This document shows positions 1-64,000 of a DNA stretch of 64,000 bases, in pieces. The DNA lies in NCBI RefSeq assembly GCF_000238775.2, contig NZ_AFEJ02000001.1:992001-1056000 (forward strand), in the 5' to 3' direction. This DNA is from Acaryochloris sp. CCMEE 5410. Lineage in GTDB: Bacteria; Cyanobacteriota; Cyanobacteriia; Thermosynechococcales; Thermosynechococcaceae. Under the pieces are notes generated by a model. It was not told where the DNA came from, searched no databases, and worked only from the letters and a program-made list of their open reading frames with translations. Position 1 is the first letter of the stretch. Each line of letters starts with the position of its first letter. The position numbers and the translations under genes are program-made.

Positions 1-857
1 AAAGCTGTATTGCAGAACATCCTGGAAACTATGTTCGCCTAATCGGGATTGACCCGAAAGCCAAACGCCGAGTCCTAGAAGTCATCATTCAGCGTCCAGA
101 TAGCAATAGTAAAGCCAGTCCATCAGCCCCTAAAGCGAGACCGGCAAGCTCCAGCTCTAGCTATTCCAGCAAAGTCGAAAGTAATAGTTCAAGCTACCGT
201 CCTGCCCCTTCGGCTGGCCTGGATGGAACAGTTGTGAATCAGATTCGCTCTCTTTTAGCCCAAGGCTACCGAATTGGCACTGAATATGCGGACAAACGCC
301 GATTCCAAACCAGCTCTTGGCAAAGCTGCACACCCATTGCCTCGCAACAAGAATCTCAGGTGATTGCTGGCGTCGAAGCCTGTTTGGCCGAACATCCCAA
401 TGACTATGTTCGTCTGATTGGCATCGACAAGCGGGCCAAGAAGCGGATGTCTGAAACGATTATTCAACGTCCTGGTGGTTCAACTGCGACTTCATCTTCA
501 GTGAAGACATCAAGTTCTCGCTCTTTTCAAGCGCCAGCGACCAAAAGCTCTCGAGGACGTGGATTTAGCCCCCGCAATGGTGGTGGCTTAGATGCTAATA
601 CCGTAGCGCAAGTGCGATCGCTTCTAGCCCAAGGCTACCGAATTAGCACAGAATATGCGGACAAACGTCGGTTCCAAACCAGTTCTTGGCAAAGCTGTCC
701 TCCTATTAAAACCCAGCAAGAATCCCAGGTGATTGCGGCACTAGAATCCTGCATGGCCGACCACCAAAAAGAATATGTCCGCTTAATTGGTATTGATACC
801 AATGCCAAGCGACGCGTCTTAGAATCTGTGATTCAAAAGCCCGTGGCAGCGCACTAG
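1..857 (+). CDS. ccmM: Carboxysome scaffold protein CcmM, 3' end
   Basis: C-terminal part of CcmM; the 5' end lies before the window and the frame is open from base 3. CcmM organises Rubisco in the beta-carboxysome through RbcS-like (SSUL) repeats. Visible are the tail of one repeat ([13 protein letters not shown]) and two complete repeats, each with the pattern [28 protein letters not shown] and ending in a YVRLIGID block. Ser/Pro/Ala-rich linkers of about 40-50 residues separate them. The N-terminal gamma-carbonic-anhydrase-like domain is outside the window. An internal start at 234 would fall inside a repeat boundary and is not a real gene start. ccmN follows after 72 bases on the same strand, as in other beta-cyanobacterial ccm operons. 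Confidence 0.95.
614..621. repeat. HIP1 octamer (example)
   Basis: GCGATCGC, the highly iterated palindrome of many cyanobacterial genomes. Other copies read here include 3905-3912, 4662-4669, 5755-5762 and 23157-23164. They occur inside and between genes and support the cyanobacterial assignment. Confidence 0.9.
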
Positions 858-929
858 ATGTCATGTCACAAGGGTCTTAGTCTGAACGATCTTGTCACTC
901 TTAGCCTAAGAGCCTAAGGTTCATTGCTG

Positions 930-1481
930 ATGCAACTTTCCCCCCCGCAACCGGTTAGCACCTCGCAATTTTGTGTGATTGGGGATGTTACGATCCATCC
1001 CCACGCCAAAATCGCTCCTGGTGTGATCTTGCAGGCTGCCCCCCAAAGCAAAATTGTGATTGGCGCCAGCGCTTGTATCGGCATCGGAGCTGTTATTCAA
1101 GCCTTTGAAGGAACAATTACCGTTGAGAGTAATGCTGTCCTAGGGGCGGGGGTTTTGGTTCTTGGCAAGGCAACCATTGGTGTAAATGCCTGTATTGGCG
1201 ATTGCACCACCATCATCAATACCGATATTGTGACCCAACAGGTTATTCCGGAGGGTTCACTTATGGGGGATGCCAGCCGATCGACCATTGACGAGTCTGA
1301 AGAGGGTTCACATTTGAATGACGCTCTACCCTCTAATCCAGTCAATCCAGCTTGGCCCAGTCCTCCACCCATGCCGACTCCTGCGCCTGCGAGTAGTCCT
1401 CAGAGGCAATCCCAAGTCATTGGACGAGCCTATGTGACCCAGATGCTTCAGGTCTTGTTTGCTCGTAATTCACCGCCATAA
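930..1481 (+). CDS. ccmN: Carboxysome assembly protein CcmN
   Basis: CcmN links the CcmM/Rubisco core to the carboxysome shell. The N-terminal 110 residues form a left-handed beta-helix of hexapeptide repeats (IGDVTIHPHAKIAPGV, IGASACIGIGAVI, VLGAGVLVLGKATIG). A Pro/Ser/Ala-rich linker follows. The last 20 residues (VIGRAYVTQMLQVLF) form the amphipathic encapsulation peptide expected to bind CcmK shell proteins. I chose the ATG at 930; an in-frame TTG sits six bases upstream. Between ccmM and ccmO on the same strand, which fits operon order. Confidence 0.93.
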   Translation: MQLSPPQPVSTSQFCVIGDVTIHPHAKIAPGVILQAAPQSKIVIGASACIGIGAVIQAFEGTITVESNAVLGAGVLVLGKATIGVNACIGDCTTIINTDIVTQQVIPEGSLMGDASRSTIDESEEGSHLNDALPSNPVNPAWPSPPPMPTPAPASSPQRQSQVIGRAYVTQMLQVLFARNSPP

Positions 1482-1568
1482 TGCTTAAGCCAATCAACCA
1501 TTGCGGTTATTGCTAAACTGAACGAGACTCACTTGAGGATGTCTGGGTCCATTGTCTCCGTCTAGGTA

Positions 1569-2333
1569 TTGCCCGCCGATATGATTCCTGCCTCAAAGTT
1601 AAAACGGAAACGCAGACCTGATAGTGCTTTGGGTCTGTTATCGACTCCCAGTTTCCCTGCGATTGTAGGAACCGCAGATGCGATGCTCAAGGCCGCCGAA
1701 GTGACCTTAGTTGGCTACGAGAAAATTGGGAGCGGATTATGCACAGTTATTGTGCGGGGCAATATTGCGGATGTGCGTCTAGCCGTAGAAGAAGGCAGTC
1801 GCTTAGCGGAGAAGCTGGGGCAAACCGTCTCCAAACTGGTGATTGCTAGACCCATGCCCAACTTGGAAGCCGTCTTTCCCATTGGCAGTCATCTAGTCGA
1901 AATCGCCCAGCAGCAACGGGGCTATTCCCGATTAAGCAACCAATCCATTGGCCTATTAGAAACTCGCGGTTTTCCAGCCATGGTGGGAGCCGCAGATGCC
2001 ATGCTTAAATCCGCTAATGTTCAACTCTCGGCTTATGAAACTATCGGGGCGGGATTATGTACCGCCATGGTTCGGGGATCCGTTGCCAATGTTGCGGTCG
2101 CCATTGAAGCAGGCATGTTTGAAGCAGAACGAATCGGCGAGTTGAATTCGGTGATGGTCATCCCTCGGGTTTTGGATGATTTAGAAGCCATGTTACCTGT
2201 TGCCAGCTGCTGGATCGAGAAACCCTTGCCGCTACTCTTCTCCAATAAGGTGAAAGAGAAAGAGAAAGAATTGGTCCCGTTAGAGAACCTAGAACAACTC
2301 TCCCGCTCTATTGAGCAAGAACCGGATGCTTAA
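1569..2333 (+). CDS. ccmO: Carboxysome shell protein CcmO (tandem BMC domains)
   Basis: Shell protein with two bacterial-microcompartment domains in one chain, as in CcmO. Domain 1 (about residues 20-105) starts ALGLLSTPSFPAIVGTADAMLKAA; domain 2 (about 125-210) starts SIGLLETRGFPAMVGAADAMLKSA. Both keep the G-G-LC-(T/V)-(A/V)-VRG core. Such tandem proteins are thought to form pseudohexameric trimers in the shell facets or edges. The start is either TTG at 1569 or ATG at 1581 and cannot be decided by reading. A charged tail (KVKEKEKELVPLENL) follows the second domain. 87 bases downstream of ccmN. Confidence 0.92.
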   Translation: MPADMIPASKLKRKRRPDSALGLLSTPSFPAIVGTADAMLKAAEVTLVGYEKIGSGLCTVIVRGNIADVRLAVEEGSRLAEKLGQTVSKLVIARPMPNLEAVFPIGSHLVEIAQQQRGYSRLSNQSIGLLETRGFPAMVGAADAMLKSANVQLSAYETIGAGLCTAMVRGSVANVAVAIEAGMFEAERIGELNSVMVIPRVLDDLEAMLPVASCWIEKPLPLLFSNKVKEKEKELVPLENLEQLSRSIEQEPDA

Positions 2334-2441
2334 ACTTAGGTTTTGAAGCTTCAATCTCTCTAGGTTTTGGGCAACATAAGCTCGGTTTTACATGCATTTT
2401 TAACATCGAGTTAGTGGGAAGAATACCGATTACAAGATTGA

Positions 2442-3845
<1,404 letters not shown>

Positions 3846-3959
3846 GTCGTTCTCTAAAACTGGCCTGAGTCATATCGCTTTATTTCCCCTGGATTTTCTA
3901 GCTTGCGATCGCAACCCTGATTCTGCCAAGCTCTGATTCTAAGGAGTGAGATACCTAAG

Positions 3960-4700
3960 GTGAATCACAAAGGAGATTGGTATAAAACTGACCTGGCCTA
4001 TATTCACGATATTGGGTTTGGTGGATTTGCGGATCAAGCGGCGGTCGAGATCTTAGCCTGCTTTCAAAGGCATCAAATTGAATCCGGTTTAGTGGTCGAT
4101 TTAGGCTGTGGTAGCGGCATCTGGGCAGATCACCTCGTCCAGGCGGGGTATCAAGTCTTAGGGATTGATATTTCAGAGGCCATGATTGATCTGGCTCGCA
4201 GTCGGGTTCCTGCTGCAGACTTTCGGGTGGAGTCCTTATTTACGGCCCATCTTCCAACCTGTCAGGCAGTAACGGTTCTGGGAGAAGGTCTAAATTATTT
4301 ATTCGATGCGGAGCACAATTCGTCTCGGCTAGGTCCAATCTTCCAGCGAGTCTTTGATGCCCTAGAACCTGGAGGACTGTTTATCTTTGATCTGGTTGAA
4401 CCGGGTCAGGTTGAAGCGGGACAAACGAGTCAAGGCTTTCGAGAAGGCGAGGACTGGATGGTCTTAGTAGAAAAGCAGGAAGATTTGGAATCAATGATCC
4501 TGACCCGACGAATCATCACGTTTCGCCAAGACGGCACCCTCTATCGACGAGACGAAGAAATCCATCGACAGCAGCTCTACAATGCCGATGAGATAGCGGC
4601 ACAACTGCAACAGATTGGGTTTCAGGTGCAAATTTCCAATACGTATGGTGAATACGAACTTGCGATCGCACGCAAAGCGATCACAGCCCGCAAACCCTAA
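3960..4700 (+). CDS. Class I SAM-dependent methyltransferase
   Basis: Rossmann-fold methyltransferase of 246 residues. Motif I is VVDLGCGSGIWADHLVQAGY (about 42-61), with an acidic residue at the end of strand 2 (GIDIS) and a motif IV-like segment TVLGEGLNYLF. The substrate cannot be told. Starts with GTG at 3960; an AAGGAGTGAG stretch lies 13-20 bases upstream, a rather long spacing. It converges with the TPR gene downstream, the stop codons lying only a few bases apart. Confidence 0.85.
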   Translation: MNHKGDWYKTDLAYIHDIGFGGFADQAAVEILACFQRHQIESGLVVDLGCGSGIWADHLVQAGYQVLGIDISEAMIDLARSRVPAADFRVESLFTAHLPTCQAVTVLGEGLNYLFDAEHNSSRLGPIFQRVFDALEPGGLFIFDLVEPGQVEAGQTSQGFREGEDWMVLVEKQEDLESMILTRRIITFRQDGTLYRRDEEIHRQQLYNADEIAAQLQQIGFQVQISNTYGEYELAIARKAITARKP

Positions 4701-4704
4701 CCGC

Positions 4705-6423
4705 CTATTGGGAAGGCTCAATTTGCTTCTTCACCCGCTCTTGATTCAGCAAAGCCAGAGAATGGTTGGGATTCAGACTAAGGGCTTGTTCTAAGCTGGC
4801 AAGGGCTTCAGGGAAGTTCCCCAAAGCCTTCAGGGCAATGCCTTTCCCGGTCCAATAATCGGCGTTTTTTTCATTAAAGGCAAGGGCTTTGTTATAGGCC
4901 GTCACCGCCCGACTATAGGAGCGTAATCCCATCAGAGCCAAGGCTTTGTTATACCAAGCGCGATCGGATTTGGCATCCAGGGCCACGGCCTGATCCGCAG
5001 CCGATAGGGCCTGACCATAGTCTTCCAGCCGCCAGTAGGCTGCACTTTGATTGATCCAAATTTCTACCAGCGTCGGCTGCTTCCCTGCATTGGCATCTCC
5101 TTTTAATGCCTGGTCGTAGGCCGCAACGGCTTCCTCTAACTTACCCAGAGTCGTCAGAATCCGGCCCTGGTTAAACCAAGCTAAGGAAGATTGCGGATCA
5201 ACTTCTACCCCCTGAGCAGCAGCATCCAGGGCTTCATCGAATCGGCCTAGACGCCAGAGAGACAAGGCCCGTGCACTCCAGGAATGGGCATCTTTGGGCG
5301 TTAAGGCTAACGCTCGATCAATGGAGGTCAGCGCTTCTTCAAACCGCCCTAGACCAATCAGGGCCGTTCCCCGCTGGCTCCAGGCAAACTCTAAACCCGC
5401 CTCTCCCCAGTCTCCATCCCCTTCCTGAAATGCTTTTTCGCAACTGGCTAGGGCCGTCTCAAACTGATGAAGTTGGTTGGCGTTCGCACATTGCTGAATC
5501 AGGGCCGCAGAAGAGGTCGGGGCCAGGGTCACGGCAAACCCGTGAGACGCTTGAGCCTGCTGATGTTCTCCCAATTGATCCAGCAAAATCCCTTGCTGAG
5601 ACCACAGTTGGGAATCCTTAGGTGCGAAGGCAAGCGCCTTGTCATAGCCTTTGAGGGCCTGGTTGTAATCCCCCAATTGTCGGTGTAGTTGAGCAAGTTG
5701 GGACCACCCTATTGCCGGAGAACTATCTCCCCAATCACTGTCGCCTCGGAGGGCGCGATCGCAGGATTCAAACGCCTGAGAATATTGCTTTAGGGCAGCC
5801 AAGACCTGACAGCGCTCGGCCCAAGCCCGGCCATCTCGGCTATGAATATGGGTCGCCCAGTCATAGGCAGCCAAGGCTTCTTCTAACCGTTCCAGCTTAA
5901 ACAGAGCTGCACTCCGGTAATACCAGGCTTGATCTGGCAGCGATTGCCCCCGTTGATCCGCCACTTGGAGGGCCAACTCACAATCCTTAAGAGCAGGCTC
6001 ATAGTTTTGCAATTTAAAGAGACTGATACACCGTTTAGCCAAAATCTGAGGCTCATCCGGCTTTAGTTTGAGGACCTGGTTAAAGGCGGCAACGGCATCT
6101 GAATGTTTGGCTAGGGCAAACACAATTGTGCTGCGATCGGTCCAGGTCTGCGGATCGTTGGTATTTAAGGCAATCGCCTGGTCACAGGCTTTCAGAGCAT
6201 CTTCATATTGCTTCTGCTGAGTTAGGCTCTGACATAATCCCGCCCAATGATCATAGTCCTGCAGTCCTTCCTGAGCTTTGAGCGGTAGGGGAAGCAGGGC
6301 GAAGGCCAACCCCCACCCCCACAGCAACGGTCCCACAGACCATCTGTACCGTCGCAATCGGCAATTCCGGTTTTCAGTAACTACTAAGACTCTTTCCCTA
6401 GGGACAGGAGTGGGTTGTTCCAT
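4705..6423 (-). CDS. TPR-repeat protein with N-terminal membrane/secretion signal
   Basis: Protein of 572 residues made almost entirely of tetratricopeptide repeats (about 14 units of the type AW-N-G--L--LG---EALAAYDQAL-LNP). It probably acts as a protein-interaction scaffold. Residues 25-50 (WSVGPLLWGWGLAFALLPLPLKAQ) form a hydrophobic segment with a possible signal-peptidase site, so the repeats are probably periplasmic. ATG at 6423 lies inside the upstream pentapeptide-repeat gene: the two overlap by 26 bases on the same strand, which suggests translational coupling and a joint role. No catalytic domain seen. Confidence 0.85.
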   Translation of the reverse strand: MEQPTPVPRERVLVVTENRNCRLRRYRWSVGPLLWGWGLAFALLPLPLKAQEGLQDYDHWAGLCQSLTQQKQYEDALKACDQAIALNTNDPQTWTDRSTIVFALAKHSDAVAAFNQVLKLKPDEPQILAKRCISLFKLQNYEPALKDCELALQVADQRGQSLPDQAWYYRSAALFKLERLEEALAAYDWATHIHSRDGRAWAERCQVLAALKQYSQAFESCDRALRGDSDWGDSSPAIGWSQLAQLHRQLGDYNQALKGYDKALAFAPKDSQLWSQQGILLDQLGEHQQAQASHGFAVTLAPTSSAALIQQCANANQLHQFETALASCEKAFQEGDGDWGEAGLEFAWSQRGTALIGLGRFEEALTSIDRALALTPKDAHSWSARALSLWRLGRFDEALDAAAQGVEVDPQSSLAWFNQGRILTTLGKLEEAVAAYDQALKGDANAGKQPTLVEIWINQSAAYWRLEDYGQALSAADQAVALDAKSDRAWYNKALALMGLRSYSRAVTAYNKALAFNEKNADYWTGKGIALKALGNFPEALASLEQALSLNPNHSLALLNQERVKKQIEPSQ

Positions 6424-7840
6424 CAGGCATTATGGCTCCACACAGATAAGCATCATCAAGGTTTGTGCCCTCAATATTGGCATTCTCCAAATTGGCTTCT
6501 GCTAAGTTGGCATTCTTTAAGGTTGCAGCCTTCAAACTGGCTCCTGTCAGATCGGCCCGAAACAGATTGGCTTCCGTCAAATTTGCCCCATCCAAAATAC
6601 TTTGGGTAAGATTCGCTTGGGGAAGCTGCACCCGGAAAAAGTCCACTTGGCTTAGATCCGCTTGGGCTAAGTCAGCGGTTTTGAGGTCTAGCTCTCTGCC
6701 CCCCTGGTTGACTAGCTCCCATACTTGCCGCCATTTATCCGCCAGAACCGTTTTGATATTGATTTTGCTCTTGTGCAGCTTGGCTAGGTTGAGATCGGCA
6801 CCTTCTAAATTGGCATAGCGCAGATCGGCACCTTCTAAATTGCTATTGGTCAAATTGGCTCGGCGAAAATCGGTATAGCGGAGGCGAGCATTACTAAAAT
6901 CAGTCGCTCTCAGGTTACTATCCTGCAAATTGACAATAAACAAATAGGCCTGAGACAGATCCGCTTCTTCTAGATCTTCTCCCTTTAAATTAATGCCTAC
7001 CCAATGCACACCACTCAGATTTTTGCCCTGCGTTGGAGGGCCTTCTGTAGCAGAAGGTTCTGGAGCCAGTGATTCCGAGGTCTCTTCGGCAACAGGGCTT
7101 TCAATTTGCTTTTGGTTGAGGATGGCCCAAGCATTCCGCCATTTCGGATCGATAACTGTGGTGTCATCTAGTTTGGCCTCCCTCAGATCAGCATTCACTA
7201 GGTTGGCACCTGTTAAATCCGCCCCAATCAGGTTGGCCCCTTTTAGAGATGCACCTTCTAAATTGGCGTTAATCAACTGGGTTCCCACTAGAGATGCATT
7301 CTGTAATCGAGCCTGGGATAAATTGGCGGTGGTTAAATTAGCCTGATTCAACTGAGCTTTACCTAAGTTGGCCCTCGCTAAATTGGCTTCGGTTAAATTA
7401 GCTTGGCTCAAGTTGGCATCGCGGAGTTGAGCATTCTCCAAATCGCTCAGGGTGAGCTGAGCTTGGGATAAGTTAGCCCGAAATAAGATGGCTGCCCCCA
7501 GTTGGCTTTTTTCTAAATTGCTGAGGGTGAGTTGGGCACTGGAAAGGTTTGCCTCCCGCAAATCAGCTTGTTTGAGATCCGCCCGAAGGAGATCTGCCCC
7601 ATCTAGCTTTGCACCACGCAGATTCGCTTCTTTGAGATTGGCCCCTTTGAGGTTGGCATTCCGAAGATCCGCTCCCCCTAATTTAGCTTTATCAAGCTGG
7701 CAGTCGGCACATTCACGCGTTTCTTTCAGTTGATCAACATGATCGCCTTTGGCTGCCTGCACAGGTTGGCTCAACAGGGTGAGTGCAACCATTCCACTAA
7801 CCAACCCAGATGAGACTTTGAAAGTCTGGCTTATCCGCAA
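6398..7840 (-). CDS. Secreted pentapeptide-repeat protein
   Basis: 480 residues with a signal peptide (residues 1-29, ending PVQA-A) followed by two blocks of A(D/N)LXX pentapeptide repeats (about 45-225 and 275-470). Two near-identical breaks in the repeats (DDTTVIDPKWRNAW and INIKTVLADKWRQVW) suggest an internal duplication of the whole unit. Such repeats fold as right-handed quadrilateral beta-helices; in cyanobacteria most are of unknown function in periplasm or thylakoid lumen. The start is TTG at 7840, supported by GAGG 8 bases upstream and by the signal peptide. It overlaps the downstream TPR gene by 26 bases. Confidence 0.85.
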   Translation of the reverse strand: MRISQTFKVSSGLVSGMVALTLLSQPVQAAKGDHVDQLKETRECADCQLDKAKLGGADLRNANLKGANLKEANLRGAKLDGADLLRADLKQADLREANLSSAQLTLSNLEKSQLGAAILFRANLSQAQLTLSDLENAQLRDANLSQANLTEANLARANLGKAQLNQANLTTANLSQARLQNASLVGTQLINANLEGASLKGANLIGADLTGANLVNADLREAKLDDTTVIDPKWRNAWAILNQKQIESPVAEETSESLAPEPSATEGPPTQGKNLSGVHWVGINLKGEDLEEADLSQAYLFIVNLQDSNLRATDFSNARLRYTDFRRANLTNSNLEGADLRYANLEGADLNLAKLHKSKINIKTVLADKWRQVWELVNQGGRELDLKTADLAQADLSQVDFFRVQLPQANLTQSILDGANLTEANLFRADLTGASLKAATLKNANLAEANLENANIEGTNLDDAYLCGAIMPDGTTHSCP

Positions 7841-8208
7841 AATCCGAACCTCAGATTTTAGGAAAGATCAACTACAGATCATGGCATGTTCGCTGGCCAC
7901 AAAGGATTAGACGAAGGTCTAATAGCATCACAAAAACTAATAAATAGAATTATCATGAGCAAAAGCCTCACCATTAAACGCAGACATTTGTTCATTACTG
8001 ATAAACTTACAAAGTTCTTACCCAACCTAATGATAGTAACAGGTTTTTATTTAAAGAATATAGACTCTAACCAGAAGAGAGAATATCTTGCAGGTGCAAT
8101 AATAATTATATAAATTCAAAAATCAATCAATAAATTTATTTTATGAGTAAATGAATAGTGGCATGAGGTCTATTTCTAGAGGAAGCATGAGAAAAAAGCG
8201 AGAAGAAG
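7841..8208. other. Intergenic stretch, no convincing gene
   Basis: 368 AT-rich bases between the divergent pentapeptide gene and the membrane-protein gene. A 75-codon frame (7886-8113, +) is present but has no recognisable domain or ribosome-binding site. The stretch should hold the promoters of both flanking genes, which I could not place. Confidence 0.5.
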
Positions 8209-9492
8209 ATGCAAGATAAAACCCCTGAAGCGATATCTCTAGCCTTGATTAATGCAATAAAAAATACAACTATATTCTTTTTTTTATTAGGAATATTTTT
8301 AATTGCATTTTTAATTGTATTTTTATTTGTAGCCAAGGAAAGTGAACTTGCTTTATTTATATTATTTGCTTGTATTTTTCTTGCAGGAATTTGTGCAATT
8401 ATATTTGCACTATATTCAACATTACAGAGAAAGGAGAATCGCTCACGAGACACTGCAACCTCTTTACAGGCTGTTCTTGTGCCTGTATGGATTGGAATTT
8501 TATTAGTATTCATTTTCTCTTCATCTACTTTCTTCAATAAGGATTTAAGCAATCAGGCCAGTCAAAAAGCCATAAATAATTCATCAAGTGAAACAGTCCT
8601 AAGTAGCCAAAACAATCTAACAAAAAGGGATAGCAAACAAAATCCACTAAAAACTCTTAGTATTACACTTTCTATTGGTGGATCTTCATTAGTATTTGGC
8701 TCTTTTTTTGGCATTCTTTTTGGGATCCCAAGATCGGCTCAAAGAAGATCTGAACGCAATGAATTTGTATTATTAAGCGATAAAAATACAAATGAAGATA
8801 AAAAGCAGAAAAATGGCTTAGATACATCCAAAACTTCAAGCACAAATAGATATTCAGATAACACTAATATTGAGGAAATATCTGACTGGCTGACTAAGAT
8901 TATAATTGGTATCGGCCTAGTTCAGCTAAGAACTATTCCCGACATATTGAGAAGTCTAACAAATTCTCTAAATAAAGTGTTAGGAGATGGAAATGGTATT
9001 TTTGGCATATCCATAATCCTTCTGTTATCAATCTCTGGTTTCTTTATTGGCTACCTTTGTTCAAGACTATTTCTTCCAGGCGCATTTACTCGAACATTGC
9101 TCCATCAGTTAGACCAAAAGCAATCAGAATTAGATCAAAAGCAGTCAGACATAAGTGAAATTATTAATGAGCGAGATAGCTATGATTATTTGGTTCAAAC
9201 TCTACTTGCCAAATTCGAGGAAGAAAATTTAAGTGATAAGGTTTTCAAAAGCATAGATATTTTGTTAAAAAATGACGATGGTACCAATAAAAAGCTTGAT
9301 CATATTTGTGGCGGACAACGAAGCCTAAAAGGTTTTCTAAGGGGAAGTGATGAGCATAGACAACTCCGTAAACTACGCTCCAACAACTTAATTAGGCCTA
9401 AAGAAGGCCATAGCTGGCAAGCAAACAAGGAGATACAACTGACTTCTCTCGGGAAGGCATACTGTGAATATAAAAAAGCAAATAAGAGTTAA
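8209..9492 (+). CDS. Multi-pass membrane protein of unknown function, AT-rich
   Basis: Not recognised. 427 residues with about five hydrophobic segments: two near the N-terminus (FFFLLGIFLIAFLIVFLFVA and ALFILFACIFLAGICAIIFA), one near 100-120 (VPVWIGILLVFIFSSS), one near 160-180 (GGSSLVFGSFFGILFGIP) and one near 265-285. A short coiled segment with a duplicated LDQKQS motif follows. The soluble C-terminal 130 residues end in LRKLRSNNLIRPKEGHSW...IQLTSLGKAY, which looks like a winged-helix end (inference). Base composition is clearly more AT-rich than the flanking genes, suggesting acquisition by transfer. ATG at 8209 gives the longest frame. Confidence 0.75.
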   Translation: MQDKTPEAISLALINAIKNTTIFFFLLGIFLIAFLIVFLFVAKESELALFILFACIFLAGICAIIFALYSTLQRKENRSRDTATSLQAVLVPVWIGILLVFIFSSSTFFNKDLSNQASQKAINNSSSETVLSSQNNLTKRDSKQNPLKTLSITLSIGGSSLVFGSFFGILFGIPRSAQRRSERNEFVLLSDKNTNEDKKQKNGLDTSKTSSTNRYSDNTNIEEISDWLTKIIIGIGLVQLRTIPDILRSLTNSLNKVLGDGNGIFGISIILLLSISGFFIGYLCSRLFLPGAFTRTLLHQLDQKQSELDQKQSDISEIINERDSYDYLVQTLLAKFEEENLSDKVFKSIDILLKNDDGTNKKLDHICGGQRSLKGFLRGSDEHRQLRKLRSNNLIRPKEGHSWQANKEIQLTSLGKAYCEYKKANKS

Positions 9493-9579
9493 TTTTTAAA
9501 TAGAATCTAAAGCTGTCAATCATAATAGAACAACGTATGATCAACAAAAGGAAAAGGCTTTTTAGGATGAGGCAATTGC

Positions 9580-10887
9580 ATGGCAGCCACGATCGCATTG
9601 ATCGCCCACGATCGCAAAAAAGATCAAATCGTTGAATTTGCCAAGCAATACCAACCCGTTCTCTGTCGATATCGCATTATCGCCACCGGCACGACCGGAC
9701 AGCGGATCAAAGACGCCACCAGCCTAGAGATCGAGAGAATGCTGTCGGGACCGATGGGAGGAGATGCCCAAATTTCTACCCAGGTGGCAGAAGGTAAAGT
9801 CACCGCCGTGATTTTCCTAGTCGATCCCCTCTATGCCCAACCCCATGAACCCGATATTCAAGCCCTTCAACGGATTTGCGCTGTTTATGATGTGCCCCTT
9901 GCCATTAATGTCGCCACTGCATCGGCCATTTTGGAGCAACTTCGCCGTACCCGAGTCGCCCACCTAATTTTTAATCCTGTATCAGGACAAGGCAATGCCG
10001 ACCATGATTTAACCTTAATCGAAGAACTCCTTAGTCCAGCCATGGAATTGGTTGTGCATTTGACCACTCCAGATACCCATCCCAGCGAGTTGGTAGATGA
10101 TGCGATTTCAGCTCAAGCCGATCTGATTCTGGCTTCTGGGGGTGATGGCACGATCTCCGCTGTGGCAGGGGCATTGATCGGCACCGATATTCCTCTTGGG
10201 GTGATTCCCCGAGGCACAGCCAACGCTTTCGCCGCTGCTCTCAATATTTCTCAGGGATTTATGCCGATTCGAAGTGCCTGCAACATTATTGTCCAAGGTA
10301 AGACTTGGGTCGTCGACGTGGCTAAGTGTAACGATCAGCCGATGATTCTGTTGGCGGGGATTGGTCTAGAAGCGGAAGTGATTGAACGAGCGGACCGAGA
10401 AGCCAAAAACCGCTGGGGGGCCTTCGCCTACATTATGGAAGGGATTAAGCAGTTCAATCAGCAGGAGCTTTTTGAAACGGAGATTGAAGTCGAGGGTGTG
10501 ATCAAAACCTTTCAGGCTGGTGCTGTTACGATTGCCAATGCCGCACCCCCGACTTCGGTGATGGCCCAAGGAGCAGGGATCGTCGATGCCAGTGATGGAC
10601 TGTTAGATATCACCATTGGTGCCCCCCAAACAGACTTGGAAGCGGTCGGGGCGATGGTGAACTTAGTGGGGGCTGCCTTGATGCGCCACCCCACCAATCG
10701 GGAAGACATCATCAATCTACAAACCCGTCGAGTCAAAGTGAAAACCCACCCACCCCAAAAGGTTGTCGTAGATGGGGAAATGGTGGGAACCACCCCCATT
10801 GAAGTGGAATGTATTCCTCGGGGGTTGATTGTGTTTGCACCTGAGTCAGCAGATTTACACCAGGAAGCCCCTGAATCTGAGGCTTAA
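9580..10887 (+). CDS. Methylglyoxal synthase-diacylglycerol/lipid kinase fusion
   Basis: Two enzymes in one 435-residue chain. Residues 1-120 are a methylglyoxal synthase domain: ATGTTG (35-40), the active-site block GPMGGDAQ with Asp62, DPLYAQPHEPDIQALQR and PLAINVATA. It would turn dihydroxyacetone phosphate into methylglyoxal. Residues 128-430 are a YegS/DagK-type kinase domain: IFNPVSGQGNAD, the nucleotide-binding ASGGDGTISAVAG, PRGTANAFAAAL and a C-terminal VDGEMVGTTPIEVE. It would phosphorylate a lipid or related alcohol. The ATG at 9580 is preceded by AGGATGAGG. Whether both domains are active is inferred from conserved motifs only. Confidence 0.88.
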   Translation: MAATIALIAHDRKKDQIVEFAKQYQPVLCRYRIIATGTTGQRIKDATSLEIERMLSGPMGGDAQISTQVAEGKVTAVIFLVDPLYAQPHEPDIQALQRICAVYDVPLAINVATASAILEQLRRTRVAHLIFNPVSGQGNADHDLTLIEELLSPAMELVVHLTTPDTHPSELVDDAISAQADLILASGGDGTISAVAGALIGTDIPLGVIPRGTANAFAAALNISQGFMPIRSACNIIVQGKTWVVDVAKCNDQPMILLAGIGLEAEVIERADREAKNRWGAFAYIMEGIKQFNQQELFETEIEVEGVIKTFQAGAVTIANAAPPTSVMAQGAGIVDASDGLLDITIGAPQTDLEAVGAMVNLVGAALMRHPTNREDIINLQTRRVKVKTHPPQKVVVDGEMVGTTPIEVECIPRGLIVFAPESADLHQEAPESEA

Positions 10888-10908
10888 TTGAATTAAAAGG
10901 CATACAGG

Positions 10909-11268
10909 CTAACGGAAAAACCCTTTATCGTCATGATGGAACTTATGCTCGTGATGGTCATGGTGCTTATCGTGGTGCTTTTTCTGCAATACTTTGAACT
11001 TCTTGAAGCCAAAATTAGGGGAGCGACGGAAGCGGCGAAAACGACGACGGCCATGATGACGACGGAAACGACGACGACCGTGAAATCCGTGGCGACGGTG
11101 ACCGAATTTTCTAAATTTTACAGAAACCACTTCCGGCTCCTGTTGATCGGTGAATAAACCAATCTCCGCAGCTGTTGCTTCGCTGATACCAACCGTGAGA
11201 ACGGATAAGCTGAGTAATGCGGTGGATAGTATACGTTTCGGAGTCATCTTTCGTGCCTCGCTTTTCAT
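10909..11268 (-). CDS. Small secreted Arg/His-rich protein
   Basis: About 112-119 residues. An N-terminal signal peptide (ILSTALLSLSVLTVGISEATAAE) is followed by a strongly basic middle (GRRRFRRHHGRRRFRRFRR) and a His/Asp/Lys-rich tail (HHDKHHDHHEHKFHHDD). Secretion is likely. The tail suggests metal binding and the middle suggests binding to nucleic acid or acidic polysaccharide; both are inference. ATGs at 11268 and 11247 are possible; the latter has GAGG nine bases upstream and gives a more compact signal peptide. No family recognised. Confidence 0.7.
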   Translation of the reverse strand: MKSEARKMTPKRILSTALLSLSVLTVGISEATAAEIGLFTDQQEPEVVSVKFRKFGHRRHGFHGRRRFRRHHGRRRFRRFRRSPNFGFKKFKVLQKKHHDKHHDHHEHKFHHDDKGFFR

Positions 11269-11339
11269 TAATCTCAATCTAAAGCGGGAATCTGAGAAGA
11301 AGCTGATGAGTCTCTGAGGTGAGGTGATCAGATTGCTGA

Positions 11340-12822
11340 GGGCGTAAGCACAGAATCGGGGATGTATGGCTCAAAGAAAAACGGGTCAAGGACAATAGAT
11401 CCTGTACCCGAATCAAAAACTTGTCATGAGCCTAACATCGCAATTGCCAACCGTACTAGAGCATCACGAATTTCTAGAACAGGTCGAAGCACTTAAAGAA
11501 GCACCCAGCCTGAGTCAGATGGTTTATATCGTTCTGCAAATGGGTTTGTTTTTGGCTCGCTGGCTTCTGGAGGATGAACTCTCACGGCGAGCAAAACAGT
11601 ATTGGAATGGCCGAGGTGTCCCACTTGCGGAACCCGCTTGCACTCGAAGGGATGGGAATCTCGTCAGATGCAGACACTGGTGGGAAATATTGCCTGAAAG
11701 CGACGGGTGGGTCGTTGTCCCCACAGGTGTCCAGGTAGTCTATCCGCTCCTTTGGATCAATCCATTGGGATTACCTCCTATCAGCACAGCAGTGAAGAAT
11801 TGGTTCGTCTAGGCTGCTTGTTAAGTCTATTTATGCCCTATGAACTGGCCAGTTGGATGCTGAGTCAGTGGAGTGGTTTATCCGTCAGCTCATCAAGCTT
11901 GTGGAGTTGGGTGCAAGTCATGGGCAACAAAGCTTATCAGGAGCTAGAGACTCAACTCAAAGCTCAAGCCTCAGGTGACCAGACTCCTTGTGAAGCGATT
12001 TCAGAGGTGTTGTCTGCTCTACCTTTGGCCATTGCTGCTGACGGTGTGATGGTGCCCTTTCGCCCCACCCCGAAAACCCCCAAGGGAAAATCCAGTGGCG
12101 AGAAGTCAAAGTTGCTATCTTAGCCCGCCTAGGAACACGGGGCACCCGAGCACAAAAGCGTGTCCCCCAACTACTACGTCGAAGACTGGTGGCAGTATTG
12201 GGCGATATCGACCAGTTCATCCCCTTACTGCACCTCGAAGCCCGCAAACAAGACTTTGAATCGGCCCCAAGCGTCATCTGGTTGAGTGATGGGGGCGAGG
12301 CTTCTGGCGAGTCTACCGCACCTTGTTCTCTCACTGTGCTGTGGCAGTTCTCGATTTCTTTCATGCAGCAGGCCATCTTGCACGAGCAACAAAAGCGATG
12401 TTTGGGGATGCTCGCTCTGCTCAAGCCCAAGCCTGGTTTCGGCGCTGGCGACACCAATTGCGACATGGGCAACACCTATTAGTATTGCGGTCCTTGACGA
12501 TGTTGATTCACTCACAATTGTTTACGGGCAAATCTTTTACGACGTTGCTCCAGGTACAGGCTTATTTCCAGCGCCATCTGCGACACATCCAATATCGCCA
12601 CTTTGAACAACTACAGATACCGCTGGGGTCAGGAATGGTCGAAAGTGCTTGTAAGTGGCTGATTCAACAGCGCTTTAAGGGGGTTGGTATGCGCTGGAGT
12701 GAGGATGGTTTCAATCATCTACTCATGCTGCGGCTTGCCTGGGTCAATCAACGGTTTGACTCCCTATTCCCAGGGGTAACCATTCCGAAGTCTAAGGCAT
12801 CCCCGATCCATTAGCTACGCCC
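11340..12822 (+). mobile_element. ISKra4-like insertion sequence, copy 1
   Basis: 1483-bp element. Terminal inverted repeats begin GGGCGTA at both ends and share GGATCGGGGATG/GAATCGGGGATG further in. A perfect 9-bp target duplication, GATTGCTGA, flanks it (11331-11339 and 12823-12831). It is nearly identical to the inverted copy at 28093-29578 but three bases shorter. The three missing bases are single contractions of homopolymers at 11593-11596, 12087-12090 and 12291-12295. Confidence 0.93.
11426..12814 (+). pseudogene. ISKra4-like transposase, broken
   Basis: Transposase of about 460 codons broken by three -1 frameshifts relative to copy 2 (A5 to A4 near 11593, A5 to A4 near 12087, G6 to G5 near 12291) and by an in-frame TGA shared with copy 2 (after LVGNIA, before KRRVGRCPHRCPG). 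Recognisable parts are a zinc-finger-like segment (CPTCG and RCPHRCPG), the ADGVMVPFRPTPKTPKG block, LGDIDQF and the C-terminal GSGMVESACKWLIQQRFKG block. No intact product can be expected without recoding. Confidence 0.88.
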
Positions 12823-12995
12823 GATTGCTGAAGATTATCAGCATTTCAAAGCGGAATCAGTATGAATGGTGGGGGAGTCTTGAATATTGGATGGTGGATT
12901 CGGTGTTGATGCAGGGAATAGTGTTGTTTTTATACAGCAGCGGGTTACCCATAAATCGTTTTTTGGAGAATAAGCAGGTATCCTCTCCCAGGTCT

Positions 12996-13163
12996 GCAGA
13001 TTGTGAAGTTAATGGTCGCTGAAATATTGGCGGTGTAAAGCCAGCATCAACTGCAGAGGGTGAGGGCATGGGTACTACCGCAGATTGTGAAGATGATGGT
13101 TGCTGAAATATTGGCGGTGTAAAGCCAGCATCAACTACAGAGGGTGAGGGCATGGGAACTACC
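12996..13163. repeat. Tandem repeat, two 84-bp units
   Basis: Two adjacent copies (12996-13079 and 13080-13163) that differ at only a few bases. The period is 84 bp, 28 codons, and on the minus strand each unit reads in frame as VVPMPSPS(V/A)VDAGFTPPIFQ plus a serine-rich tail. It sits just upstream of, and on the minus strand runs into, the Uma2 gene. No ribosome-binding site or known domain supports a minus-strand gene. Confidence 0.85.
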
Positions 13164-13213
13164 GAAGTTATTGGGACAGCTATACTAGAGGCACCTCTAA
13201 CAGCAACTTCCCT

Positions 13214-13855
13214 ATGGTTACGCTTCAGCTTCGCCAATTGGTGGTAAATCCAGGTCAACGAATTGAGCTGCAAGGGATCAATTGGAATGAGTTTGAAGCA
13301 ATTCTGGCAGAACTTGGGGATCGGCGCGCATCTCGAATTGCCTATAGTAATGGAGTTTTAGAACTAAGGATGCCTTCCCCTGAGCATGAGGTTGATAAAG
13401 AGCTCATCGGAGATATGATCAAAATTCTCCTGGAAGAACTCGATATCAATAATGAATGTTTTGGTTCAACGACGTTCAAGCGTCAGGATATCGCTAAGGG
13501 GGTTGAGCCTGATCAGTGTTTTTATATTGAGAATTACGCTGTGATGATCGGAAAACGTCGACTTGATTTGAGTGCTGATCCGCCACCTGATTTGGCAATA
13601 GAAGTGGATGTTACCTCTAAAACTGGATTGGAGGCTTACCAATCCTTAGGAGTCCCTGAGCTGTGGCGCATGGAGGAGGGGAAATTACGGATTAGTGTAC
13701 TGCGGGATGGGCAGTATCAGGAGGCAAGCTTTAGTCCTCACTTCCCTAAATTTCCCATTGTTGATGGAATATCTGAGTTTTTGCGTCGAAGTCAAACGGA
13801 AGGGCGCAGTCAAACACTGAAGGCATTTCGACAATGGGTTCAAGAATGGAGCTAG
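13214..13855 (+). CDS. Uma2-family (DUF820) putative endonuclease
   Basis: 213 residues of the Uma2 family, abundant in cyanobacteria and structurally a PD-(D/E)XK nuclease fold. Seen are the N-terminal helix WNEFEAILAELGDRRASRIAYSNGVLELRMPSPEHE, the core PPPDLAIEVDVTS (the Asp and Glu of the nuclease-like motif) and YQSLGVPELWRMEEGKLRI. Function in the cell is not established for most members. ATG at 13214; no clear Shine-Dalgarno sequence. Confidence 0.88.
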   Translation: MVTLQLRQLVVNPGQRIELQGINWNEFEAILAELGDRRASRIAYSNGVLELRMPSPEHEVDKELIGDMIKILLEELDINNECFGSTTFKRQDIAKGVEPDQCFYIENYAVMIGKRRLDLSADPPPDLAIEVDVTSKTGLEAYQSLGVPELWRMEEGKLRISVLRDGQYQEASFSPHFPKFPIVDGISEFLRRSQTEGRSQTLKAFRQWVQEWS

Positions 13856-13934
13856 AAAGCTACTCCATAAGGGATTAGAGGGTGCTAATTCGTTAAGCTG
13901 AAGACTCTGCCCCCATTGTCTCCCTAGGTTTTGC

Positions 13935-15317
13935 ATGAGATTGCGAACTCAATTTTTTAAGCAACGAACTAATCAAAATCCGCCACAGATCCATCCGCTT
14001 CTTCGCCCCCACTGGCCCTTTGACCCCGGTAAGCTGCCTTTCTTTTATGGCTGGGCGATTTTAGCGGCCTGCACCATCGGCATCATCATGAGTATCCCAG
14101 GTCAAACCATGGGGGTAAGTGTCTTTACGGATTACTTAATTCAGGCAACGGGGGTATCGCGGCTGCAGCTCAGCAATGCCTATCTGATTGGCACAGTAAC
14201 CAGCGGCTTGCTGCTGCCCTTTGGGGGCGTCTTTCTCGATCGGTTTGGAACGCGCCTGTCAGTGGTGTTGGCTTCGGTGTGGCTGGGACTGACATTGGGA
14301 TATATGAGCGTGTGCGATCGCATCGCCGTATCCCTCAGTCAAACATTGAACTTACCCACCTCCAGCTATGTGGCCTTCGGCTTGCTAGTACTGGGCTTCA
14401 CCAGCCTGCGATTCAGCGGTCAAGGCATGCTCACCATGTCCAGTCGCAACACACTGGGAAAATGGTTTGATAAACGACGGGGACTGGCTTCTGGCATTGC
14501 CGGGGTGTTTATCTCTTTTGGGTTCGCCGCGACCCCCTCTATCGTCAACGCTTGGATTGAAGCCACCACCTGGCGGTGGGCCTGGGTCAGTATGGGGCTC
14601 ATCGTAAGCATAGGCATGGGCAGCTTAGGCTGGATCTTCTATCGCGATAACCCTGAAGAATGTGGCCTGCAGATGGATGGCAAAACTCCATCTGCAGTCT
14701 CAAATCAATCCCCGACCGATCCAGGCGCTGATTTCACTCGGGGTGAGGCCCTTCGTACGCCAGCTTTCTGGGCCGTCACCTTAGCACTGTCCTGCCAAGC
14801 ATTAGCAATCACAGGGATTACCTTTCATATCGTTGATCTGGGGGCAGAAGTCGGGTTAACCAAGGCCGAAGCAGTGGCCTTATTTATACCAATGGCATTG
14901 GTCTCGACCATTATGGGGTCTTTGATGGGGTTTGCCGCCGATCGAATTCGGCTGCAATTTTTGTTTATGGGCATGATGACGGCCCTGGGTATTGGAATTG
15001 CCAGTATGGCCAATTTAGATATTGTGGCTTTACGCGGACTGGCAATTGCTGGGTTAGGCAGTAGCGGAGGGTGTTTCGGCACCTTATCTGCTGTGGCATT
15101 ACCCCGTTTCTTTGGCCGAACTCATTTGGGTGCCATTTCAGGGGTACAGATGATGAGTATCGTCTTTGCTAGTGCAATTGGTCCTTCTTGGATGGCATTA
15201 TTCAAGGACATTGCGGGGTCCTATCAAATGGGCCTCTATTGCTTCTGCATTTTTCCACCCATTATTCTGCTGCTGAATTGGGTCGCCCCCAATCCACAAT
15301 TACGGCTGCACTCATAA
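13935..15317 (+). CDS. MFS transporter
   Basis: Major-facilitator-superfamily permease, 460 residues and about 12 membrane segments, starting with FFYGWAILAACTIGIIMSIPGQTMGVSVF. The intracellular loop GVFLDRFGTRLS between helices 2 and 3 matches the family signature, and a second copy (GFAADRIRLQ) sits in the C-terminal half. FFYGW and the GQTMGVSVFTD stretch resemble oxalate/formate-antiporter-like and monocarboxylate groups, but the substrate cannot be assigned. AGG lies 7 bases before the ATG at 13935. Confidence 0.88.
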   Translation: MRLRTQFFKQRTNQNPPQIHPLLRPHWPFDPGKLPFFYGWAILAACTIGIIMSIPGQTMGVSVFTDYLIQATGVSRLQLSNAYLIGTVTSGLLLPFGGVFLDRFGTRLSVVLASVWLGLTLGYMSVCDRIAVSLSQTLNLPTSSYVAFGLLVLGFTSLRFSGQGMLTMSSRNTLGKWFDKRRGLASGIAGVFISFGFAATPSIVNAWIEATTWRWAWVSMGLIVSIGMGSLGWIFYRDNPEECGLQMDGKTPSAVSNQSPTDPGADFTRGEALRTPAFWAVTLALSCQALAITGITFHIVDLGAEVGLTKAEAVALFIPMALVSTIMGSLMGFAADRIRLQFLFMGMMTALGIGIASMANLDIVALRGLAIAGLGSSGGCFGTLSAVALPRFFGRTHLGAISGVQMMSIVFASAIGPSWMALFKDIAGSYQMGLYCFCIFPPIILLLNWVAPNPQLRLHS

Positions 15318-15345
15318 CCGCCTATTCAGGTTTGAATCCGCCACT

Positions 15346-15576
15346 ATGGAGTCTGAAGAATTAAAGTTTGCCATCAAACGACGTCTATACAAGCGAAAAC
15401 GTGACGTAGGTCATACCATCCCTCCGTCTTTAGCGGCTTTTTTCAAAGACTGCCCCATTTGCTCTGGACGAGGAAAAGTATGTACAGAATGGGAAGATGA
15501 TGGCATCCCAGTTGCCTCATTAGAGACCTGCTCGTTTTGTGATGGCGATGGTTTCATCCACACATCACCTTCATAA
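15346..15576 (+). CDS. Small DnaJ-type zinc-finger protein
   Basis: 76 residues with two CxxCxGxG-like motifs, CPICSGRG (about 38-45) and CSFCDGDG (about 62-69), the arrangement of half a DnaJ cysteine-rich zinc finger. It should bind one zinc ion. A basic N-terminus (AIKRRLYKRKRD) precedes it. Members of this small-protein type usually lack a J domain and their role is unknown. It follows the MFS gene on the same strand after 28 bases. Confidence 0.75.
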   Translation: MESEELKFAIKRRLYKRKRDVGHTIPPSLAAFFKDCPICSGRGKVCTEWEDDGIPVASLETCSFCDGDGFIHTSPS

Positions 15577-15669
15577 TTTGCAGAATGCTCAATCGTATTT
15601 ACCCTTTTTCTGTAGCCAAACCTCAATTACCGAAGTCTAAAAAAATCCCTGAACAGACTTCGGCAACAG

Positions 15670-16011
15670 CTAATTTCCTAAATTTGTGGGTAACGCAAAT
15701 GTTCCTGCTGCATCCGGCTTAAAGGGAAACACCGTTTGGACTGCAGCAAGAGGTATGCTGCCATAAACATGAGGATACTGCTCTTCTCCCCCCTCACAAT
15801 TTTCATATCGCAATTCTGCCTCTAATCGTTGAGGATTGATGGCTAGTAGAACAAGATCCTGGCGGTTCTGAAACAGGCGATGGGCAACTTCTAAAACTTG
15901 ATGCTGATCAGAGCAATGTATAAAGCCTTCCATTGCAAGGGATGAGGCTTTGTAAGCCCCCGAGGATTGGGCAGCCGTCCAATCAGTTTCTTGAGCAATA
16001 TGAAAAATCAT
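15670..16011 (-). CDS. DUF952 family protein
   Basis: 113 residues starting MIFHIAQETDWTAAQSSGAYKASSLAMEGFIHCSDQHQVLEVA, the DUF952 signature (GFIHCS). The fold is related to ADP-ribosyltransferase-like domains but the biochemical role is unknown. I prefer ATG at 16011 because it starts at the family's conserved N-terminus and has AGG nine bases upstream; a longer frame opens at 16056. Confidence 0.87.
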   Translation of the reverse strand: MIFHIAQETDWTAAQSSGAYKASSLAMEGFIHCSDQHQVLEVAHRLFQNRQDLVLLAINPQRLEAELRYENCEGGEEQYPHVYGSIPLAAVQTVFPFKPDAAGTFALPTNLGN

Positions 16012-16276
16012 AATTTTGAGCCTAACATCCGTTCTAAAAGGGTTTATCACATCCAATGTCAGGATGGAGTCGCTATCCCACCCAGTTAATCGATATCCAT
16101 TTCAGAATGAATCTTTCAATATTCCTACCTTAAAGCCCTAGATTCACTCTGTTCAAAAGATCTGATTAGTCTTTGGAAAAATGATAGATTTTCCGCAATC
16201 AAACCGGATTGACCCAGTTCAGACAACAGTCCATGATAGTAGTGGCATTTGGTTTCTTGGAGCGGAGATATCTTTG

Positions 16277-16837
16277 ATGAGTAAAAACCCATTTAAAGAA
16301 CAATTTGACAAATGGTGGAGCTTAGTCACAGCTAAAGAGACTTGGGACCAATTCAAGCAGTTCTTCCTTCTTCTATGGGAGATCGGCAAAGAGACCTTTT
16401 TAATGATTGGCTACGTCCTTTTCTTAGTTGTAGCTGCAATAGGCTGGCTTGGAGATCGTGTAGACGATATATCCGACAGTGTGAAATCTTTTCAAAACAA
16501 AGCTAGCGAGACCGAAGACGGCAATCTTGTAGCTGAAGCTGGGAAATCCTTGTTGTTAGCGACAAAGAAAGGGGCAGATAAAACCCTAGAGACAGCCAGA
16601 ACCACCCTAGATATAAAAGTACCGGAAAAAAAAACTAAAGAGCCAGTAGCAGCCAAACCTGCAAGTAAGCCTGCTGCTGCACCGGCCCCAGCATCGGCTC
16701 CCAAAGCAGAAACCCCTGCTCCAGCGCCAGCCTCTACCCCGGCTCCAGCCCCAGCTAGCGAACCCAGTGCAGCTGAAGCTAGCAAGCCTGAAGGTTCAGG
16801 AGAAGAGGAAACTGTGCGAGTCGACGATCCTCAATAG
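16277..16837 (+). CDS. Single-span membrane protein with Ala/Pro-rich tail
   Basis: About 186 residues from ATG at 16277, which has GGAG upstream; an earlier in-frame ATG at 16181 adds 32 unconvincing residues. A soluble amphipathic start (KNPFKEQFDKWWSLV) precedes one strong membrane helix (FLMIGYVLFLVVAAIGWLG). A helical region follows, then a long low-complexity tail rich in Ala-Pro (PAPASAPKAETPAPAPAS) and an acidic end. No family recognised. The tail may be a spacer or a cell-wall or protein-interaction region. Confidence 0.75.
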   Translation: MSKNPFKEQFDKWWSLVTAKETWDQFKQFFLLLWEIGKETFLMIGYVLFLVVAAIGWLGDRVDDISDSVKSFQNKASETEDGNLVAEAGKSLLLATKKGADKTLETARTTLDIKVPEKKTKEPVAAKPASKPAAAPAPASAPKAETPAPAPASTPAPAPASEPSAAEASKPEGSGEEETVRVDDPQ

Positions 16838-16873
16838 TTTTTAAAAATCCTTTTTACATATCTAGATAAAACA

Positions 16874-16912
16874 AATAATCCTCTACTGACTGACCAGTGG
16901 AGGATTATTTTT
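16874..16912. terminator. Bidirectional Rho-independent terminator
   Basis: Stem AATAATCCTC / GAGGATTATT extended by CTG/CAG around a short loop, followed by TTTTT on the plus strand and preceded by A-rich sequence for the minus strand. It lies between the convergent membrane-protein and Nudix genes; the Nudix stop codon (16905-16907) is inside the stem. Confidence 0.85.
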
Positions 16913-17384
16913 GAGATTCATGCTGATTATTTTGGAATGCCATAAAGTCCAGCAAAATTTTCTGATGGGGATAGGCTAAAGGAAATATACCTTGGGCTTT
17001 TTGTGAATATCGCTTGCTATCTTGAATTTGTTGAGGAGAAAAGAATCCCCAATCCCACCCTTCCATAAGTTCCAAGTCAGAGAGGGAAACTGTAAGCGGC
17101 GCATAGTATACATGACGGACGACACCTGGATCGGGGTAGAGATTAAATAGCTGAATATTAGAAGTCTGAAAACCTAGTTCTTCCATTAACTCTCGATGAA
17201 TGGCATCGTCGGGATGTTCACCCGGATCGCAATGCCCACCAAAAAATCCCCAATGCCCTGGATAGGCAATCCCTGGGATATCATCCCGAAGCTGCATTAA
17301 GTACTGATTTTGCTGATACAGGATTGCGATCGCAACAGCATGGGCATTGTCTTCAGAACTCATGGGCACAGACTTCTCCTGCAT
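16905..17384 (-). CDS. Nudix hydrolase
   Basis: 159-residue Nudix protein with a perfect Nudix box GHCDPGEHPDDAIHRELMEELGF (G-x5-E-x7-REUXEEXGU). It should cleave a nucleoside diphosphate linked to another moiety; the substrate is unknown. ATG at 17384 gives the longest form, ATG at 17363 (MSSEDNA) is an alternative. An IS630-like element sits 16 bases upstream of 17384, so the native promoter has probably been displaced. Confidence 0.9.
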   Translation of the reverse strand: MQEKSVPMSSEDNAHAVAIAILYQQNQYLMQLRDDIPGIAYPGHWGFFGGHCDPGEHPDDAIHRELMEELGFQTSNIQLFNLYPDPGVVRHVYYAPLTVSLSDLELMEGWDWGFFSPQQIQDSKRYSQKAQGIFPLAYPHQKILLDFMAFQNNQHESQK

Positions 17385-17400
17385 AATCCCTGAAATCCTA

Positions 17401-18597
17401 GTGCTTCACCACAGTGATTATGACAGGGTAGTTTGGGGATAGAGTCGGCTGAGTTTAGTTCGTGCATCATCCACTGTAAATAACCAATTAACCGTCGTTT
17501 TATCTCGGTTACGCCTTTGTTCCCATGCGGTGACCTCATGCCGGAGTTTTTCAATATCAGGAATTCGTCGATTTAAGCACTGCCTAGAAAGAGCCGAAAA
17601 CTCAAACTCAACCATATTGAGCCAACTGCCATGTTTTGGAGTGTAGTGAAACTGGATGCGACTGAGAATCCTCAAAGCTTCATCAGGTTTGAAGGTTTGT
17701 AGAGTGCAGCGGGAGTATGGGTGTTGAGATTGTCTAAGACAACGTGCACTTGTTGAGCATCAGGAAACAGACCATCTACTAGATACTGCATGCACACCCC
17801 AAAGTCCTCACTTTTTCGATGCTCAGTCACCTTCAAATGTCGCCAACTTTTAAGCGGTTGAAAAAGCCAAATATATTACAAGTGCCCTTGCGCTCATATT
17901 CATGGTCGTAGCGTTGGGGACGACCGGGCTTTGGTGGACGGGGCACCCGGGTTTCGCCAATCAGTTGGCAAGGCCGTTCATCAAAACAAACAACAGGCTC
18001 CTCAGGATGGTAGGGTTGGGCATACAAATCTAGAACGTTCTCCATCCGCCAAACAAAGTCTGCGCCTACAGTAGAAAAACACCACTGCTCTTTTAGCCAC
18101 GGCTTAAGCTGTTTTTTCGAGCGTGCGTCGCACCGTTTCATCCGATAGGCTTTCGACGACGTTGAGTTCAACTAGCCGTTCTGCCAATAGCTGCATGGTC
18201 CACCGGCAACAACCGGTAGGTGGGTCGCTACAAGCTGTCGCAATGAGCAAGGCCTCTGCTTTGCTATCGAGCTTCTTTTGCCCCCCTGGCCTGGGACGCT
18301 CATTGAGGGCGAACTCCACACCACCTTCCACAAATTTCTGGCGAGTACGATGCACGGTAGAGATGCCTGCATTGAGCATTTGAGTAATGGTGTCGTCTTT
18401 GTGTCCCTTATCTGCCAACATCAAATCTGGGCTCGTTTCATTTTTCGCGCTGACAAGGTTCCACGTCGGGTGAGTTGCATCAGCTCACTGCGTTCTTCAG
18501 GCGTTAGCGTCACAATATATTTATCAGGCATGATTGGTTGGCTAAAAACAGCTAGATTGTTTCTAGCTTACCTATCTAATTCAGTGTGGTCGAGCAC
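17401..18597 (-). mobile_element. IS630-like insertion sequence, element A
   Basis: 1197-bp element flanked by the TA dinucleotide typical of IS630/Tc1 targets (17399-17400 and 18598-18599). The ends are imperfect inverted repeats beginning GTGCT and sharing ACCACA and TGA further in. It carries one transposase gene on the minus strand, broken into five frames. Confidence 0.88.
17418..18531 (-). pseudogene. IS630-family transposase, four frameshifts
   Basis: Starts MPDKYIVTLTPEERSELMQL at 18531. In order it shows a helix-turn-helix region, LKPWLKEQWCF, the first catalytic Asp in VVCFDERPCQL, a region with VVLDNLNTH (second Asp) and HYTPKHGSWLNMVEFEFSALSRQCL (last Glu). The frame is broken by single-base changes in homopolymers at 18423-18425 (T4 to T3 on the coding strand), 18112-18117 (A5 to A6), 17861-17865 (T6 to T5) and 17696-17698 (A4 to A3). 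Correcting these four gives one continuous DDE transposase. Confidence 0.88.
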
Positions 18598-18797
18598 TAG
18601 CTTAAAGCGGCAAACAACACAGGCATCCAGCCATACCAATCTCTAAATCTTCATCGTCAATTTTCAAACAGAACCTGGAACCAATCTGCCGTGGCCTTCG
18701 AAGGCTGTTGTTAGGTGTCCCATCCATTTCCCAATGCCCTGGATAGCAGCCCCCTGAGCAAGCTGGGTTGCAGCCCATTTCTTACCGGAAAAAATCT

Positions 18798-19718
18798 ATG
18801 CGACACCCCGCTAACCCTCACCCGCATCGGAAGTTTTGGTACAGACTCCACAAAATCTTCCTCTTTATCCTGGCTAGCGTCACTACTTTCATACTGGTGC
18901 TTGCCCTTTATCTATTTTGGCCTCGGCCCCTCTCGCCTTATGCTGAATCCTTTACCCTGATTGCTCATCGAGGAGTGAGTCAAACTTTTCCTTTGGACAA
19001 TCTGGAGAATGATACTTGTACAGCAGAAATCATTTATCCGCCTACGCATCCTTATCTAGAAAACACCATTCTTTCGATTCAGGCAGCCTTTGATTATGGC
19101 GCAGACATAGTCGAAATTGACGTTCACCCCACCACAGACAATCAGTTAGCCGTTTTTCATGACTGGACAGTTGACTGTCGCACCAATAATCAAGGCATTA
19201 CCCATGAACAAAATATGGCCACCCTCAAACAGCTCGATATTGGCTACGGTTATACTGCTGACGGGGGCCAAACCTTCCCATTTCGGGGAAAGGGAATTGG
19301 CTTAATGCCCACCTTTAATGAAGTGATGGAGGCATTTCCCGATCGCCGATTTTTAGTAGACCAAAAAGATACCTTTGAGAAAACGGTCAAGCTTTTGGCT
19401 GAGTCCTTGCTAAAACATTCACCTCAACAGCGTCGCAATATTCATCTTTTTTCGACTGAAAACAGATATGCGATCGCAAAAGCAACCGTCCCAGAACTGC
19501 AGAAGTTATTCCCCACCCGCAAGGAAGCCAAAGCCTGCATACCTCAATATCTATCCATGGTATTTTCAGGTGAAATCTCCAAAGTCTGTGGACAGTATGC
19601 CTTAGGAATCCCTAGCAAATTGCTGCCCTATGTTCCGGGTTGGCCGGGGCTATTGTTAACCAGGGCTCAAGAAGCCAACTTGAAGGTCTATGTAGGGTTT
19701 GCTGAAAAAGTAAATTGA
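18798..19718 (+). pseudogene. Glycerophosphodiester phosphodiesterase, 5' part, split by an IS
   Basis: Family GDPD: IAHRGVSQTFPLDNLEN (catalytic His and Arg), LENTILSIQAAFDYGADIVEIDVHPTTDNQLAVFHDWTVDCRT and LVDQKD. One N-terminal membrane anchor (IFLFILASVTTFILVLALYLFW) suggests action at the membrane or periplasm, on glycerophosphodiesters from lipid breakdown. ATG at 18798 has GGA upstream; a TTG lies at 18768. The true frame ends at 19694 where the IS5-like element begins; the last residues are IS-encoded. The 3' end lies at 21390-21500. Confidence 0.88.
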
Positions 19719-21389
19719 GCTAATTCCTGGCATCAAATCGTACAATCAACCCAGTTGTGACGGCCAGGGCCATATTCCTTCACTGGCCCTAGAAAAGCCC
19801 CAAGGCAGCCCTGGCAGCTCCATAACGCTTTCCAACACCAGCAATCCCACCCAAAAATGAATGATAAAAGGTGGCGGAGCCACCGCTCTAGATTCATCAC
19901 CAAGAACGTGATAGCAATCGCACTAGCAGCCGTATCCGCTAACTTCGCCATCACTCGATTCAAGCCAAATCTTCGCTTGGCCTGCCCAAACTTGCCCTCA
20001 ATTTGGACTCTCACCTTTTCGTCCTCCCGTGCTTGTTGCTTGAGTTGGCCCTGCACCTGGGGGTCTTGTTGAGGTCTTCCTAACGGTGGTCCACTCAATC
20101 GGATACCTCGAGCTTTACACCATCGTCGATTAGCTCGGGTTCGATAGATTTGGTCGGCATGGACTGAGAGAGGATAATGGCCAAAGCGACGATGAAAAGC
20201 TTCCACTTGATATTGAAGATGCTGGGATTCATTGAACGCATCCCAGCTTAAACGTTCCAGAAACACACATCCGTTGACACAACTGAGGGATAGCTTGGCC
20301 CCAAACTCAACAGGTACTCCAGCTTTGCCTCGGACCATCGGTCGGACATGAGGCTGAGTGAGGCTGACAATACGGTCATCTACTCGACGCACGTGCTGTT
20401 GATACATCCACTCTTGCTGTCGAAAGACTTCATGAATCACCAGCAACAGACGGTACTGTCGCCGGGACAGTCGGGACAGAGACGCTCCTAAAGCTATCAA
20501 TCCATCAATGTGGGCTAGATTCCGACGCACATAGCCCAACTGCTGACGAATCCCTTTACGAATCAGCTTGCGACTCGGTTGACGTTTCTTGGCAATGGCC
20601 AGATAAGCTTTGCGGGCCTTTTGGCGGTAGGTGCGAGGTTTGCCCTTGAGAGACAGCATGACTTGAGCATATAAAGCATCAAGGATGGCTTCACTCGCTT
20701 TGCGGGCATCATTGAGCAGATCTAAGTCTGTCGGATAGCGAATATCGGCTGGCGCACAGGTCGCGTCTATCAACAATTGGCCCTGGTTGGGAGGGGCAGG
20801 AGGCTCATCTTCGTCATCTTCAGGAGAAGGAGATGACTCAGGGACATCACAACAGGAGAACCCTCAGATGCGAGCACTGATTCCACGACTGCGTCGTTGA
20901 CTTGAGTCAGCAGCTCTAGATTCAACCGTTGGCGAAAGTGAACCAGCATGGAGGCATCAAACGGAGCACTCTCTCGATATTCACTAAACCCCAGAAAGTA
21001 CTGCAAGTAGGGGTTCTCTCGAATCTGTTCTACGGTCTCTGCGTCGGATACACCCAATTTCTCTTTGATGATTAAGGTCCCTAAGGCCACACGAAAGGGT
21101 TTGGCAGGTGCCCCCATGGTCTGACTGAATTGGTCTGCATATTCTGATTCAAAGCTTTCCCAGGGAATCAGCTCGGCGAGTTTGACCCAGCGATTCTCTT
21201 CTGATAGTTTGCCTCCGAAGGGCAAGTAGAAGTTTTCAAAGGACAGTTGACCGGGGGATGGACGACGATACATTGGGGTGCATGTGCAAGGGTTTTGAGT
21301 ATTTTGAACGATTTTTCTTGCACTTCTCAAGGGCGCTCAACACTTGGATACACTGCAAATATTCAACCTTAGACTTTCGAAGCAAGCCC
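19695..21389 (-). mobile_element. IS5-like insertion sequence inside a GDPD gene
   Basis: 1695-bp element. Imperfect terminal inverted repeats: GGGTTTGCTGAAAAAGT at the left and, inverted, GGGCTTGCTTCGAAAGT at the right. A 6-bp direct repeat, TATGTA, flanks it (19689-19694 and 21390-21395). The transposase gene is on the minus strand. Excision with one TATGTA restores the host frame exactly. The family name (IS5-like) is from memory of the transposase N-terminus and is less certain than the ends. Confidence 0.88.
19733..21273 (-). pseudogene. IS5-like transposase, one frameshift
   Basis: Starts MYRRPSPGQLSFENFYLPFGG at 21273; the frame opens further upstream at 21330. N-terminal DUF772-like part ends near 20850; the DDE part begins LLIDATCAPADIRYPTD (first Asp) and continues with HADQIYRTRANRRWC and a C-terminal EGKFGQAKRRFGLNR block (last Glu). 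The halves are in different frames. Adding one base near 20848 (GTGATG to GTGGATG on the coding strand) joins them through a linker VPESSPSPEDDEDEPPAPP. Confidence 0.85.
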
Positions 21390-21500
21390 TATGTAATTGA
21401 GGTTGATACACCTGAAGCGTTTGCCCAAATCAAAGGGCTACCTTTGGATGGAATCGTGACCAACCGCATTGAGGTTATTGGCCCTATGCTAAAGCGATGA
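21390..21500 (+). pseudogene. Glycerophosphodiester phosphodiesterase, 3' end
   Basis: Begins with the second TATGTA target repeat. In frame with the 5' part it reads YVIEVDTPEAFAQIKG and then LPLDGIVTNRIEVIGPMLKR, a typical GDPD C-terminus (D-G-I-x-T-N). Together the parts make an uninterrupted protein of about 334 residues. No start signal of its own. Confidence 0.87.
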
Positions 21501-21577
21501 ATCGAATTAATCATTTCACCGTCCTCCTCAGTTTAAATGGGGTAACTCTAGTAATCCTCCGTCAGCACTAGGCTGCC

Positions 21578-22390
21578 ATGATTAGCTCCCTTCGGCTTGA
21601 AGATCAACTCACCATCATGACCCACAAAACGAATGTGGAGGTCTACGACTTTGACTTCGAGCTATTTTTTCAGTGCAGTCACCCCTACTACTGGCAGGAT
21701 CAACATCTATGCGTACTTCGTACAGGTGCCATTTCGGATTATCAAAATAGATACGACGAATACCTATCGAAGGGGCTTCGCTTAATCAACTCACCTGAAC
21801 AGCATGTTTTAGCGAGTGAACTTCCTGCCTGGTATTCCTATGTTCAAGAGTTCACACCCAGAAGTGTCTGCTTTGAGTCCTTCCCACCCTTAGAAGAAAT
21901 CAGCGATATCTTTTCATTTCCCATCTTTATCAAAGGAGCCCGACAAACTAGCCAGCACAATCCTGAGCTTTCAATCATCCGCACCCCAGCAGACTATGCA
22001 AATATTTCACAGCACTACCAAAATGATCCGATTCTCCACTGGCAAAAAATCGTTTTGCGAGAATTTATAGACCTTGCTCCTGCACCAGAAAACGTCCCTG
22101 GGAAAATCCAACCCTCTCTGGAATTTCGCTCATTTTGGTGGAACGGTCACTGCGTCGGCTGGGGACAATATTGGTATCAACTCCCACCATATTCCACCCA
22201 AGGAATTGATAAGGGGCTGTCTATAGCCCAAGAAGCAGCCTCACGCCTGAAAGTTCCTTTTCTTGTGATCGATATTGCAAAAACGATAGACGGGCAATGG
22301 ATCATCATCGAATGCAATGATGCTCAAGAATCTGGCTACTCCAGTATTTCGCCTCAAGTGCTTTGGAAAAATATTCTTGACCTAGTTTAA
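21578..22390 (+). CDS. ATP-grasp domain protein
   Basis: 270 residues. The C-terminal half reads as an ATP-grasp ligase: FPIFIKGARQTSQHNPE (nucleotide-binding Lys), WQKIVLREFIDLAP (hinge), SLEFRSFWWNGHCVGWGQYW and VIDIAKTIDGQWIIIECNDAQESGY with the metal-binding Glu/Asn. The substrate is unknown; proteins of this kind form amide or ester bonds to amino acids or peptides. ATG at 21578 has a weak AGG upstream; ATG at 21617 is an alternative start. The GNAT gene follows after 26 bases, possibly in one transcript. Confidence 0.78.
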   Translation: MISSLRLEDQLTIMTHKTNVEVYDFDFELFFQCSHPYYWQDQHLCVLRTGAISDYQNRYDEYLSKGLRLINSPEQHVLASELPAWYSYVQEFTPRSVCFESFPPLEEISDIFSFPIFIKGARQTSQHNPELSIIRTPADYANISQHYQNDPILHWQKIVLREFIDLAPAPENVPGKIQPSLEFRSFWWNGHCVGWGQYWYQLPPYSTQGIDKGLSIAQEAASRLKVPFLVIDIAKTIDGQWIIIECNDAQESGYSSISPQVLWKNILDLV

Positions 22391-22416
22391 GCGTAAATCC
22401 ATAGGCTAATTCACAT

Positions 22417-22941
22417 ATGTCCCTCGAATCTCAGCGACTTATCTATGAACGGGTCACCCGAAATCATGCGAAAGAATTAGAGCCTATTTTGTGCGATCCA
22501 AAAGTCTATGAACATATGGATGATGGTATTGGACCAACGAGTGATGAGTTGCTAAAAGCCTTTACACTAAGAGAGCAGGGGCCTTCTGCTCATCGGCACA
22601 ATGAAACCTGGGTTGACTATATTGTTCGCGATAAAGCTTCCCAAATCGCCATTGGCAGAGTGGAAGCTACGGTAATCGAACACCGTGCCGAAGTCGCCTA
22701 TATTCTAGGCACTGCATACTGGAGGCAAGGCTATGGCAGTGAAGCCTTAGTCTGGCTACAGGATTTCGTTCAGGAACAATATAGCGTGAGGGAATTTTGG
22801 GCAACCGTTACCCCTGGGAACGAAGCTTCTAAACACCTGCTGCTAAAGCATAGCTATGTTGAAATCTCTAATAAACCTTTACCCAAGCTGACCAGCTACG
22901 AAGATGGTGACTGGGTATTCTTCCGAAGGGCCTTTTGGTAG
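22417..22941 (+). CDS. GNAT acetyltransferase (RimJ/RimL type)
   Basis: 174 residues: N-terminal LIYERVTRNHAKELEPILCDPKVYEHM, central IAIGRVEATVIEHRAEVAYILGTAYWRQGYGSEAL with the acetyl-CoA loop (R-Q-G-Y-G), and NEASKHLLLKHSYVEI. These match the RimJ/RimL-like N-acetyltransferase family. Target unknown. Directly downstream of the ATP-grasp gene. Confidence 0.87.
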   Translation: MSLESQRLIYERVTRNHAKELEPILCDPKVYEHMDDGIGPTSDELLKAFTLREQGPSAHRHNETWVDYIVRDKASQIAIGRVEATVIEHRAEVAYILGTAYWRQGYGSEALVWLQDFVQEQYSVREFWATVTPGNEASKHLLLKHSYVEISNKPLPKLTSYEDGDWVFFRRAFW

Positions 22942-23051
22942 CAATGCCCAGCTACTTCCTACAGCGAGCAGAGCATTGCACTTCACAAATCGCACTCTGC
23001 CCGCTGAACTCTATTTATTATCCTGGTCTACCCTCACCCAAAGAATCAGCT

Positions 23052-23546
23052 TTATGAAGACGGTACAAGCTGGACAATCAACGCTCGTCGATCAAAAATT
23101 TGAACCTCACCCACCTTACTTAAATCATCGATCACTCTCTGCAGTAAATCGGTGGCGCGATCGCGATGTTGATGCTCTCGGCCTCGCAAACGGACTTGGA
23201 ACTTAACGCTGTCCCCTTTCTCTAGCCATTGCAACGCCCTGCTAATGCGGACCCCATAATCAGCCTCACCCACATTAGGGCGGAGTTTGACTTCTTTGAG
23301 GGAAGGTTTAGCAGAAGATTGTTTCTGCTTTTTTTTCTGCTCGTATCGATACTTTCCAAAGTCCATAATCTTGGCAACTGGCGCATCTTCCCGCTCAGAG
23401 ACGATGACCAAGTCCAGTTTAGCTTGTTGAGCAAGGGATAGAGCTTCTTGCGTATCAACAACACCTTGTTTCGTTCCGGTTTGATCAATCAGTAGGACTT
23501 TTCTTGCACGGATTTTGCCGTTAATGTTGGGTTTTTTCAGAATAAT
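23052..23546 (-). CDS. infC: Translation initiation factor IF-3, divergent copy with ATT start
   Basis: IF-3 binds the 30S subunit and checks start-codon selection. The N-terminal domain (KKPNINGKIRARKVLLID...GVVDTQEALSLAQQAKLDLVIVS) and C-terminal domain (VAKIMDFGKYRYEQKKKQ, VKLRPNVGEADYGVR) are both complete. There is no ATG, GTG or TTG before the conserved N-terminus: a TAA lies 5 codons upstream of ATT at 23546 and GAGG lies 5 bases before it. Start at ATT 23546 or 23543, giving about 164 residues. An AUU start is the known autoregulatory feature of infC. The sequence differs from the usual cyanobacterial IF-3 (no NERIRFPKIR), so it may be a second paralogue. Confidence 0.87.
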   Translation of the reverse strand: MILKKPNINGKIRARKVLLIDQTGTKQGVVDTQEALSLAQQAKLDLVIVSEREDAPVAKIMDFGKYRYEQKKKQKQSSAKPSLKEVKLRPNVGEADYGVRISRALQWLEKGDSVKFQVRLRGREHQHRDRATDLLQRVIDDLSKVGEVQIFDRRALIVQLVPSS

Positions 23547-23724
23547 GTTGACCTCAAATTAAAAACTAACAGTGTTATACGTACTGAGATCATAACTGCT
23601 CTTACCCTCATTTGGTTCTATCTACAGGATGACTTAGGGTTAGTCATACCGTCGCTTTGTTTGATTTACCTAAGCCAGCAGGCATTGAAGTGGCCCCCAC
23701 TGATTGGAAAATTTTGATGAATTA

Positions 23725-24804
23725 AGCAGATGGACAAAATTAATTACATAGAATTTCCAGGTTGTAAACTACCTGAGTCCTCTTTTTTACATCCATTGAT
23801 TTGATGTCATTAGTCCGTCCTATCTCCACCGAAAGCTTACGCTTATTGCATCGGATTTATCACTGTAGTCGCCATCATCAGGTCAGACAACGCGCCCATT
23901 GCCTCATTTTGTCTGCCCAGGGTTGGAGTCCCTACACCTTAGCCTCCCTTTTTAGTGTGAGTCCTAAAACCGTGTACAACTGGCTTAAGGCTTGGAATAA
24001 CCGTGGTTTTGCAGGACTCTATAATCGCCCAGGCCGAGGTCGAAAACCGATGTTTAATCCCGACCAACAACAGCAGATTTATGAGTGGACTCAGGCATCT
24101 CCCATCCAACTCAATCGGGTGCTAGCTCAGATTGAACAGCAGTGGTCAGTACGCGTGTCAAAGGCCACCGTTAAACGCGTCTTGAAGCAGATGGACATGA
24201 GCTGGCATCGCTTTCGCCAAGGGACATCAGGCCAGCCTTTATATGCCGACTACCTCGAAAAAACAGCAGTTAGAACATCTCAAGAAACAAGAAGAGAAGG
24301 GAGACATCCACCTATTCTTTATGGATGAGAGTGGTTTTTCGTTAGTCCCCTGTATTCCCTATGGATGGCAACCCATAGGGACTTATCTGGAAATCCCGAC
24401 TCGTTCAAGTAAACGCTTGAATGTTCTGGGGTTTTGAGTCGACGACAAGGGCTATATGCTTATACATCAGAACAGACCATCACCAGTGAGGTTGTCAGTC
24501 ATTGCATTGATACCTTCTTTGCTGACGTGGAGGTGCCCACCGTCATTGTGATGGATCAAGCCCCTATCCATACGAGCCAAGCAATCTATGAGATGAAGGC
24601 AGAGTGGGCCGAACGGGGAATTACCTTGTTTGAGTTGCCAAGCTATTCTCCCCATCTAAATTTGATTGAGCGTCTGTGGCAATTCATGAAATATCAGTGG
24701 ATTGAAATGAGTGCCTACTGGGGGTGGTCATCTTTGGTCGAATATGTGGAAAGAGTTTTGAAAACCTACAGCGATGATTATGTAATTAATTTTAGCTAAG
24801 TGCT
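23725..24804 (+). mobile_element. IS630-like insertion sequence, element B
   Basis: 1080-bp element flanked by TA (23723-23724 and 24805-24806). Inverted ends begin AGCA and share AAAATTAATTACATA about 16-30 bases in. Transposase on the plus strand. A different subgroup from element A, as judged by protein sequence. Confidence 0.87.
23801..24799 (+). pseudogene. IS630-family transposase, two compensating frameshifts
   Basis: N-terminal helix-turn-helix (SPYTLASLFSVSPKTVYNWLKAW), then FMDESGFSLVPCIPYGW (first Asp), VIVMDQAPIHTS (second Asp) and SYSPHLNLIERLWQFMKY (Glu). The frame shifts +1 at an A6 run (24258-24263, A5 would be in frame) and back at a T4 run (24432-24435, T5 would be in frame). 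The middle segment therefore reads in another frame. With both corrected the protein is about 330 residues. Confidence 0.88.
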
Positions 24805-24911
24805 TATATAGTCAGTATCTGCAGAACACCCTAACTTCGGGGTTATCACCCCCTGTGCACATAGATAACAGCTATATGACCAGAGCTACGGGGTTAGGTT
24901 CTCTGTGAGTT

Positions 24912-25544
24912 TTATCCATTGATGTTGGACGTTAAGATAGCGTGTTGCATTTGGATTTCAGCTGATCGATTGGTTTGATTAGTCGGCACCCCAATCGTCA
25001 ACTCACCCACCAAGGAGTAGTAAGCTAAACGAGCACGAACCAATGCTTCGGCTTCAGAAAATCCAATTTTTAGAAATAATGCTTTGGTGTAGTTGAGCCT
25101 TTTTTGGTCAACTTGGGCAATGAGTTCCGCCACTTTTTGATCAGTCTTGGCCCAAGCACGAATCGCATTCTCAATTCTGCCATCAGCCAAACCGGGCATA
25201 AATTCGTTATCTGCGTAGGCGAGTTCCAATAGGTACAGTAACGTCGTTTTCGGATCCGCGTCGATTTGATCGACTTGTTCAATAATGCCGTTGGTATCAA
25301 GCTCGACCCATTCAGCCAAGATGGCATCCAATAAATCATTTCGATTTTTAAAGTGCCAATAGAAGCTGCCTTTGGTCATATTCATCCGCTTTGCCAACGG
25401 CTCAATTCGGACAGCTTCCACCCCCCCTTCTGCCAGAACTATCAACCCTGCATTAATCCAGTCTTGCCGCCCAAGCTTCGCGTCGGGGCTTTTCTTTTTT
25501 TTAATTTTTTCCATACGCTGCCGTATTGACAACTTCGAAATCAT
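24912..25544 (-). CDS. TetR-family transcriptional regulator
   Basis: Helix-turn-helix N-terminus WINAGLIVLAEGGVEAVRIEPLAKRMNMTKGSFYWHFKNRNDLLDAIL, then a helical ligand-binding domain. ATG at 25544 gives 210 residues and ATG at 25514 gives 200. The second is attractive because it sits in a palindrome that also marks the start of the divergent gene. Probably represses itself and the divergent SnoaL-like gene through the ATACGGYAGCGTAT sites. The ligand is unknown. Confidence 0.9.
   Translation of the reverse strand: MISKLSIRQRMEKIKKKKSPDAKLGRQDWINAGLIVLAEGGVEAVRIEPLAKRMNMTKGSFYWHFKNRNDLLDAILAEWVELDTNGIIEQVDQIDADPKTTLLYLLELAYADNEFMPGLADGRIENAIRAWAKTDQKVAELIAQVDQKRLNYTKALFLKIGFSEAEALVRARLAYYSLVGELTIGVPTNQTNRSAEIQMQHAILTSNING
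25513..25526. promoter_or_regulatory. Candidate TetR operator 1
   Basis: Palindrome ATACG-CTGC-CGTAT. On the minus strand it reads ATACGGCAGCGTAT, ending in the candidate regulator start codon ATG at 25514. It nearly matches operator 2, 48 bp away. Confidence 0.6.
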
Positions 25545-25560
25545 AGCTTAAGTTAATCAC

Positions 25561-25574
25561 ATACGGTAGCGTAT
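25561..25574. promoter_or_regulatory. Candidate TetR operator 2
   Basis: Palindrome ATACG-GTAG-CGTAT between the divergent TetR and SnoaL-like genes. It abuts the ribosome-binding site GGAG (25575-25578) of the SnoaL-like gene, so binding should block that gene. Confidence 0.65.
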
Positions 25575-25584
25575 GGAGCATTTT

Positions 25585-26160
25585 ATGCATACGACGTGGC
25601 AAAGGCGAGCGATCCAGTTTCTAGGCTGGAAAGGCTCGTTCGTCTTTGGTTTGGTTACTTGTTTTTTGTTAATGCTTAGTTTGGAGACTCTATCAATGGC
25701 TCAACCAGTAAATTCATCAACCATCAATCAAAGCTTAAGCCAAGTCAACAAGGACATTGCCCTTCAGTTAGCGAAAGAAGGCTGGGGAACACAACCCAAT
25801 TGGCAACACGTTTGGGATGAGTTGATGGCTCCCAATATCGTTTATCACTTCAATAGTTCGCCGGATAAAATTGTTGGCTTAGAAGCGAATAAACAGTTCA
25901 ACAAAGACCTATTTATTGGATTTCCTAAAATCAAACAAACTATCGAAAATATTGTGGCTGAAGATGACGTGGTCATTTATCGATCGACCTTAGAAGGTCA
26001 GCAGTCTGGCCCCTTTTTAGGCATGCCTGCAACCCATAACACAGTCAAGGTAAATGATTTTACAATGCTCAAAATCAAAGATGGCAAGATCACTGAGTGG
26101 TGGTATGAAACCAACTTGCTATCTGCGATGCAGCAATTGGGACTTATGCCTGCTGCTTAG
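25585..26160 (+). CDS. Secreted SnoaL-like/NTF2-fold protein
   Basis: About 191 residues from ATG 25585, which has GGAG six bases upstream; an ATG at 25573 is in frame. N-terminal signal peptide (FVFGLVTCFLLMLSLETLSMAQP). The rest is a SnoaL-like ester-cyclase/NTF2 fold (WDELMAPNIVYHF, IKQTIENIVAEDDVVIYRSTLEGQQSG, VNDFTMLKIKDGKITEWWYETN). Members include polyketide cyclases, but many have no known reaction. Divergent from, and probably controlled by, the TetR regulator. Confidence 0.8.
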   Translation: MHTTWQRRAIQFLGWKGSFVFGLVTCFLLMLSLETLSMAQPVNSSTINQSLSQVNKDIALQLAKEGWGTQPNWQHVWDELMAPNIVYHFNSSPDKIVGLEANKQFNKDLFIGFPKIKQTIENIVAEDDVVIYRSTLEGQQSGPFLGMPATHNTVKVNDFTMLKIKDGKITEWWYETNLLSAMQQLGLMPAA

Positions 26161-26258
26161 TCATTGCTGCAATAAATAGACCGACAACATGCTTGGGCGA
26201 TGTATTTAGGAAATTCATTGCCCAATTAACTTTCCCTCCATCTTCAGGTCAGTCAATC

Positions 26259-26885
26259 ATGAATTCCTTGGATGTGCTCCAGTTAAAACCGTCACAGATT
26301 GTCGATGCCAGTGAAATTGCCGCAAAGGCATTTGAATCTGATCCGGTTTTTAGTTATCTAACACCCGACGATCTACACCTGCGGTTTCAGGCTTTAACTT
26401 GGTTAACGAAACGAGTAATGGCCTATTGCTCCCAGTATGAACAGATCTATACAACATCTGACTTGCAAGGGGTTGCTGCTTGGTTACCTCCTGGTGAATT
26501 CTCTAGTGAACTGCTCCAGCAATTAAAGATGGTATTGCAACTTCAGTTGTATCGATTGCCAGTGAAAGTAGGTTGGAACCGATTGGGGCGATGGCTCACT
26601 GTTCTATACCAAACTGAAATAGCTCATCAACAAGACATGGAGAATGCCCCCTGCTGGTATTTGGGGATGATGGTGGTGCATCCAGCCAAACAAGGACAAG
26701 GAGTAGGGAGTCAGCTACTGCAACCAATTTTGCGACGGGCGAGTGATGAGGGCTTACCCTGTTATGTTGTCACTTTTACAGAACAGGCAGTGCGGTTCTA
26801 CCAGAAGAATGGCTTTGAAATCGCTCGCACACAAAAGTTTTCACCTAGTGCACCATCATTTTGGACACTCAAACGTCATCCGTAA
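26259..26885 (+). CDS. GNAT N-acetyltransferase
   Basis: About 208 residues from ATG 26259; the frame opens earlier at TTG 26193 but those residues look non-coding. The acetyl-CoA site is WYLGMMVVHPAKQGQGVGSQLLQPILRRASDEG (Q-G-x-G-x-G), followed by FYQKNGFEI. The N-terminal part (EIAAKAFESDPVFSYL) resembles GNAT proteins often found near stress or resistance genes. Substrate unknown. Confidence 0.87.
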   Translation: MNSLDVLQLKPSQIVDASEIAAKAFESDPVFSYLTPDDLHLRFQALTWLTKRVMAYCSQYEQIYTTSDLQGVAAWLPPGEFSSELLQQLKMVLQLQLYRLPVKVGWNRLGRWLTVLYQTEIAHQQDMENAPCWYLGMMVVHPAKQGQGVGSQLLQPILRRASDEGLPCYVVTFTEQAVRFYQKNGFEIARTQKFSPSAPSFWTLKRHP

Positions 26886-27199
26886 TCAATGATCTAGGGC
26901 CTCAATAAAAACATTACTTTTTAATAATGCAAAACAATTGTATTGCAGCCGAAAAACCCAACCGCCTACATCAGAATTACAAGATTCACGACAATCGATG
27001 TCCAGAAATATTGTGTGGCTATTTTTCAGCGATACAACAGGTCAATCACCTCAATCAAAATACGAAGTGATGTTCTGCTGAATAACTGAAACCCTGCATA
27101 GACTGGATCGGCAGCGAATATAGCAGAGACGTGTGGGCAGTTTGGGTATTCTAAGTTACTCCTCAAAGATTTATTTAACTGGCGTTTGACACAGTAGAG
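26886..27199. other. Intergenic stretch
   Basis: 314 bases in which I see no gene, RNA or repeat. It may carry the promoter of the following hypothetical gene. Confidence 0.5.
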
Positions 27200-27850
27200 A
27201 TGAGCCTATTTCTCAGATATATTTTGGCTTTTATTATCGTTGTAGGCATTGCCATCAATTTCACTGTCTATTTCTCAGTCAAAATGCTTTGCCAGGCAGA
27301 ACTCCTTTTCGAGCCAGTCCCGAACATCAACGATAGAAAATTCAAGACGGCTTTCCATAAACTTAATAAATTGGGTGAGTCCCTTTATTTTTCACACGAA
27401 GCCTTTTTTCTATTTCATGGCGTGATTTTCGGACCACCTTTACTTTGCGCGTCATGGATAAATACCCAGGAAAAAACAAGGATGTTGGTCTATATGGGGG
27501 GTGGAATTAGGAACGTTGACTTTGTCACAAAATATAGTGATATTCGTAGTCTGACCACAGCCTCGACCAGTGATGCACTGCTACTCCCATATCCACCGTC
27601 CTATCATGTCCAAGCCTTTACGGGGATTGGCATACATGCTCAATACTATCAACATCAAGAAGCAAGACAATTAATTGAGGCGACGTTAAAGGTTGACCCC
27701 ATTTATCAAAACCAGGATGTGGTGATTGAAGCTTCGGTAGCCTTAAGGAAGCAGGCCCATCATATTATGCGTTTGCCCTATTGGTATTTAAGGGGTATCT
27801 ACTGGTTTATTCGCAAGAATAATATAGTCAATCGGAAAATTATTGTATAA
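27200..27850 (+). CDS. Membrane-anchored hypothetical protein
   Basis: Not recognised. 216 residues; one N-terminal membrane segment (YILAFIIVVGIAINFTVYFSV) and possibly a second hydrophobic region near 70-85 (FFLFHGVIFGPPLLCASW). The remainder is a soluble domain with KYSDIRSLTTAST and a basic aromatic end (MRLPYWYLRGIYWFIRK). It lies alone between a GNAT gene and a carB remnant. Confidence 0.65.
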   Translation: MSLFLRYILAFIIVVGIAINFTVYFSVKMLCQAELLFEPVPNINDRKFKTAFHKLNKLGESLYFSHEAFFLFHGVIFGPPLLCASWINTQEKTRMLVYMGGGIRNVDFVTKYSDIRSLTTASTSDALLLPYPPSYHVQAFTGIGIHAQYYQHQEARQLIEATLKVDPIYQNQDVVIEASVALRKQAHHIMRLPYWYLRGIYWFIRKNNIVNRKIIV

Positions 27851-27896
27851 GTTCTACCAAAAATGCTTCAAGCCCCCTAACCTCAACAGGGAACCG

Positions 27897-28035
27897 AAAA
27901 AATCACTGCATTTCATCCATCGTTTCTGATTGCAGCGAACGTAAGGCTCCTGCCCTCGCCCCCGCAATCGTCGTAATCAAATGGGTCGACCTTCCTGTCA
28001 TTTCGGCCTCAAACCCTTCGACCTCACCCAATAAC
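27897..28035 (-). pseudogene. Decayed fragment of the carB 3' end
   Basis: 27897-27980 matches the last codons of carB (30847-30958) in the same orientation. AAAATCACTGCATTT is identical, then 28 bases are missing, then CATCCATCGTTTCTGATTG and CCCCCGCAATCGTCGTAATCA match. A second block, CCTCAAACCCTTCG-CCTC (28007-28027), matches 31113-31133. The sequence between is deleted or diverged. A relic of a carB duplication or rearrangement next to the ISKra4-like copy 2. Confidence 0.75.
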
Positions 28036-28092
28036 CATCGATTAGACATAGTTGTTGTAGGGACTGATTACAGAATTTAAGCCTTGATAATT

Positions 28093-29578
28093 GGGCGTAG
28101 CTAATGGATCGGGGATGCCTTAGACTTCGGAATGGTTACCCCTGGGAATAGGGAGTCAAACCGTTGATTGACCCAGGCAAGCCGCAGCATGAGTAGATGA
28201 TTGAAACCATCCTCACTCCAGCGCATACCAACCCCCTTAAAGCGCTGTTGAATCAGCCACTTACAAGCACTTTCGACCATTCCTGACCCCAGCGGTATCT
28301 GTAGTTGTTCAAAGTGGCGATATTGGATGTGTCGCAGATGGCGCTGGAAATAAGCCTGTACCTGGAGCAACGTCGTAAAAGATTTGCCCGTAAACAATTG
28401 TGAGTGAATCAACATCGTCAAGGACCGCAATACTAATAGGTGTTGCCCATGTCGCAATTGGTGTCGCCAGCGCCGAAACCAGGCTTGGGCTTGAGCAGAG
28501 CGAGCATCCCCAAACATCGCTTTTGTTGCTCGTGCAAGATGGCCTGCTGCATGAAAGAAATCGAGAACTGCCACAGCACAGTGAGAGAACAAGGTGCGGT
28601 AGACTCGCCAGAAGCCTCGCCCCCCATCACTCAACCAGATGACGCTTGGGGCCGATTCAAAGTCTTGTTTGCGGGCTTCGAGGTGCAGTAAGGGGATGAA
28701 CTGGTCGATATCGCCCAATACTGCCACCAGTCTTCGACGTAGTAGTTGGGGGACACGCTTTTGTGCTCGGGTGCCCCGTGTTCCTAGGCGGGCTAAGATA
28801 GCAACTTTGACTTCTCGCCACTGGATTTTTCCCTTGGGGGTTTTCGGGGTGGGGCGAAAGGGCACCATCACACCGTCAGCAGCAATGGCCAAAGGTAGAA
28901 CAGACAACACCTCTGAAATCGCTTCACAAGGAGTCTGGTCACCTGAGGCTTGAGCTTTGAGTTGAGTCTCTAGCTCCTGATAAGCTTTGTTGCCCATGAC
29001 TTGCACCCAACTCCACAAGCTTGATGAGCTGACGGATAAACCACTCCACTGACTCAGCATCCAACTGGCCAGTTCATAGGGCATAAATAGACTTAACAAG
29101 CAGCCTAGACGAACCAATTCTTCACTGCTGTGCTGATAGGAGGTAATCCCAATGGATTGATCCAAAGGAGCGGATAGACTACCTGGACACCTGTGGGGAC
29201 AACGACCCACCCGTCGCTTTCAGGCAATATTTCCCACCAGTGTCTGCATCTGACGAGATTCCCATCCCTTCGAGTGCAAGCGGGTTCCGCAAGTGGGACA
29301 CCTCGGCCATTCCAATACTGTTTTTGCTCGCCGTGAGAGTTCATCCTCCAGAAGCCAGCGAGCCAAAAACAAACCCATTTGCAGAACGATATAAACCATC
29401 TGACTCAGGCTGGGTGCTTCTTTGAGTGCTTCGACCTGTTCTAGAAATTCGTGATGCTCTAGTACGGTTGGCAATTGCGATGTTAGGCTCATGACAAGTT
29501 TTTGATTCGGGTACAGGATCTATTGTCCTTGACCCGTTTTTCTTTGAGCCATACATCCCCGATTCTGTGCTTACGCCC
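28093..29578 (-). mobile_element. ISKra4-like insertion sequence, copy 2
   Basis: 1486-bp element inverted relative to copy 1. Inverted repeats begin GGGCGTA. A perfect 9-bp target duplication, TTGATAATT, flanks it (28084-28092 and 29579-29587). The homopolymers are at full length (A5, A5, G6), so its frame is intact except for the shared TGA. Confidence 0.93.
28101..29492 (-). pseudogene. ISKra4-like transposase with one in-frame TGA
   Basis: One frame of 464 codons from MSLTSQLPTVLEHHEFLEQ (29492) to the end (28101). A single TGA separates a 90-residue N-terminal piece, ending LVGNIA, from a 369-residue piece that opens at GTG 29210 (VGRCPHRCPG). The stop falls between the two cysteine pairs of a zinc-finger-like region. 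A TGG-to-TGA nonsense change or deliberate recoding would both fit. The C-terminal catalytic region is complete. Confidence 0.87.
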
Positions 29579-29764
29579 TTGATAATTGACCTGGGACGTG
29601 GACCATAAAGCCACCCCATATTCCACAAAACAGGATATTGGTATATGGCTTAGAATATCCAACAAACCTGAGACTCGCGCCCATTAGATTAAGCAGACAA
29701 CTGAACATATCGTCAGCAGAAAACGCACCTCAGGATCTCCACCTACAAGTGAACAGGGGCAAAC

Positions 29765-30832
29765 ATGAGAGGAAAACGCTGGTATAGGGCTCTAACAAAT
29801 AATCTTTCTCACAGGCTTCGGCGCTGGCAGTTACTGATATTAGCCGCAGGTTTAGCTTTTAGCATGGTGCTGTTGGGGTCCAGTGCAATGGCCTTTGGCC
29901 GGTCGGTGACCATCGCACAAATGGATCTTCCTCAAACTAAAGCTGAAACAGGACCAACCAATGCTGCCGTCTATCACTTTAAAGTGGGTGACTTTAAGGC
30001 CATGGTGGTGAGTGACGGTACCCTATCCTTTCCGCCAACCTTCTTCGTGCCCAAAGCCGACCCCAAAGCAGTATCAGCGGTACTGAAGGAACATTTTCTC
30101 GAAACCAAAGATGTTTTAGCCCATATCAATGCCCTGTACCTGGAAACCGATGAATATAAAGTTCTGATCGATACAGGTGCAGGGAGTGCCTTTGGTCCCA
30201 CCGCTGGTCATCTGCTGGAAAACCTGGAAGCAGCAGGTATTACTGCCCCAGAGATTGACAAAGTCATTTTGACCCATGCTCACCCAGACCATATCGGCGG
30301 TATTGTAGACGATAAGGGCCAGCTGCGGTTACCCAATGCCCAGTTCTATATCTCCCAGGCAGAATCTGACTTTTGGCTGGCGGATACTGTGGAGCTGCCC
30401 AAATCCCTATTCGATGAGGAAACAAAGGCTAGGACGATTAAGGGGGCAAGGGAGAGACTCAGCGCTATTCAAGATCGGACAACCCTATTTGCCCTGGGCA
30501 GTGAAGTCATTCCCCATATTCAAGCGATTGATTCTAGTGGTCATACCCCTGGACAAGCTTCCTTCCTCATTACGTCTGGCGAAGACAGTCTACTCACCAC
30601 CGGAGATGTTTTCTTTAGCGATCCCCTTAACTTGGAAAACCCAGACTGGGAAGTGGCCTTTGATGGTGACCCTGAACAGGGGGTAATCGCTCGTCGTCAG
30701 TTACTGGAAACGGTTACCACCCAGCGTCGCCTGCTGTTGGTGCCCCATATGCCTTTCCCAGGGCTGGGTCACGTCAGAACTCAAGGGGATGCCTATGGTT
30801 GGGAACCGATCATCTGGCAGTTTGCCGTTTAG
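29765..30832 (+). CDS. Exported metallo-beta-lactamase-fold hydrolase
   Basis: 355 residues. N-terminal signal (RRWQLLILAAGLAFSMVLLGSSAMAFG) indicates export. The metal site is THAHPDHIGG (about 161-170), with a later SSGHTPGQASF and TTGDVFFSD. The layout resembles the quorum-quenching lactonase/methyl-parathion-hydrolase-like group, but the substrate is not established. ATG at 29765. It converges with carB, 15 bases between stop codons. Confidence 0.88.
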   Translation: MRGKRWYRALTNNLSHRLRRWQLLILAAGLAFSMVLLGSSAMAFGRSVTIAQMDLPQTKAETGPTNAAVYHFKVGDFKAMVVSDGTLSFPPTFFVPKADPKAVSAVLKEHFLETKDVLAHINALYLETDEYKVLIDTGAGSAFGPTAGHLLENLEAAGITAPEIDKVILTHAHPDHIGGIVDDKGQLRLPNAQFYISQAESDFWLADTVELPKSLFDEETKARTIKGARERLSAIQDRTTLFALGSEVIPHIQAIDSSGHTPGQASFLITSGEDSLLTTGDVFFSDPLNLENPDWEVAFDGDPEQGVIARRQLLETVTTQRRLLLVPHMPFPGLGHVRTQGDAYGWEPIIWQFAV

Positions 30833-30847
30833 CTGAGCCATTCAAAA

Positions 30848-33800
30848 TCACTGCATTTGCAGGTGATAGTCCTGAATCGCTTTCACATCCATCGTTTCTG
30901 ATTGTAGCGATCGCAAAGCTGCTGCCGTCGCTTTTGCCCCCGCAATCGTCGTAATCAGCGGAATCTTATAGGCCAAAGCCGACCGCCGAATCAAGCGACC
31001 ATCCGCATGGGCATCGCTACCAGAAGGGGTATTGAGAATCAGCTGTACCTGACGATTTTTAATTAAATCCAAAACATTAGGACGGCCTTCATGGAGTTTG
31101 AGCACGGGAGCCACCTCAAACCCTTCGGCCTCCAACACCTTCTGGGTGCCAGCGGTCGCCACTAGCTTGAACCCTAGATCAATTAAATCCCTGACAATGG
31201 GAATTACCGCCTGCTTATCTCGATCGGTCATAGAGACAAAGACAGAGCCGGACTGAGGTAAATCCTGATGGGCTGAGAACTGAGACTTGGCAAAGGCTTT
31301 GCCAAAATCCGTATCAATCCCCATCGCCTCTCCCGTGGAGCGCATTTCAGGACCGAGAATGGTGTCAGTGCCAGGGAATTTAGCGAAGGGCAACACTGCC
31401 TCTTTAACCGAAATATGCTTGGGAATACGCTCCTCTTTAATGCCCAGATCAGCGAGGGTTTGACCCGACATTAAACGGGCCGCCACCTGGGCCAAGGGCA
31501 AGCCAATCGCTTTAGATACAAAAGGCACCGTGCGGGAGGCTCTGGGGTTGGCTTCCAAGATATACACCTGCTCACCCTGAACCGCAAACTGCAGGTTCAT
31601 TAACCCAATCACATTCAGTTGCTGAGCCAGTTGCTTACTCCATTCTCGGATAGTTGCTAGAGTTTCTTCCCCCAGAGACAAAGTAGGAATAGCACAAGCT
31701 GAATCGCCTGAGTGCACGCCTGCTTGCTCAATATGCTCCATAATGCCGCCGATGACGACTTCACCAGTACGGTCTGAGATCGCATCCACGTCCACCTCAA
31801 TGGCATCTTCCAAAAACTTGTCAATCAGGATAGGATGATCTGGTTCCACCTGGACCGCAAAGGTCATATAGCGTTCAAGCTCTGCATCGGAGTAGACAAT
31901 CTCCATTGCCCGTCCCCCCAGCACATAGCTAGGCCGAACTACCACGGGGTACTGAATGCGCTGTGCCACTTCCGTCGCTTCCTGACTACTGCGGGCAATT
32001 CCATTGGGTGGCTGTGTGATATTGAGGGTATGGAGAATCTGCTCAAATCGCTCCCGGTCCTCTGCAATATCAATGGAGTCCGGTGACGTGCCCCAGATCT
32101 TGGGACCATCGGGCTTACCTTGTAAGTAGGTTTGTAGGGGTACCGCTAACTTCAGCGGCGTTTGCCCACCAAACTGGATAATAATCCCTTCCGGGTTTTC
32201 TGCTTCTAGAATATTGAGCACATCTTCTTTGGTCAGGGGCTCAAAATAGAGGCGATCGCTGGTGTCATAGTCTGTGGAGACCGTTTCTGGGTTGGAGTTG
32301 ACCATAATCGTCTCAAAATCATCCGCCTGCAAGGCATAAGACGCATGGCAACAGCAGTAGTCAAACTCAATACCCTGACCAATCCGGTTGGGTCCCGACC
32401 CCAAAATCATCACCTTGCGACGATCGGAGGGCAACACCTCCGATTCCTGCTCATAGGTGGAATAGTAATAGGGCGTCAATGCTTCAAATTCCGCCGCACA
32501 GGTATCCACGGTTTTATAGGCTGGCACTACCCCCAATTGCTTGCGATAGTTGCGAACTTCATCCTCGTTAGCTTGGGTAGCAAAGGCAATCTGCGGATCA
32601 CTAAAGCCTTGCTGCTTAATCTGCCACATCAGATCAGCAGTCAGATCGTACAGATTGGTTTGCTTAAGATACGCTTCCGTCGTCAACAGATCCTGAAAAT
32701 GCCAGAGGAACCAGGGGTCAATCCCAGTAATGTCGTAAATTTCTTCGACGCTCAGTCCTGCCTGCAACGCATGGCGAACAGTGTAAATGCGTTCAGGATT
32801 AGGATTGCGCAGACTCGCCCGAATCTGCTCCAAGCTCGGTAGGTTTTCAGCCTGGTCACAACCCCAGCCAAATCGCCCCGTCTCCAAAGACCGCAACGCC
32901 TTTTGGAAAGATTCCTGGAAGGTGCGACCAATGGCCATCGCCTCACCCACGGACTTCATTTGCGTGGTTAAGGTGGGTTCAGAGCCGGGGAACTTCTCAA
33001 AGGCAAACCGAGGAATCTTGGTAACCACATAGTCAATACTCGGCTCAAAGCTTGCCGGGGTCTTACGGGTGATGTCATTGGGGATTTCGCTCAGGGCATA
33101 ACCCACCGCTAACTTAGCTGCAAACTTGGCAATGGGAAATCCGGTGGCTTTGGACGCCAGGGCCGAGGAGCGGGACACCCGAGGATTCATCTCAATCACG
33201 ATCACTTCGCCATCGTCAGGATTGACCGCAAACTGAATATTCGATCCACCCGTTTCCACTCCAATTTCGCGGATAATCTTAATCGAAGCATCCCGCAACC
33301 GCTGGTATTCCTTATCCGTCAAGGTTTGGGCTGGGGCAACAGTAATCGAGTCCCCCGTATGCACCCCCATTGGGTCAATGTTCTCGATGGAGCAAATAAT
33401 CACTACGTTATCGACCAGATCCCGCATAACCTCCAGTTCATACTCTTTCCAGCCAATCAAGGATTTCTCAATCAAAATCTGAGAAACGGGGCTGGCATCT
33501 AGACCGCTCTGGGCAATGACTTCAAATTCTTCTTGGTTGTAGGCAATGCCTCCACCTGTACCTCCCAAAGTAAAGGCAGGACGGACAATTAAGGGATAAG
33601 TACCAATTTCTTGGGCAATTTGCTGGGATTCTGCCATGGTCTCGGCCAAGCCCGACGGACAAACCCCTAGGCCAATCCGCTCCATGGCTTCCTTAAACAG
33701 CTTGCGGTCTTCCGCCATTTCGATGGCCGGAAGCTTGGCTCCAATCAGCTCTACATTATATTTGTCTAAAACCCCAGCCTTTGCTAGGGTCACCGCCAAG

Positions 33801-34090
33801 TTCAAAGCGGTTTGGCCTCCCATGGTTGGCAGTAAGGCATCCGGTCGCTCTTTGGCGATCACCTTTTCCACCAATTCCGGGGTCAGGGGCTCAATATAGA
33901 TCCGCTCTGCTGTTTCTGGATCCGTCATAATCGTGGCGGGATTAGAGTTAATCAGCACCACTTCATACCCTTCATCCCGCAGAGCCTTACAAGCTTGGGT
34001 GCCAGAATAGTCAAATTCACAGGCTTGCCCAATCACAATTGGCCCAGAACCAATCAGTAGGATTTTGTGTAGATCATCACGACGAGGCAT
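30848..34090 (-). CDS. carB: Carbamoyl-phosphate synthase large subunit
   Basis: 1080 residues, the normal length. Makes carbamoyl phosphate from bicarbonate, ammonia (channelled from CarA) and two ATP for arginine and pyrimidine synthesis. Two ATP-grasp halves: the first starts [23 protein letters not shown], the second (from about 555) [24 protein letters not shown]. The C-terminal 145 residues form the MGS-like allosteric domain ([11 protein letters not shown]...[12 protein letters not shown]). ATG at 34090. No carA in the window. A long intact frame with no frameshift. Confidence 0.98.
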
Positions 34091-35243
34091 AAGCTAGGGA
34101 CTTCTTAGAGATAGGCAGGCTAGGAATTAAACCTGAGTCAGATCAGATCCTTCTCAGGCGTAGTCAGGGACTTCAATTTCCACTCCTAAGGATTGTGACA
34201 TCCTCTGGTTTTAACCGCTAGTCAATCTTGAGGATTCGGCACCTTGAACAGATTATTCGGATAGGGACCATAGAGAGCGGCAAGGTAGCATCTTCATGCT
34301 AAGCACTCAAACAAGCTTGCTAAAACTATTCAACTGAAATCAACAACATTATCTTTTTAGATAACATCCTGACAGCTTTTGCCTTACTCCAAACAATAGA
34401 GTTTTGATAATTTTCTTGTGATCTTCGATACAGTTTCCAAGATTTTATTGAGCGATTCAACTGACATCTATGGCATTAGCTTCTTACTAAAAGATCCTGA
34501 CAGCTTTAGTCTTGCCAAAGACAATACAGTTTTGATGATTTTTTGTGACTTGCAATACAGTTTTCTAGATTTTTCCAACGATTCATCTAGAATCAAAAAC
34601 ATTATCTTATCTGACAATATCCTGACAACTTTAACCTCACCTAAGGCAATAGAATTTTGGTATTTTTTTGTAATCTTCAATACAGTTAACAAGGTTTTCT
34701 ATATTCTGATAATCTTCACCTCTATGGAAAAAGGCAGATCGGTTATGAGATAACGTTCTGGACAATCAGGTTCATCGGTTCTTCATGCTTGATACATAGA
34801 GGCAGCCCTTCCAAATCAACGCCTAGCCTGCTGGATAAGCCATCTCTATCACAAAATTTTTTTGGACTTTACTACTCACAATATGTGGATGAAGTTTAAG
34901 CAGCTGATCCCTCGATGTCCTAAGAAGTAATCAACACATGTCCAAAATTCCCTTGCCAAAGGGATACACACTAAGTAACCGAATCAATCCAAAAGGTTTA
35001 TCAGAATTCACTGAACTTTAAATAGCTTATTTTTTTTTAGTGTGTTACTATCTCTTTCAAGGAAAGTTAATCGTTCTTATACAAAACTGAATACGATACT
35101 TCTATTTTCTTGAAAGCTAGATAGAAACTTATTTCTCTATGTGTTCTGTCAACAGATTCGAGTTTCTTGAGCAGATGAAGTGGGGCTAGGTTAAAGGGTT
35201 TGTCTCATCACTTTTAATTTCCTAACCTGCAGAAATCTTCCCA
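34091..35243. other. Long intergenic leader upstream of the polysaccharide locus
   Basis: 1.15 kb without a convincing gene between divergent carB and the exopolysaccharide genes. AT-rich. 34329-34708 holds a threefold tandem repeat, listed separately. The remaining part up to 35243 shows no repeat or RNA I can recognise. It should contain the locus promoter. Confidence 0.6.
34329..34708. repeat. Three diverged tandem repeats of about 126 bp
   Basis: Units start at 34329, 34456 and 34582. Shared blocks are TTCAACTGA or TTCATCTAGA, ATCCTGACAGCTTT, CAATAGAGTTTTGATAATTT and the ATACAGTTT-CAAG/AGATTTT end. Identity is only moderate, so the array is old. A 111-codon plus-strand frame (34418-34753) and a minus-strand frame cross it, but neither has a ribosome-binding site or a known domain. 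Confidence 0.75.
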
Positions 35244-36920
35244 ATGGAATTTCACATTATGACAGAGAACACGTTGGGTCAAATTCTCATACATAACCAA
35301 TTAATCGACCAAGATACGCTCACTCGAGCACTACAACAACAGAGGATTTTTTTTGATCAATCTGATTGGAAACTCCTGGGAGAAATCTTAGTCGAATCAG
35401 GAGATATCTGTCGCAAAGACTTGTGGGCTGCTTTAGATTGGCAATCTAAAGTATTTGATATCGAATTATTTACCCTCCACCCTCATCCTTCGGTGCGGAG
35501 TCGACTGAAACGATTGTTAGATGTGTTGGGGGCCATCATCGGCATAGCTATGATGCTGGTTTTGCTGCCCTTAATTGCATTCGCTATTGTGCTTGATTCG
35601 CCAGGGGCAATTTTCTTCACTCAATATCGGGTGGGCTTACGAGGAAAACAGTTTAGAATTCTAAAGTTTCGGACTATGGTGCGAAATGCAGAGCGAACTA
35701 AGCTGAAAACGACAGGAAATCAGCAGTACAAATTCTTTACTGTTCGGAATGATCCTAGGGTCACCAGAGTCGGTAAATTTCTGCGTAAAACTCACTTAGA
35801 CGAACTCCCTCAATTTATCAATGTTTTGAGAGGTGAAATGAGCTTAGTGGGCACTCGTCCTCCCACGCTGGATGAAGTGAAAGTTTACTCAAGAGAAGAT
35901 TGGCAACGGCTCTGTATCAAACCAGGAATGACGGGGCTATGGCAAACCAGTCGACAGAAATATCGGGCTGATTTTAAAAGAGTAGTCGAGCTGGATATGA
36001 ACTATGTCAGTCAATGGCAATTAGGGCTGGATCTTAAGGTCATTATTTACACAATATTACAGGTGCTATTGGGTCGCCGATGGGGTCGATATCTAACCAT
36101 AAGCACCAGCAATCATCAAGATAAAGTGACGATTTTAAATCTACCGATTGACAATCTCACTAAAGGACAATTTCTCCAAAAACTGAACCGAGGTGTTGTG
36201 TTCACGGCTAACGTCGATCATCTAATGAAGCTGCAGTACGACCAGGAATTTTGTCAGGCTTATAGTCAGGCTGATTTCAGAACTTGTGACAGTCAAATCC
36301 TTGTATATGCCTCTCAGTTTTTGGGTCAGCCTATTCAAGAAAGGTTATCGGGATCTGACTTATTCCCTGAGTTCTGTCGTTTCCATCGAGACAATGAAAA
36401 TATTAGAGTTTTTCTCCTAGGTGGATCTAAAAATGTCGCCCAAAGAGCTCAGGCTAAAATCAATCGACGATTGGGGCGAAATATTATTGTTGGAGCCCAT
36501 TCTCCTTCCTTCGGCATAGTGGAAAAACCCCAAGAATGTTTAGAAATTGTTGACCAAATCAATCAATACCAACCGACTGTCTTAGCGGTTTGCCTCGGTG
36601 CTCCCAACCAAGAGAAATGGATTTGTCGATATAAAGATCGATTACCCTCAGTAAAAATATTTTTAGCCATTGGCGCCACGATAGATTTTGAGTCCGGTAG
36701 CCAACAGCGATCTCCTCAATGGGTTAGCAATTTAGGGTTCGAATGGCTGCACCGACTAATATCTGAGCCAGAACGTCTGTGGAAACGATATTTGATCGAT
36801 GATATTCCTTTTTTCTGGTTACTACTAAAGCAAAAAATGGGGCTCTATTCTCCACCCTTCTCAATTCACGAGCAACGGGACTATCCATTTGCCTCAACTA
36901 CTTTAGAAAAGCGGATGTAA
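35244..36920 (+). CDS. MshEN-like domain + phosphoglycosyl transferase + WecG/TagA transferase fusion
   Basis: 558 residues in three parts. Residues 8-75 hold two LGxIL-x-x-x-x-x-x-x-x-x-L-x-x-AL-x-x-Q units resembling the c-di-GMP-binding MshEN domain. Residues 85-275 are a polyprenyl-phosphate sugar-1-phosphate transferase (one hydrophobic segment, KFRTMVRNAE, FLRKTHLDELPQFINVLRGEMSLVGTRP, KPGMTGLWQ). Residues 295-530 are a WecG/TagA/CpsF (GT26) transferase (TANVDHLMKL, VFLLGGSKNVA, VCLGAPNQEKWI, IGATIDFESGS). It would start the lipid-linked repeat unit and perhaps add the second sugar. ATG at 35259 is an alternative start. The Wzc-like gene follows after 6 bases. Confidence 0.87.
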   Translation: MEFHIMTENTLGQILIHNQLIDQDTLTRALQQQRIFFDQSDWKLLGEILVESGDICRKDLWAALDWQSKVFDIELFTLHPHPSVRSRLKRLLDVLGAIIGIAMMLVLLPLIAFAIVLDSPGAIFFTQYRVGLRGKQFRILKFRTMVRNAERTKLKTTGNQQYKFFTVRNDPRVTRVGKFLRKTHLDELPQFINVLRGEMSLVGTRPPTLDEVKVYSREDWQRLCIKPGMTGLWQTSRQKYRADFKRVVELDMNYVSQWQLGLDLKVIIYTILQVLLGRRWGRYLTISTSNHQDKVTILNLPIDNLTKGQFLQKLNRGVVFTANVDHLMKLQYDQEFCQAYSQADFRTCDSQILVYASQFLGQPIQERLSGSDLFPEFCRFHRDNENIRVFLLGGSKNVAQRAQAKINRRLGRNIIVGAHSPSFGIVEKPQECLEIVDQINQYQPTVLAVCLGAPNQEKWICRYKDRLPSVKIFLAIGATIDFESGSQQRSPQWVSNLGFEWLHRLISEPERLWKRYLIDDIPFFWLLLKQKMGLYSPPFSIHEQRDYPFASTTLEKRM

Positions 36921-36926
36921 CACCTG

Positions 36927-39095
36927 ATGGAATCAAGAGAAGCAATCGACATCAATCTGAATCAATATTTAGAAAAGATTAGACAACATTGGCAACCGGT
37001 CGTCACTGTTTTCGGTGTAACGGTCGCACTATCCTGCCTCACGTCTGTCTTTGTCAAACCCTCTTATGTGGCAGAGGGCAAACTTAGGTTCAAAGTAAAT
37101 CCGCCTCCCCTTTCCACAGAAATTGATGAAAAGTCAGGAGAGTTACGGCCTCTCGTTGCTACCCAAAATCCATTAAGTACAGAAATTGAAGTTATCTACG
37201 CTAAGCCTTTATTGCAAAATATGATTGACGTGCTGAGCTTAGAGAATTCTCAAGGAGACACACTCCGCCCAAAAGAAGTCTTGCAAAAACTCAGTGTTGA
37301 CATCATTGCTGGGACAGATGTCCTGAAGCTCTCCTACGAGAGCGATCAACCTCAGGAAGCTGCCAGGGTAGTGAACACCCTGATGCGTCTCTATATCTAT
37401 GGCAATATTCAAAATCAGCGTTCACGAGCACTTTCTGCCCGAAAGTTTATTGCCGCCCAGCTGCCCCAACGCGAGTCGGTGGTGCGAGAAGCGGAAGAGA
37501 ACTTAAGCCGATTTAAAGAGAAGCACAACATTGTCGATTTAAAGGAGGAAGAAGAAGCTACAGTTAGTGCCATTTCAAAACTCGACAGCGAAATTACGTT
37601 AGCGCAAAGTGAGTTTGATGCAGCAGTGGCTCGCTCAACAACCCTTAGGAATCAGGTCGGCTTAAGTTCCCTGAATGCGATCGCAGCGAATAAGCTAAGT
37701 CAATCATCAGAAATCAAGGAAATATTACGGGAACTCCAAAGCGTTGAACGTCAGTTGGCCACAGCTCAGAAAGACTTTCAAGAAGGATTCCCCACCGTCG
37801 TTAGTCTCAAGGATAGACGGTCAGCGCTTCGGGCTTTACTTCGCCAAAAGACCCAGAAAACCATCCAAGGGGATTCATTATCAGCAGCTGTGCGTGCCGA
37901 TATCGATGATCCTGAACAAAATACAATTAATGATTTTCTCTCAGCAGAGGTTCAACGGCAAGCAGTTGCTAAGCGTTTAGCCTCTTTAAGGCGGGGTCGT
38001 TCTACCTACAATCGTCGGACCCAAACGCTACCGAAGCTGAGACAAGTTCTACGTGAACTTGAGCGAAAGTCAGAAGCAGCCCAGTCAACCTACGAAACGC
38101 TGTTAAAAAACTTGCAAGAACTCCAGGTTGCTGAAAATACCAACACGAGTAGTGCTCAGATAATTGAGCAAGCACTTACCCCAACAGAAGGGACGACCCT
38201 CAAGAAGAAAGCAACCGTGATTGCTTTTGGAATTTTGTTGGGAGCTTTTCTGGCTTCAGCATCCGTTCCCATATTAGGAATGCGACAAGAGTACTTCTTA
38301 AAGTCAAAGATGAAATCCCTTGAAGATTCGATTGATTCCCTTCAAGGTCTCCTGGATTACCCGATATGGTCCGTCATCCCACACATTGAGTTAAAACATC
38401 AAATGAGCGATCACACCCCCAGTTCCCTCATCTCCATGCTGGGGGAGATGCATCGCATGATCAGAGCGAATCCCCAGCTCTTAAGCGATGATCATTCACT
38501 CAAATCACTGGTTGTCACCAGTATTGATGTTCAAGAAGGGAAATCAACGGTTGCAGCTAATTTGGCCATAGCAATGGCTCAGCTAGAACAGCGAGTTCTA
38601 CTTATTGACGCCAATTTGCAAAGCCCTAAACAGCATCACCTCTTCAATCTTCCCAATGAGCTAGGACTGTCAACTGCCATTAAAGACACTTCAATTCGAC
38701 CTGCTGAAGTCAAGATGATTATTCATCGGGTACCAGGCAATCTAGATGTCCTCACATCAGGCTCGAAACCAGCTAGTCCCATGAGCCTGCTCAGTAGTGA
38801 ACGAATGCATTTGTTAATGCAGTATTTTGCCTGGAACTATGACTTCGTCATCTTCGATACATCTCCGTTATTGGATGTGGTTGGGACCTCAGCACTAGCC
38901 AATATGGCAGATGGTGTTCTTTTTGTGACCAATCCAACCATGACTCAATCCAAGGAACTAGAAATAGCAACAGAAATCATCAATCAATTCGAACCCAACA
39001 TCATTGGCACAGTGGTCAACAACGGAAAAACACAGGACCACTCTAAGGGCCATTTACCTAGTTTCAGAATCGACTTAGCTAGACAAAGCACCTAG
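36927..39095 (+). CDS. Wzc-like chain-length/ATPase protein, atypical
   Basis: 722 residues. N-terminal Wzz domain with a first membrane segment (VTVFGVTVALSCLTSVFV), a long coiled-coil middle (about 180-420), a second segment (AFGILLGAFLASASVPIL) and a C-terminal BY-kinase/ParA-like ATPase domain. Expected to control polysaccharide chain length and export with the neighbouring flippase and polymerase. The ATPase motifs are altered: Walker A is DVQEGKST rather than PGEGKST, Walker A' is LLIDANLQSP rather than LLIDADLRRP. The tail has no tyrosine cluster. Autokinase activity is therefore doubtful. Confidence 0.88.
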   Translation: MESREAIDINLNQYLEKIRQHWQPVVTVFGVTVALSCLTSVFVKPSYVAEGKLRFKVNPPPLSTEIDEKSGELRPLVATQNPLSTEIEVIYAKPLLQNMIDVLSLENSQGDTLRPKEVLQKLSVDIIAGTDVLKLSYESDQPQEAARVVNTLMRLYIYGNIQNQRSRALSARKFIAAQLPQRESVVREAEENLSRFKEKHNIVDLKEEEEATVSAISKLDSEITLAQSEFDAAVARSTTLRNQVGLSSLNAIAANKLSQSSEIKEILRELQSVERQLATAQKDFQEGFPTVVSLKDRRSALRALLRQKTQKTIQGDSLSAAVRADIDDPEQNTINDFLSAEVQRQAVAKRLASLRRGRSTYNRRTQTLPKLRQVLRELERKSEAAQSTYETLLKNLQELQVAENTNTSSAQIIEQALTPTEGTTLKKKATVIAFGILLGAFLASASVPILGMRQEYFLKSKMKSLEDSIDSLQGLLDYPIWSVIPHIELKHQMSDHTPSSLISMLGEMHRMIRANPQLLSDDHSLKSLVVTSIDVQEGKSTVAANLAIAMAQLEQRVLLIDANLQSPKQHHLFNLPNELGLSTAIKDTSIRPAEVKMIIHRVPGNLDVLTSGSKPASPMSLLSSERMHLLMQYFAWNYDFVIFDTSPLLDVVGTSALANMADGVLFVTNPTMTQSKELEIATEIINQFEPNIIGTVVNNGKTQDHSKGHLPSFRIDLARQST

Positions 39096-39153
39096 TAATA
39101 GGTCGCACATGTAAATATCCATTTATTCAAACCAATAAAATCAGTGATCATTT

Positions 39154-39247
39154 TATAGCGGATTGCATAACTATCGAAACTACATAATCAGCATAAAGCC
39201 TTGTTAGGAAGGTGCTTGATGTTTCTATAATTCTGAAAACCGCTATA
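39154..39247. mobile_element. Possible MITE
   Basis: 94-bp AT-rich segment with inverted ends TATAGCGGATT / AACCGCTATA, of the type seen in IS630-related elements that use TA targets. Lies between the Wzc-like and flippase genes. Short repeats make this tentative. Confidence 0.4.
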
Positions 39248-39285
39248 ACGATGAAGCAAAAAGATAAAACCTCAAGGAAAAGTTA

Positions 39286-40716
39286 ATGGCAGAAAAAAAG
39301 TTAGTCGCAAATTCCTTGGCTTTGATTAGCAATCGAATCGTACAAAGTGCAACCTCCTTTATCGTCCTTGCACTCATTGCCCGAAGCCTTGGGTCATTTG
39401 CATTAGGTCAGTATACCCTGGCATTCAGCTATTACTTTGTATTCATGACGCTTGTTTCATCAGGCTTTAAAACCTTATTTACTAGAGAATTATCTCAAAA
39501 GTCTTCAGAAATATCTTCTTATTTAATTAGCGGAACCTCCCTACAACTTCTCTTTAGCATAATTGGCTACATATTACTTTTTCTAGTAGTTCACTTCATG
39601 CCATACACAAGTACTACTGAAAATATTTGCTATGTTATTGGGTTGGCAATCATCCCTTTTTCTCTTTCAAACATCGTTGAAGCGATCTTTCAAGCTCAAG
39701 AGAAAATGCATTGGATTGCAATCTGTACAATCCCTGTCTATATCGTCCGAACAATCATCATTTACCTCGGACTAATATCTGGGTATGGAATCATCCTAAC
39801 GTCAGGAATTTTTGTTATTTCTGAATCTATAATTTTTCTTTTTGAATGGTATCTAATCCAAAAATTCAATCAGTTTAGATGGACTATAGATAAAGGCTTT
39901 ATTCAAAAGACTATAAAACTAGCTAGGACCTTTTTAGCAATAGATGGAATCTCAGTATTTAGAGAAAGGATGGAGATTTTTATCATCTCTCTGTTCAGTA
40001 ACGAAAGTACCATCGGACTTTATGGCTCAGTTATGCAGCTAATGCAACCTTTCTCTATCGTGTCAGATAGTATCGTTTTAGCTGCCTTTCCAAAAATGTC
40101 AAAAATGTCCTCCTCTAGTTCTAAGTCCAAAAAAGAGCTAGCGGAAAGAGCCATCGAATTATTGTTACTCTTAGCTATACCAATGTTCTTTGGCACGTTA
40201 TTTTTTAGTCGCCATCTTTTACTTTTTATCTATCAAGATCTTGACTTTGCCGATGCATCAATTGCGCTCTGCATTATATCATTTGGCATGGTAACCAGAG
40301 CATTTAACAAGCCTCTGAGCTATACGTTAGTTGCAAATCACCTGGAACAGATCAACTTAAAAGAAGTTCTCTATGGAACTGCCTTTGGTGGATTGATTAG
40401 TGTGATATTCGTTAGTCAATTTCAACTAGAAGGTGCAGCAGTCTCTACCATCTTTGTGAAATTATTTGGAATTTGGGTTTATACCTACGCGACTTTCAAA
40501 CGACTGTTTCATCTAAATTTTTGGCGGGTTGTTAAACGTCCTCTTTTGGTTGGGGGTTTAATGGCACTTCTGTTTACAGCGCTAAATACAGCTAAAGTAG
40601 ACTTCTTTTCAACTTTAACGATATCAATCTTAGTCTATAGTCTTGTCATATTTCTCATGGCTTTTCAGTCTCTTGAACTATCAAATCAGCTGTTCTCAAA
40701 ATTACTCCGTAAGTAA
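39286..40716 (+). CDS. Polysaccharide flippase (Wzx-like)
   Basis: 476 residues with about 12-14 membrane segments. The N-terminus ANSLALISNRIVQSATSFIVLALIARSLGSFALGQYTLAFSYYF is typical of the polysaccharide-transporter branch of the MOP superfamily. It should move the lipid-linked repeat unit across the plasma membrane. ATG at 39286 has AAGGA eight bases upstream. The next gene begins 9 bases downstream. Confidence 0.87.
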   Translation: MAEKKLVANSLALISNRIVQSATSFIVLALIARSLGSFALGQYTLAFSYYFVFMTLVSSGFKTLFTRELSQKSSEISSYLISGTSLQLLFSIIGYILLFLVVHFMPYTSTTENICYVIGLAIIPFSLSNIVEAIFQAQEKMHWIAICTIPVYIVRTIIIYLGLISGYGIILTSGIFVISESIIFLFEWYLIQKFNQFRWTIDKGFIQKTIKLARTFLAIDGISVFRERMEIFIISLFSNESTIGLYGSVMQLMQPFSIVSDSIVLAAFPKMSKMSSSSSKSKKELAERAIELLLLLAIPMFFGTLFFSRHLLLFIYQDLDFADASIALCIISFGMVTRAFNKPLSYTLVANHLEQINLKEVLYGTAFGGLISVIFVSQFQLEGAAVSTIFVKLFGIWVYTYATFKRLFHLNFWRVVKRPLLVGGLMALLFTALNTAKVDFFSTLTISILVYSLVIFLMAFQSLELSNQLFSKLLRK

Positions 40717-40725
40717 TCCAATTTC

Positions 40726-41823
40726 ATGAAAGTAGTATTAATCCATTTTTGTTTCGAAGACTATTCAATTGAGCTCATCAATAGCTTAAGTAAGCATGTC
40801 GATTTAACGGTTATCCAACCTAAGAATGTTTATTTAAAATGCCGACAACATATTAATTCAATCGTAAAAGTTAAATATTTTAAGAAATATCGTATTCGTG
40901 ATCCACGCAACCTTTTTTCCATGAGATCAATGGTGCAAATGGTAAAAAGGGTCAACCCTGATATTCTTCATGTTCAAGAAACGAATGATCCTTGGTATGA
41001 TTTGACCCTTTTCACTAATCATTCTTTTCCATTAGTCACCACTATCCATGATGTTTATCGTCATCCCGGCGATCGCGACCTTATTCCTGGTTCAGACTTT
41101 ACTCGTCGAATCGCTATTTTTCGGTCCAAACAACTTATTGTCCATGGCTGCAAACAAAAACAACAATTACATGAACGATTTCCAGAATTATTAGGCAGAG
41201 TCAACGTCATTCCTCATGGCGAACTTGGAACCTTATACAAGCAATTTATAGATCAGCATCACTCCCCCCCAAGAGAGCAAAATAGCCTCTTATTCTTTGG
41301 GCGTATTTGGCCTTACAAAGGTTTGAGCTACTTACTCAAAGCGATGTCGCTTGTTATTAAAGAGATTCCAGACGTCAAGTTAACTATAGCGGGCCGAGGA
41401 GAAAACTTAGACCAATATTCCCATATCTTGTCTGACAAGAAACACTATACCGTTCTTAATCGCTTTATTCCATCTGCTGAGGTAACCAAACTTTTTTTAC
41501 AAAGTACAGCAGTAGTTCTGCCCTATGTTGAAGCATCACAAAGTGGAGTAGCCTCTCTAGCGTTTGGTTTAGGTACTCCTATCATCGCTTCCAATGTAGG
41601 GGGACTCAGTGAGGTGATCCACCATAGTAAAGATGGTCTGCTAGTACCTCCGCGTGACGTTAATCAGCTCGCCAAATCAATTATTTATTTACTCAAAAAT
41701 CGCCAGATTCAGCACCAAATGCAAGCTGCGACATCTGCTCGTTGTAAGACAGATTTGAAATGGTCAAATATCGCTAACCAAACTATCGATGTTTATCAAA
41801 AGGTAGGCAGTTCATGCACATAA
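40726..41823 (+). CDS. Glycosyltransferase family 4
   Basis: 365 residues with a GT-B fold. N-terminal domain contains DILHVQETNDPWYDLTLF and TTIHDVYRHPGDRD; C-terminal nucleotide-sugar domain contains LLFFGRIWPYKGLSYLLKAM, LTIAGRGENLDQY and VLPYVEASQSGVASLAFGLGTPIIAS. Sugar donor not predictable. Part of the exopolysaccharide locus, nine bases after the flippase gene. Confidence 0.9.
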   Translation: MKVVLIHFCFEDYSIELINSLSKHVDLTVIQPKNVYLKCRQHINSIVKVKYFKKYRIRDPRNLFSMRSMVQMVKRVNPDILHVQETNDPWYDLTLFTNHSFPLVTTIHDVYRHPGDRDLIPGSDFTRRIAIFRSKQLIVHGCKQKQQLHERFPELLGRVNVIPHGELGTLYKQFIDQHHSPPREQNSLLFFGRIWPYKGLSYLLKAMSLVIKEIPDVKLTIAGRGENLDQYSHILSDKKHYTVLNRFIPSAEVTKLFLQSTAVVLPYVEASQSGVASLAFGLGTPIIASNVGGLSEVIHHSKDGLLVPPRDVNQLAKSIIYLLKNRQIQHQMQAATSARCKTDLKWSNIANQTIDVYQKVGSSCT

Positions 41824-41980
41824 AGCACCTAAATCTCAAAGAGTGATTATAGCAATAAACACTCTTTAAATTTCAAGGACACTAAAATTCATCAGTCCAC
41901 AGAATGAATCATTTCTATTTCATGTCGTTGCATTATTCGCTCAATAATCTTCAATATAAAAACCAGAAAACTCTCTAGAG

Positions 41981-43231
41981 ATGAAAGATTATTTTATTCT
42001 ATTTGAAAAATTTTTTACTATTTTTTCTATCACAATCTTTTCTGATGGGCTTTTTAGATTAGTTCTTTCAGGGGGTGCGAATGAAGGTGACTTAGGAGTC
42101 ATCAAACATACTGATTACTCCATATTACTGCTAATTTACAAGCTAATTTATATCACTACACTCATATTATTGATTCTCAGATGGAAAAAAATATTACATA
42201 TTCTAAGCAAAGATAAAATTATTAGTCTAGCCATCATTTTTGCTGCCACATCTGTGTTTTGGTCTTTTGACCCACAAATAACTTTTACGCGCAGCATCGC
42301 TTTAGTTGGTACATCGTTATTTGGTCTATACTTTGGTTCCCGATACAGTTTAGAAGAGCAATTACACAACTTATCTATAGCATTTGGAATAGCTATTGCT
42401 TTGAGTTTTATCACTTCCATATTGCTGCCTAAATATGGAATTATGTCTGGAATCCATGCAGGATCATGGCGAGGAATATATATCCACAAAAATATACTTG
42501 GAAAAATGATGGCACTCAGTTCATCAATCTTTCTAGTTAGACTTCATTCCAATAAAAGCACGATATTAAACCGTCTAGGATTAAGCCTGTCAGTCGTTTT
42601 ACTAGTACTCTCTAAATCATCTTCAGCGATTGGTACGTTTATTGTCCTTTTTACTATCTTTCTTGTCTTAGGAGTTTTTCGGTGGAAATATGAATTAATG
42701 ATTCCCGCTTTACTTTCTATTCTCTTAATTGGAATAAGTGGGCTATTTTTTCTCACTGAACATATGGATACGCTTCTTATATCCGCGGGCAAAGATCCAA
42801 CTTTAACCGGCCGAACTGAATTATGGCTTTGGGCTCTTAGTGATATTTGGGAACGCCCTTGGTTGGGATATGGTTATGGTGCTTTTTGGGAGGATTTTAG
42901 TAGCAAGTCTGCCCTAATTCGATATGCTGCTGGTTGGCACATACCCCATGCTCACAATGGTTTATTGGATCTTCTACTAGACTTGGGCTTTTTAGGTCTT
43001 TTTATTTTAATTCTAAGTATTATTAGAACCGCAATTAAATCCTTCTTTCTACTACGAAATACTACATCATCTATTTATATTTGGCCTCTATTATTTATCA
43101 GCAATATGATTTTAGCTAATACCACTGAATCAACCTTAATGGTTAGAAATGATCTATTTTGGATAATTTTTTTGGCAATTTCTTTCTCTATGATTTCTCA
43201 TCCTAAAACAATACAAGCTGCATCTACATAA
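41981..43231 (+). CDS. O-antigen ligase/Wzy-type polymerase
   Basis: 416 residues with about 10-12 membrane segments. The Wzy_C domain contains the arginine loop SWRGIYIHKNILGKMMALS and the large periplasmic loop ending GRTELWLWALSDIWERPWLGYGYGAFW and IPHAHNGLLDLLLDLG. It should polymerise or ligate the polysaccharide repeat units in the periplasm. Clearly AT-rich. ATG at 41981. Confidence 0.88.
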   Translation: MKDYFILFEKFFTIFSITIFSDGLFRLVLSGGANEGDLGVIKHTDYSILLLIYKLIYITTLILLILRWKKILHILSKDKIISLAIIFAATSVFWSFDPQITFTRSIALVGTSLFGLYFGSRYSLEEQLHNLSIAFGIAIALSFITSILLPKYGIMSGIHAGSWRGIYIHKNILGKMMALSSSIFLVRLHSNKSTILNRLGLSLSVVLLVLSKSSSAIGTFIVLFTIFLVLGVFRWKYELMIPALLSILLIGISGLFFLTEHMDTLLISAGKDPTLTGRTELWLWALSDIWERPWLGYGYGAFWEDFSSKSALIRYAAGWHIPHAHNGLLDLLLDLGFLGLFILILSIIRTAIKSFFLLRNTTSSIYIWPLLFISNMILANTTESTLMVRNDLFWIIFLAISFSMISHPKTIQAAST

Positions 43232-43518
43232 ACATTCTTTAGCTTAAATATTCATCAAAATCCGATTAATCTTTATCCTCATAATGCTTTCAATACAGAT
43301 TTACAAACCCTAAAGGCTTAAATATTGATTGTGATTTTTAATTCTCAATCCAATTACCTATGAAGAATTTGTATTCACATCAACTATATTCCATTCAAAT
43401 ACAACAAAAAATTCACCGATTGCCATCCATTTATCACTAGTAATTCTAGTGTTGATTAGCAAAGTATAAACAGGGGGAAATAAATGGGGGAGCTGTAGTA
43501 TTGAAATCCTGAATAGCT

Positions 43519-44634
43519 ATGACAACAACATTTAATAGATTTCAAAAAAAGACTTCTCTCAAATCCTGCCACCGAGCATTAATCCTTGGCCCAAGCCTAG
43601 AACAGAACGGCGGCATGGCTACTGTTCAAAATTTAATTTTGGCCCATGCTCCTTCTCGATATATTCTTCGACATATTTGTACTCATGATGAAGGCTCAGC
43701 TTTACATCGTGGAATTATTTTCATTAGGGCTATAGCTACTTTTTTGAGAACTCTATTATCTAGAAAAGTCGATATAGTCCACATCCACGTATCCGAACGA
43801 GGCAGCGTATTGCGAACAGTTCTGCTTACAATCCTTTCGTTTATTTTTCATCGACCTGTCATTCTTCATGCCCATGGGGCTGAGTTCAAGCCCTTTTTCT
43901 TGAAAATGCCAGGATGGACCCAAAGCATTATCAGTGGTATTTTCGGTCAATGTGATGGATTTATTGTTTTATCTGATTTCTGGCAAAACTTTTATATTTC
44001 CCAACTAGGTTTACTCCCAGAGAGAGTTTTTACTTTACCTAATTCAATTGAACTCCCTTCAGAAATCCCCTATCGACAGAGTTCTCATCCTGTTAATTTA
44101 GTTTTTTGTGGGCGAGTTGGACATCGAAAGGGAGCCTTTGACCTGCTTCAAGCTTTCGCTGAGCTGCCCCCTCATCTCCAAGCCTATACCCGCTTGACAA
44201 TTGCAGGGGATGGCGAGATTGGGCAAGGGCAGCTTCTAGCAGACCGTTTGGGATTGTCTGACCATGTTACTTTTCTGGGTTGGATTAATCCTGAACAACG
44301 CGACCAAATGCTAGCAAATGCAAATATTTTTATTTTGCCTTCCTATAATGAGGGACTTCCTTTAGCAATATTGGAAGCTATGGCCTGGGGAATCCCTCCG
44401 ATTACAACCCCTGTAGGAGGAATTCCTGAAGTCGTTGTGCCTAATCAGAATGGTTTACTGGTTTCACCGGGTAATGTGCAACAACTCTCCCAAGCAATAC
44501 AGTATTTACTCGAGGATGCAGAACTAAGACTCAAATTAGGCAAATCAGCAAGATCAACTGCCGAATCATTAGATATCAAAACCTACGCCCATCGTTTAGG
44601 TCGCATTTACGATAGAGTCCTACAACGCTCTTAA
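43519..44634 (+). CDS. Glycosyltransferase family 4
   Basis: 371 residues. The GT4 core LVFCGRVGHRKGAFDLLQAFAELP, LTIAGDGEIGQGQLL, VTFLGWINPEQRDQML and the EX7E motif EGLPLAILEAMAWGIPPITT are all present. N-terminal LILGPSLEQNGGMATVQNLIL fits the acceptor domain. ATG at 43519. It is separated from the polymerase gene by 287 bases in which I see no gene. Confidence 0.92.
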   Translation: MTTTFNRFQKKTSLKSCHRALILGPSLEQNGGMATVQNLILAHAPSRYILRHICTHDEGSALHRGIIFIRAIATFLRTLLSRKVDIVHIHVSERGSVLRTVLLTILSFIFHRPVILHAHGAEFKPFFLKMPGWTQSIISGIFGQCDGFIVLSDFWQNFYISQLGLLPERVFTLPNSIELPSEIPYRQSSHPVNLVFCGRVGHRKGAFDLLQAFAELPPHLQAYTRLTIAGDGEIGQGQLLADRLGLSDHVTFLGWINPEQRDQMLANANIFILPSYNEGLPLAILEAMAWGIPPITTPVGGIPEVVVPNQNGLLVSPGNVQQLSQAIQYLLEDAELRLKLGKSARSTAESLDIKTYAHRLGRIYDRVLQRS

Positions 44635-44753
44635 GCTATTACATGGCTTATGTTTTATTGAGGCAAATGAAATGTTCGCGTTGAGTTCTGTCGTTTCAAA
44701 ATCAGTTTGAATCTCATAACGTAATTCGAGTTACATACTATTTAGAACCAGCA

Positions 44754-45935
44754 ATGATTCCCTATTTAAATCGAAGGCGTCTTCTTAGATTAGGTTTAGG
44801 TGCCTTTACTAGCCTAGGAACTCTTTTAGGAAGTCGATCAATATTTCACAATCACAAGCTATCTGCTTTGGATAATCCTAGTCGTGATTTTTCAATAACG
44901 GAGTGGCTCCCCTTAAGAGAACTAGCTGCTGACAAAGACATCATTTTTGGGGCATCGGCTCGCTACAATCAGGTCATTTCTGATGAACAGTTTGCGGCCC
45001 TGTTTGCCCAAGAATGTAGCGTGCTAGTTCCTGAATGGGAGCTGAAATGGAGCGCAGGAGATTATCAGCTTCGCCCTAGTCCCAATGAGTTTGACTTTTC
45101 CGCTGCCGATACAATGCTCGACTTTGCACAAACGCATAATTTACAGTTTCGTGGTCATGCTTTAGTTTGGCATGAGTCATTGCCCCAATGGTTCCAGCAG
45201 GTGGTGAACCATCAAAACGCTGAAAAAGTTATGAAGCACCACATAGAAACGGTGATGGGGCACTATCGAGGCCGCATGCATTCTTGGGATGTTGTCAATG
45301 AAGCAATTGATTACGACCCAATAGCAAGTCAACGGGCAGACCGTTTAAGACAGACTCCATGGCTTCAGTTCCTAGGTCCTGACTATATCGATCTTGCTTT
45401 TCGGATCGCAGCAAGGGCTGATCCCGATGCCTTATTGGTGTACAACGACTTTGGTGTGGACTACAACACAGCAATGGATAAAGCCAAACGCCGTGCTGTT
45501 TTAGGACTTCTCAAACGCTTAAAAACGAAGGGTACTCCGGTCCATGCCTTGGGAATACAAGCTCATTTGCACGGGGACTCCCTTGACTTCGATCCTAAAT
45601 CGCTACGCCAGTTCTTGAAAGATGTGGCTGCTTTAGATCTGAAAATTTTAATTACTGAGATGGATGTTAATGACTCCCAGTTACCTAGGGATATCCAAAG
45701 ACGCGATCGCATTGTTGCTGGGGTCTATGAGGACTACCTTTCAGTGGTTTTGGATGAGCCAGCGGTTATTGCTGTCATTACATGGGGACTCAGCGATCGC
45801 TACACCTATTTGTCTGAGTTCCATCCTCGATCTGATCATCAGCCTGTCCGCCCTTTGCCAATGGACACTAATCTACAGCCTAAGTTGGCCTGGAATGCAT
45901 TGGCCCGTGCCTTCCAACAGACTCGCAAGCGGTAG
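44754..45935 (+). CDS. GH10 endo-1,4-beta-xylanase-like hydrolase
   Basis: 393 residues. Glycoside hydrolase family 10: acid/base Glu183 in WDVVNEA and nucleophile Glu302 in LITEMDVND, with FRGHALVWHESLPQWF before them. The N-terminus RRRLLRLGLGAFTSLGTLLG resembles a Tat signal, so export is likely. Being the last gene of the exopolysaccharide locus suggests it trims, edits or releases the polymer made here rather than feeding on plant xylan; that is inference. Confidence 0.9.
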   Translation: MIPYLNRRRLLRLGLGAFTSLGTLLGSRSIFHNHKLSALDNPSRDFSITEWLPLRELAADKDIIFGASARYNQVISDEQFAALFAQECSVLVPEWELKWSAGDYQLRPSPNEFDFSAADTMLDFAQTHNLQFRGHALVWHESLPQWFQQVVNHQNAEKVMKHHIETVMGHYRGRMHSWDVVNEAIDYDPIASQRADRLRQTPWLQFLGPDYIDLAFRIAARADPDALLVYNDFGVDYNTAMDKAKRRAVLGLLKRLKTKGTPVHALGIQAHLHGDSLDFDPKSLRQFLKDVAALDLKILITEMDVNDSQLPRDIQRRDRIVAGVYEDYLSVVLDEPAVIAVITWGLSDRYTYLSEFHPRSDHQPVRPLPMDTNLQPKLAWNALARAFQQTRKR

Positions 45936-46072
45936 ATCAACTCTAATCATTTGGAAGCTTATTGCCTCAAATTAATTGAGCCATAAAGGTTTGAGAGCTT
46001 ACTTCAGACTCTCTAGCCTGCTTATTTCAGTAATTTGCCAACACAACACAAGTGCAAAAGATATTTAATAGT

Positions 46073-46171
46073 TATAGCAATTAAAATCATTTATATACGC
46101 TTTAGACATTATTTTTGTATTCAATAGCTATAGCGCTTAAAATAACACCTATACGCTTTAGCTACTATTTT
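46073..46171. promoter_or_regulatory. Two direct repeats upstream of hipB
   Basis: Units 46073-46115 and 46129-46171, 56 bp apart, share TATAGC, TTAAAAT, TATACGCTTTAG and TATTTT. The second ends 3 bases before the HipB start. Likely operator sites for HipB autoregulation or a small duplicated promoter region. Confidence 0.5.
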
Positions 46172-46174
46172 GGA

Positions 46175-46426
46175 ATGAATATTTCTTCGCCCACAGTACT
46201 GGCTGAATATGCCAGAGATCGCCGAAAAAGGATGGGACTCAACCAATCTGAAGTAGGAGATCGAACCGGGGTCAGACAAGTAACCGTCTCGGCCTTTGAG
46301 AACCGTCCAGCCAGTACCAAACTGGAGACCCTATTCAAACTGTTATCGGCATTAGAGCTTGAGCTGCAAGTCGTGCCAAAAGAGCAGGCTAGCAATGCTA
46401 ATCAAGGATGGGATGAAGAGTGGTAA
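46175..46426 (+). CDS. HipB-like XRE-family antitoxin/repressor
   Basis: 83 residues from ATG at 46175 (an upstream ATG at 46115 is in frame but adds low-complexity residues). The Cro/C1-type helix-turn-helix is LAEYARDRRKRMGLNQSEVGDRTGVRQVTVSAFENRPASTKLETLFKLLSALELELQVV, as in HipB. It should bind the kinase below and repress the operon. The stop overlaps the start of the hipA-like gene by seven bases, the usual hipBA layout. Confidence 0.9.
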   Translation: MNISSPTVLAEYARDRRKRMGLNQSEVGDRTGVRQVTVSAFENRPASTKLETLFKLLSALELELQVVPKEQASNANQGWDEEW

Positions 46427-48657
46427 AGGCCAAGGGGAGTGGAACTCTAAATGTCTTGATGAATGGTCGCTTGGTTGGTTTTTGGCATCAGAGCACAACG
46501 GGAGCGAACACGTTCCAGTATGCAGAAGAATGGCTCGCAACCCCTGGTGCCCGCCCCTTATCCTTATCAATGCCTTTACGCAGCAAAGCGTACGGAGGGC
46601 AGCAGGTCTATAACTTTTTCGAAAACTTGTTGCCGGATAGTAAAGACATTCGGAATAAGATACAGACGAGGTTTCAGACATCCACAAATCAACCCTTTGA
46701 TTTGTTAAGTGCAGTAGGGAGTGATTGTGTAGGAGCTGTACAACTTTGCCATCAATTGCCCGGACCAAACGTTAAAACAGTCACCAAGCAGGTTCTCACA
46801 GAAGCTGAAATTGCTGAACGTCTGCAAAACCATAAGATGGGACCTCTGGGCATGACTAGAGAGGTAGACGACTTTCGAATTTCAATTGCGGGTGCTCAAG
46901 AAAAAACTGGGCTGCTGTGGCACAACCAGAAATGGTGCTTACCCACTGGAACAACACCTACAAGCCACATTTTTAAGTTACCGATAGGGGTAATTACTAG
47001 CCACAATATCGATCTGAGCGAGAGCTGTGAAAATGAATGGCTCTGTTTGAAAATTGCTGAAGCTTTTGGGCTGCCTGTAGCAAAGGTTGATATCCAGACT
47101 TTTGAAGATGTCAAGGTCCTAGTTGTAGAACGATTTGACAGAAAGTGGTCAAGGGATGGGAGTTGGTTGATGAGACTCCCCCAAGAAGATATGTGCCAAG
47201 TATTTGGGGTAGCTTCTATCAAAAAGTATCAAGCAGACGGAGGACCAGGCATCGTCGAGATTATGAAGATCCTGATCGGCTCCAATCAACCCCAAGTCGA
47301 TAGGGAGCAATTCTTTAAAGCACAAATTTTATTTTGGCTCTTGGCAGCAATAGACGGCCATGGCAAAAATTTCAGTGTTTACTTAGACCCCAATGCCAGC
47401 TATCGGTTAACCCCCTTATATGATGTGCTATCAGCCTACCCATCAATGCAGACAAAAGAAATTCCTAAGCAAAAAGCAAAGATGGCGATGGCACTGAAGG
47501 GTAAAAGGAACCGCTATGAGTGGTCACAAATTCAGCTTAGGCATTTTCTATCCACGGCGAAGGCTGCAGAGTTTTCAGAGAAACAAACAGTCTCTCTATT
47601 GCTAGAGATGCTGGAGAAGGCTGAATTTTTTGCCCAACAAGTTCAAGAGCAACTACCGAAAGATTTTCCCACCCATATTAGTCAGCCGATTTTAGAGGGG
47701 ATGACATCTCTTGCAAAGCAGAATTTGCCAACCCTATACCAATTAATCGGAAATCACGCTGAAAAGGGAGAGTATGAAAATGCGCTCACGTTCTATACAA
47801 AAGCCCTCAACCTGAAAGCTGAAATTCAGGATCAATCCGGTACAGCTTCTCAAGTAGATATATCTCAAGTAGATATTTGGCATGGAATTGCCAATATCTA
47901 TGTCCATCAAAGACAGGGGAAAAAAGCACTTTCAGTTTACGAAAAGATCCTGAAACTCAATAAACAGATTGGGAGCCGAAAGGATCAATCGGTTACCTTA
48001 CACCAAATTGCAAATGTCTATGTCAATGAAGGGATGGAGGAAACAGCACTCTTAATTTACGAAAAATCCCTAAAGTTTGAAGAACAAGGCAAAAATCTGC
48101 AGGGCAAAGCAGTTACCTTGCACTGCATAGCAGTTATCTACGCTAGACAAGAAAAATTAGATAAAGCGTTGTCCTACTTTGAAGAGTCTTTAGATATTAA
48201 AGAACAGATAGGGGATTGGAAGGGGCAAATAGATACCTTGCATCAAATTGCAAATGTCTACGATCAGAATCAAGATATAGAACAAGCTCTTTCATTTGAT
48301 TCCAAAGCCTTCGAGATTGCGACAGAAAATAAGGATGTGCACAAGCAAGCTGACATCCTGCACAGCATGGCTAGCCTTTATGCTCAACAAAGACAAATAA
48401 AACAAGCCTTGTCTTATTTTGAACAGTCTTTAACTCTTCGTGAGGAACTCCAAGATTTGCAAGGCAAAGCAATTACTCTTGCCAGGATGGGACAAATGTT
48501 GGCTAGAGACCAAGGTGATTTTGACAAAGCAATAATCCATATCCAAAAATCACTAGAGATATTGCGAGCACTAGAATCTCCTGATGTAACCAACGTTGGA
48601 AATATCCTCACACATATTCGAGAGACCAGGCGAGATTCAAATCGTGCCTCTAAATAA
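46420..48657 (+). CDS. HipA-like Ser/Thr kinase toxin fused to a TPR domain
   Basis: 745 residues from GTG at 46420, against about 440 for E. coli HipA. Residues 1-445 are a full HipA kinase: HipA_N part (LNVLMNGRLVGFW), autophosphorylated Ser155 in DFRISIAGAQEKTGL, MRLPQEDMCQVFG, catalytic Asp312 in IDGHGKNFSV and metal-binding Asp335 in LTPLYDVLSAYP. E. coli HipA phosphorylates glutamyl-tRNA synthetase. Residues 450-740 are about seven 40-residue TPR units (ALSYFEESLDIKEQIGDWKG type), expected to bind a partner. Its 3' end overlaps the convergent natD-like gene by 21 bases. Confidence 0.9.
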   Translation: MVKAKGSGTLNVLMNGRLVGFWHQSTTGANTFQYAEEWLATPGARPLSLSMPLRSKAYGGQQVYNFFENLLPDSKDIRNKIQTRFQTSTNQPFDLLSAVGSDCVGAVQLCHQLPGPNVKTVTKQVLTEAEIAERLQNHKMGPLGMTREVDDFRISIAGAQEKTGLLWHNQKWCLPTGTTPTSHIFKLPIGVITSHNIDLSESCENEWLCLKIAEAFGLPVAKVDIQTFEDVKVLVVERFDRKWSRDGSWLMRLPQEDMCQVFGVASIKKYQADGGPGIVEIMKILIGSNQPQVDREQFFKAQILFWLLAAIDGHGKNFSVYLDPNASYRLTPLYDVLSAYPSMQTKEIPKQKAKMAMALKGKRNRYEWSQIQLRHFLSTAKAAEFSEKQTVSLLLEMLEKAEFFAQQVQEQLPKDFPTHISQPILEGMTSLAKQNLPTLYQLIGNHAEKGEYENALTFYTKALNLKAEIQDQSGTASQVDISQVDIWHGIANIYVHQRQGKKALSVYEKILKLNKQIGSRKDQSVTLHQIANVYVNEGMEETALLIYEKSLKFEEQGKNLQGKAVTLHCIAVIYARQEKLDKALSYFEESLDIKEQIGDWKGQIDTLHQIANVYDQNQDIEQALSFDSKAFEIATENKDVHKQADILHSMASLYAQQRQIKQALSYFEQSLTLREELQDLQGKAITLARMGQMLARDQGDFDKAIIHIQKSLEILRALESPDVTNVGNILTHIRETRRDSNRASK

Positions 48658-49563
48658 TCCTTGAGGGCGAACGAGGAGGACTAACACCATGGCTAGGAGG
48701 GCGATCGCAAGTTTGTATTCCGTGGGAAGCCAATAGGTGCTGACTTCTTGGGCGATACCGATCACCATTGCACCTGCGATCGCACCGTAAGGATTGCCAA
48801 TACCACCCAGGACTACCGAAGCAAACATGGGCAAAATCAGAAACCAGCCCATATTCGGTCGCACCGCTGTAATCAGGCCATACATGCCCCCGCTCAAGGC
48901 CGTTAAGCCTCCAGCCAACACCCAGGTCCACAGCACCACCCGGTTAACATCAATTCCTGAGACGCTGGCAAGATCAATATCATCGGCCACGGCTCGCATG
49001 GCCTTACCAATTTTGGTGTATTGCAAGAGGCAGTGCAGACCGACGACCGCCAAAATCGCCAGACCAATCACAATTAAACGATAGTAGGGGATTTTGACCA
49101 CGCCCAAGATTTCAGCCGCCTTGGCCACCGGCAAGTCATAGCTTTTGTTGCCGCCGCCCCAGATAAAAATAATGCCGTTGCGAATAAACAGGGCAAGGCC
49201 AATTGAAATAATAATTAGCGTTGTGGATGTGGCTCTGCGATCGCGCATCTTGGCCCAGATCAAAAACTCGCAGATCAAGAATCCGCCAATCGTAACGATC
49301 GTAGCGAGAATAATTGAGATCCAAACATTGGCTTGGGCAAACAAACTATCTAACCAGTCCACTCCAAATACCACATGGTTTAGAACTTGGGTATTAAACA
49401 GAAAGGTCAGAAATGCCCCCGTAGTCATAAAGTCCCCGTGGGCAAAATTCGGCAAACGGAGAATGCCATAGGTGAGGGTGAGGCCAACTGCCGCTAGAGC
49501 AATAATACTGCCCACAGCAATTCCATTAATAAATAGCTGTGCCAGATCTAGGACTAGATCCAT
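48637..49563 (-). CDS. natD: Branched-chain/neutral amino-acid ABC permease (LivH/NatD type)
   Basis: 308 residues with about eight membrane segments. The LivH-family N-terminus INGIAVGSIIALAAVGLTLTYGILRLPNFAHGDFMT is clear, and the ABC-interaction loop is KAMRAVADDIDLASVSGID. In cyanobacteria the N-I neutral amino-acid system has such a permease, encoded apart from its other subunits, which matches the lack of partners here. ATG at 49563 with AGGA immediately upstream. The symbol is my best match from memory. Confidence 0.82.
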   Translation of the reverse strand: MDLVLDLAQLFINGIAVGSIIALAAVGLTLTYGILRLPNFAHGDFMTTGAFLTFLFNTQVLNHVVFGVDWLDSLFAQANVWISIILATIVTIGGFLICEFLIWAKMRDRRATSTTLIIISIGLALFIRNGIIFIWGGGNKSYDLPVAKAAEILGVVKIPYYRLIVIGLAILAVVGLHCLLQYTKIGKAMRAVADDIDLASVSGIDVNRVVLWTWVLAGGLTALSGGMYGLITAVRPNMGWFLILPMFASVVLGGIGNPYGAIAGAMVIGIAQEVSTYWLPTEYKLAIALLAMVLVLLVRPQGLFRGTI

Positions 49564-49588
49564 TCCTACTGTTCCTGTTATGGGTCAA

Positions 49589-49604
49589 TGCTTAGCGCTA
49601 AGCA
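49589..49604. promoter_or_regulatory. Perfect 16-bp palindrome upstream of natD
   Basis: TGCTTAGCGCTAAGCA, identical on both strands, 26-41 bases before the natD-like start codon. A candidate operator, or a leader hairpin if transcription starts further upstream. Confidence 0.45.
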
Positions 49605-49717
49605 AGAAAATCATACAGCTTCAGGTCCCAGAACGCATGGGGATCGGGTTTTCGCAATATCAATCGCTAGATGTTTAGAATCTTGCTTAATGATGTTCTT
49701 TGCAATCCTAGCCGCCA

Positions 49718-50530
49718 ATGTCCTCAACGCCTGAAGATAGTCCTATCTCCCAAAAGCTAGGCTGCCATAAGTACTCAATAGATAACTGTATTCTCATCAA
49801 GGCCAATGTTGAAGCAGTGACGTCTGTGATCAGGGAATATTTTGAGCTTGAAGTGCTTTCCCACTGTACGTTGTCAGATTATATTGATGTTGAAAAAAAT
49901 TCCCGACGAGAAGTAGAGCATCAGCATCAAGTTAGTCAATCTAGACCCAACAAATCATTTCCTCCAATACGGTGGGCAATTCCAGCCTGGCAATTTAAGG
50001 GGCATCAATGGACTATTTTGCCGCTATCTGGAACAGAAGAGGCGCTCGCTTTTGCACTATCGCTATTGTTAAAAACTATTGTCATCACTTTTCATGACAG
50101 TGATCATGCAAGTTATAAAGAGTTCAAAGTATTTGGAGACGAATGTCTACTTGAGCACTATTTGTATGGAGCTGAGTGCGGAGAAATCCTAACCAACTAT
50201 TGGGACATCATTTTTGAAGATTATGATTCAGATACTTTTTGGTACCGTGATCACCACTTCAAAAGTGTGGTTAGAACTGTAAATGAAACTGAATTAAGAA
50301 AGGCCGCAATTTCAAGAAAATGGGATTGGGACGATCGGGGCTTTTTAGATACTTGCCTCAGATATTTTGAGGCTTACATTCCCTTGTTAAAAGAAACGCC
50401 ATATCATCACCACAGCGAAGCTAAAACAACCTTTCATCGGTGGGATAACAATGTTATGCGGCTCGATCTCATCCTTATGCCCTCTAACTGGAAATATCTA
50501 GATTGGACAATCCCCAAACAGGTCATATAA
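49718..50530 (+). CDS. Hypothetical protein
   Basis: Not recognised. 270 soluble residues with no signal peptide or membrane segment. Features seen: WAIPAWQFKGHQWTILPLSGTEEALAFALSLLL followed by KTIVITFHDSDHASYKEFKVFGDE, an acidic stretch IIFEDYDSDTFWYRD, and a Trp-rich end (MPSNWKYLDWTIPK). The middle suggests an alpha/beta fold that reports on a protein or immunity-type interaction, but I assign no function. Divergent from natD. Confidence 0.7.
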   Translation: MSSTPEDSPISQKLGCHKYSIDNCILIKANVEAVTSVIREYFELEVLSHCTLSDYIDVEKNSRREVEHQHQVSQSRPNKSFPPIRWAIPAWQFKGHQWTILPLSGTEEALAFALSLLLKTIVITFHDSDHASYKEFKVFGDECLLEHYLYGAECGEILTNYWDIIFEDYDSDTFWYRDHHFKSVVRTVNETELRKAAISRKWDWDDRGFLDTCLRYFEAYIPLLKETPYHHHSEAKTTFHRWDNNVMRLDLILMPSNWKYLDWTIPKQVI

Positions 50531-50702
50531 GAACAGTCCCAATCATTAGGTCTATGAGATTTCGGTAAGTCCGCTTTTGTTGAAGAGTGTCAACAAACTG
50601 GCAGACTACAAAAAATAATGCTGGAAACCTATCATTTTGACTCCACTCAGAGTACAGCTCAAACAGATCGGCTTGTTACACCCTTGTCAGCAATACCATG
50701 GC

Positions 50703-51230
50703 TTATGAACATCGATAGCGAACTAAAGCGTTATTGCCATCGATCGCAGTTAGAGTATTTTGATCCTCCGAAAGCTGAAATTCTCTTTCGGTCAGCCACG
50801 TTTCGCCTTCACCCGATAACTCAACCTTCACTTTCAGGGTTGTCTTTCCGTCACTTACAACCTCTTTAATCGGCCCCTGACTTTCATAAAACTGAATCTG
50901 TTGTGATCCTATCTCTAGCCTAGTCTCGCTAGCCTGGGAACTACATTGTTCTAAATCAGCCTGCCATACCCCTTGAAATACTTGAGGAACGTCCTCATAC
51001 TGCTTTACTTCAGCCAAAGTACGGTTGGTTGTATTCGTCGATGTTTCAGGCTGTTTTGGTTCTACAGCATTGTCAGGGCTTGGCAAATCAGAGCTTGGTG
51101 CTTCGGGGCTTGGTGATGATGAATCAGGGGTTTGACTTGTAGAGCACCCTCCAATTGACACCAGTAGGGAAGTAATACAGACAACCGTAACTACACCAAA
51201 GTATCGGGAAAAGCGTTGAGAGTTCAGCAT
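50703..51230 (-). CDS. Putative lipoprotein
   Basis: 175 residues. Signal sequence with a lipobox (LLVSIGGC, Cys at about 29) predicts lipid anchoring. A Ser/Pro/Glu-rich spacer follows (PDSSSPSPEAPSSDLPSP), then a globular domain VPQVFQGVWQADLEQC...ETRLEIGSQQIQFYESQGPIKEV with a final Cys pair candidate (YRCS). It has the look of small periplasmic beta-barrel or lipocalin-like domains; function unknown. ATG at 51230. Confidence 0.8.
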   Translation of the reverse strand: MLNSQRFSRYFGVVTVVCITSLLVSIGGCSTSQTPDSSSPSPEAPSSDLPSPDNAVEPKQPETSTNTTNRTLAEVKQYEDVPQVFQGVWQADLEQCSSQASETRLEIGSQQIQFYESQGPIKEVVSDGKTTLKVKVELSGEGETWLTEREFQLSEDQNTLTAIDGNNALVRYRCS

Positions 51231-51459
51231 GGATCACAGATATAACTTGTCCACCATACCAATATTAAGATGAGTGATTGCAACGGTTATGGCCATGATT
51301 CTCAAAGAACGGATCTAGGCCGTGATGGCATCCCGATACACAAGACAGAGATCACAGCATTCAATAACTTAGGTATGAGAAATAAATTTTAGGTGCAATA
51401 TATTAGGTGTAAACCACTGAAAATCAGGTGTAAATACCCCTAATTTCTGTGAATTTAGA

Positions 51460-52284
51460 TCAAGACATGGACGATGCGAAGGGCAGTTCCTGATTGAGTT
51501 TGCCACTGACAAAGCCTTCTAGATCGAGAGTAACGTAAGTAAAGCCATAACCCTTGAAGGCTTCTACGAGTTCAGTCAGATCGGTATCTTGGACAAAAGC
51601 TGGAATCTCTACGGCAGGAAGTTCTATGCGAGCGGTATCGGCTTGCGATCGCACCCTTAAGGTCGACCACCCCAAATTACGCAGATAGCGTTCCGCCTGT
51701 CCCACCCGTCGCAATTTCTCAACCGTGATTTCTTCACCATAGGGAAAGCGAGAACTCAAACAAGGTTGAGCCGGTTTATCCCACCAGGGTAAGCCCAACC
51801 ACTTTGAGATTTCTCGCACTTCAAGCTTCGTGATCCCCACTTCTGCCAGGGGTGATCTCGTGCCTCGCTCCTTCGCCGCTTGAATGCCTGGGCGATAATC
51901 CTGGAGATCATCTGCATTCACCCCATCCACCACATAGGCATAGCCTAATTCTGCTGCCAGGGGCTTTAAGGTATCGTAGAGTTCACTTTTACAGAAATAG
52001 CAGCGATTCACCGGATTCGTTGTGTAATTGGGATTATCCATTTCGTGGGTAGCAACCACTTGATGGGAAATACCAATATCAGCTGCCTGTACTTGAGCAT
52101 CTTCAAAATCTTCTGGCAGCAGGGAGGGGGAATTAGCAGTAATCGCTAAAGCTTTATCCCTCAGCACATCAAACGCCACTTTTGCCACTAAAGTGCTATC
52201 AATGCCTCCTGAATAAGCAATCAGCGCACGTTCCATTTGGGCAAAGAGGGTTTGCAGTTGTTGCAGCTTATCCTGAACCGTCAT
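51460..52284 (-). CDS. larE: LarE-type ATP-dependent sulfur transferase
   Basis: 274 residues. PP-loop ATPase SGGIDSTLVAKVAFD (about 25-39), then NRCYFCKSELYDTLKPLA, VVDGVNADDLQDYRPG and KPAQPCLSSRFPYGE. LarE adenylates and thiolates the pyridinium precursor of the nickel-pincer nucleotide used by lactate racemase-type enzymes. The cysteine in PCLSSR corresponds to the sacrificial sulfur donor; the CYFC pair may indicate the three-cysteine, iron-sulfur type, which I cannot confirm. larB and larC are not in the window. Confidence 0.87.
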   Translation of the reverse strand: MTVQDKLQQLQTLFAQMERALIAYSGGIDSTLVAKVAFDVLRDKALAITANSPSLLPEDFEDAQVQAADIGISHQVVATHEMDNPNYTTNPVNRCYFCKSELYDTLKPLAAELGYAYVVDGVNADDLQDYRPGIQAAKERGTRSPLAEVGITKLEVREISKWLGLPWWDKPAQPCLSSRFPYGEEITVEKLRRVGQAERYLRNLGWSTLRVRSQADTARIELPAVEIPAFVQDTDLTELVEAFKGYGFTYVTLDLEGFVSGKLNQELPFASSMS

Positions 52285-52416
52285 CAGCCCTTAGTTATGA
52301 CTCCTATTCCTACAGTCTAATGTTCCTCAGGGAAAAAGGTTGGCTCGTAAAAAATGGGTGGGATAACCAAGAGTGATTATGATAGAATTAGCGTTTTGAG
52401 AAATCACGGATCGCGT

Positions 52417-52686
52417 ATGGCTTTGTTGCAAGAAAAGAAACACGAAATTATTAATGCCTATCAAGTCCACGAGACCGATACAGGCTCAGCAGACGTCCAG
52501 GTTGCCATGCTAACTGAGCGGATCAGCAAGCTTAGTGAACATCTCAAGGCCAACAAAAAAGACCATTCTTCTCGTCGGGGTCTTTTGAAAATGATTGGTC
52601 AGCGTAAGCGCCTGTTGACCTATATCATGAAAAAAGATCAAGCCCATTACCGTGAGCTAATTAAACGCTTGGGTATTCGGGGTTAA
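52417..52686 (+). CDS. rpsO: 30S ribosomal protein S15
   Basis: 89 residues from ATG 52417: [67 protein letters not shown], the S15 signature. S15 binds 16S rRNA helices in the platform. A longer frame from 52354 has no support. The upstream TATGATAGAAT stretch (52377-52387) could be a -10 region. It is followed by pam68 after 18 bases. Confidence 0.97.
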
Positions 52687-52704
52687 CGGTACTTTTTTTA
52701 TCCC

Positions 52705-53325
52705 ATGGCTCCTAAAACTGAAGGTAATAACACGAATAACAAGGCTGGCTTCGGTTTAGACTTAGCCGATGCTTCGGCTACTGATAACAAGAAGAAAGCT
52801 AAATCTGCCCCTAAGCTATCTCCTAAAGCTTCTAAATCCAAGAAAAAGCAGAAAAAAGCAAAGGGGAAAAAGCGAGACGCTCCTTCTTCTGTTATTCCTA
52901 AAGTTGTTAGCAATCGGATGCTTAGGCGGGTTGGGATCTTTTCCGGCATTCCCACACTATTGGCTTTTCTGACTATCCCAGCGAGCTACTTCATTACGGA
53001 GCAAGGATGGGTAGAGTTTCCCAGTACCGTCGTGCTATTTATTAGCGTTACCTGTCTTGGACTCGGTCTAGTCGGCGTCAGTTATGGGATCATTTCTGCC
53101 TCCTGGGATGAAGAACTCAAGGGATCGGCCCTTGGTATTAGCGAATTCAAACTGAACTTAGGCCGGATTCAAGAGCGTCGCCGCGTTCAAAAGGAAGAGC
53201 GAAAACGCCTCAAAGAAGAAAAAGCGAAAGAAGAAGCTAAGGCAGAGAAGGCATCGGCTAAAGCAGAATCGACTTCAACAGACACTAAAGCCGAAACCTC
53301 TGAAGAGGAGTCAGCTAGCTCGTAA
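52705..53325 (+). CDS. PAM68-family photosystem II assembly protein
   Basis: 206 residues. A Lys-rich N-terminus precedes the family core: IPKVVSNRMLRRVGIFSGIPTLLAFLTIPASYFI, a second membrane segment (PSTVVLFISVTCLGLGLVGVSYGIISASWDEE) and SALGISEFKLNLGRI. PAM68 helps early PSII assembly (CP47/D1 stages) in thylakoids. The charged, Ala/Glu/Lys-rich tail is longer than I expect. Same strand as rpsO (18-base gap) and DAHP synthase (12-base gap), so probably co-transcribed. Confidence 0.88.
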   Translation: MAPKTEGNNTNNKAGFGLDLADASATDNKKKAKSAPKLSPKASKSKKKQKKAKGKKRDAPSSVIPKVVSNRMLRRVGIFSGIPTLLAFLTIPASYFITEQGWVEFPSTVVLFISVTCLGLGLVGVSYGIISASWDEELKGSALGISEFKLNLGRIQERRRVQKEERKRLKEEKAKEEAKAEKASAKAESTSTDTKAETSEEESASS

Positions 53326-53337
53326 GGAGTCCCTCCC

Positions 53338-54396
53338 ATGATCATCGTCTTCAAAAGCGGTGCACCTGACGCAGAAATTCAGTCCCTCGATCAAGAAATG
53401 CGGGATTGGGGGCTGACGCCAGAGAAAATTGTGGGGCAACATAAGGTTGTGATTGGCCTCGTCGGTGAGACGGCTGAACTTGATCCCGATCAAATCAAGG
53501 ATCTAAACCCTTGGATTGAATCTGTCCTGCGGGTAGAAAAACCCTATAAGCGGGTTAGCCGAGAATATCGCCATGGTGAAGCTAGCCGCGTAGAGGTGCC
53601 GACGCCTAGAGGGTCTGTATTCTTTGGTGAGCCAGATCCGATTGTTCTAGTTGCCGGTCCCTGCTCTGTTGAGAACGAAGAAATGATTGTGGAGACGGCC
53701 CAGCGGGTTGCTGCGGCAGGAGCGTCTTTTTTGCGAGGGGGTGCCTATAAACCTCGCACCTCCCCCTATGCCTTTCAAGGTCATGGTGAGAGTGCCCTCG
53801 GTTTACTTGCCGCCGCCCGCGAGGAATCTGGGTTGGGGATCATTACTGAAGTCATGGACACAGCCGATGTGGAGAAAGTGGCCGAGGTTGCTGATGTGCT
53901 CCAGATTGGGGCTCGCAATATGCAGAACTTCCCTCTCCTCAAAGCAGCAGGGGCACAACCTAAGCCCGTTCTGCTAAAGCGGGGGTTATCTGCAACCATT
54001 GATGAATGGCTAATGGCAGCAGAGTATATCCTGGCCGCTGGAAATTCCAATGTCATTCTTTGTGAACGAGGCATTCGTACCTTCGATCGGCAGCATCTGC
54101 GGAATACCTTAGATCTCGCTGCAGTAGCCGTATTGAGAACTTTGACCCACTTACCCATCATGATTGACCCCAGTCATGGAACAGGCTGGGCGAAGTTTGT
54201 CCCGGCACTGGCGAAAGCTGCGATCGCAGTTGGTACTGACTCCCTAATGATTGAAGTCCATCCCAACCCCGCCAAAGCCCTTTCTGACGGCCCTCAATCT
54301 CTAACCCCCGATCAGTTCGATGCCTTAACCCAAGACCTAGCAGTAATTGGGAATGCAGTAGGTCGCTGGCCTCAAGCCGTTGCGGCGGCTGCCTAA
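53338..54396 (+). CDS. aroF: 3-deoxy-7-phosphoheptulonate (DAHP) synthase, type I-beta
   Basis: 352 residues. Condenses phosphoenolpyruvate and erythrose 4-phosphate, the first step of the shikimate pathway. Motifs: AGPCSVE, GGAYKPRTSPYAFQG, IGARNMQN, LLKRG, CERGIRTF, IDPSHGTG and MIEVHPNP. The N-terminal 75 residues (MIIVFKSGAPDAEIQSL) form the ferredoxin-like regulatory domain found in this subtype, used for feedback control in relatives. ATG at 53338 is preceded by AAGGAG. Confidence 0.95.
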   Translation: MIIVFKSGAPDAEIQSLDQEMRDWGLTPEKIVGQHKVVIGLVGETAELDPDQIKDLNPWIESVLRVEKPYKRVSREYRHGEASRVEVPTPRGSVFFGEPDPIVLVAGPCSVENEEMIVETAQRVAAAGASFLRGGAYKPRTSPYAFQGHGESALGLLAAAREESGLGIITEVMDTADVEKVAEVADVLQIGARNMQNFPLLKAAGAQPKPVLLKRGLSATIDEWLMAAEYILAAGNSNVILCERGIRTFDRQHLRNTLDLAAVAVLRTLTHLPIMIDPSHGTGWAKFVPALAKAAIAVGTDSLMIEVHPNPAKALSDGPQSLTPDQFDALTQDLAVIGNAVGRWPQAVAAAA

Positions 54397-54417
54397 GCAG
54401 ATTCAAAAACGAACGAA

Positions 54418-55017
54418 ATGGAATCTCCTGAAACCATCTGCGAGTTTTGGTTTGGCTCTAGCCAGGATGATTTGGAAATCGTCCAACAACACTCCAAGCT
54501 TTGGTGGTCGAAGAATCCTGACGTTGATATAGAAATTAAAGCCCGCTTCTCTAGCTATTTACCCAAGGTTGCTAACGGTGAACTAGAGGCATGGCAACAG
54601 ACACCCCTCGGCACTTTAGCGCTAATTCTGCTGACCGATCAGTTCTCCCGCAATATGTTTCGGGGCACGGCTCAGGCTTTTGCCTATGATGCGATCGCAA
54701 GAACGCTCTGTAAACAAGGTCTAAAAGATGGAACCGATCAATCCCTACGTCCCATACAGCGAGTGTTTTTTTACCTGCCGTTAGAGCATTCTGAATCTTT
54801 AGCAGACCAAGAACATTGCATTCAACTCTTCCAACGTCTGACTGCTGAATCAGAACCCCGCTTAAAGGATACGTTTGAGCGCTATGTTGACTTTGCTATG
54901 CGGCATCGAGATATCATTGACCGCTTTGGCCGATTCCCCCACCGCAACGCCATACTCAATCGAGACTCCACCCCAGCCGAAATAGACTTCCTAAAAATGC
55001 CTGGATCATCTTTTTAG
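54418..55017 (+). CDS. DUF924 family protein
   Basis: 199 residues with the family pattern ICEFWFGSSQDD, WWSKNPDVDIEIKARF, PLGTLALILLTDQFSRNMFRGTAQAFAYD, VFFYLPLEHSESLADQEHCIQLF and GRFPHRNAILNRDSTPAEIDFL. Helical, TPR-like fold; cellular role unknown. It follows the DAHP synthase gene on the same strand (21 bases) and may share its transcript. Confidence 0.9.
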   Translation: MESPETICEFWFGSSQDDLEIVQQHSKLWWSKNPDVDIEIKARFSSYLPKVANGELEAWQQTPLGTLALILLTDQFSRNMFRGTAQAFAYDAIARTLCKQGLKDGTDQSLRPIQRVFFYLPLEHSESLADQEHCIQLFQRLTAESEPRLKDTFERYVDFAMRHRDIIDRFGRFPHRNAILNRDSTPAEIDFLKMPGSSF

Positions 55018-55036
55018 GATTGATGGAACGAGAATA

Positions 55037-56134
55037 TTAGCTGAACGAGTCAGGTTTATGAGCAATAAAATATTTACTCATAAAATGCACTTCTTGGGCC
55101 ACATCTACAAATCCAGCAGTCTGAAGACGCTCAACAATATTGTCGGTAGAGTAATGGGGATAGAAGGGTTCATGCATCATGACCGGGAAACTATCGATTG
55201 CCGCTTTGAGTTCTGGTGAATCCTCAAGCTGAATCGAATCACAAATGACAAATACCCCACCCGGTTTGAGCACCCGGAAGCATTCATTAATCACATTCTG
55301 ACGAGCTGGAGCAGGCAGTTCATGAAACAAGAACACACTGCTGATGCCATGAAAATATTGGTCAACGTAAGGTAAGGCTTCAGCATTGGCCTGTAACAAC
55401 TGAGGTAAATCGCCCCGGTCTTGAGACAGTAACCGATTCGTCTTTTGGAGATACGTCTTAGACAAATCGACGCCATGTAGAGCGGCCTTAGGAAAGGCCC
55501 CCCGTAACTGCTTCAATGTCCGCCCAGCACCACAGGGAACATCCAGAATGCGCATTTGACTAGCAGGAATATTAGAGAAAACAGCCAGCCCTCTCTTTAA
55601 GGGAGCTAATACTCGACGGCGCATGGGATCCCCAGTCCCACCAAATAAAAGCTCTACTTGTAAATCGTAGATTTCGGCAGATTGTTCTCCTAAATACCCA
55701 TCGGTTTGATGGTGGAAGTTGCGGACGTAGTACTGGGGATAACCTTCAACATCAATTTCTGGAGCAAACTCCTGATAATTCTTCTGTGATGCTCGTTGCC
55801 AAGTCTTGGGGGCATCCAACCAAACTTGAGGATAGAGCCGAAAGAACTCATCCCAAGGATTATCAAACAATAAACTGGTGGGATATACCCCTTCTTGAGC
55901 ATCCTGCCAGTCCGTTTCCATCAGTTGACTTTGGCGTTCCTGAACTTTTTGCAGGGTTGCCTCATCCCAAGCTTGTACAGTGCTTAGATTGGGATAAAAA
56001 GTGTTTTTGAGATTTGCCAGAACTTGGCGATGGGCAACACCAAAAGCATTCTTACCTTTTTGAATCGTCTCATACGCGAGTTTAGTAGCAGATTCGGCTA
56101 TCGGAAGCTCAAAAAGATTGGGGAAGGCTTGCAT
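55037..56134 (-). CDS. Class I SAM-dependent methyltransferase
   Basis: 365 residues. A 175-residue N-terminal region of unknown function contains WDEFFRLYPQVWLDAPKTW and VEGYPQYYVRNFHHQTDGYL. The methyltransferase domain follows: MRILDVPCGAGRTLKQLRGAFP (motif I), LHGVDLSK, LQANAEALPYVDQYFHGISSVFLFHELP and VLKPGGVFVICDS. The substrate is unknown. ATG at 56134. It converges with the DUF924 gene. Confidence 0.87.
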   Translation of the reverse strand: MQAFPNLFELPIAESATKLAYETIQKGKNAFGVAHRQVLANLKNTFYPNLSTVQAWDEATLQKVQERQSQLMETDWQDAQEGVYPTSLLFDNPWDEFFRLYPQVWLDAPKTWQRASQKNYQEFAPEIDVEGYPQYYVRNFHHQTDGYLGEQSAEIYDLQVELLFGGTGDPMRRRVLAPLKRGLAVFSNIPASQMRILDVPCGAGRTLKQLRGAFPKAALHGVDLSKTYLQKTNRLLSQDRGDLPQLLQANAEALPYVDQYFHGISSVFLFHELPAPARQNVINECFRVLKPGGVFVICDSIQLEDSPELKAAIDSFPVMMHEPFYPHYSTDNIVERLQTAGFVDVAQEVHFMSKYFIAHKPDSFS

Positions 56135-56396
56135 GGATCTTAACGAAACTTTATATTTCTATTTATCATAATTCATTTTACAAAAGCGAAATAACAAAGT
56201 GTGCCAAGGATCAAAATTAGCTTATGGTGTGGTTAGCTGCGCTGTTTTTTAAGCCTAGCGTCGATATTTCGTGGTCATAATCATTCACCCATCAGTAAAC
56301 GAACAACCCATGTCCTTGTTCTCAATCATCAATCCACAGCGCAGTTGCACATAAGGTTTATCGCCAATAAACCGTTTCTCTCCGATACAACAGGGT

Positions 56397-58430
56397 ATGC
56401 AAGAACTTTCCTATTTAGAAATCCCCACGCCGAATACTGACGCTGTTAGACATTGGTTGCAATCTTCATATATTTCCCCTTCAGGCCAAAAGGTATCGAC
56501 AACCTCCGGTTGCCGATTGCAATTTTCAGGACAGTCTAGCGAACTGGCTATTTTTGTATGGTCTTTGCAGCGCACCACTTATCTAAAAGTTTTTCGGTGG
56601 GGCTCTGCTCCGGTCCCCCAGGAAAAGAAGCTGGTTAACCACTTAGAGCAGGCCTTAAGAACTCACTTCCCCTATTACTATCCCAAACCTCCCAAGATCG
56701 ACTTAGAGAAAGAGTCGATCTTTAATGCTTTGGCCAAGGACTATCCTCGCACCGTTCAATATTTTCAGCGCTTTCCGAATGGTGAATATGATCTCACCCG
56801 AGCTTACTGGTGGGAGCAACGCTGGCGTGAAGGGGTTCGTCACCCCCAGCAACCCCGACAAGTGGTGTTTGCCCAAACCGTATCAAGTACGCCTGAATAT
56901 GATTTGGTCTATTTGGGGGGTGCCCTTGGGGTGATTCATGCAGCGGTAATGGCTCGGCTGGGCTATCGAGTTCTGCTGATCGAGCGGTTGCCCTTTGGCC
57001 GGATGAACCGGGAATGGAATATCTCCCGCAGCGAGTTTGCCAATCTGATTGATTTGGGTTTATTCACCCCGGCCGAATTTGAAAGCTTAATTGCCTCTGA
57101 ATATGTGGATGGGTTTCACAAATTCTTCGACGCCAACAACCCATCCCAATGTAAAGCTCCCGTTTTAAAGACACCGACCGTTCTCAATATCGCCATCGAC
57201 TCTGAACGATTGCTGCGGTTGTGTGGTGAAAAGCTCAGACAGGCCGGAGGCGAAATCTGGGACCAAACTGAATTTCAGCGAGTGGACATTGGCGAGGCTG
57301 CCTGTGTGCAGGTGATTCATCTTCCTAGTGGTGCAGAGAAAACGGTCACAGGACGCTTGCTCGTAGATGCTATGGGAACGGCGTCTCCAATTGCCTGGCA
57401 ACTGAATGGTGGGCGTTCTTTTGATAGTGTCTGTCCTACAGTTGGAGCAGTCATTTCTGGTTTAGATCGCGAGGTTTGGGACGCCCGATACGGAGATGTT
57501 CTCAATAGCCACGGCGATATCTCGAGGGGACGGCAGCTCATTTGGGAGCTGTTCCCTGGCCAAGGGGATGAGCTAACGTTTTATCTATTCCACTACCATC
57601 AGGTCCATCCCGACAATCCCGGTTCTCTGCTGGAGATGTACGAGGACTTTTTTACAATTCTGCCGGAGTATCGTCGCTGCGATTTAGATAATTTGATTTG
57701 GATCAAGCCGACGTTTGGCTATATTCCAGGGCATTTTAGTTTGGATAGTTGCGATCGCACTATCGCATTTGATCGACTGATTGCGATCGGAGACTCAGCC
57801 TCCTTACAATCGCCCCTTATTTTCACGGGTTTTGGCTCCTTAGTTCGCAACCTACCGCGATTAACGGACTTACTAGATACCGCCCTTAAACATGATTTGC
57901 TGCAGGCTCAACACCTCAACCAAATTCGGGCTTATCAAAGTAATGTGGCCGTCACCTGGCTATTCTCGCGAGGGATGATGGTGCCCACGGGTCAACATCT
58001 GCCTCCCGAACGCGTAAATGCCATGCTCAACACCTTCTTTGGCATCTTGGAGGAAGAAGATCCAGCGGTGACAGAAGCCTTTATTAAAGATCGATTTGGC
58101 TGGTTACCCCTCAATCGTATGGCCCTCAAAGCGGCCATTACAAACCCTGCCCTACTCCTATGGATTTGGGTCATGGTCAGTTCTAAAGACTTATTCCGTT
58201 GGCTGGCTAGCTATTGGAGCTTTACCGTAGACGCCTTTGTTAACGCCCTGCTGCGGTCTTGGTTTCCACAAACTGTCCGATGGCTCCAACCTCACCTTGA
58301 GAACCGATTTCCTCAGCTCTGGTTAAGCCTATTAGCCCGAAGCTATGCAGTCACCTATTCTTTAGGACAGGCTCGGGTAGAACAAGTGCTCAAACCCCAA
58401 CCGAAATCTGAACCTGCGATTGCAAAGTAG
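56397..58430 (+). CDS. CruA/CruP-type lycopene cyclase family protein
   Basis: 677 residues. A 165-residue N-terminal extension precedes a FAD-binding flavoprotein domain: YDLVYLGGALGVIHAAVMARLGYRVLLIE. The CruA hallmark NREWNISRSEF follows, then GRLLVDAMGTASPIAWQLNGG, IPGHFSLDSCDRTIAFDRLIAIGDSASLQSPL and GFGSLVRNL. CruA-type proteins cyclise the ends of lycopene to carotenes without net redox; the paralogue CruP is less understood. Length favours CruA, but I cannot separate the two by reading. ATG at 56397. Intact, single gene with its own leader. Confidence 0.85.
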   Translation: MQELSYLEIPTPNTDAVRHWLQSSYISPSGQKVSTTSGCRLQFSGQSSELAIFVWSLQRTTYLKVFRWGSAPVPQEKKLVNHLEQALRTHFPYYYPKPPKIDLEKESIFNALAKDYPRTVQYFQRFPNGEYDLTRAYWWEQRWREGVRHPQQPRQVVFAQTVSSTPEYDLVYLGGALGVIHAAVMARLGYRVLLIERLPFGRMNREWNISRSEFANLIDLGLFTPAEFESLIASEYVDGFHKFFDANNPSQCKAPVLKTPTVLNIAIDSERLLRLCGEKLRQAGGEIWDQTEFQRVDIGEAACVQVIHLPSGAEKTVTGRLLVDAMGTASPIAWQLNGGRSFDSVCPTVGAVISGLDREVWDARYGDVLNSHGDISRGRQLIWELFPGQGDELTFYLFHYHQVHPDNPGSLLEMYEDFFTILPEYRRCDLDNLIWIKPTFGYIPGHFSLDSCDRTIAFDRLIAIGDSASLQSPLIFTGFGSLVRNLPRLTDLLDTALKHDLLQAQHLNQIRAYQSNVAVTWLFSRGMMVPTGQHLPPERVNAMLNTFFGILEEEDPAVTEAFIKDRFGWLPLNRMALKAAITNPALLLWIWVMVSSKDLFRWLASYWSFTVDAFVNALLRSWFPQTVRWLQPHLENRFPQLWLSLLARSYAVTYSLGQARVEQVLKPQPKSEPAIAK

Positions 58431-58537
58431 GGGTTTACCGAGCCAATTTTAGATAGTTGGAACTGCCGTTCTTTTTACCAATCAGAAGCAGCAAAACTTG
58501 CTAATTCGCAGGAGTAAAGAGGCGATTGATTAAATGT

Positions 58538-58735
58538 CTAATTTCTTTTCTTTACAGGTAAAGATGCTAACCATAGGGTTGCAGAAATAGCAAAGAACAT
58601 CAGTGTTAGATCAATCACTTTACACATTTCAGGGGGCCAAAAGCCCTTCATCATTGCGGTTAACAAAGCAAATTTGAAACCAAGATACTCTAAAACGACA
58701 ATTGTGAATCCAATAACGGGAAGATCAGCTTTCAT
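58538..58735 (-). CDS. Small two-helix membrane protein (tentative)
   Basis: 65 residues with two hydrophobic segments (LPVIGFTIVVLEYLGFKFALLTAMM and VIDLTLMFFAISATLWLASLP) and a basic end (VKKRN). The composition is plausible for a membrane protein. No ribosome-binding site and no known family, so it may be chance. Confidence 0.4.
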   Translation of the reverse strand: MKADLPVIGFTIVVLEYLGFKFALLTAMMKGFWPPEMCKVIDLTLMFFAISATLWLASLPVKKRN

Positions 58736-59510
58736 TTATATATTTCCAATAAAGGTTCTGTATACGGTTATCCTGAATAACAGTAGCCGAGGCCAAGGCC
58801 GACTAATTTGTACAAGAATGGCACCAGAACTAAGAAGCTGATGTATCAATTGCTGCAATTCAGATATGAAGAATAGTCTGTACTAATCTATGTCCTGAAA
58901 GGCAACGTATTGAAAACTAATAACGCTGTTCATAAGACCGTTGACAGCGTTATTGTGCCATTTGATACTTAAAACAGCAGTAGAGAAAGATCTGCTGCCA
59001 TTTGTATTTTCCTGAAATTCAGTTACCGGTATTGTGCCCTCAGTTTTTGGAATTATTACCTTTACAGATAAACTTTTAAAGGTAGAAATAAGAAAGAAAT
59101 AACCATAGGGTTCTTAATAACTCCACAACCCAAACCAGAACGGAAGTTCGGGAATAATTAAATTTTCCTTCAATACACCAGCTAAGTTTTCTGGAACCTA
59201 ACTTAATTAGTAGGAGTCATCAATTCACTCGTTTTTATTCAGGCAATCTAAACTCGAAAAGTTACATTTTTTGCAAAAACTGATAGATTCATCAACTCTA
59301 AAAACACAGCTATCCACCACGGGATATAAGGCCAAAGTCATTCAATCTACTAAACTAAATTATTAAAGATTCTTATCTCGTCATAAAAACAGACTTGCAT
59401 GATAATACACCTAAACTTTCCTAGAGATCCAAAGGTGAAATAAATTGGGCTAAATGAATAGAACAGGTCGCTTTCCTCTGCCAAACCTGACGATTCAAGT
59501 GCAATGCACC
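58736..59510. other. Gene-poor stretch
   Basis: About 775 AT-rich bases with stops in all frames. I see no repeat, RNA gene or terminator of note. Confidence 0.5.
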
Positions 59511-59842
59511 TTACCTTAAATCTTTGGAAATCACGATGGTCTTGATGAGATCGCTATCTCGTATTGGATCTCCATACTTCTTATCAATTTCAAAGGAAAT
59601 ACCCTTTTTAGGATAAGACCACTTCCAGGTGTTTTCGGCTGATCGTTTGGGATTACCATGGGCTTCTTTTAATTGTTTTCGAGTATCCCCTAACCCGATC
59701 CCTTGCTCTGTCTTACCTTTAAAAGGACAACTGTCCTTGATACAAGTCACACGGATCTCCTTTAAGGGCAAAGCGCCTTCCCGTTGAACGTTCTCAATAT
59801 GCTGTTCAAACCTAAATTTAATGCCTAAAGACTTATAGTCTA
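59511..59842 (-). pseudogene. Lipoprotein gene, 3' part, separated by IS66
   Basis: Reads on from the 5' part at 61531-61807. After joining across the 8-bp repeat the text is ...KETIT-LDYKSLGIKFRFEQHIENV... and ends GDPIRDSDLIKTIVISKDLR. It contains a second copy of the GLGDTRKQLKEAHGNP...GISFEID motif of the first part. Stop at 59511. A TTG at 59771 does not look like a genuine start. Confidence 0.82.
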
Positions 59843-59966
59843 GAGTGATCGTTACTGCCCAGGCTTAAATCATTGTGTTGAGAATGAAGGTATAACTCTA
59901 TCTGAGACTATGTTTTAAGCACACCAGCAGTCAATCCGTACTCATTCGTTGAACAAGAAAGTCTCT

Positions 59967-60088
59967 GGGAGCATGTCACCTTTGCAAGCTAGTATTTATA
60001 CTCATCTCAGAAATCCTTGCTAGCCTTGCTTTCAGACATCAAATTTTTAATTCTAAATTTTGTGCATCTGCAAAGGTGACATGCTCCC
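59967..60088. mobile_element. MITE nested in the IS66-like element
   Basis: 122 bp with 20-bp perfect inverted repeats, GGGAGCATGTCACCTTTGCA and its complement. Flanked by an 8-bp direct repeat AAGTCTCT (59959-59966 and 60089-60096). No coding capacity. Its right end supplies the current first in-frame GTG of the transposase. Confidence 0.85.
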
Positions 60089-61529
60089 AAGTCTCTGACC
60101 AGAAAATTAGTGAATCTGATATTCGAGCAATCTACCATCAAGGAGAGGATGCAGTTGTTGAGCTGGTCACCCTTCTTATTAAACGGATAGAGCGACTAGA
60201 AGAGCATCTTGGCAAAGATAGTCGGAACAGTAGTAAACCACCCTCAAGCGATGGCTTTGGGAAGCGGACCAAAAGTCTACGGGGTAAGAGTAAGCGTAAA
60301 AGTGGGGGTCAAAAAGGCCATCCCGGTAGTACCTTGGAATGGCGTGAAACCGTCGATGCCGTAGTGTTACATCCAGTCACTCAATGTCAAGGCTGTGGTG
60401 CCTCGTTAACAGAGGTCGCCGTCCTTGAGTATGAACTGCGCCAGGTTCATGAGCTGCCCTCCTTGTCATTACAGGTCATCGAGCATCAAGCAGAAGTCAA
60501 ATATTGTGAGCACTGTCAAACCTTGAACCGGGGTAAATTCCCCAGCGATGTCACCAATGTGGTTCAGTATGGCAGTAATCTCAAAGGCTTGATGGTGTAT
60601 TTGATGGAGGCTCAACTGTTGCCGTTTGAGCGCACCCGTGAACTGCTTAAAGACCTCTTGGGTTGTCAGGTTTCTGAAGGAACCCTGTGCAACACCCGTA
60701 CAACCTGTGCCCAGCAATTAGAACCGATTGAAGCCCAGATCAAAGACGCTATTGAGCAAGCAGCTGTGGGACATTTTGACGAGACGGGGTTGCGAGTCAA
60801 CAGCAAGTTGTGGTGGCTGCATGTCGCTTGTACGAGTGGATTAACCTACTACTTTGTCCATGCCAAACGCGGCACAGCAGCGATGGACGAAATGGATATT
60901 CTGCCAAACTTTACGGGCACGAGTATTCATGATGGTTGGAAGAGCTATGCCCGCTATGGTTGTACGCATAGCTTATGCAATGCCCATCATTTGCGCGAAC
61001 TCCGATTTATTGTTGAACGCTACAAACAACCTTGGGCTGAGGAGATGATCTCACTGCTGCTAGATATCAAAGCTGAGGTAGAGCGGGCAAAAGCTGAACA
61101 CTTAAGCGTTCTCGATGCGAGACAAGTCGAGGCGTTTGAGCAGCGGTATCGCCAAGTGTTAGCCGATGGATTCAAGCATAATCCAATGCCAACCGTCGAT
61201 GAAAATGCACCCAAGAAACGAGGCAAGCAGAAGCAGAGTACACCCAAAACTTGCTCGACCGACTTCGAAAGCACCAAGCTGCTGTCTTGGCGTTTATGTA
61301 TGATTTTCAGGTGCCTTTTGATAACAATCAGGCTGAGCGCGATATCCGCATGATGAAGTTGAAGCAGAAGATATCGGGATGTTTTCGCTCCTTGGCAGGT
61401 GCCCAGCAGTTCTGCCGCATTCGCGGTTATATTTCAACTTTGAGAAAGCAAGATATCCCTGTACTGGATGCACTCAAAAGTATTTTTGCTGACAATCCTG
61501 TTAGACCAGTGCTTCAGCCTGGGCAGTAA
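60076..61529 (+). pseudogene. IS66 TnpC transposase, one frameshift
   Basis: N-terminal leucine-rich part (VELVTLLIKRIERLEEHLGKDSRNSSKPPSSDG), Cys-rich zinc finger (CQGCG and CEHC), catalytic HFDETGLRV, IHDGWKSY and NAHHLREL, and a C-terminal [16 protein letters not shown] with the last acidic residue. An A5-to-A4 loss at 61246-61249 shifts the last 92 residues (from [19 protein letters not shown]) out of frame. The start lies inside the MITE; before that insertion it was probably upstream. Confidence 0.9.
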
Positions 61530-61530
61530 C

Positions 61531-61807
61531 GAGTGATCGTTTCTTTGCGCCCTGTTGAACATACCCCAAATTCACATTGCTGCCCGATAACACCACGGAC
61601 TTCCCGTTTATAGTTCCGTCCTAATTGAGCAGTGATTTCTCTCAGTGAGGTGGAGCGAAGGCTAATATCACCAAGGCCAACTCCCGGGTTAATGGTGGCA
61701 TTAAGATACTTATTTTGAGTCTGAATTTTGGTGATTTCACTGCACCCGCACAATAACGAGGTACCCATTAACGCGACAAGGGATAGTAAAGATTTAGAGC
61801 ATTGCAT
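61531..61807 (-). pseudogene. Lipoprotein gene, 5' part, interrupted by IS66
   Basis: ATG at 61807; a lipobox (MGTSLLCGC) predicts lipid anchoring. Then NPGVGLGDISLRSTSLREITAQLG. The frame ran through KETIT before the IS; the few codons after 61531 are IS-encoded. Rejoined to 59511-59842 it makes about 202 residues with an internally duplicated domain. No known family recognised. Confidence 0.83.
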
Positions 61808-61997
61808 CTTAACACGGACTGCTAACGCAGCTTAATCATTCAATAGAGTTAGGATGCCCATAATTTTGCGGGGATAGGGAATGGAAAGCAGCGCAAGAAA
61901 TTCGACAGATTAGTTTTGCTACCACAAACCCATACAGGATCAGATTCCACAATAGACTTCACCCCGTTCAAACTTATGAATAAGAATGGCTGCCCAA

Positions 61998-62915
61998 TCA
62001 CTTTAAACAGACATCAATTGTGGAGCATACAGACTGAGCTAAAGCAGGTAAATCATATCCGCCCTCTAAACCAAATAGAATCTTGGCGGTCAGTTTTAGA
62101 CAGTACTGAGTGAAAACGCCATAATCTTGGGGCGTTAGATTAATCCCAGCTAAGGGATCGGCTGCATTCGCATCGTAGCCAGCACTGACCAACAGTAAAT
62201 CAGGCTTGAACTCCCTGAAGAAAGGCATGATCTGATCTCTAAACTGCGGATCATAATCCGCTAGGGTACTGCCTGCCGACATTGGCAGATTCAAAACATT
62301 ACCGTGTAAGCCAGTTTCACTCGCCGTTCCAGTACCGGGATAGCAAGGGGATTGATGCAGAGAGCAGTAGGCAATCTGGGCATGGGACTCCACAATCGCT
62401 TGGGTGCCATTGCCATGGTGAACATCCCAATCGAGAATGGCGACTCGCTCAATACCAGGGCGGGTGAGGGCGTAGTGGGCTGCGATCGCAGCATTAGAAA
62501 ACAGGCAAAACCCCATTCCTGTCTCTTGTACTGCATGGTGCCCCGGGGGTCTGGCCAACACAAAGGCAGGAGATTCTTGGGCCAGCACCTGATCGACGCC
62601 ATCCATCCAAGCATTCACGGCCAGCAAAGCTACTTCATAACTGTGAGAAGACACCACCGTATCTGGATCGAGGTAGCTGCCCCCCGATTCAGCCAAAGAT
62701 TGAACTTGCTGGATATAGTCAGCAGTATGAACACGGTTAATCCATTCCAAGGGATCACGTTGCGTGATGGGAGTAGGCAATAACCACTGCAATTGATCGG
62801 CCCAGGAGGCTTGTTCTAGAGCGGTTTTAATCGCCGTTAACCGTTCCGGTTTTTCGGGATGGTAAGGACCTGTTAAATGTTCAAGAAAGCGATCCGAATA
62901 AACAATGGGTAGCAT
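61998..62915 (-). CDS. Histone-deacetylase-family (acetylpolyamine/HDAC-like) hydrolase
   Basis: About 305 residues from ATG 62915; earlier in-frame ATGs at 62924 and 63026 exist. The arginase/deacetylase fold is shown by RPPGHHAVQ (catalytic His pair), ILDWDVHHGNGTQAI (zinc Asp and His), LLVSAGYDANAADPLAG (second zinc Asp) and LEGGYD. Bacterial members deacetylate polyamines or other small acetyl amides; the substrate here is unknown. A sequence like AAAGGATGAGC lies upstream of the chosen start. Confidence 0.9.
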   Translation of the reverse strand: MLPIVYSDRFLEHLTGPYHPEKPERLTAIKTALEQASWADQLQWLLPTPITQRDPLEWINRVHTADYIQQVQSLAESGGSYLDPDTVVSSHSYEVALLAVNAWMDGVDQVLAQESPAFVLARPPGHHAVQETGMGFCLFSNAAIAAHYALTRPGIERVAILDWDVHHGNGTQAIVESHAQIAYCSLHQSPCYPGTGTASETGLHGNVLNLPMSAGSTLADYDPQFRDQIMPFFREFKPDLLLVSAGYDANAADPLAGINLTPQDYGVFTQYCLKLTAKILFGLEGGYDLPALAQSVCSTIDVCLK

Positions 62916-63224
62916 GCAGCTCATCCTTTGATCATAAAGAAGGACCGAGTTTAGTGGTTTAAGAATACTGGTACTCAAGACCTCATTCAACTCCTGCAGT
63001 TGAGCGATTAAGTTTGTACTTGTCAAACAACATGTTGAACTCTAGAACACGAGCCCATTCGGAAACGTCAGTCTGCCTCAAAATAGACCTGAAGGGTCTC
63101 TCCCCTAAGCTGGCGCAAGAGTAAACTGAGCTGGGAATGACTGATCTCAGAATTATTTCTGGAGCATGGACCGCCCTCTCTGAGACTTTCTGAGTACCGA
63201 AACGATCTCGTTATTAGAGAAACT

Positions 63225-64000
63225 ATGTTTAGTCTAAAAGACATCTTCTTCGCCTTCGTGATTTTATCGCTACTGTTACTTGCAGGGCGATACCTCAAAC
63301 AGAAGATTCGCTGGCTCCAACAACTGCATCTACCAGAATCCATTGTGGCTGGATTTTTGGCGTTAATTTTAGGCCCACAAGTCTTGGGGGGGCTAAGCCA
63401 ACAATTTCTGGGAACAGACACTTTCCTAGCGGAGGGGATATTCTCAGAACCGATTCGTGCGGTTTGGTCCCAGTCCCCTGGCCTGTTTATTAACATTGTC
63501 TTTGCTGCCCTCTTCTTGGGAGAACAACTTCCCAGTCCCAAAGAAATTTGGAGAAAGGCAGCTCCACAGGTTATTTTCGGCCAGAGTCTGGCTTGGGGGC
63601 AATATGTAGTCGGGCTATTCGTAACCCTCGTGCTGTTAAGGCCCGTGTTTGGCGCCCATCCTATCTCTGGTGCCTTGATTGAGATCGGTTTTGAGGGAGG
63701 ACATGGCACGGCTGGGGGGATGGCTAAAACCATGGAAACATTGGGGTTTCAAGATGGGGGTGACTTAGCTCTGGGGTTAGCGACGGTCGGCATTGTCTCA
63801 GGCATCATTGCCGGAACCGCTTTAGCGGGTTGGGGACGTCGACAGGGGCATATTCAATCCATCACTCGAAGGGTGGGAGACGTTGAAGACGTTATCCCGG
63901 AGTTATCTTCTACGGAAACACCTGAAATCAAGCAACGTCGGGCCAAGCTATTGCAAGGATTATTAATTGATCCGCTTTCGATTAACTTTGGCATTGTCGG
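63225..64000 (+). CDS. Sodium/glutamate symporter GltS-like, 5' part
   Basis: Open to the end of the window, 258 codons without a stop. Hydrophobic N-terminus FSLKDIFFAFVILSLLLLAGRYLKQKI, then LPESIVAGFLALILGPQ and the family signature GFEGGHGTAGGMAKTM, followed by LGLATVGIVSGIIAGTALAGWG. These match the ESS/GltS family, which imports glutamate with sodium. The rest lies beyond the window. Confidence 0.85.
   Translation, partial: MFSLKDIFFAFVILSLLLLAGRYLKQKIRWLQQLHLPESIVAGFLALILGPQVLGGLSQQFLGTDTFLAEGIFSEPIRAVWSQSPGLFINIVFAALFLGEQLPSPKEIWRKAAPQVIFGQSLAWGQYVVGLFVTLVLLRPVFGAHPISGALIEIGFEGGHGTAGGMAKTMETLGFQDGGDLALGLATVGIVSGIIAGTALAGWGRRQGHIQSITRRVGDVEDVIPELSSTETPEIKQRRAKLLQGLLIDPLSINFGIV

Follow-up and report, generated by a model that had tools for sequence, protein, structure and literature searches.

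An E. coli-kind HipA kinase extended by a TPR tail in Acaryochloris

What might a HipA kinase do with some 300 residues of TPR repeats behind a kinase fold that already looks complete? The question was raised by an earlier note on a 64,000-nucleotide stretch of the genome of Acaryochloris sp. CCMEE 5410 (hereafter the window), which described a hipBA pair whose HipA runs on into a TPR domain. According to the literature searched so far, HipA-TPR is a previously undescribed variant of HipBA of the E. coli kind. TPR would join the domains known to be fused to Hip kinases, and an E. coli-type HipA with a fast-changing and predicted rigid interaction module would offer a direct handle on substrate choice and on release from HipB, and a natural experiment on what directs these kinases or sets them off.

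Gene layout and hipB

The features of the locus, all on the forward strand of the window, are as follows.

46062-46117 and 46118-46173, forward: two 56-bp direct repeats, putative HipB operators (repeat comparison; a similar pair occurs in the sister locus L048)
46175..46426, forward: hipB, antitoxin/repressor of 83 aa with a C-terminal Trp (HTH_3, NCBIfam HipB model, PDB HipB 5k98/2wiu)
46420..48657, forward: hipA-TPR, one open frame of 745 aa with a GTG start, overlapping hipB by 7 nt
46420..47727, forward: HipA kinase part, residues 1-436 (profiles, alignment, structure match)
within 46420..47727, forward: N-subdomain, residues 10-109; HipA_C, residues 154-394; Ser155, Asp312 and Asp335
47671..47763, forward: predicted bridging helix, residues 418-448 (AlphaFold models of both species)
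47728..48591, forward: seven TPR units, residues 437-724 (profiles, hand-set register, model)
48586..48654, forward: predicted capping helix, residues ~723-745 (AlphaFold model)

As the earlier note had it, hipB lies upstream of hipA and the start of hipA overlaps it. We read hipB from the ATG at 46175; a longer TTG frame from 46115 is also open. The product has an HTH_3 match above the Pfam cut-off, matches HipB in the PDB at E 2e-12, and scores 65.8 bits against the NCBIfam HipB model, below the cut-off of 79. Window HipB ends in ...DEEW and the aligned E. coli HipB likewise ends in Trp; the C-terminal Trp is found both in the window and in the sister species described below. The upstream repeats are 77% identical to each other, and the value for the L048 pair is 92% over 52 nt. 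By analogy with hipBA autoregulation, they are possible HipB operators. A promoter and terminator scan of the locus gave results at chance level.

The HipA kinase part

The kinase part contains both domains and the expected motifs and aligns with nearly full-length E. coli HipA, in keeping with the earlier description of it as complete. Pfam profile searches placed Couple_hipA at residues 10-109 (92 bits) and HipA_C at residues 154-394 (176 bits); TIGR03071 scored 109 bits, and N-subdomain-1 is present. In a PDB sequence search, E. coli HipA (2wiu) matched residues 13-423 of the query with 379 bits and E 3e-112. The modelled HipA part matched E. coli HipA with a TM-score of 0.93, normalised by target.

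Ser155, Asp312 and Asp335, contained in FRISIAGAQEKT, DGHGKNFS and PLYDV, are invariant among 36 aligned HipA sequences, one of them the window's. IAGAQEKT, LPQEDMCQ, DGHGKNFS and PLYDV align with E. coli HipA, and we take these letters to represent individual HipA kinase motifs. Ser155 is probably the counterpart of the Ser by the Gly-rich loop that is autophosphorylated in hipBA-type HipA. A list of Hip kinase motifs is given in the available portion of PMC8262856.

The pair resembles E. coli K-12 hipBA in its gene order, its upstream HTH-type HipB with a C-terminal Trp, its N-subdomain plus kinase core, and its motifs. In the Hip tree published in 2021 (PMC8262856, in its available portion), E. 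coli K-12 hipBA belongs to clade I. The window protein is about 41-45% identical to E. coli HipA, with TM-scores of 0.90-0.93 in structure matches; in the PDB sequence search it scored closest to E. coli HipA, at 379 bits against 93 for Shewanella HipA. The difference lies at the C-terminus. E. coli HipA is a chain of 440 aa and the 2wiu alignment stops at its residue 421, which bears out the earlier statement that it ends where the TPR part begins, whereas the window protein has 309 further TPR residues.

The TPR tail and its join to the kinase

The tail (residues 437-745, 309 residues) consists of seven TPR units and a last helix. TPR_12 matched it with 127.6 bits and E 2e-37 in four stretches, and several other TPR models exceeded their Pfam cut-offs. 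The assignment of the tail as TPR is thus beyond chance. With the register set by hand, five of the seven units are exactly 40 aa long. The 745-aa frame, the TPR profiles and a second genome with its own fusion together uphold the earlier claim of a real TPR tail of about 300 residues fused in frame.

A structure model of the full chain, which the earlier note had called for, predicts a HipA fold continuous with a TPR superhelix. The AlphaFold model of the window protein has a mean pLDDT of 89.1 and a pTM of 0.80, with pLDDT values exceeding 90 in most of the tail; that of the sister protein has a mean pLDDT of 87.6 and a pTM of 0.87. Both are models of monomers. In both, the last HipA helix continues unbroken as helix A of TPR1 (residues 418-448 in the window protein and 418-447 in the sister), and a rigid attachment of the tail to the C-lobe, without a flexible linker, is predicted.

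The solved folds nearest to the modelled tail in a structure search were LGN/Pins, with designed TPRs and kinesin light chain scoring lower. LGN/Pins and kinesin light chain are, like the tail, TPR superhelices of 40-residue units, several of them solved with partners, but they are eukaryotic scaffolds with about 17-21% identity to the tail, and the resemblance is one of fold only. The LGN-like match may be general for TPRs of 40 aa and say little about ligands.

Comparison with described Hip kinases

We found no description of a HipA-TPR fusion in the literature searched, which was mostly outside subscription papers; the fusion was thus not found described as a common HipA subtype, a possibility that the earlier note had raised against its own reading. 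The word TPR does not occur in the available portion of PMC8262856, where the family with a C-terminal extension is HipL, with HIRAN. HipL is described there as lacking N-subdomain-1, as having HipS-like and HIRAN domains, and as monocistronic. As far as that portion goes, HipL is, like the window protein, a Hip kinase much enlarged at its C-terminus by a different kind of domain, and differs from it in that the window HipA has N-subdomain-1, an upstream hipB, and a TPR rather than a HIRAN tail. HIRAN is absent from window HipA among the matches listed (25 families). HipAD (DS-6) pairs its HipA-related kinase with another protein, containing DUF3037 and DUF1829, and no TPR is named for it in the available portion of PMC13092281. 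TPR is also absent from the available portion of PMC2701414, as are both HipA and TPR from that of PMC8949462, a 2022 study of 37 Acaryochloris marina strains.

Nearer relatives are the hipBA pairs of other cyanobacteria that have no TPR, namely L049 (labelled a Thermosynechococcus MAG), G011/L005, Microcoleus L053, L050, and the Pseudanabaena loci L037, L051, L052, L054 and L124. Their HipA proteins are about 58-66% identical to the window's, and those placed in our tree fall in the same cyanobacterial clade as the fused pair. They differ in ending 14-20 aa past the residue aligned to 427, and their flanks have no TPR gene resembling the tails.

Distribution of HipA with and without a tail

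The closest relative of the window, Acaryochloris sp. IP29b_bin.137 (L048, identical by contig and position to G005/L003), has the same fusion, in a 587-aa frame with a shorter tail that TPR_12 matches above its cut-off (58.8 bits). Counting by eye and on the model's helices gave four TPR units in this sister protein, against seven in the window. Because a second genome carries an in-frame copy with its own, different tail, the fusion is most unlikely to be an artefact of assembly or frame that joined two genes. The predicted helix is also continuous over the join and the frame has no stop or shift; we consider the chance of an artefact negligible.

Two peptide patterns, run against 84,980 species genomes, gave at least 572 confirmed relatives, of which we examined the best 80. 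Among these 80 loci, only the sister continues for more than 40 aa beyond the end of HipA; the other 79 continue for 27 aa at most. Within the window's family, five of 29 genomes contain a relative at E 1e-10 (the window's, G005, G008, G009 and G011), with tails in the window and G005 only. The G008 relative (L006/L007, G008:C73) is split into two overlapping frames, probably by a frameshift or a draft error.

Wider samples gave a relative at E 1e-20 in 36 of 386 genomes of the phylum and a HipA_C match above the cut-off in 29 of 388 genomes of the class. The listed frames of at least 485 aa in these two samples, the window and G005 apart, were those of G432, G044, G295 (twice), G395 and G011, and they end no more than 20 aa past the HipA end. 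HipA_C matches were also found in at least 178 of 369 genomes from the class of a Legionella, in at least 111 of 299 from the phylum of a MAG labelled Myxococcales (some genomes being shared with the Legionella-class set), and in 70 of 395 from the phylum of a MAG labelled Pelobacter. Among the matches listed for these three groups, frames of at least 485 aa included no second HipA-TPR fusion. Long HipA frames in these genome sets mostly have N-terminal extensions: each of 33 such frames (475-623 aa) stops no more than 34 aa from where HipA is estimated to end, and not one matched a TPR tail.

A tree of 38 HipA cores united the two fused proteins in one clade (100/100), nested in a cyanobacterial clade (98/99) whose other eight rows have no tail. 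Given this placement and the tail-less relatives, the tail is best read as a gain in the Acaryochloris lineage. So far HipA-TPR has been seen only in Acaryochloris, and it is absent from the relatives examined outside the genus.

Within the genus the module is not uniformly kept. At the same locus in G004 (L164, G004:C131, about 2678-3032), hipB is interrupted by one internal stop and only a fragment of hipA is left (the start and residues ~40-69). These remains of the module lie ~1.3 kb from livH on one side and adjoin the xylanase gene on the other; no TPR remnant was found at this broken locus. The hipBA module is decaying in G004. No HipA_C match exceeds the cut-off in G001, G002, G003 and G006, Acaryochloris drafts of 82-92% completeness; G002 has a weak one of 22.5 bits. 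The module therefore seems dispensable, being broken in G004 and unmatched in four genomes of the genus.

Divergence and origin of the tail

The window and sister proteins are 91% identical in the kinase and 57% in TPR1; across the 108 codons that can be aligned further on, identity is ~30%. For hipA codons 1-427 of the window and L048, dN was 0.047 and dS 0.36 by NG86 (0.053 and 0.24 by YN00), giving dN/dS of ~0.13 (0.22 by YN00). The corresponding dN and dS were 0.027 and 0.54 for hipB and 0.0085 and 0.55 for the backbone gene carB. The low hipA ratio indicates that the kinase has been kept by purifying selection, less tightly than hipB or carB; the dS of hipA is somewhat lower than that of either gene.

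The tail presents a different picture. Nucleotide identity between the two genes drops from 0.88 over residues 421-440 to 0.70 over residues 441-460, and seven of the 19 identical residues in 437-474 have differing codons, against 15-23% per block in residues 1-436. TPR1 has a dS of 1.4 against 0.36 in HipA (NG86), a value from 47 codons only that hints at recombination; beyond TPR1, dS is not computable. All of this could have been caused by recombination with other TPR genes that swapped the tails after the species split, and the best G005 match of the window tail, at E 1e-15, is indeed another TPR gene (C301) and not the HipA tail. We regard such a swap as possible but somewhat unlikely. 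The dS signal comes from those 47 codons, in a unit that is still 57% identical, and in the 29 family genomes the best other match of the sister's tail is the window's HipA tail. Nor did a donor above 34% identity appear: the best other match was 51 bits in the window's own genome and 90 bits, at 30% identity, in the family genomes. Gain and loss of units together with fast divergence would give the same picture.

Whether the tail exists elsewhere as a separate gene, one of the two objections that the earlier note foresaw, was examined in 87 loci of relatives. No TPR gene like either tail lies beside hipA in them (flanks to ~4 kb, E 1e-3; a TPR unlike both tails could escape this search), and the only match of both tails was the fused sister protein, which argues against a separate neighbor gene and leaves the fusion standing. 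Spread by phage or plasmid was also considered and set aside: there was no relative in viral contigs, in a search sensitive to close relatives only; two phage records, neither covering more than 56%; and none of 1,912 part-matching plasmid records covering 80%, in a set that may omit records near the window's genome. The PADLOC matches were weak for PDC-M03A and for HTH models, and one was to a general TPR model (81.6 bits).

Possible function

We propose that the locus is a working hipBA of the E. coli kind and that the tail has a binding partner through which the kinase is targeted or gated, a reading to which we give about an even chance. HipB would repress the promoter and neutralize HipA, and free HipA would phosphorylate an aminoacyl-tRNA synthetase, most likely GltX, so that growth stops. 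The Acaryochloris lineage would have lengthened the final helix of HipA into a TPR superhelix, and this tail would bind a partner protein, bringing the kinase to its target or gating its release from HipB. We infer kinase activity, target and rescue by HipB from sequence likeness to the E. coli system. Partner binding and its effect, the least-supported step, we infer from the TPR units kept in both species, the predicted rigid coupling, and the renewal of the tail at a faster rate than the kinase. The tail also resembles the peptide-binding class of TPR (LGN, kinesin light chain), and fast turnover of a tail on a kept kinase is as expected of a part that recognizes partners. No partner or conserved neighbor of HipA-TPR was found in the loci compared.

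The main rival to this proposal holds that chance joined a TPR array to HipA in the Acaryochloris ancestor and that the array is a passenger, tolerated and drifting, on a HipA that works as in E. coli without it. The tail occurs in one genus only, its length and sequence differ greatly between the sisters, and none of the other five genomes of the genus examined has an intact module, all of which a passenger would explain. Both tails nevertheless keep in-frame TPR units and profile matches above the cut-offs despite a backbone dS of 0.36-0.55, and we think a passenger rather unlikely. The tail could also act on the kinase itself, by self-associating or folding back, and restrain HipA as a second layer beside HipB. 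The rigid helix that links tail and C-lobe in both models could relay conformational signals, but these are monomer models, and we judge self-restraint improbable. If the proposed partner binding is right, the kept kinase and antitoxin and the tail renewed between sisters would allow a more speculative reading, which we consider doubtful: the tail may be an exchangeable address or trigger module, so that each species would have its HipA triggered by, or directed to, a partner of its own, e.g. a phage or stress protein. With two intact fusions only, conservation of the tail cannot be mapped onto a binding groove.

Gene neighbors and other HipA-like frames

The earlier note set the pair beside an exopolysaccharide locus. 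This is so in the window, where the gene to the left of hipBA is GH10-xylanase-like and the last of an exopolysaccharide-type cluster at 35244..45935 (names by eye); the gene to the right is a livH-like permease gene, also named by eye. The carB gene lies ~12 kb from hipBA, beyond the cluster (intervening stretch 34249-46061). The xylanase-side neighbor is the same at the G004 site. The adjacency does not extend to G005 (L166), where the immediate neighbors of hipBA are carB and a hemN-like gene (by eye), with no exopolysaccharide cluster between carB and hipBA. Closeness to exopolysaccharide genes is therefore not constant.

At the tail-less Pseudanabaena loci L037, L054 and L124, a gene for a 729-aa RarA/MgsA-type AAA+ ATPase (6352-8541 in L037), which was not found at the close relatives L051 and L052, starts ~7 bp after hipA. 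Many cyanobacteria (e.g. G036, G194, G154 and G096) contain frames of ~300-320 aa with a weak HipA_C match of 20-30 bits, often to profile positions 116-165 and often under the cut-off; these perhaps represent a distant HipA-like kinase family.
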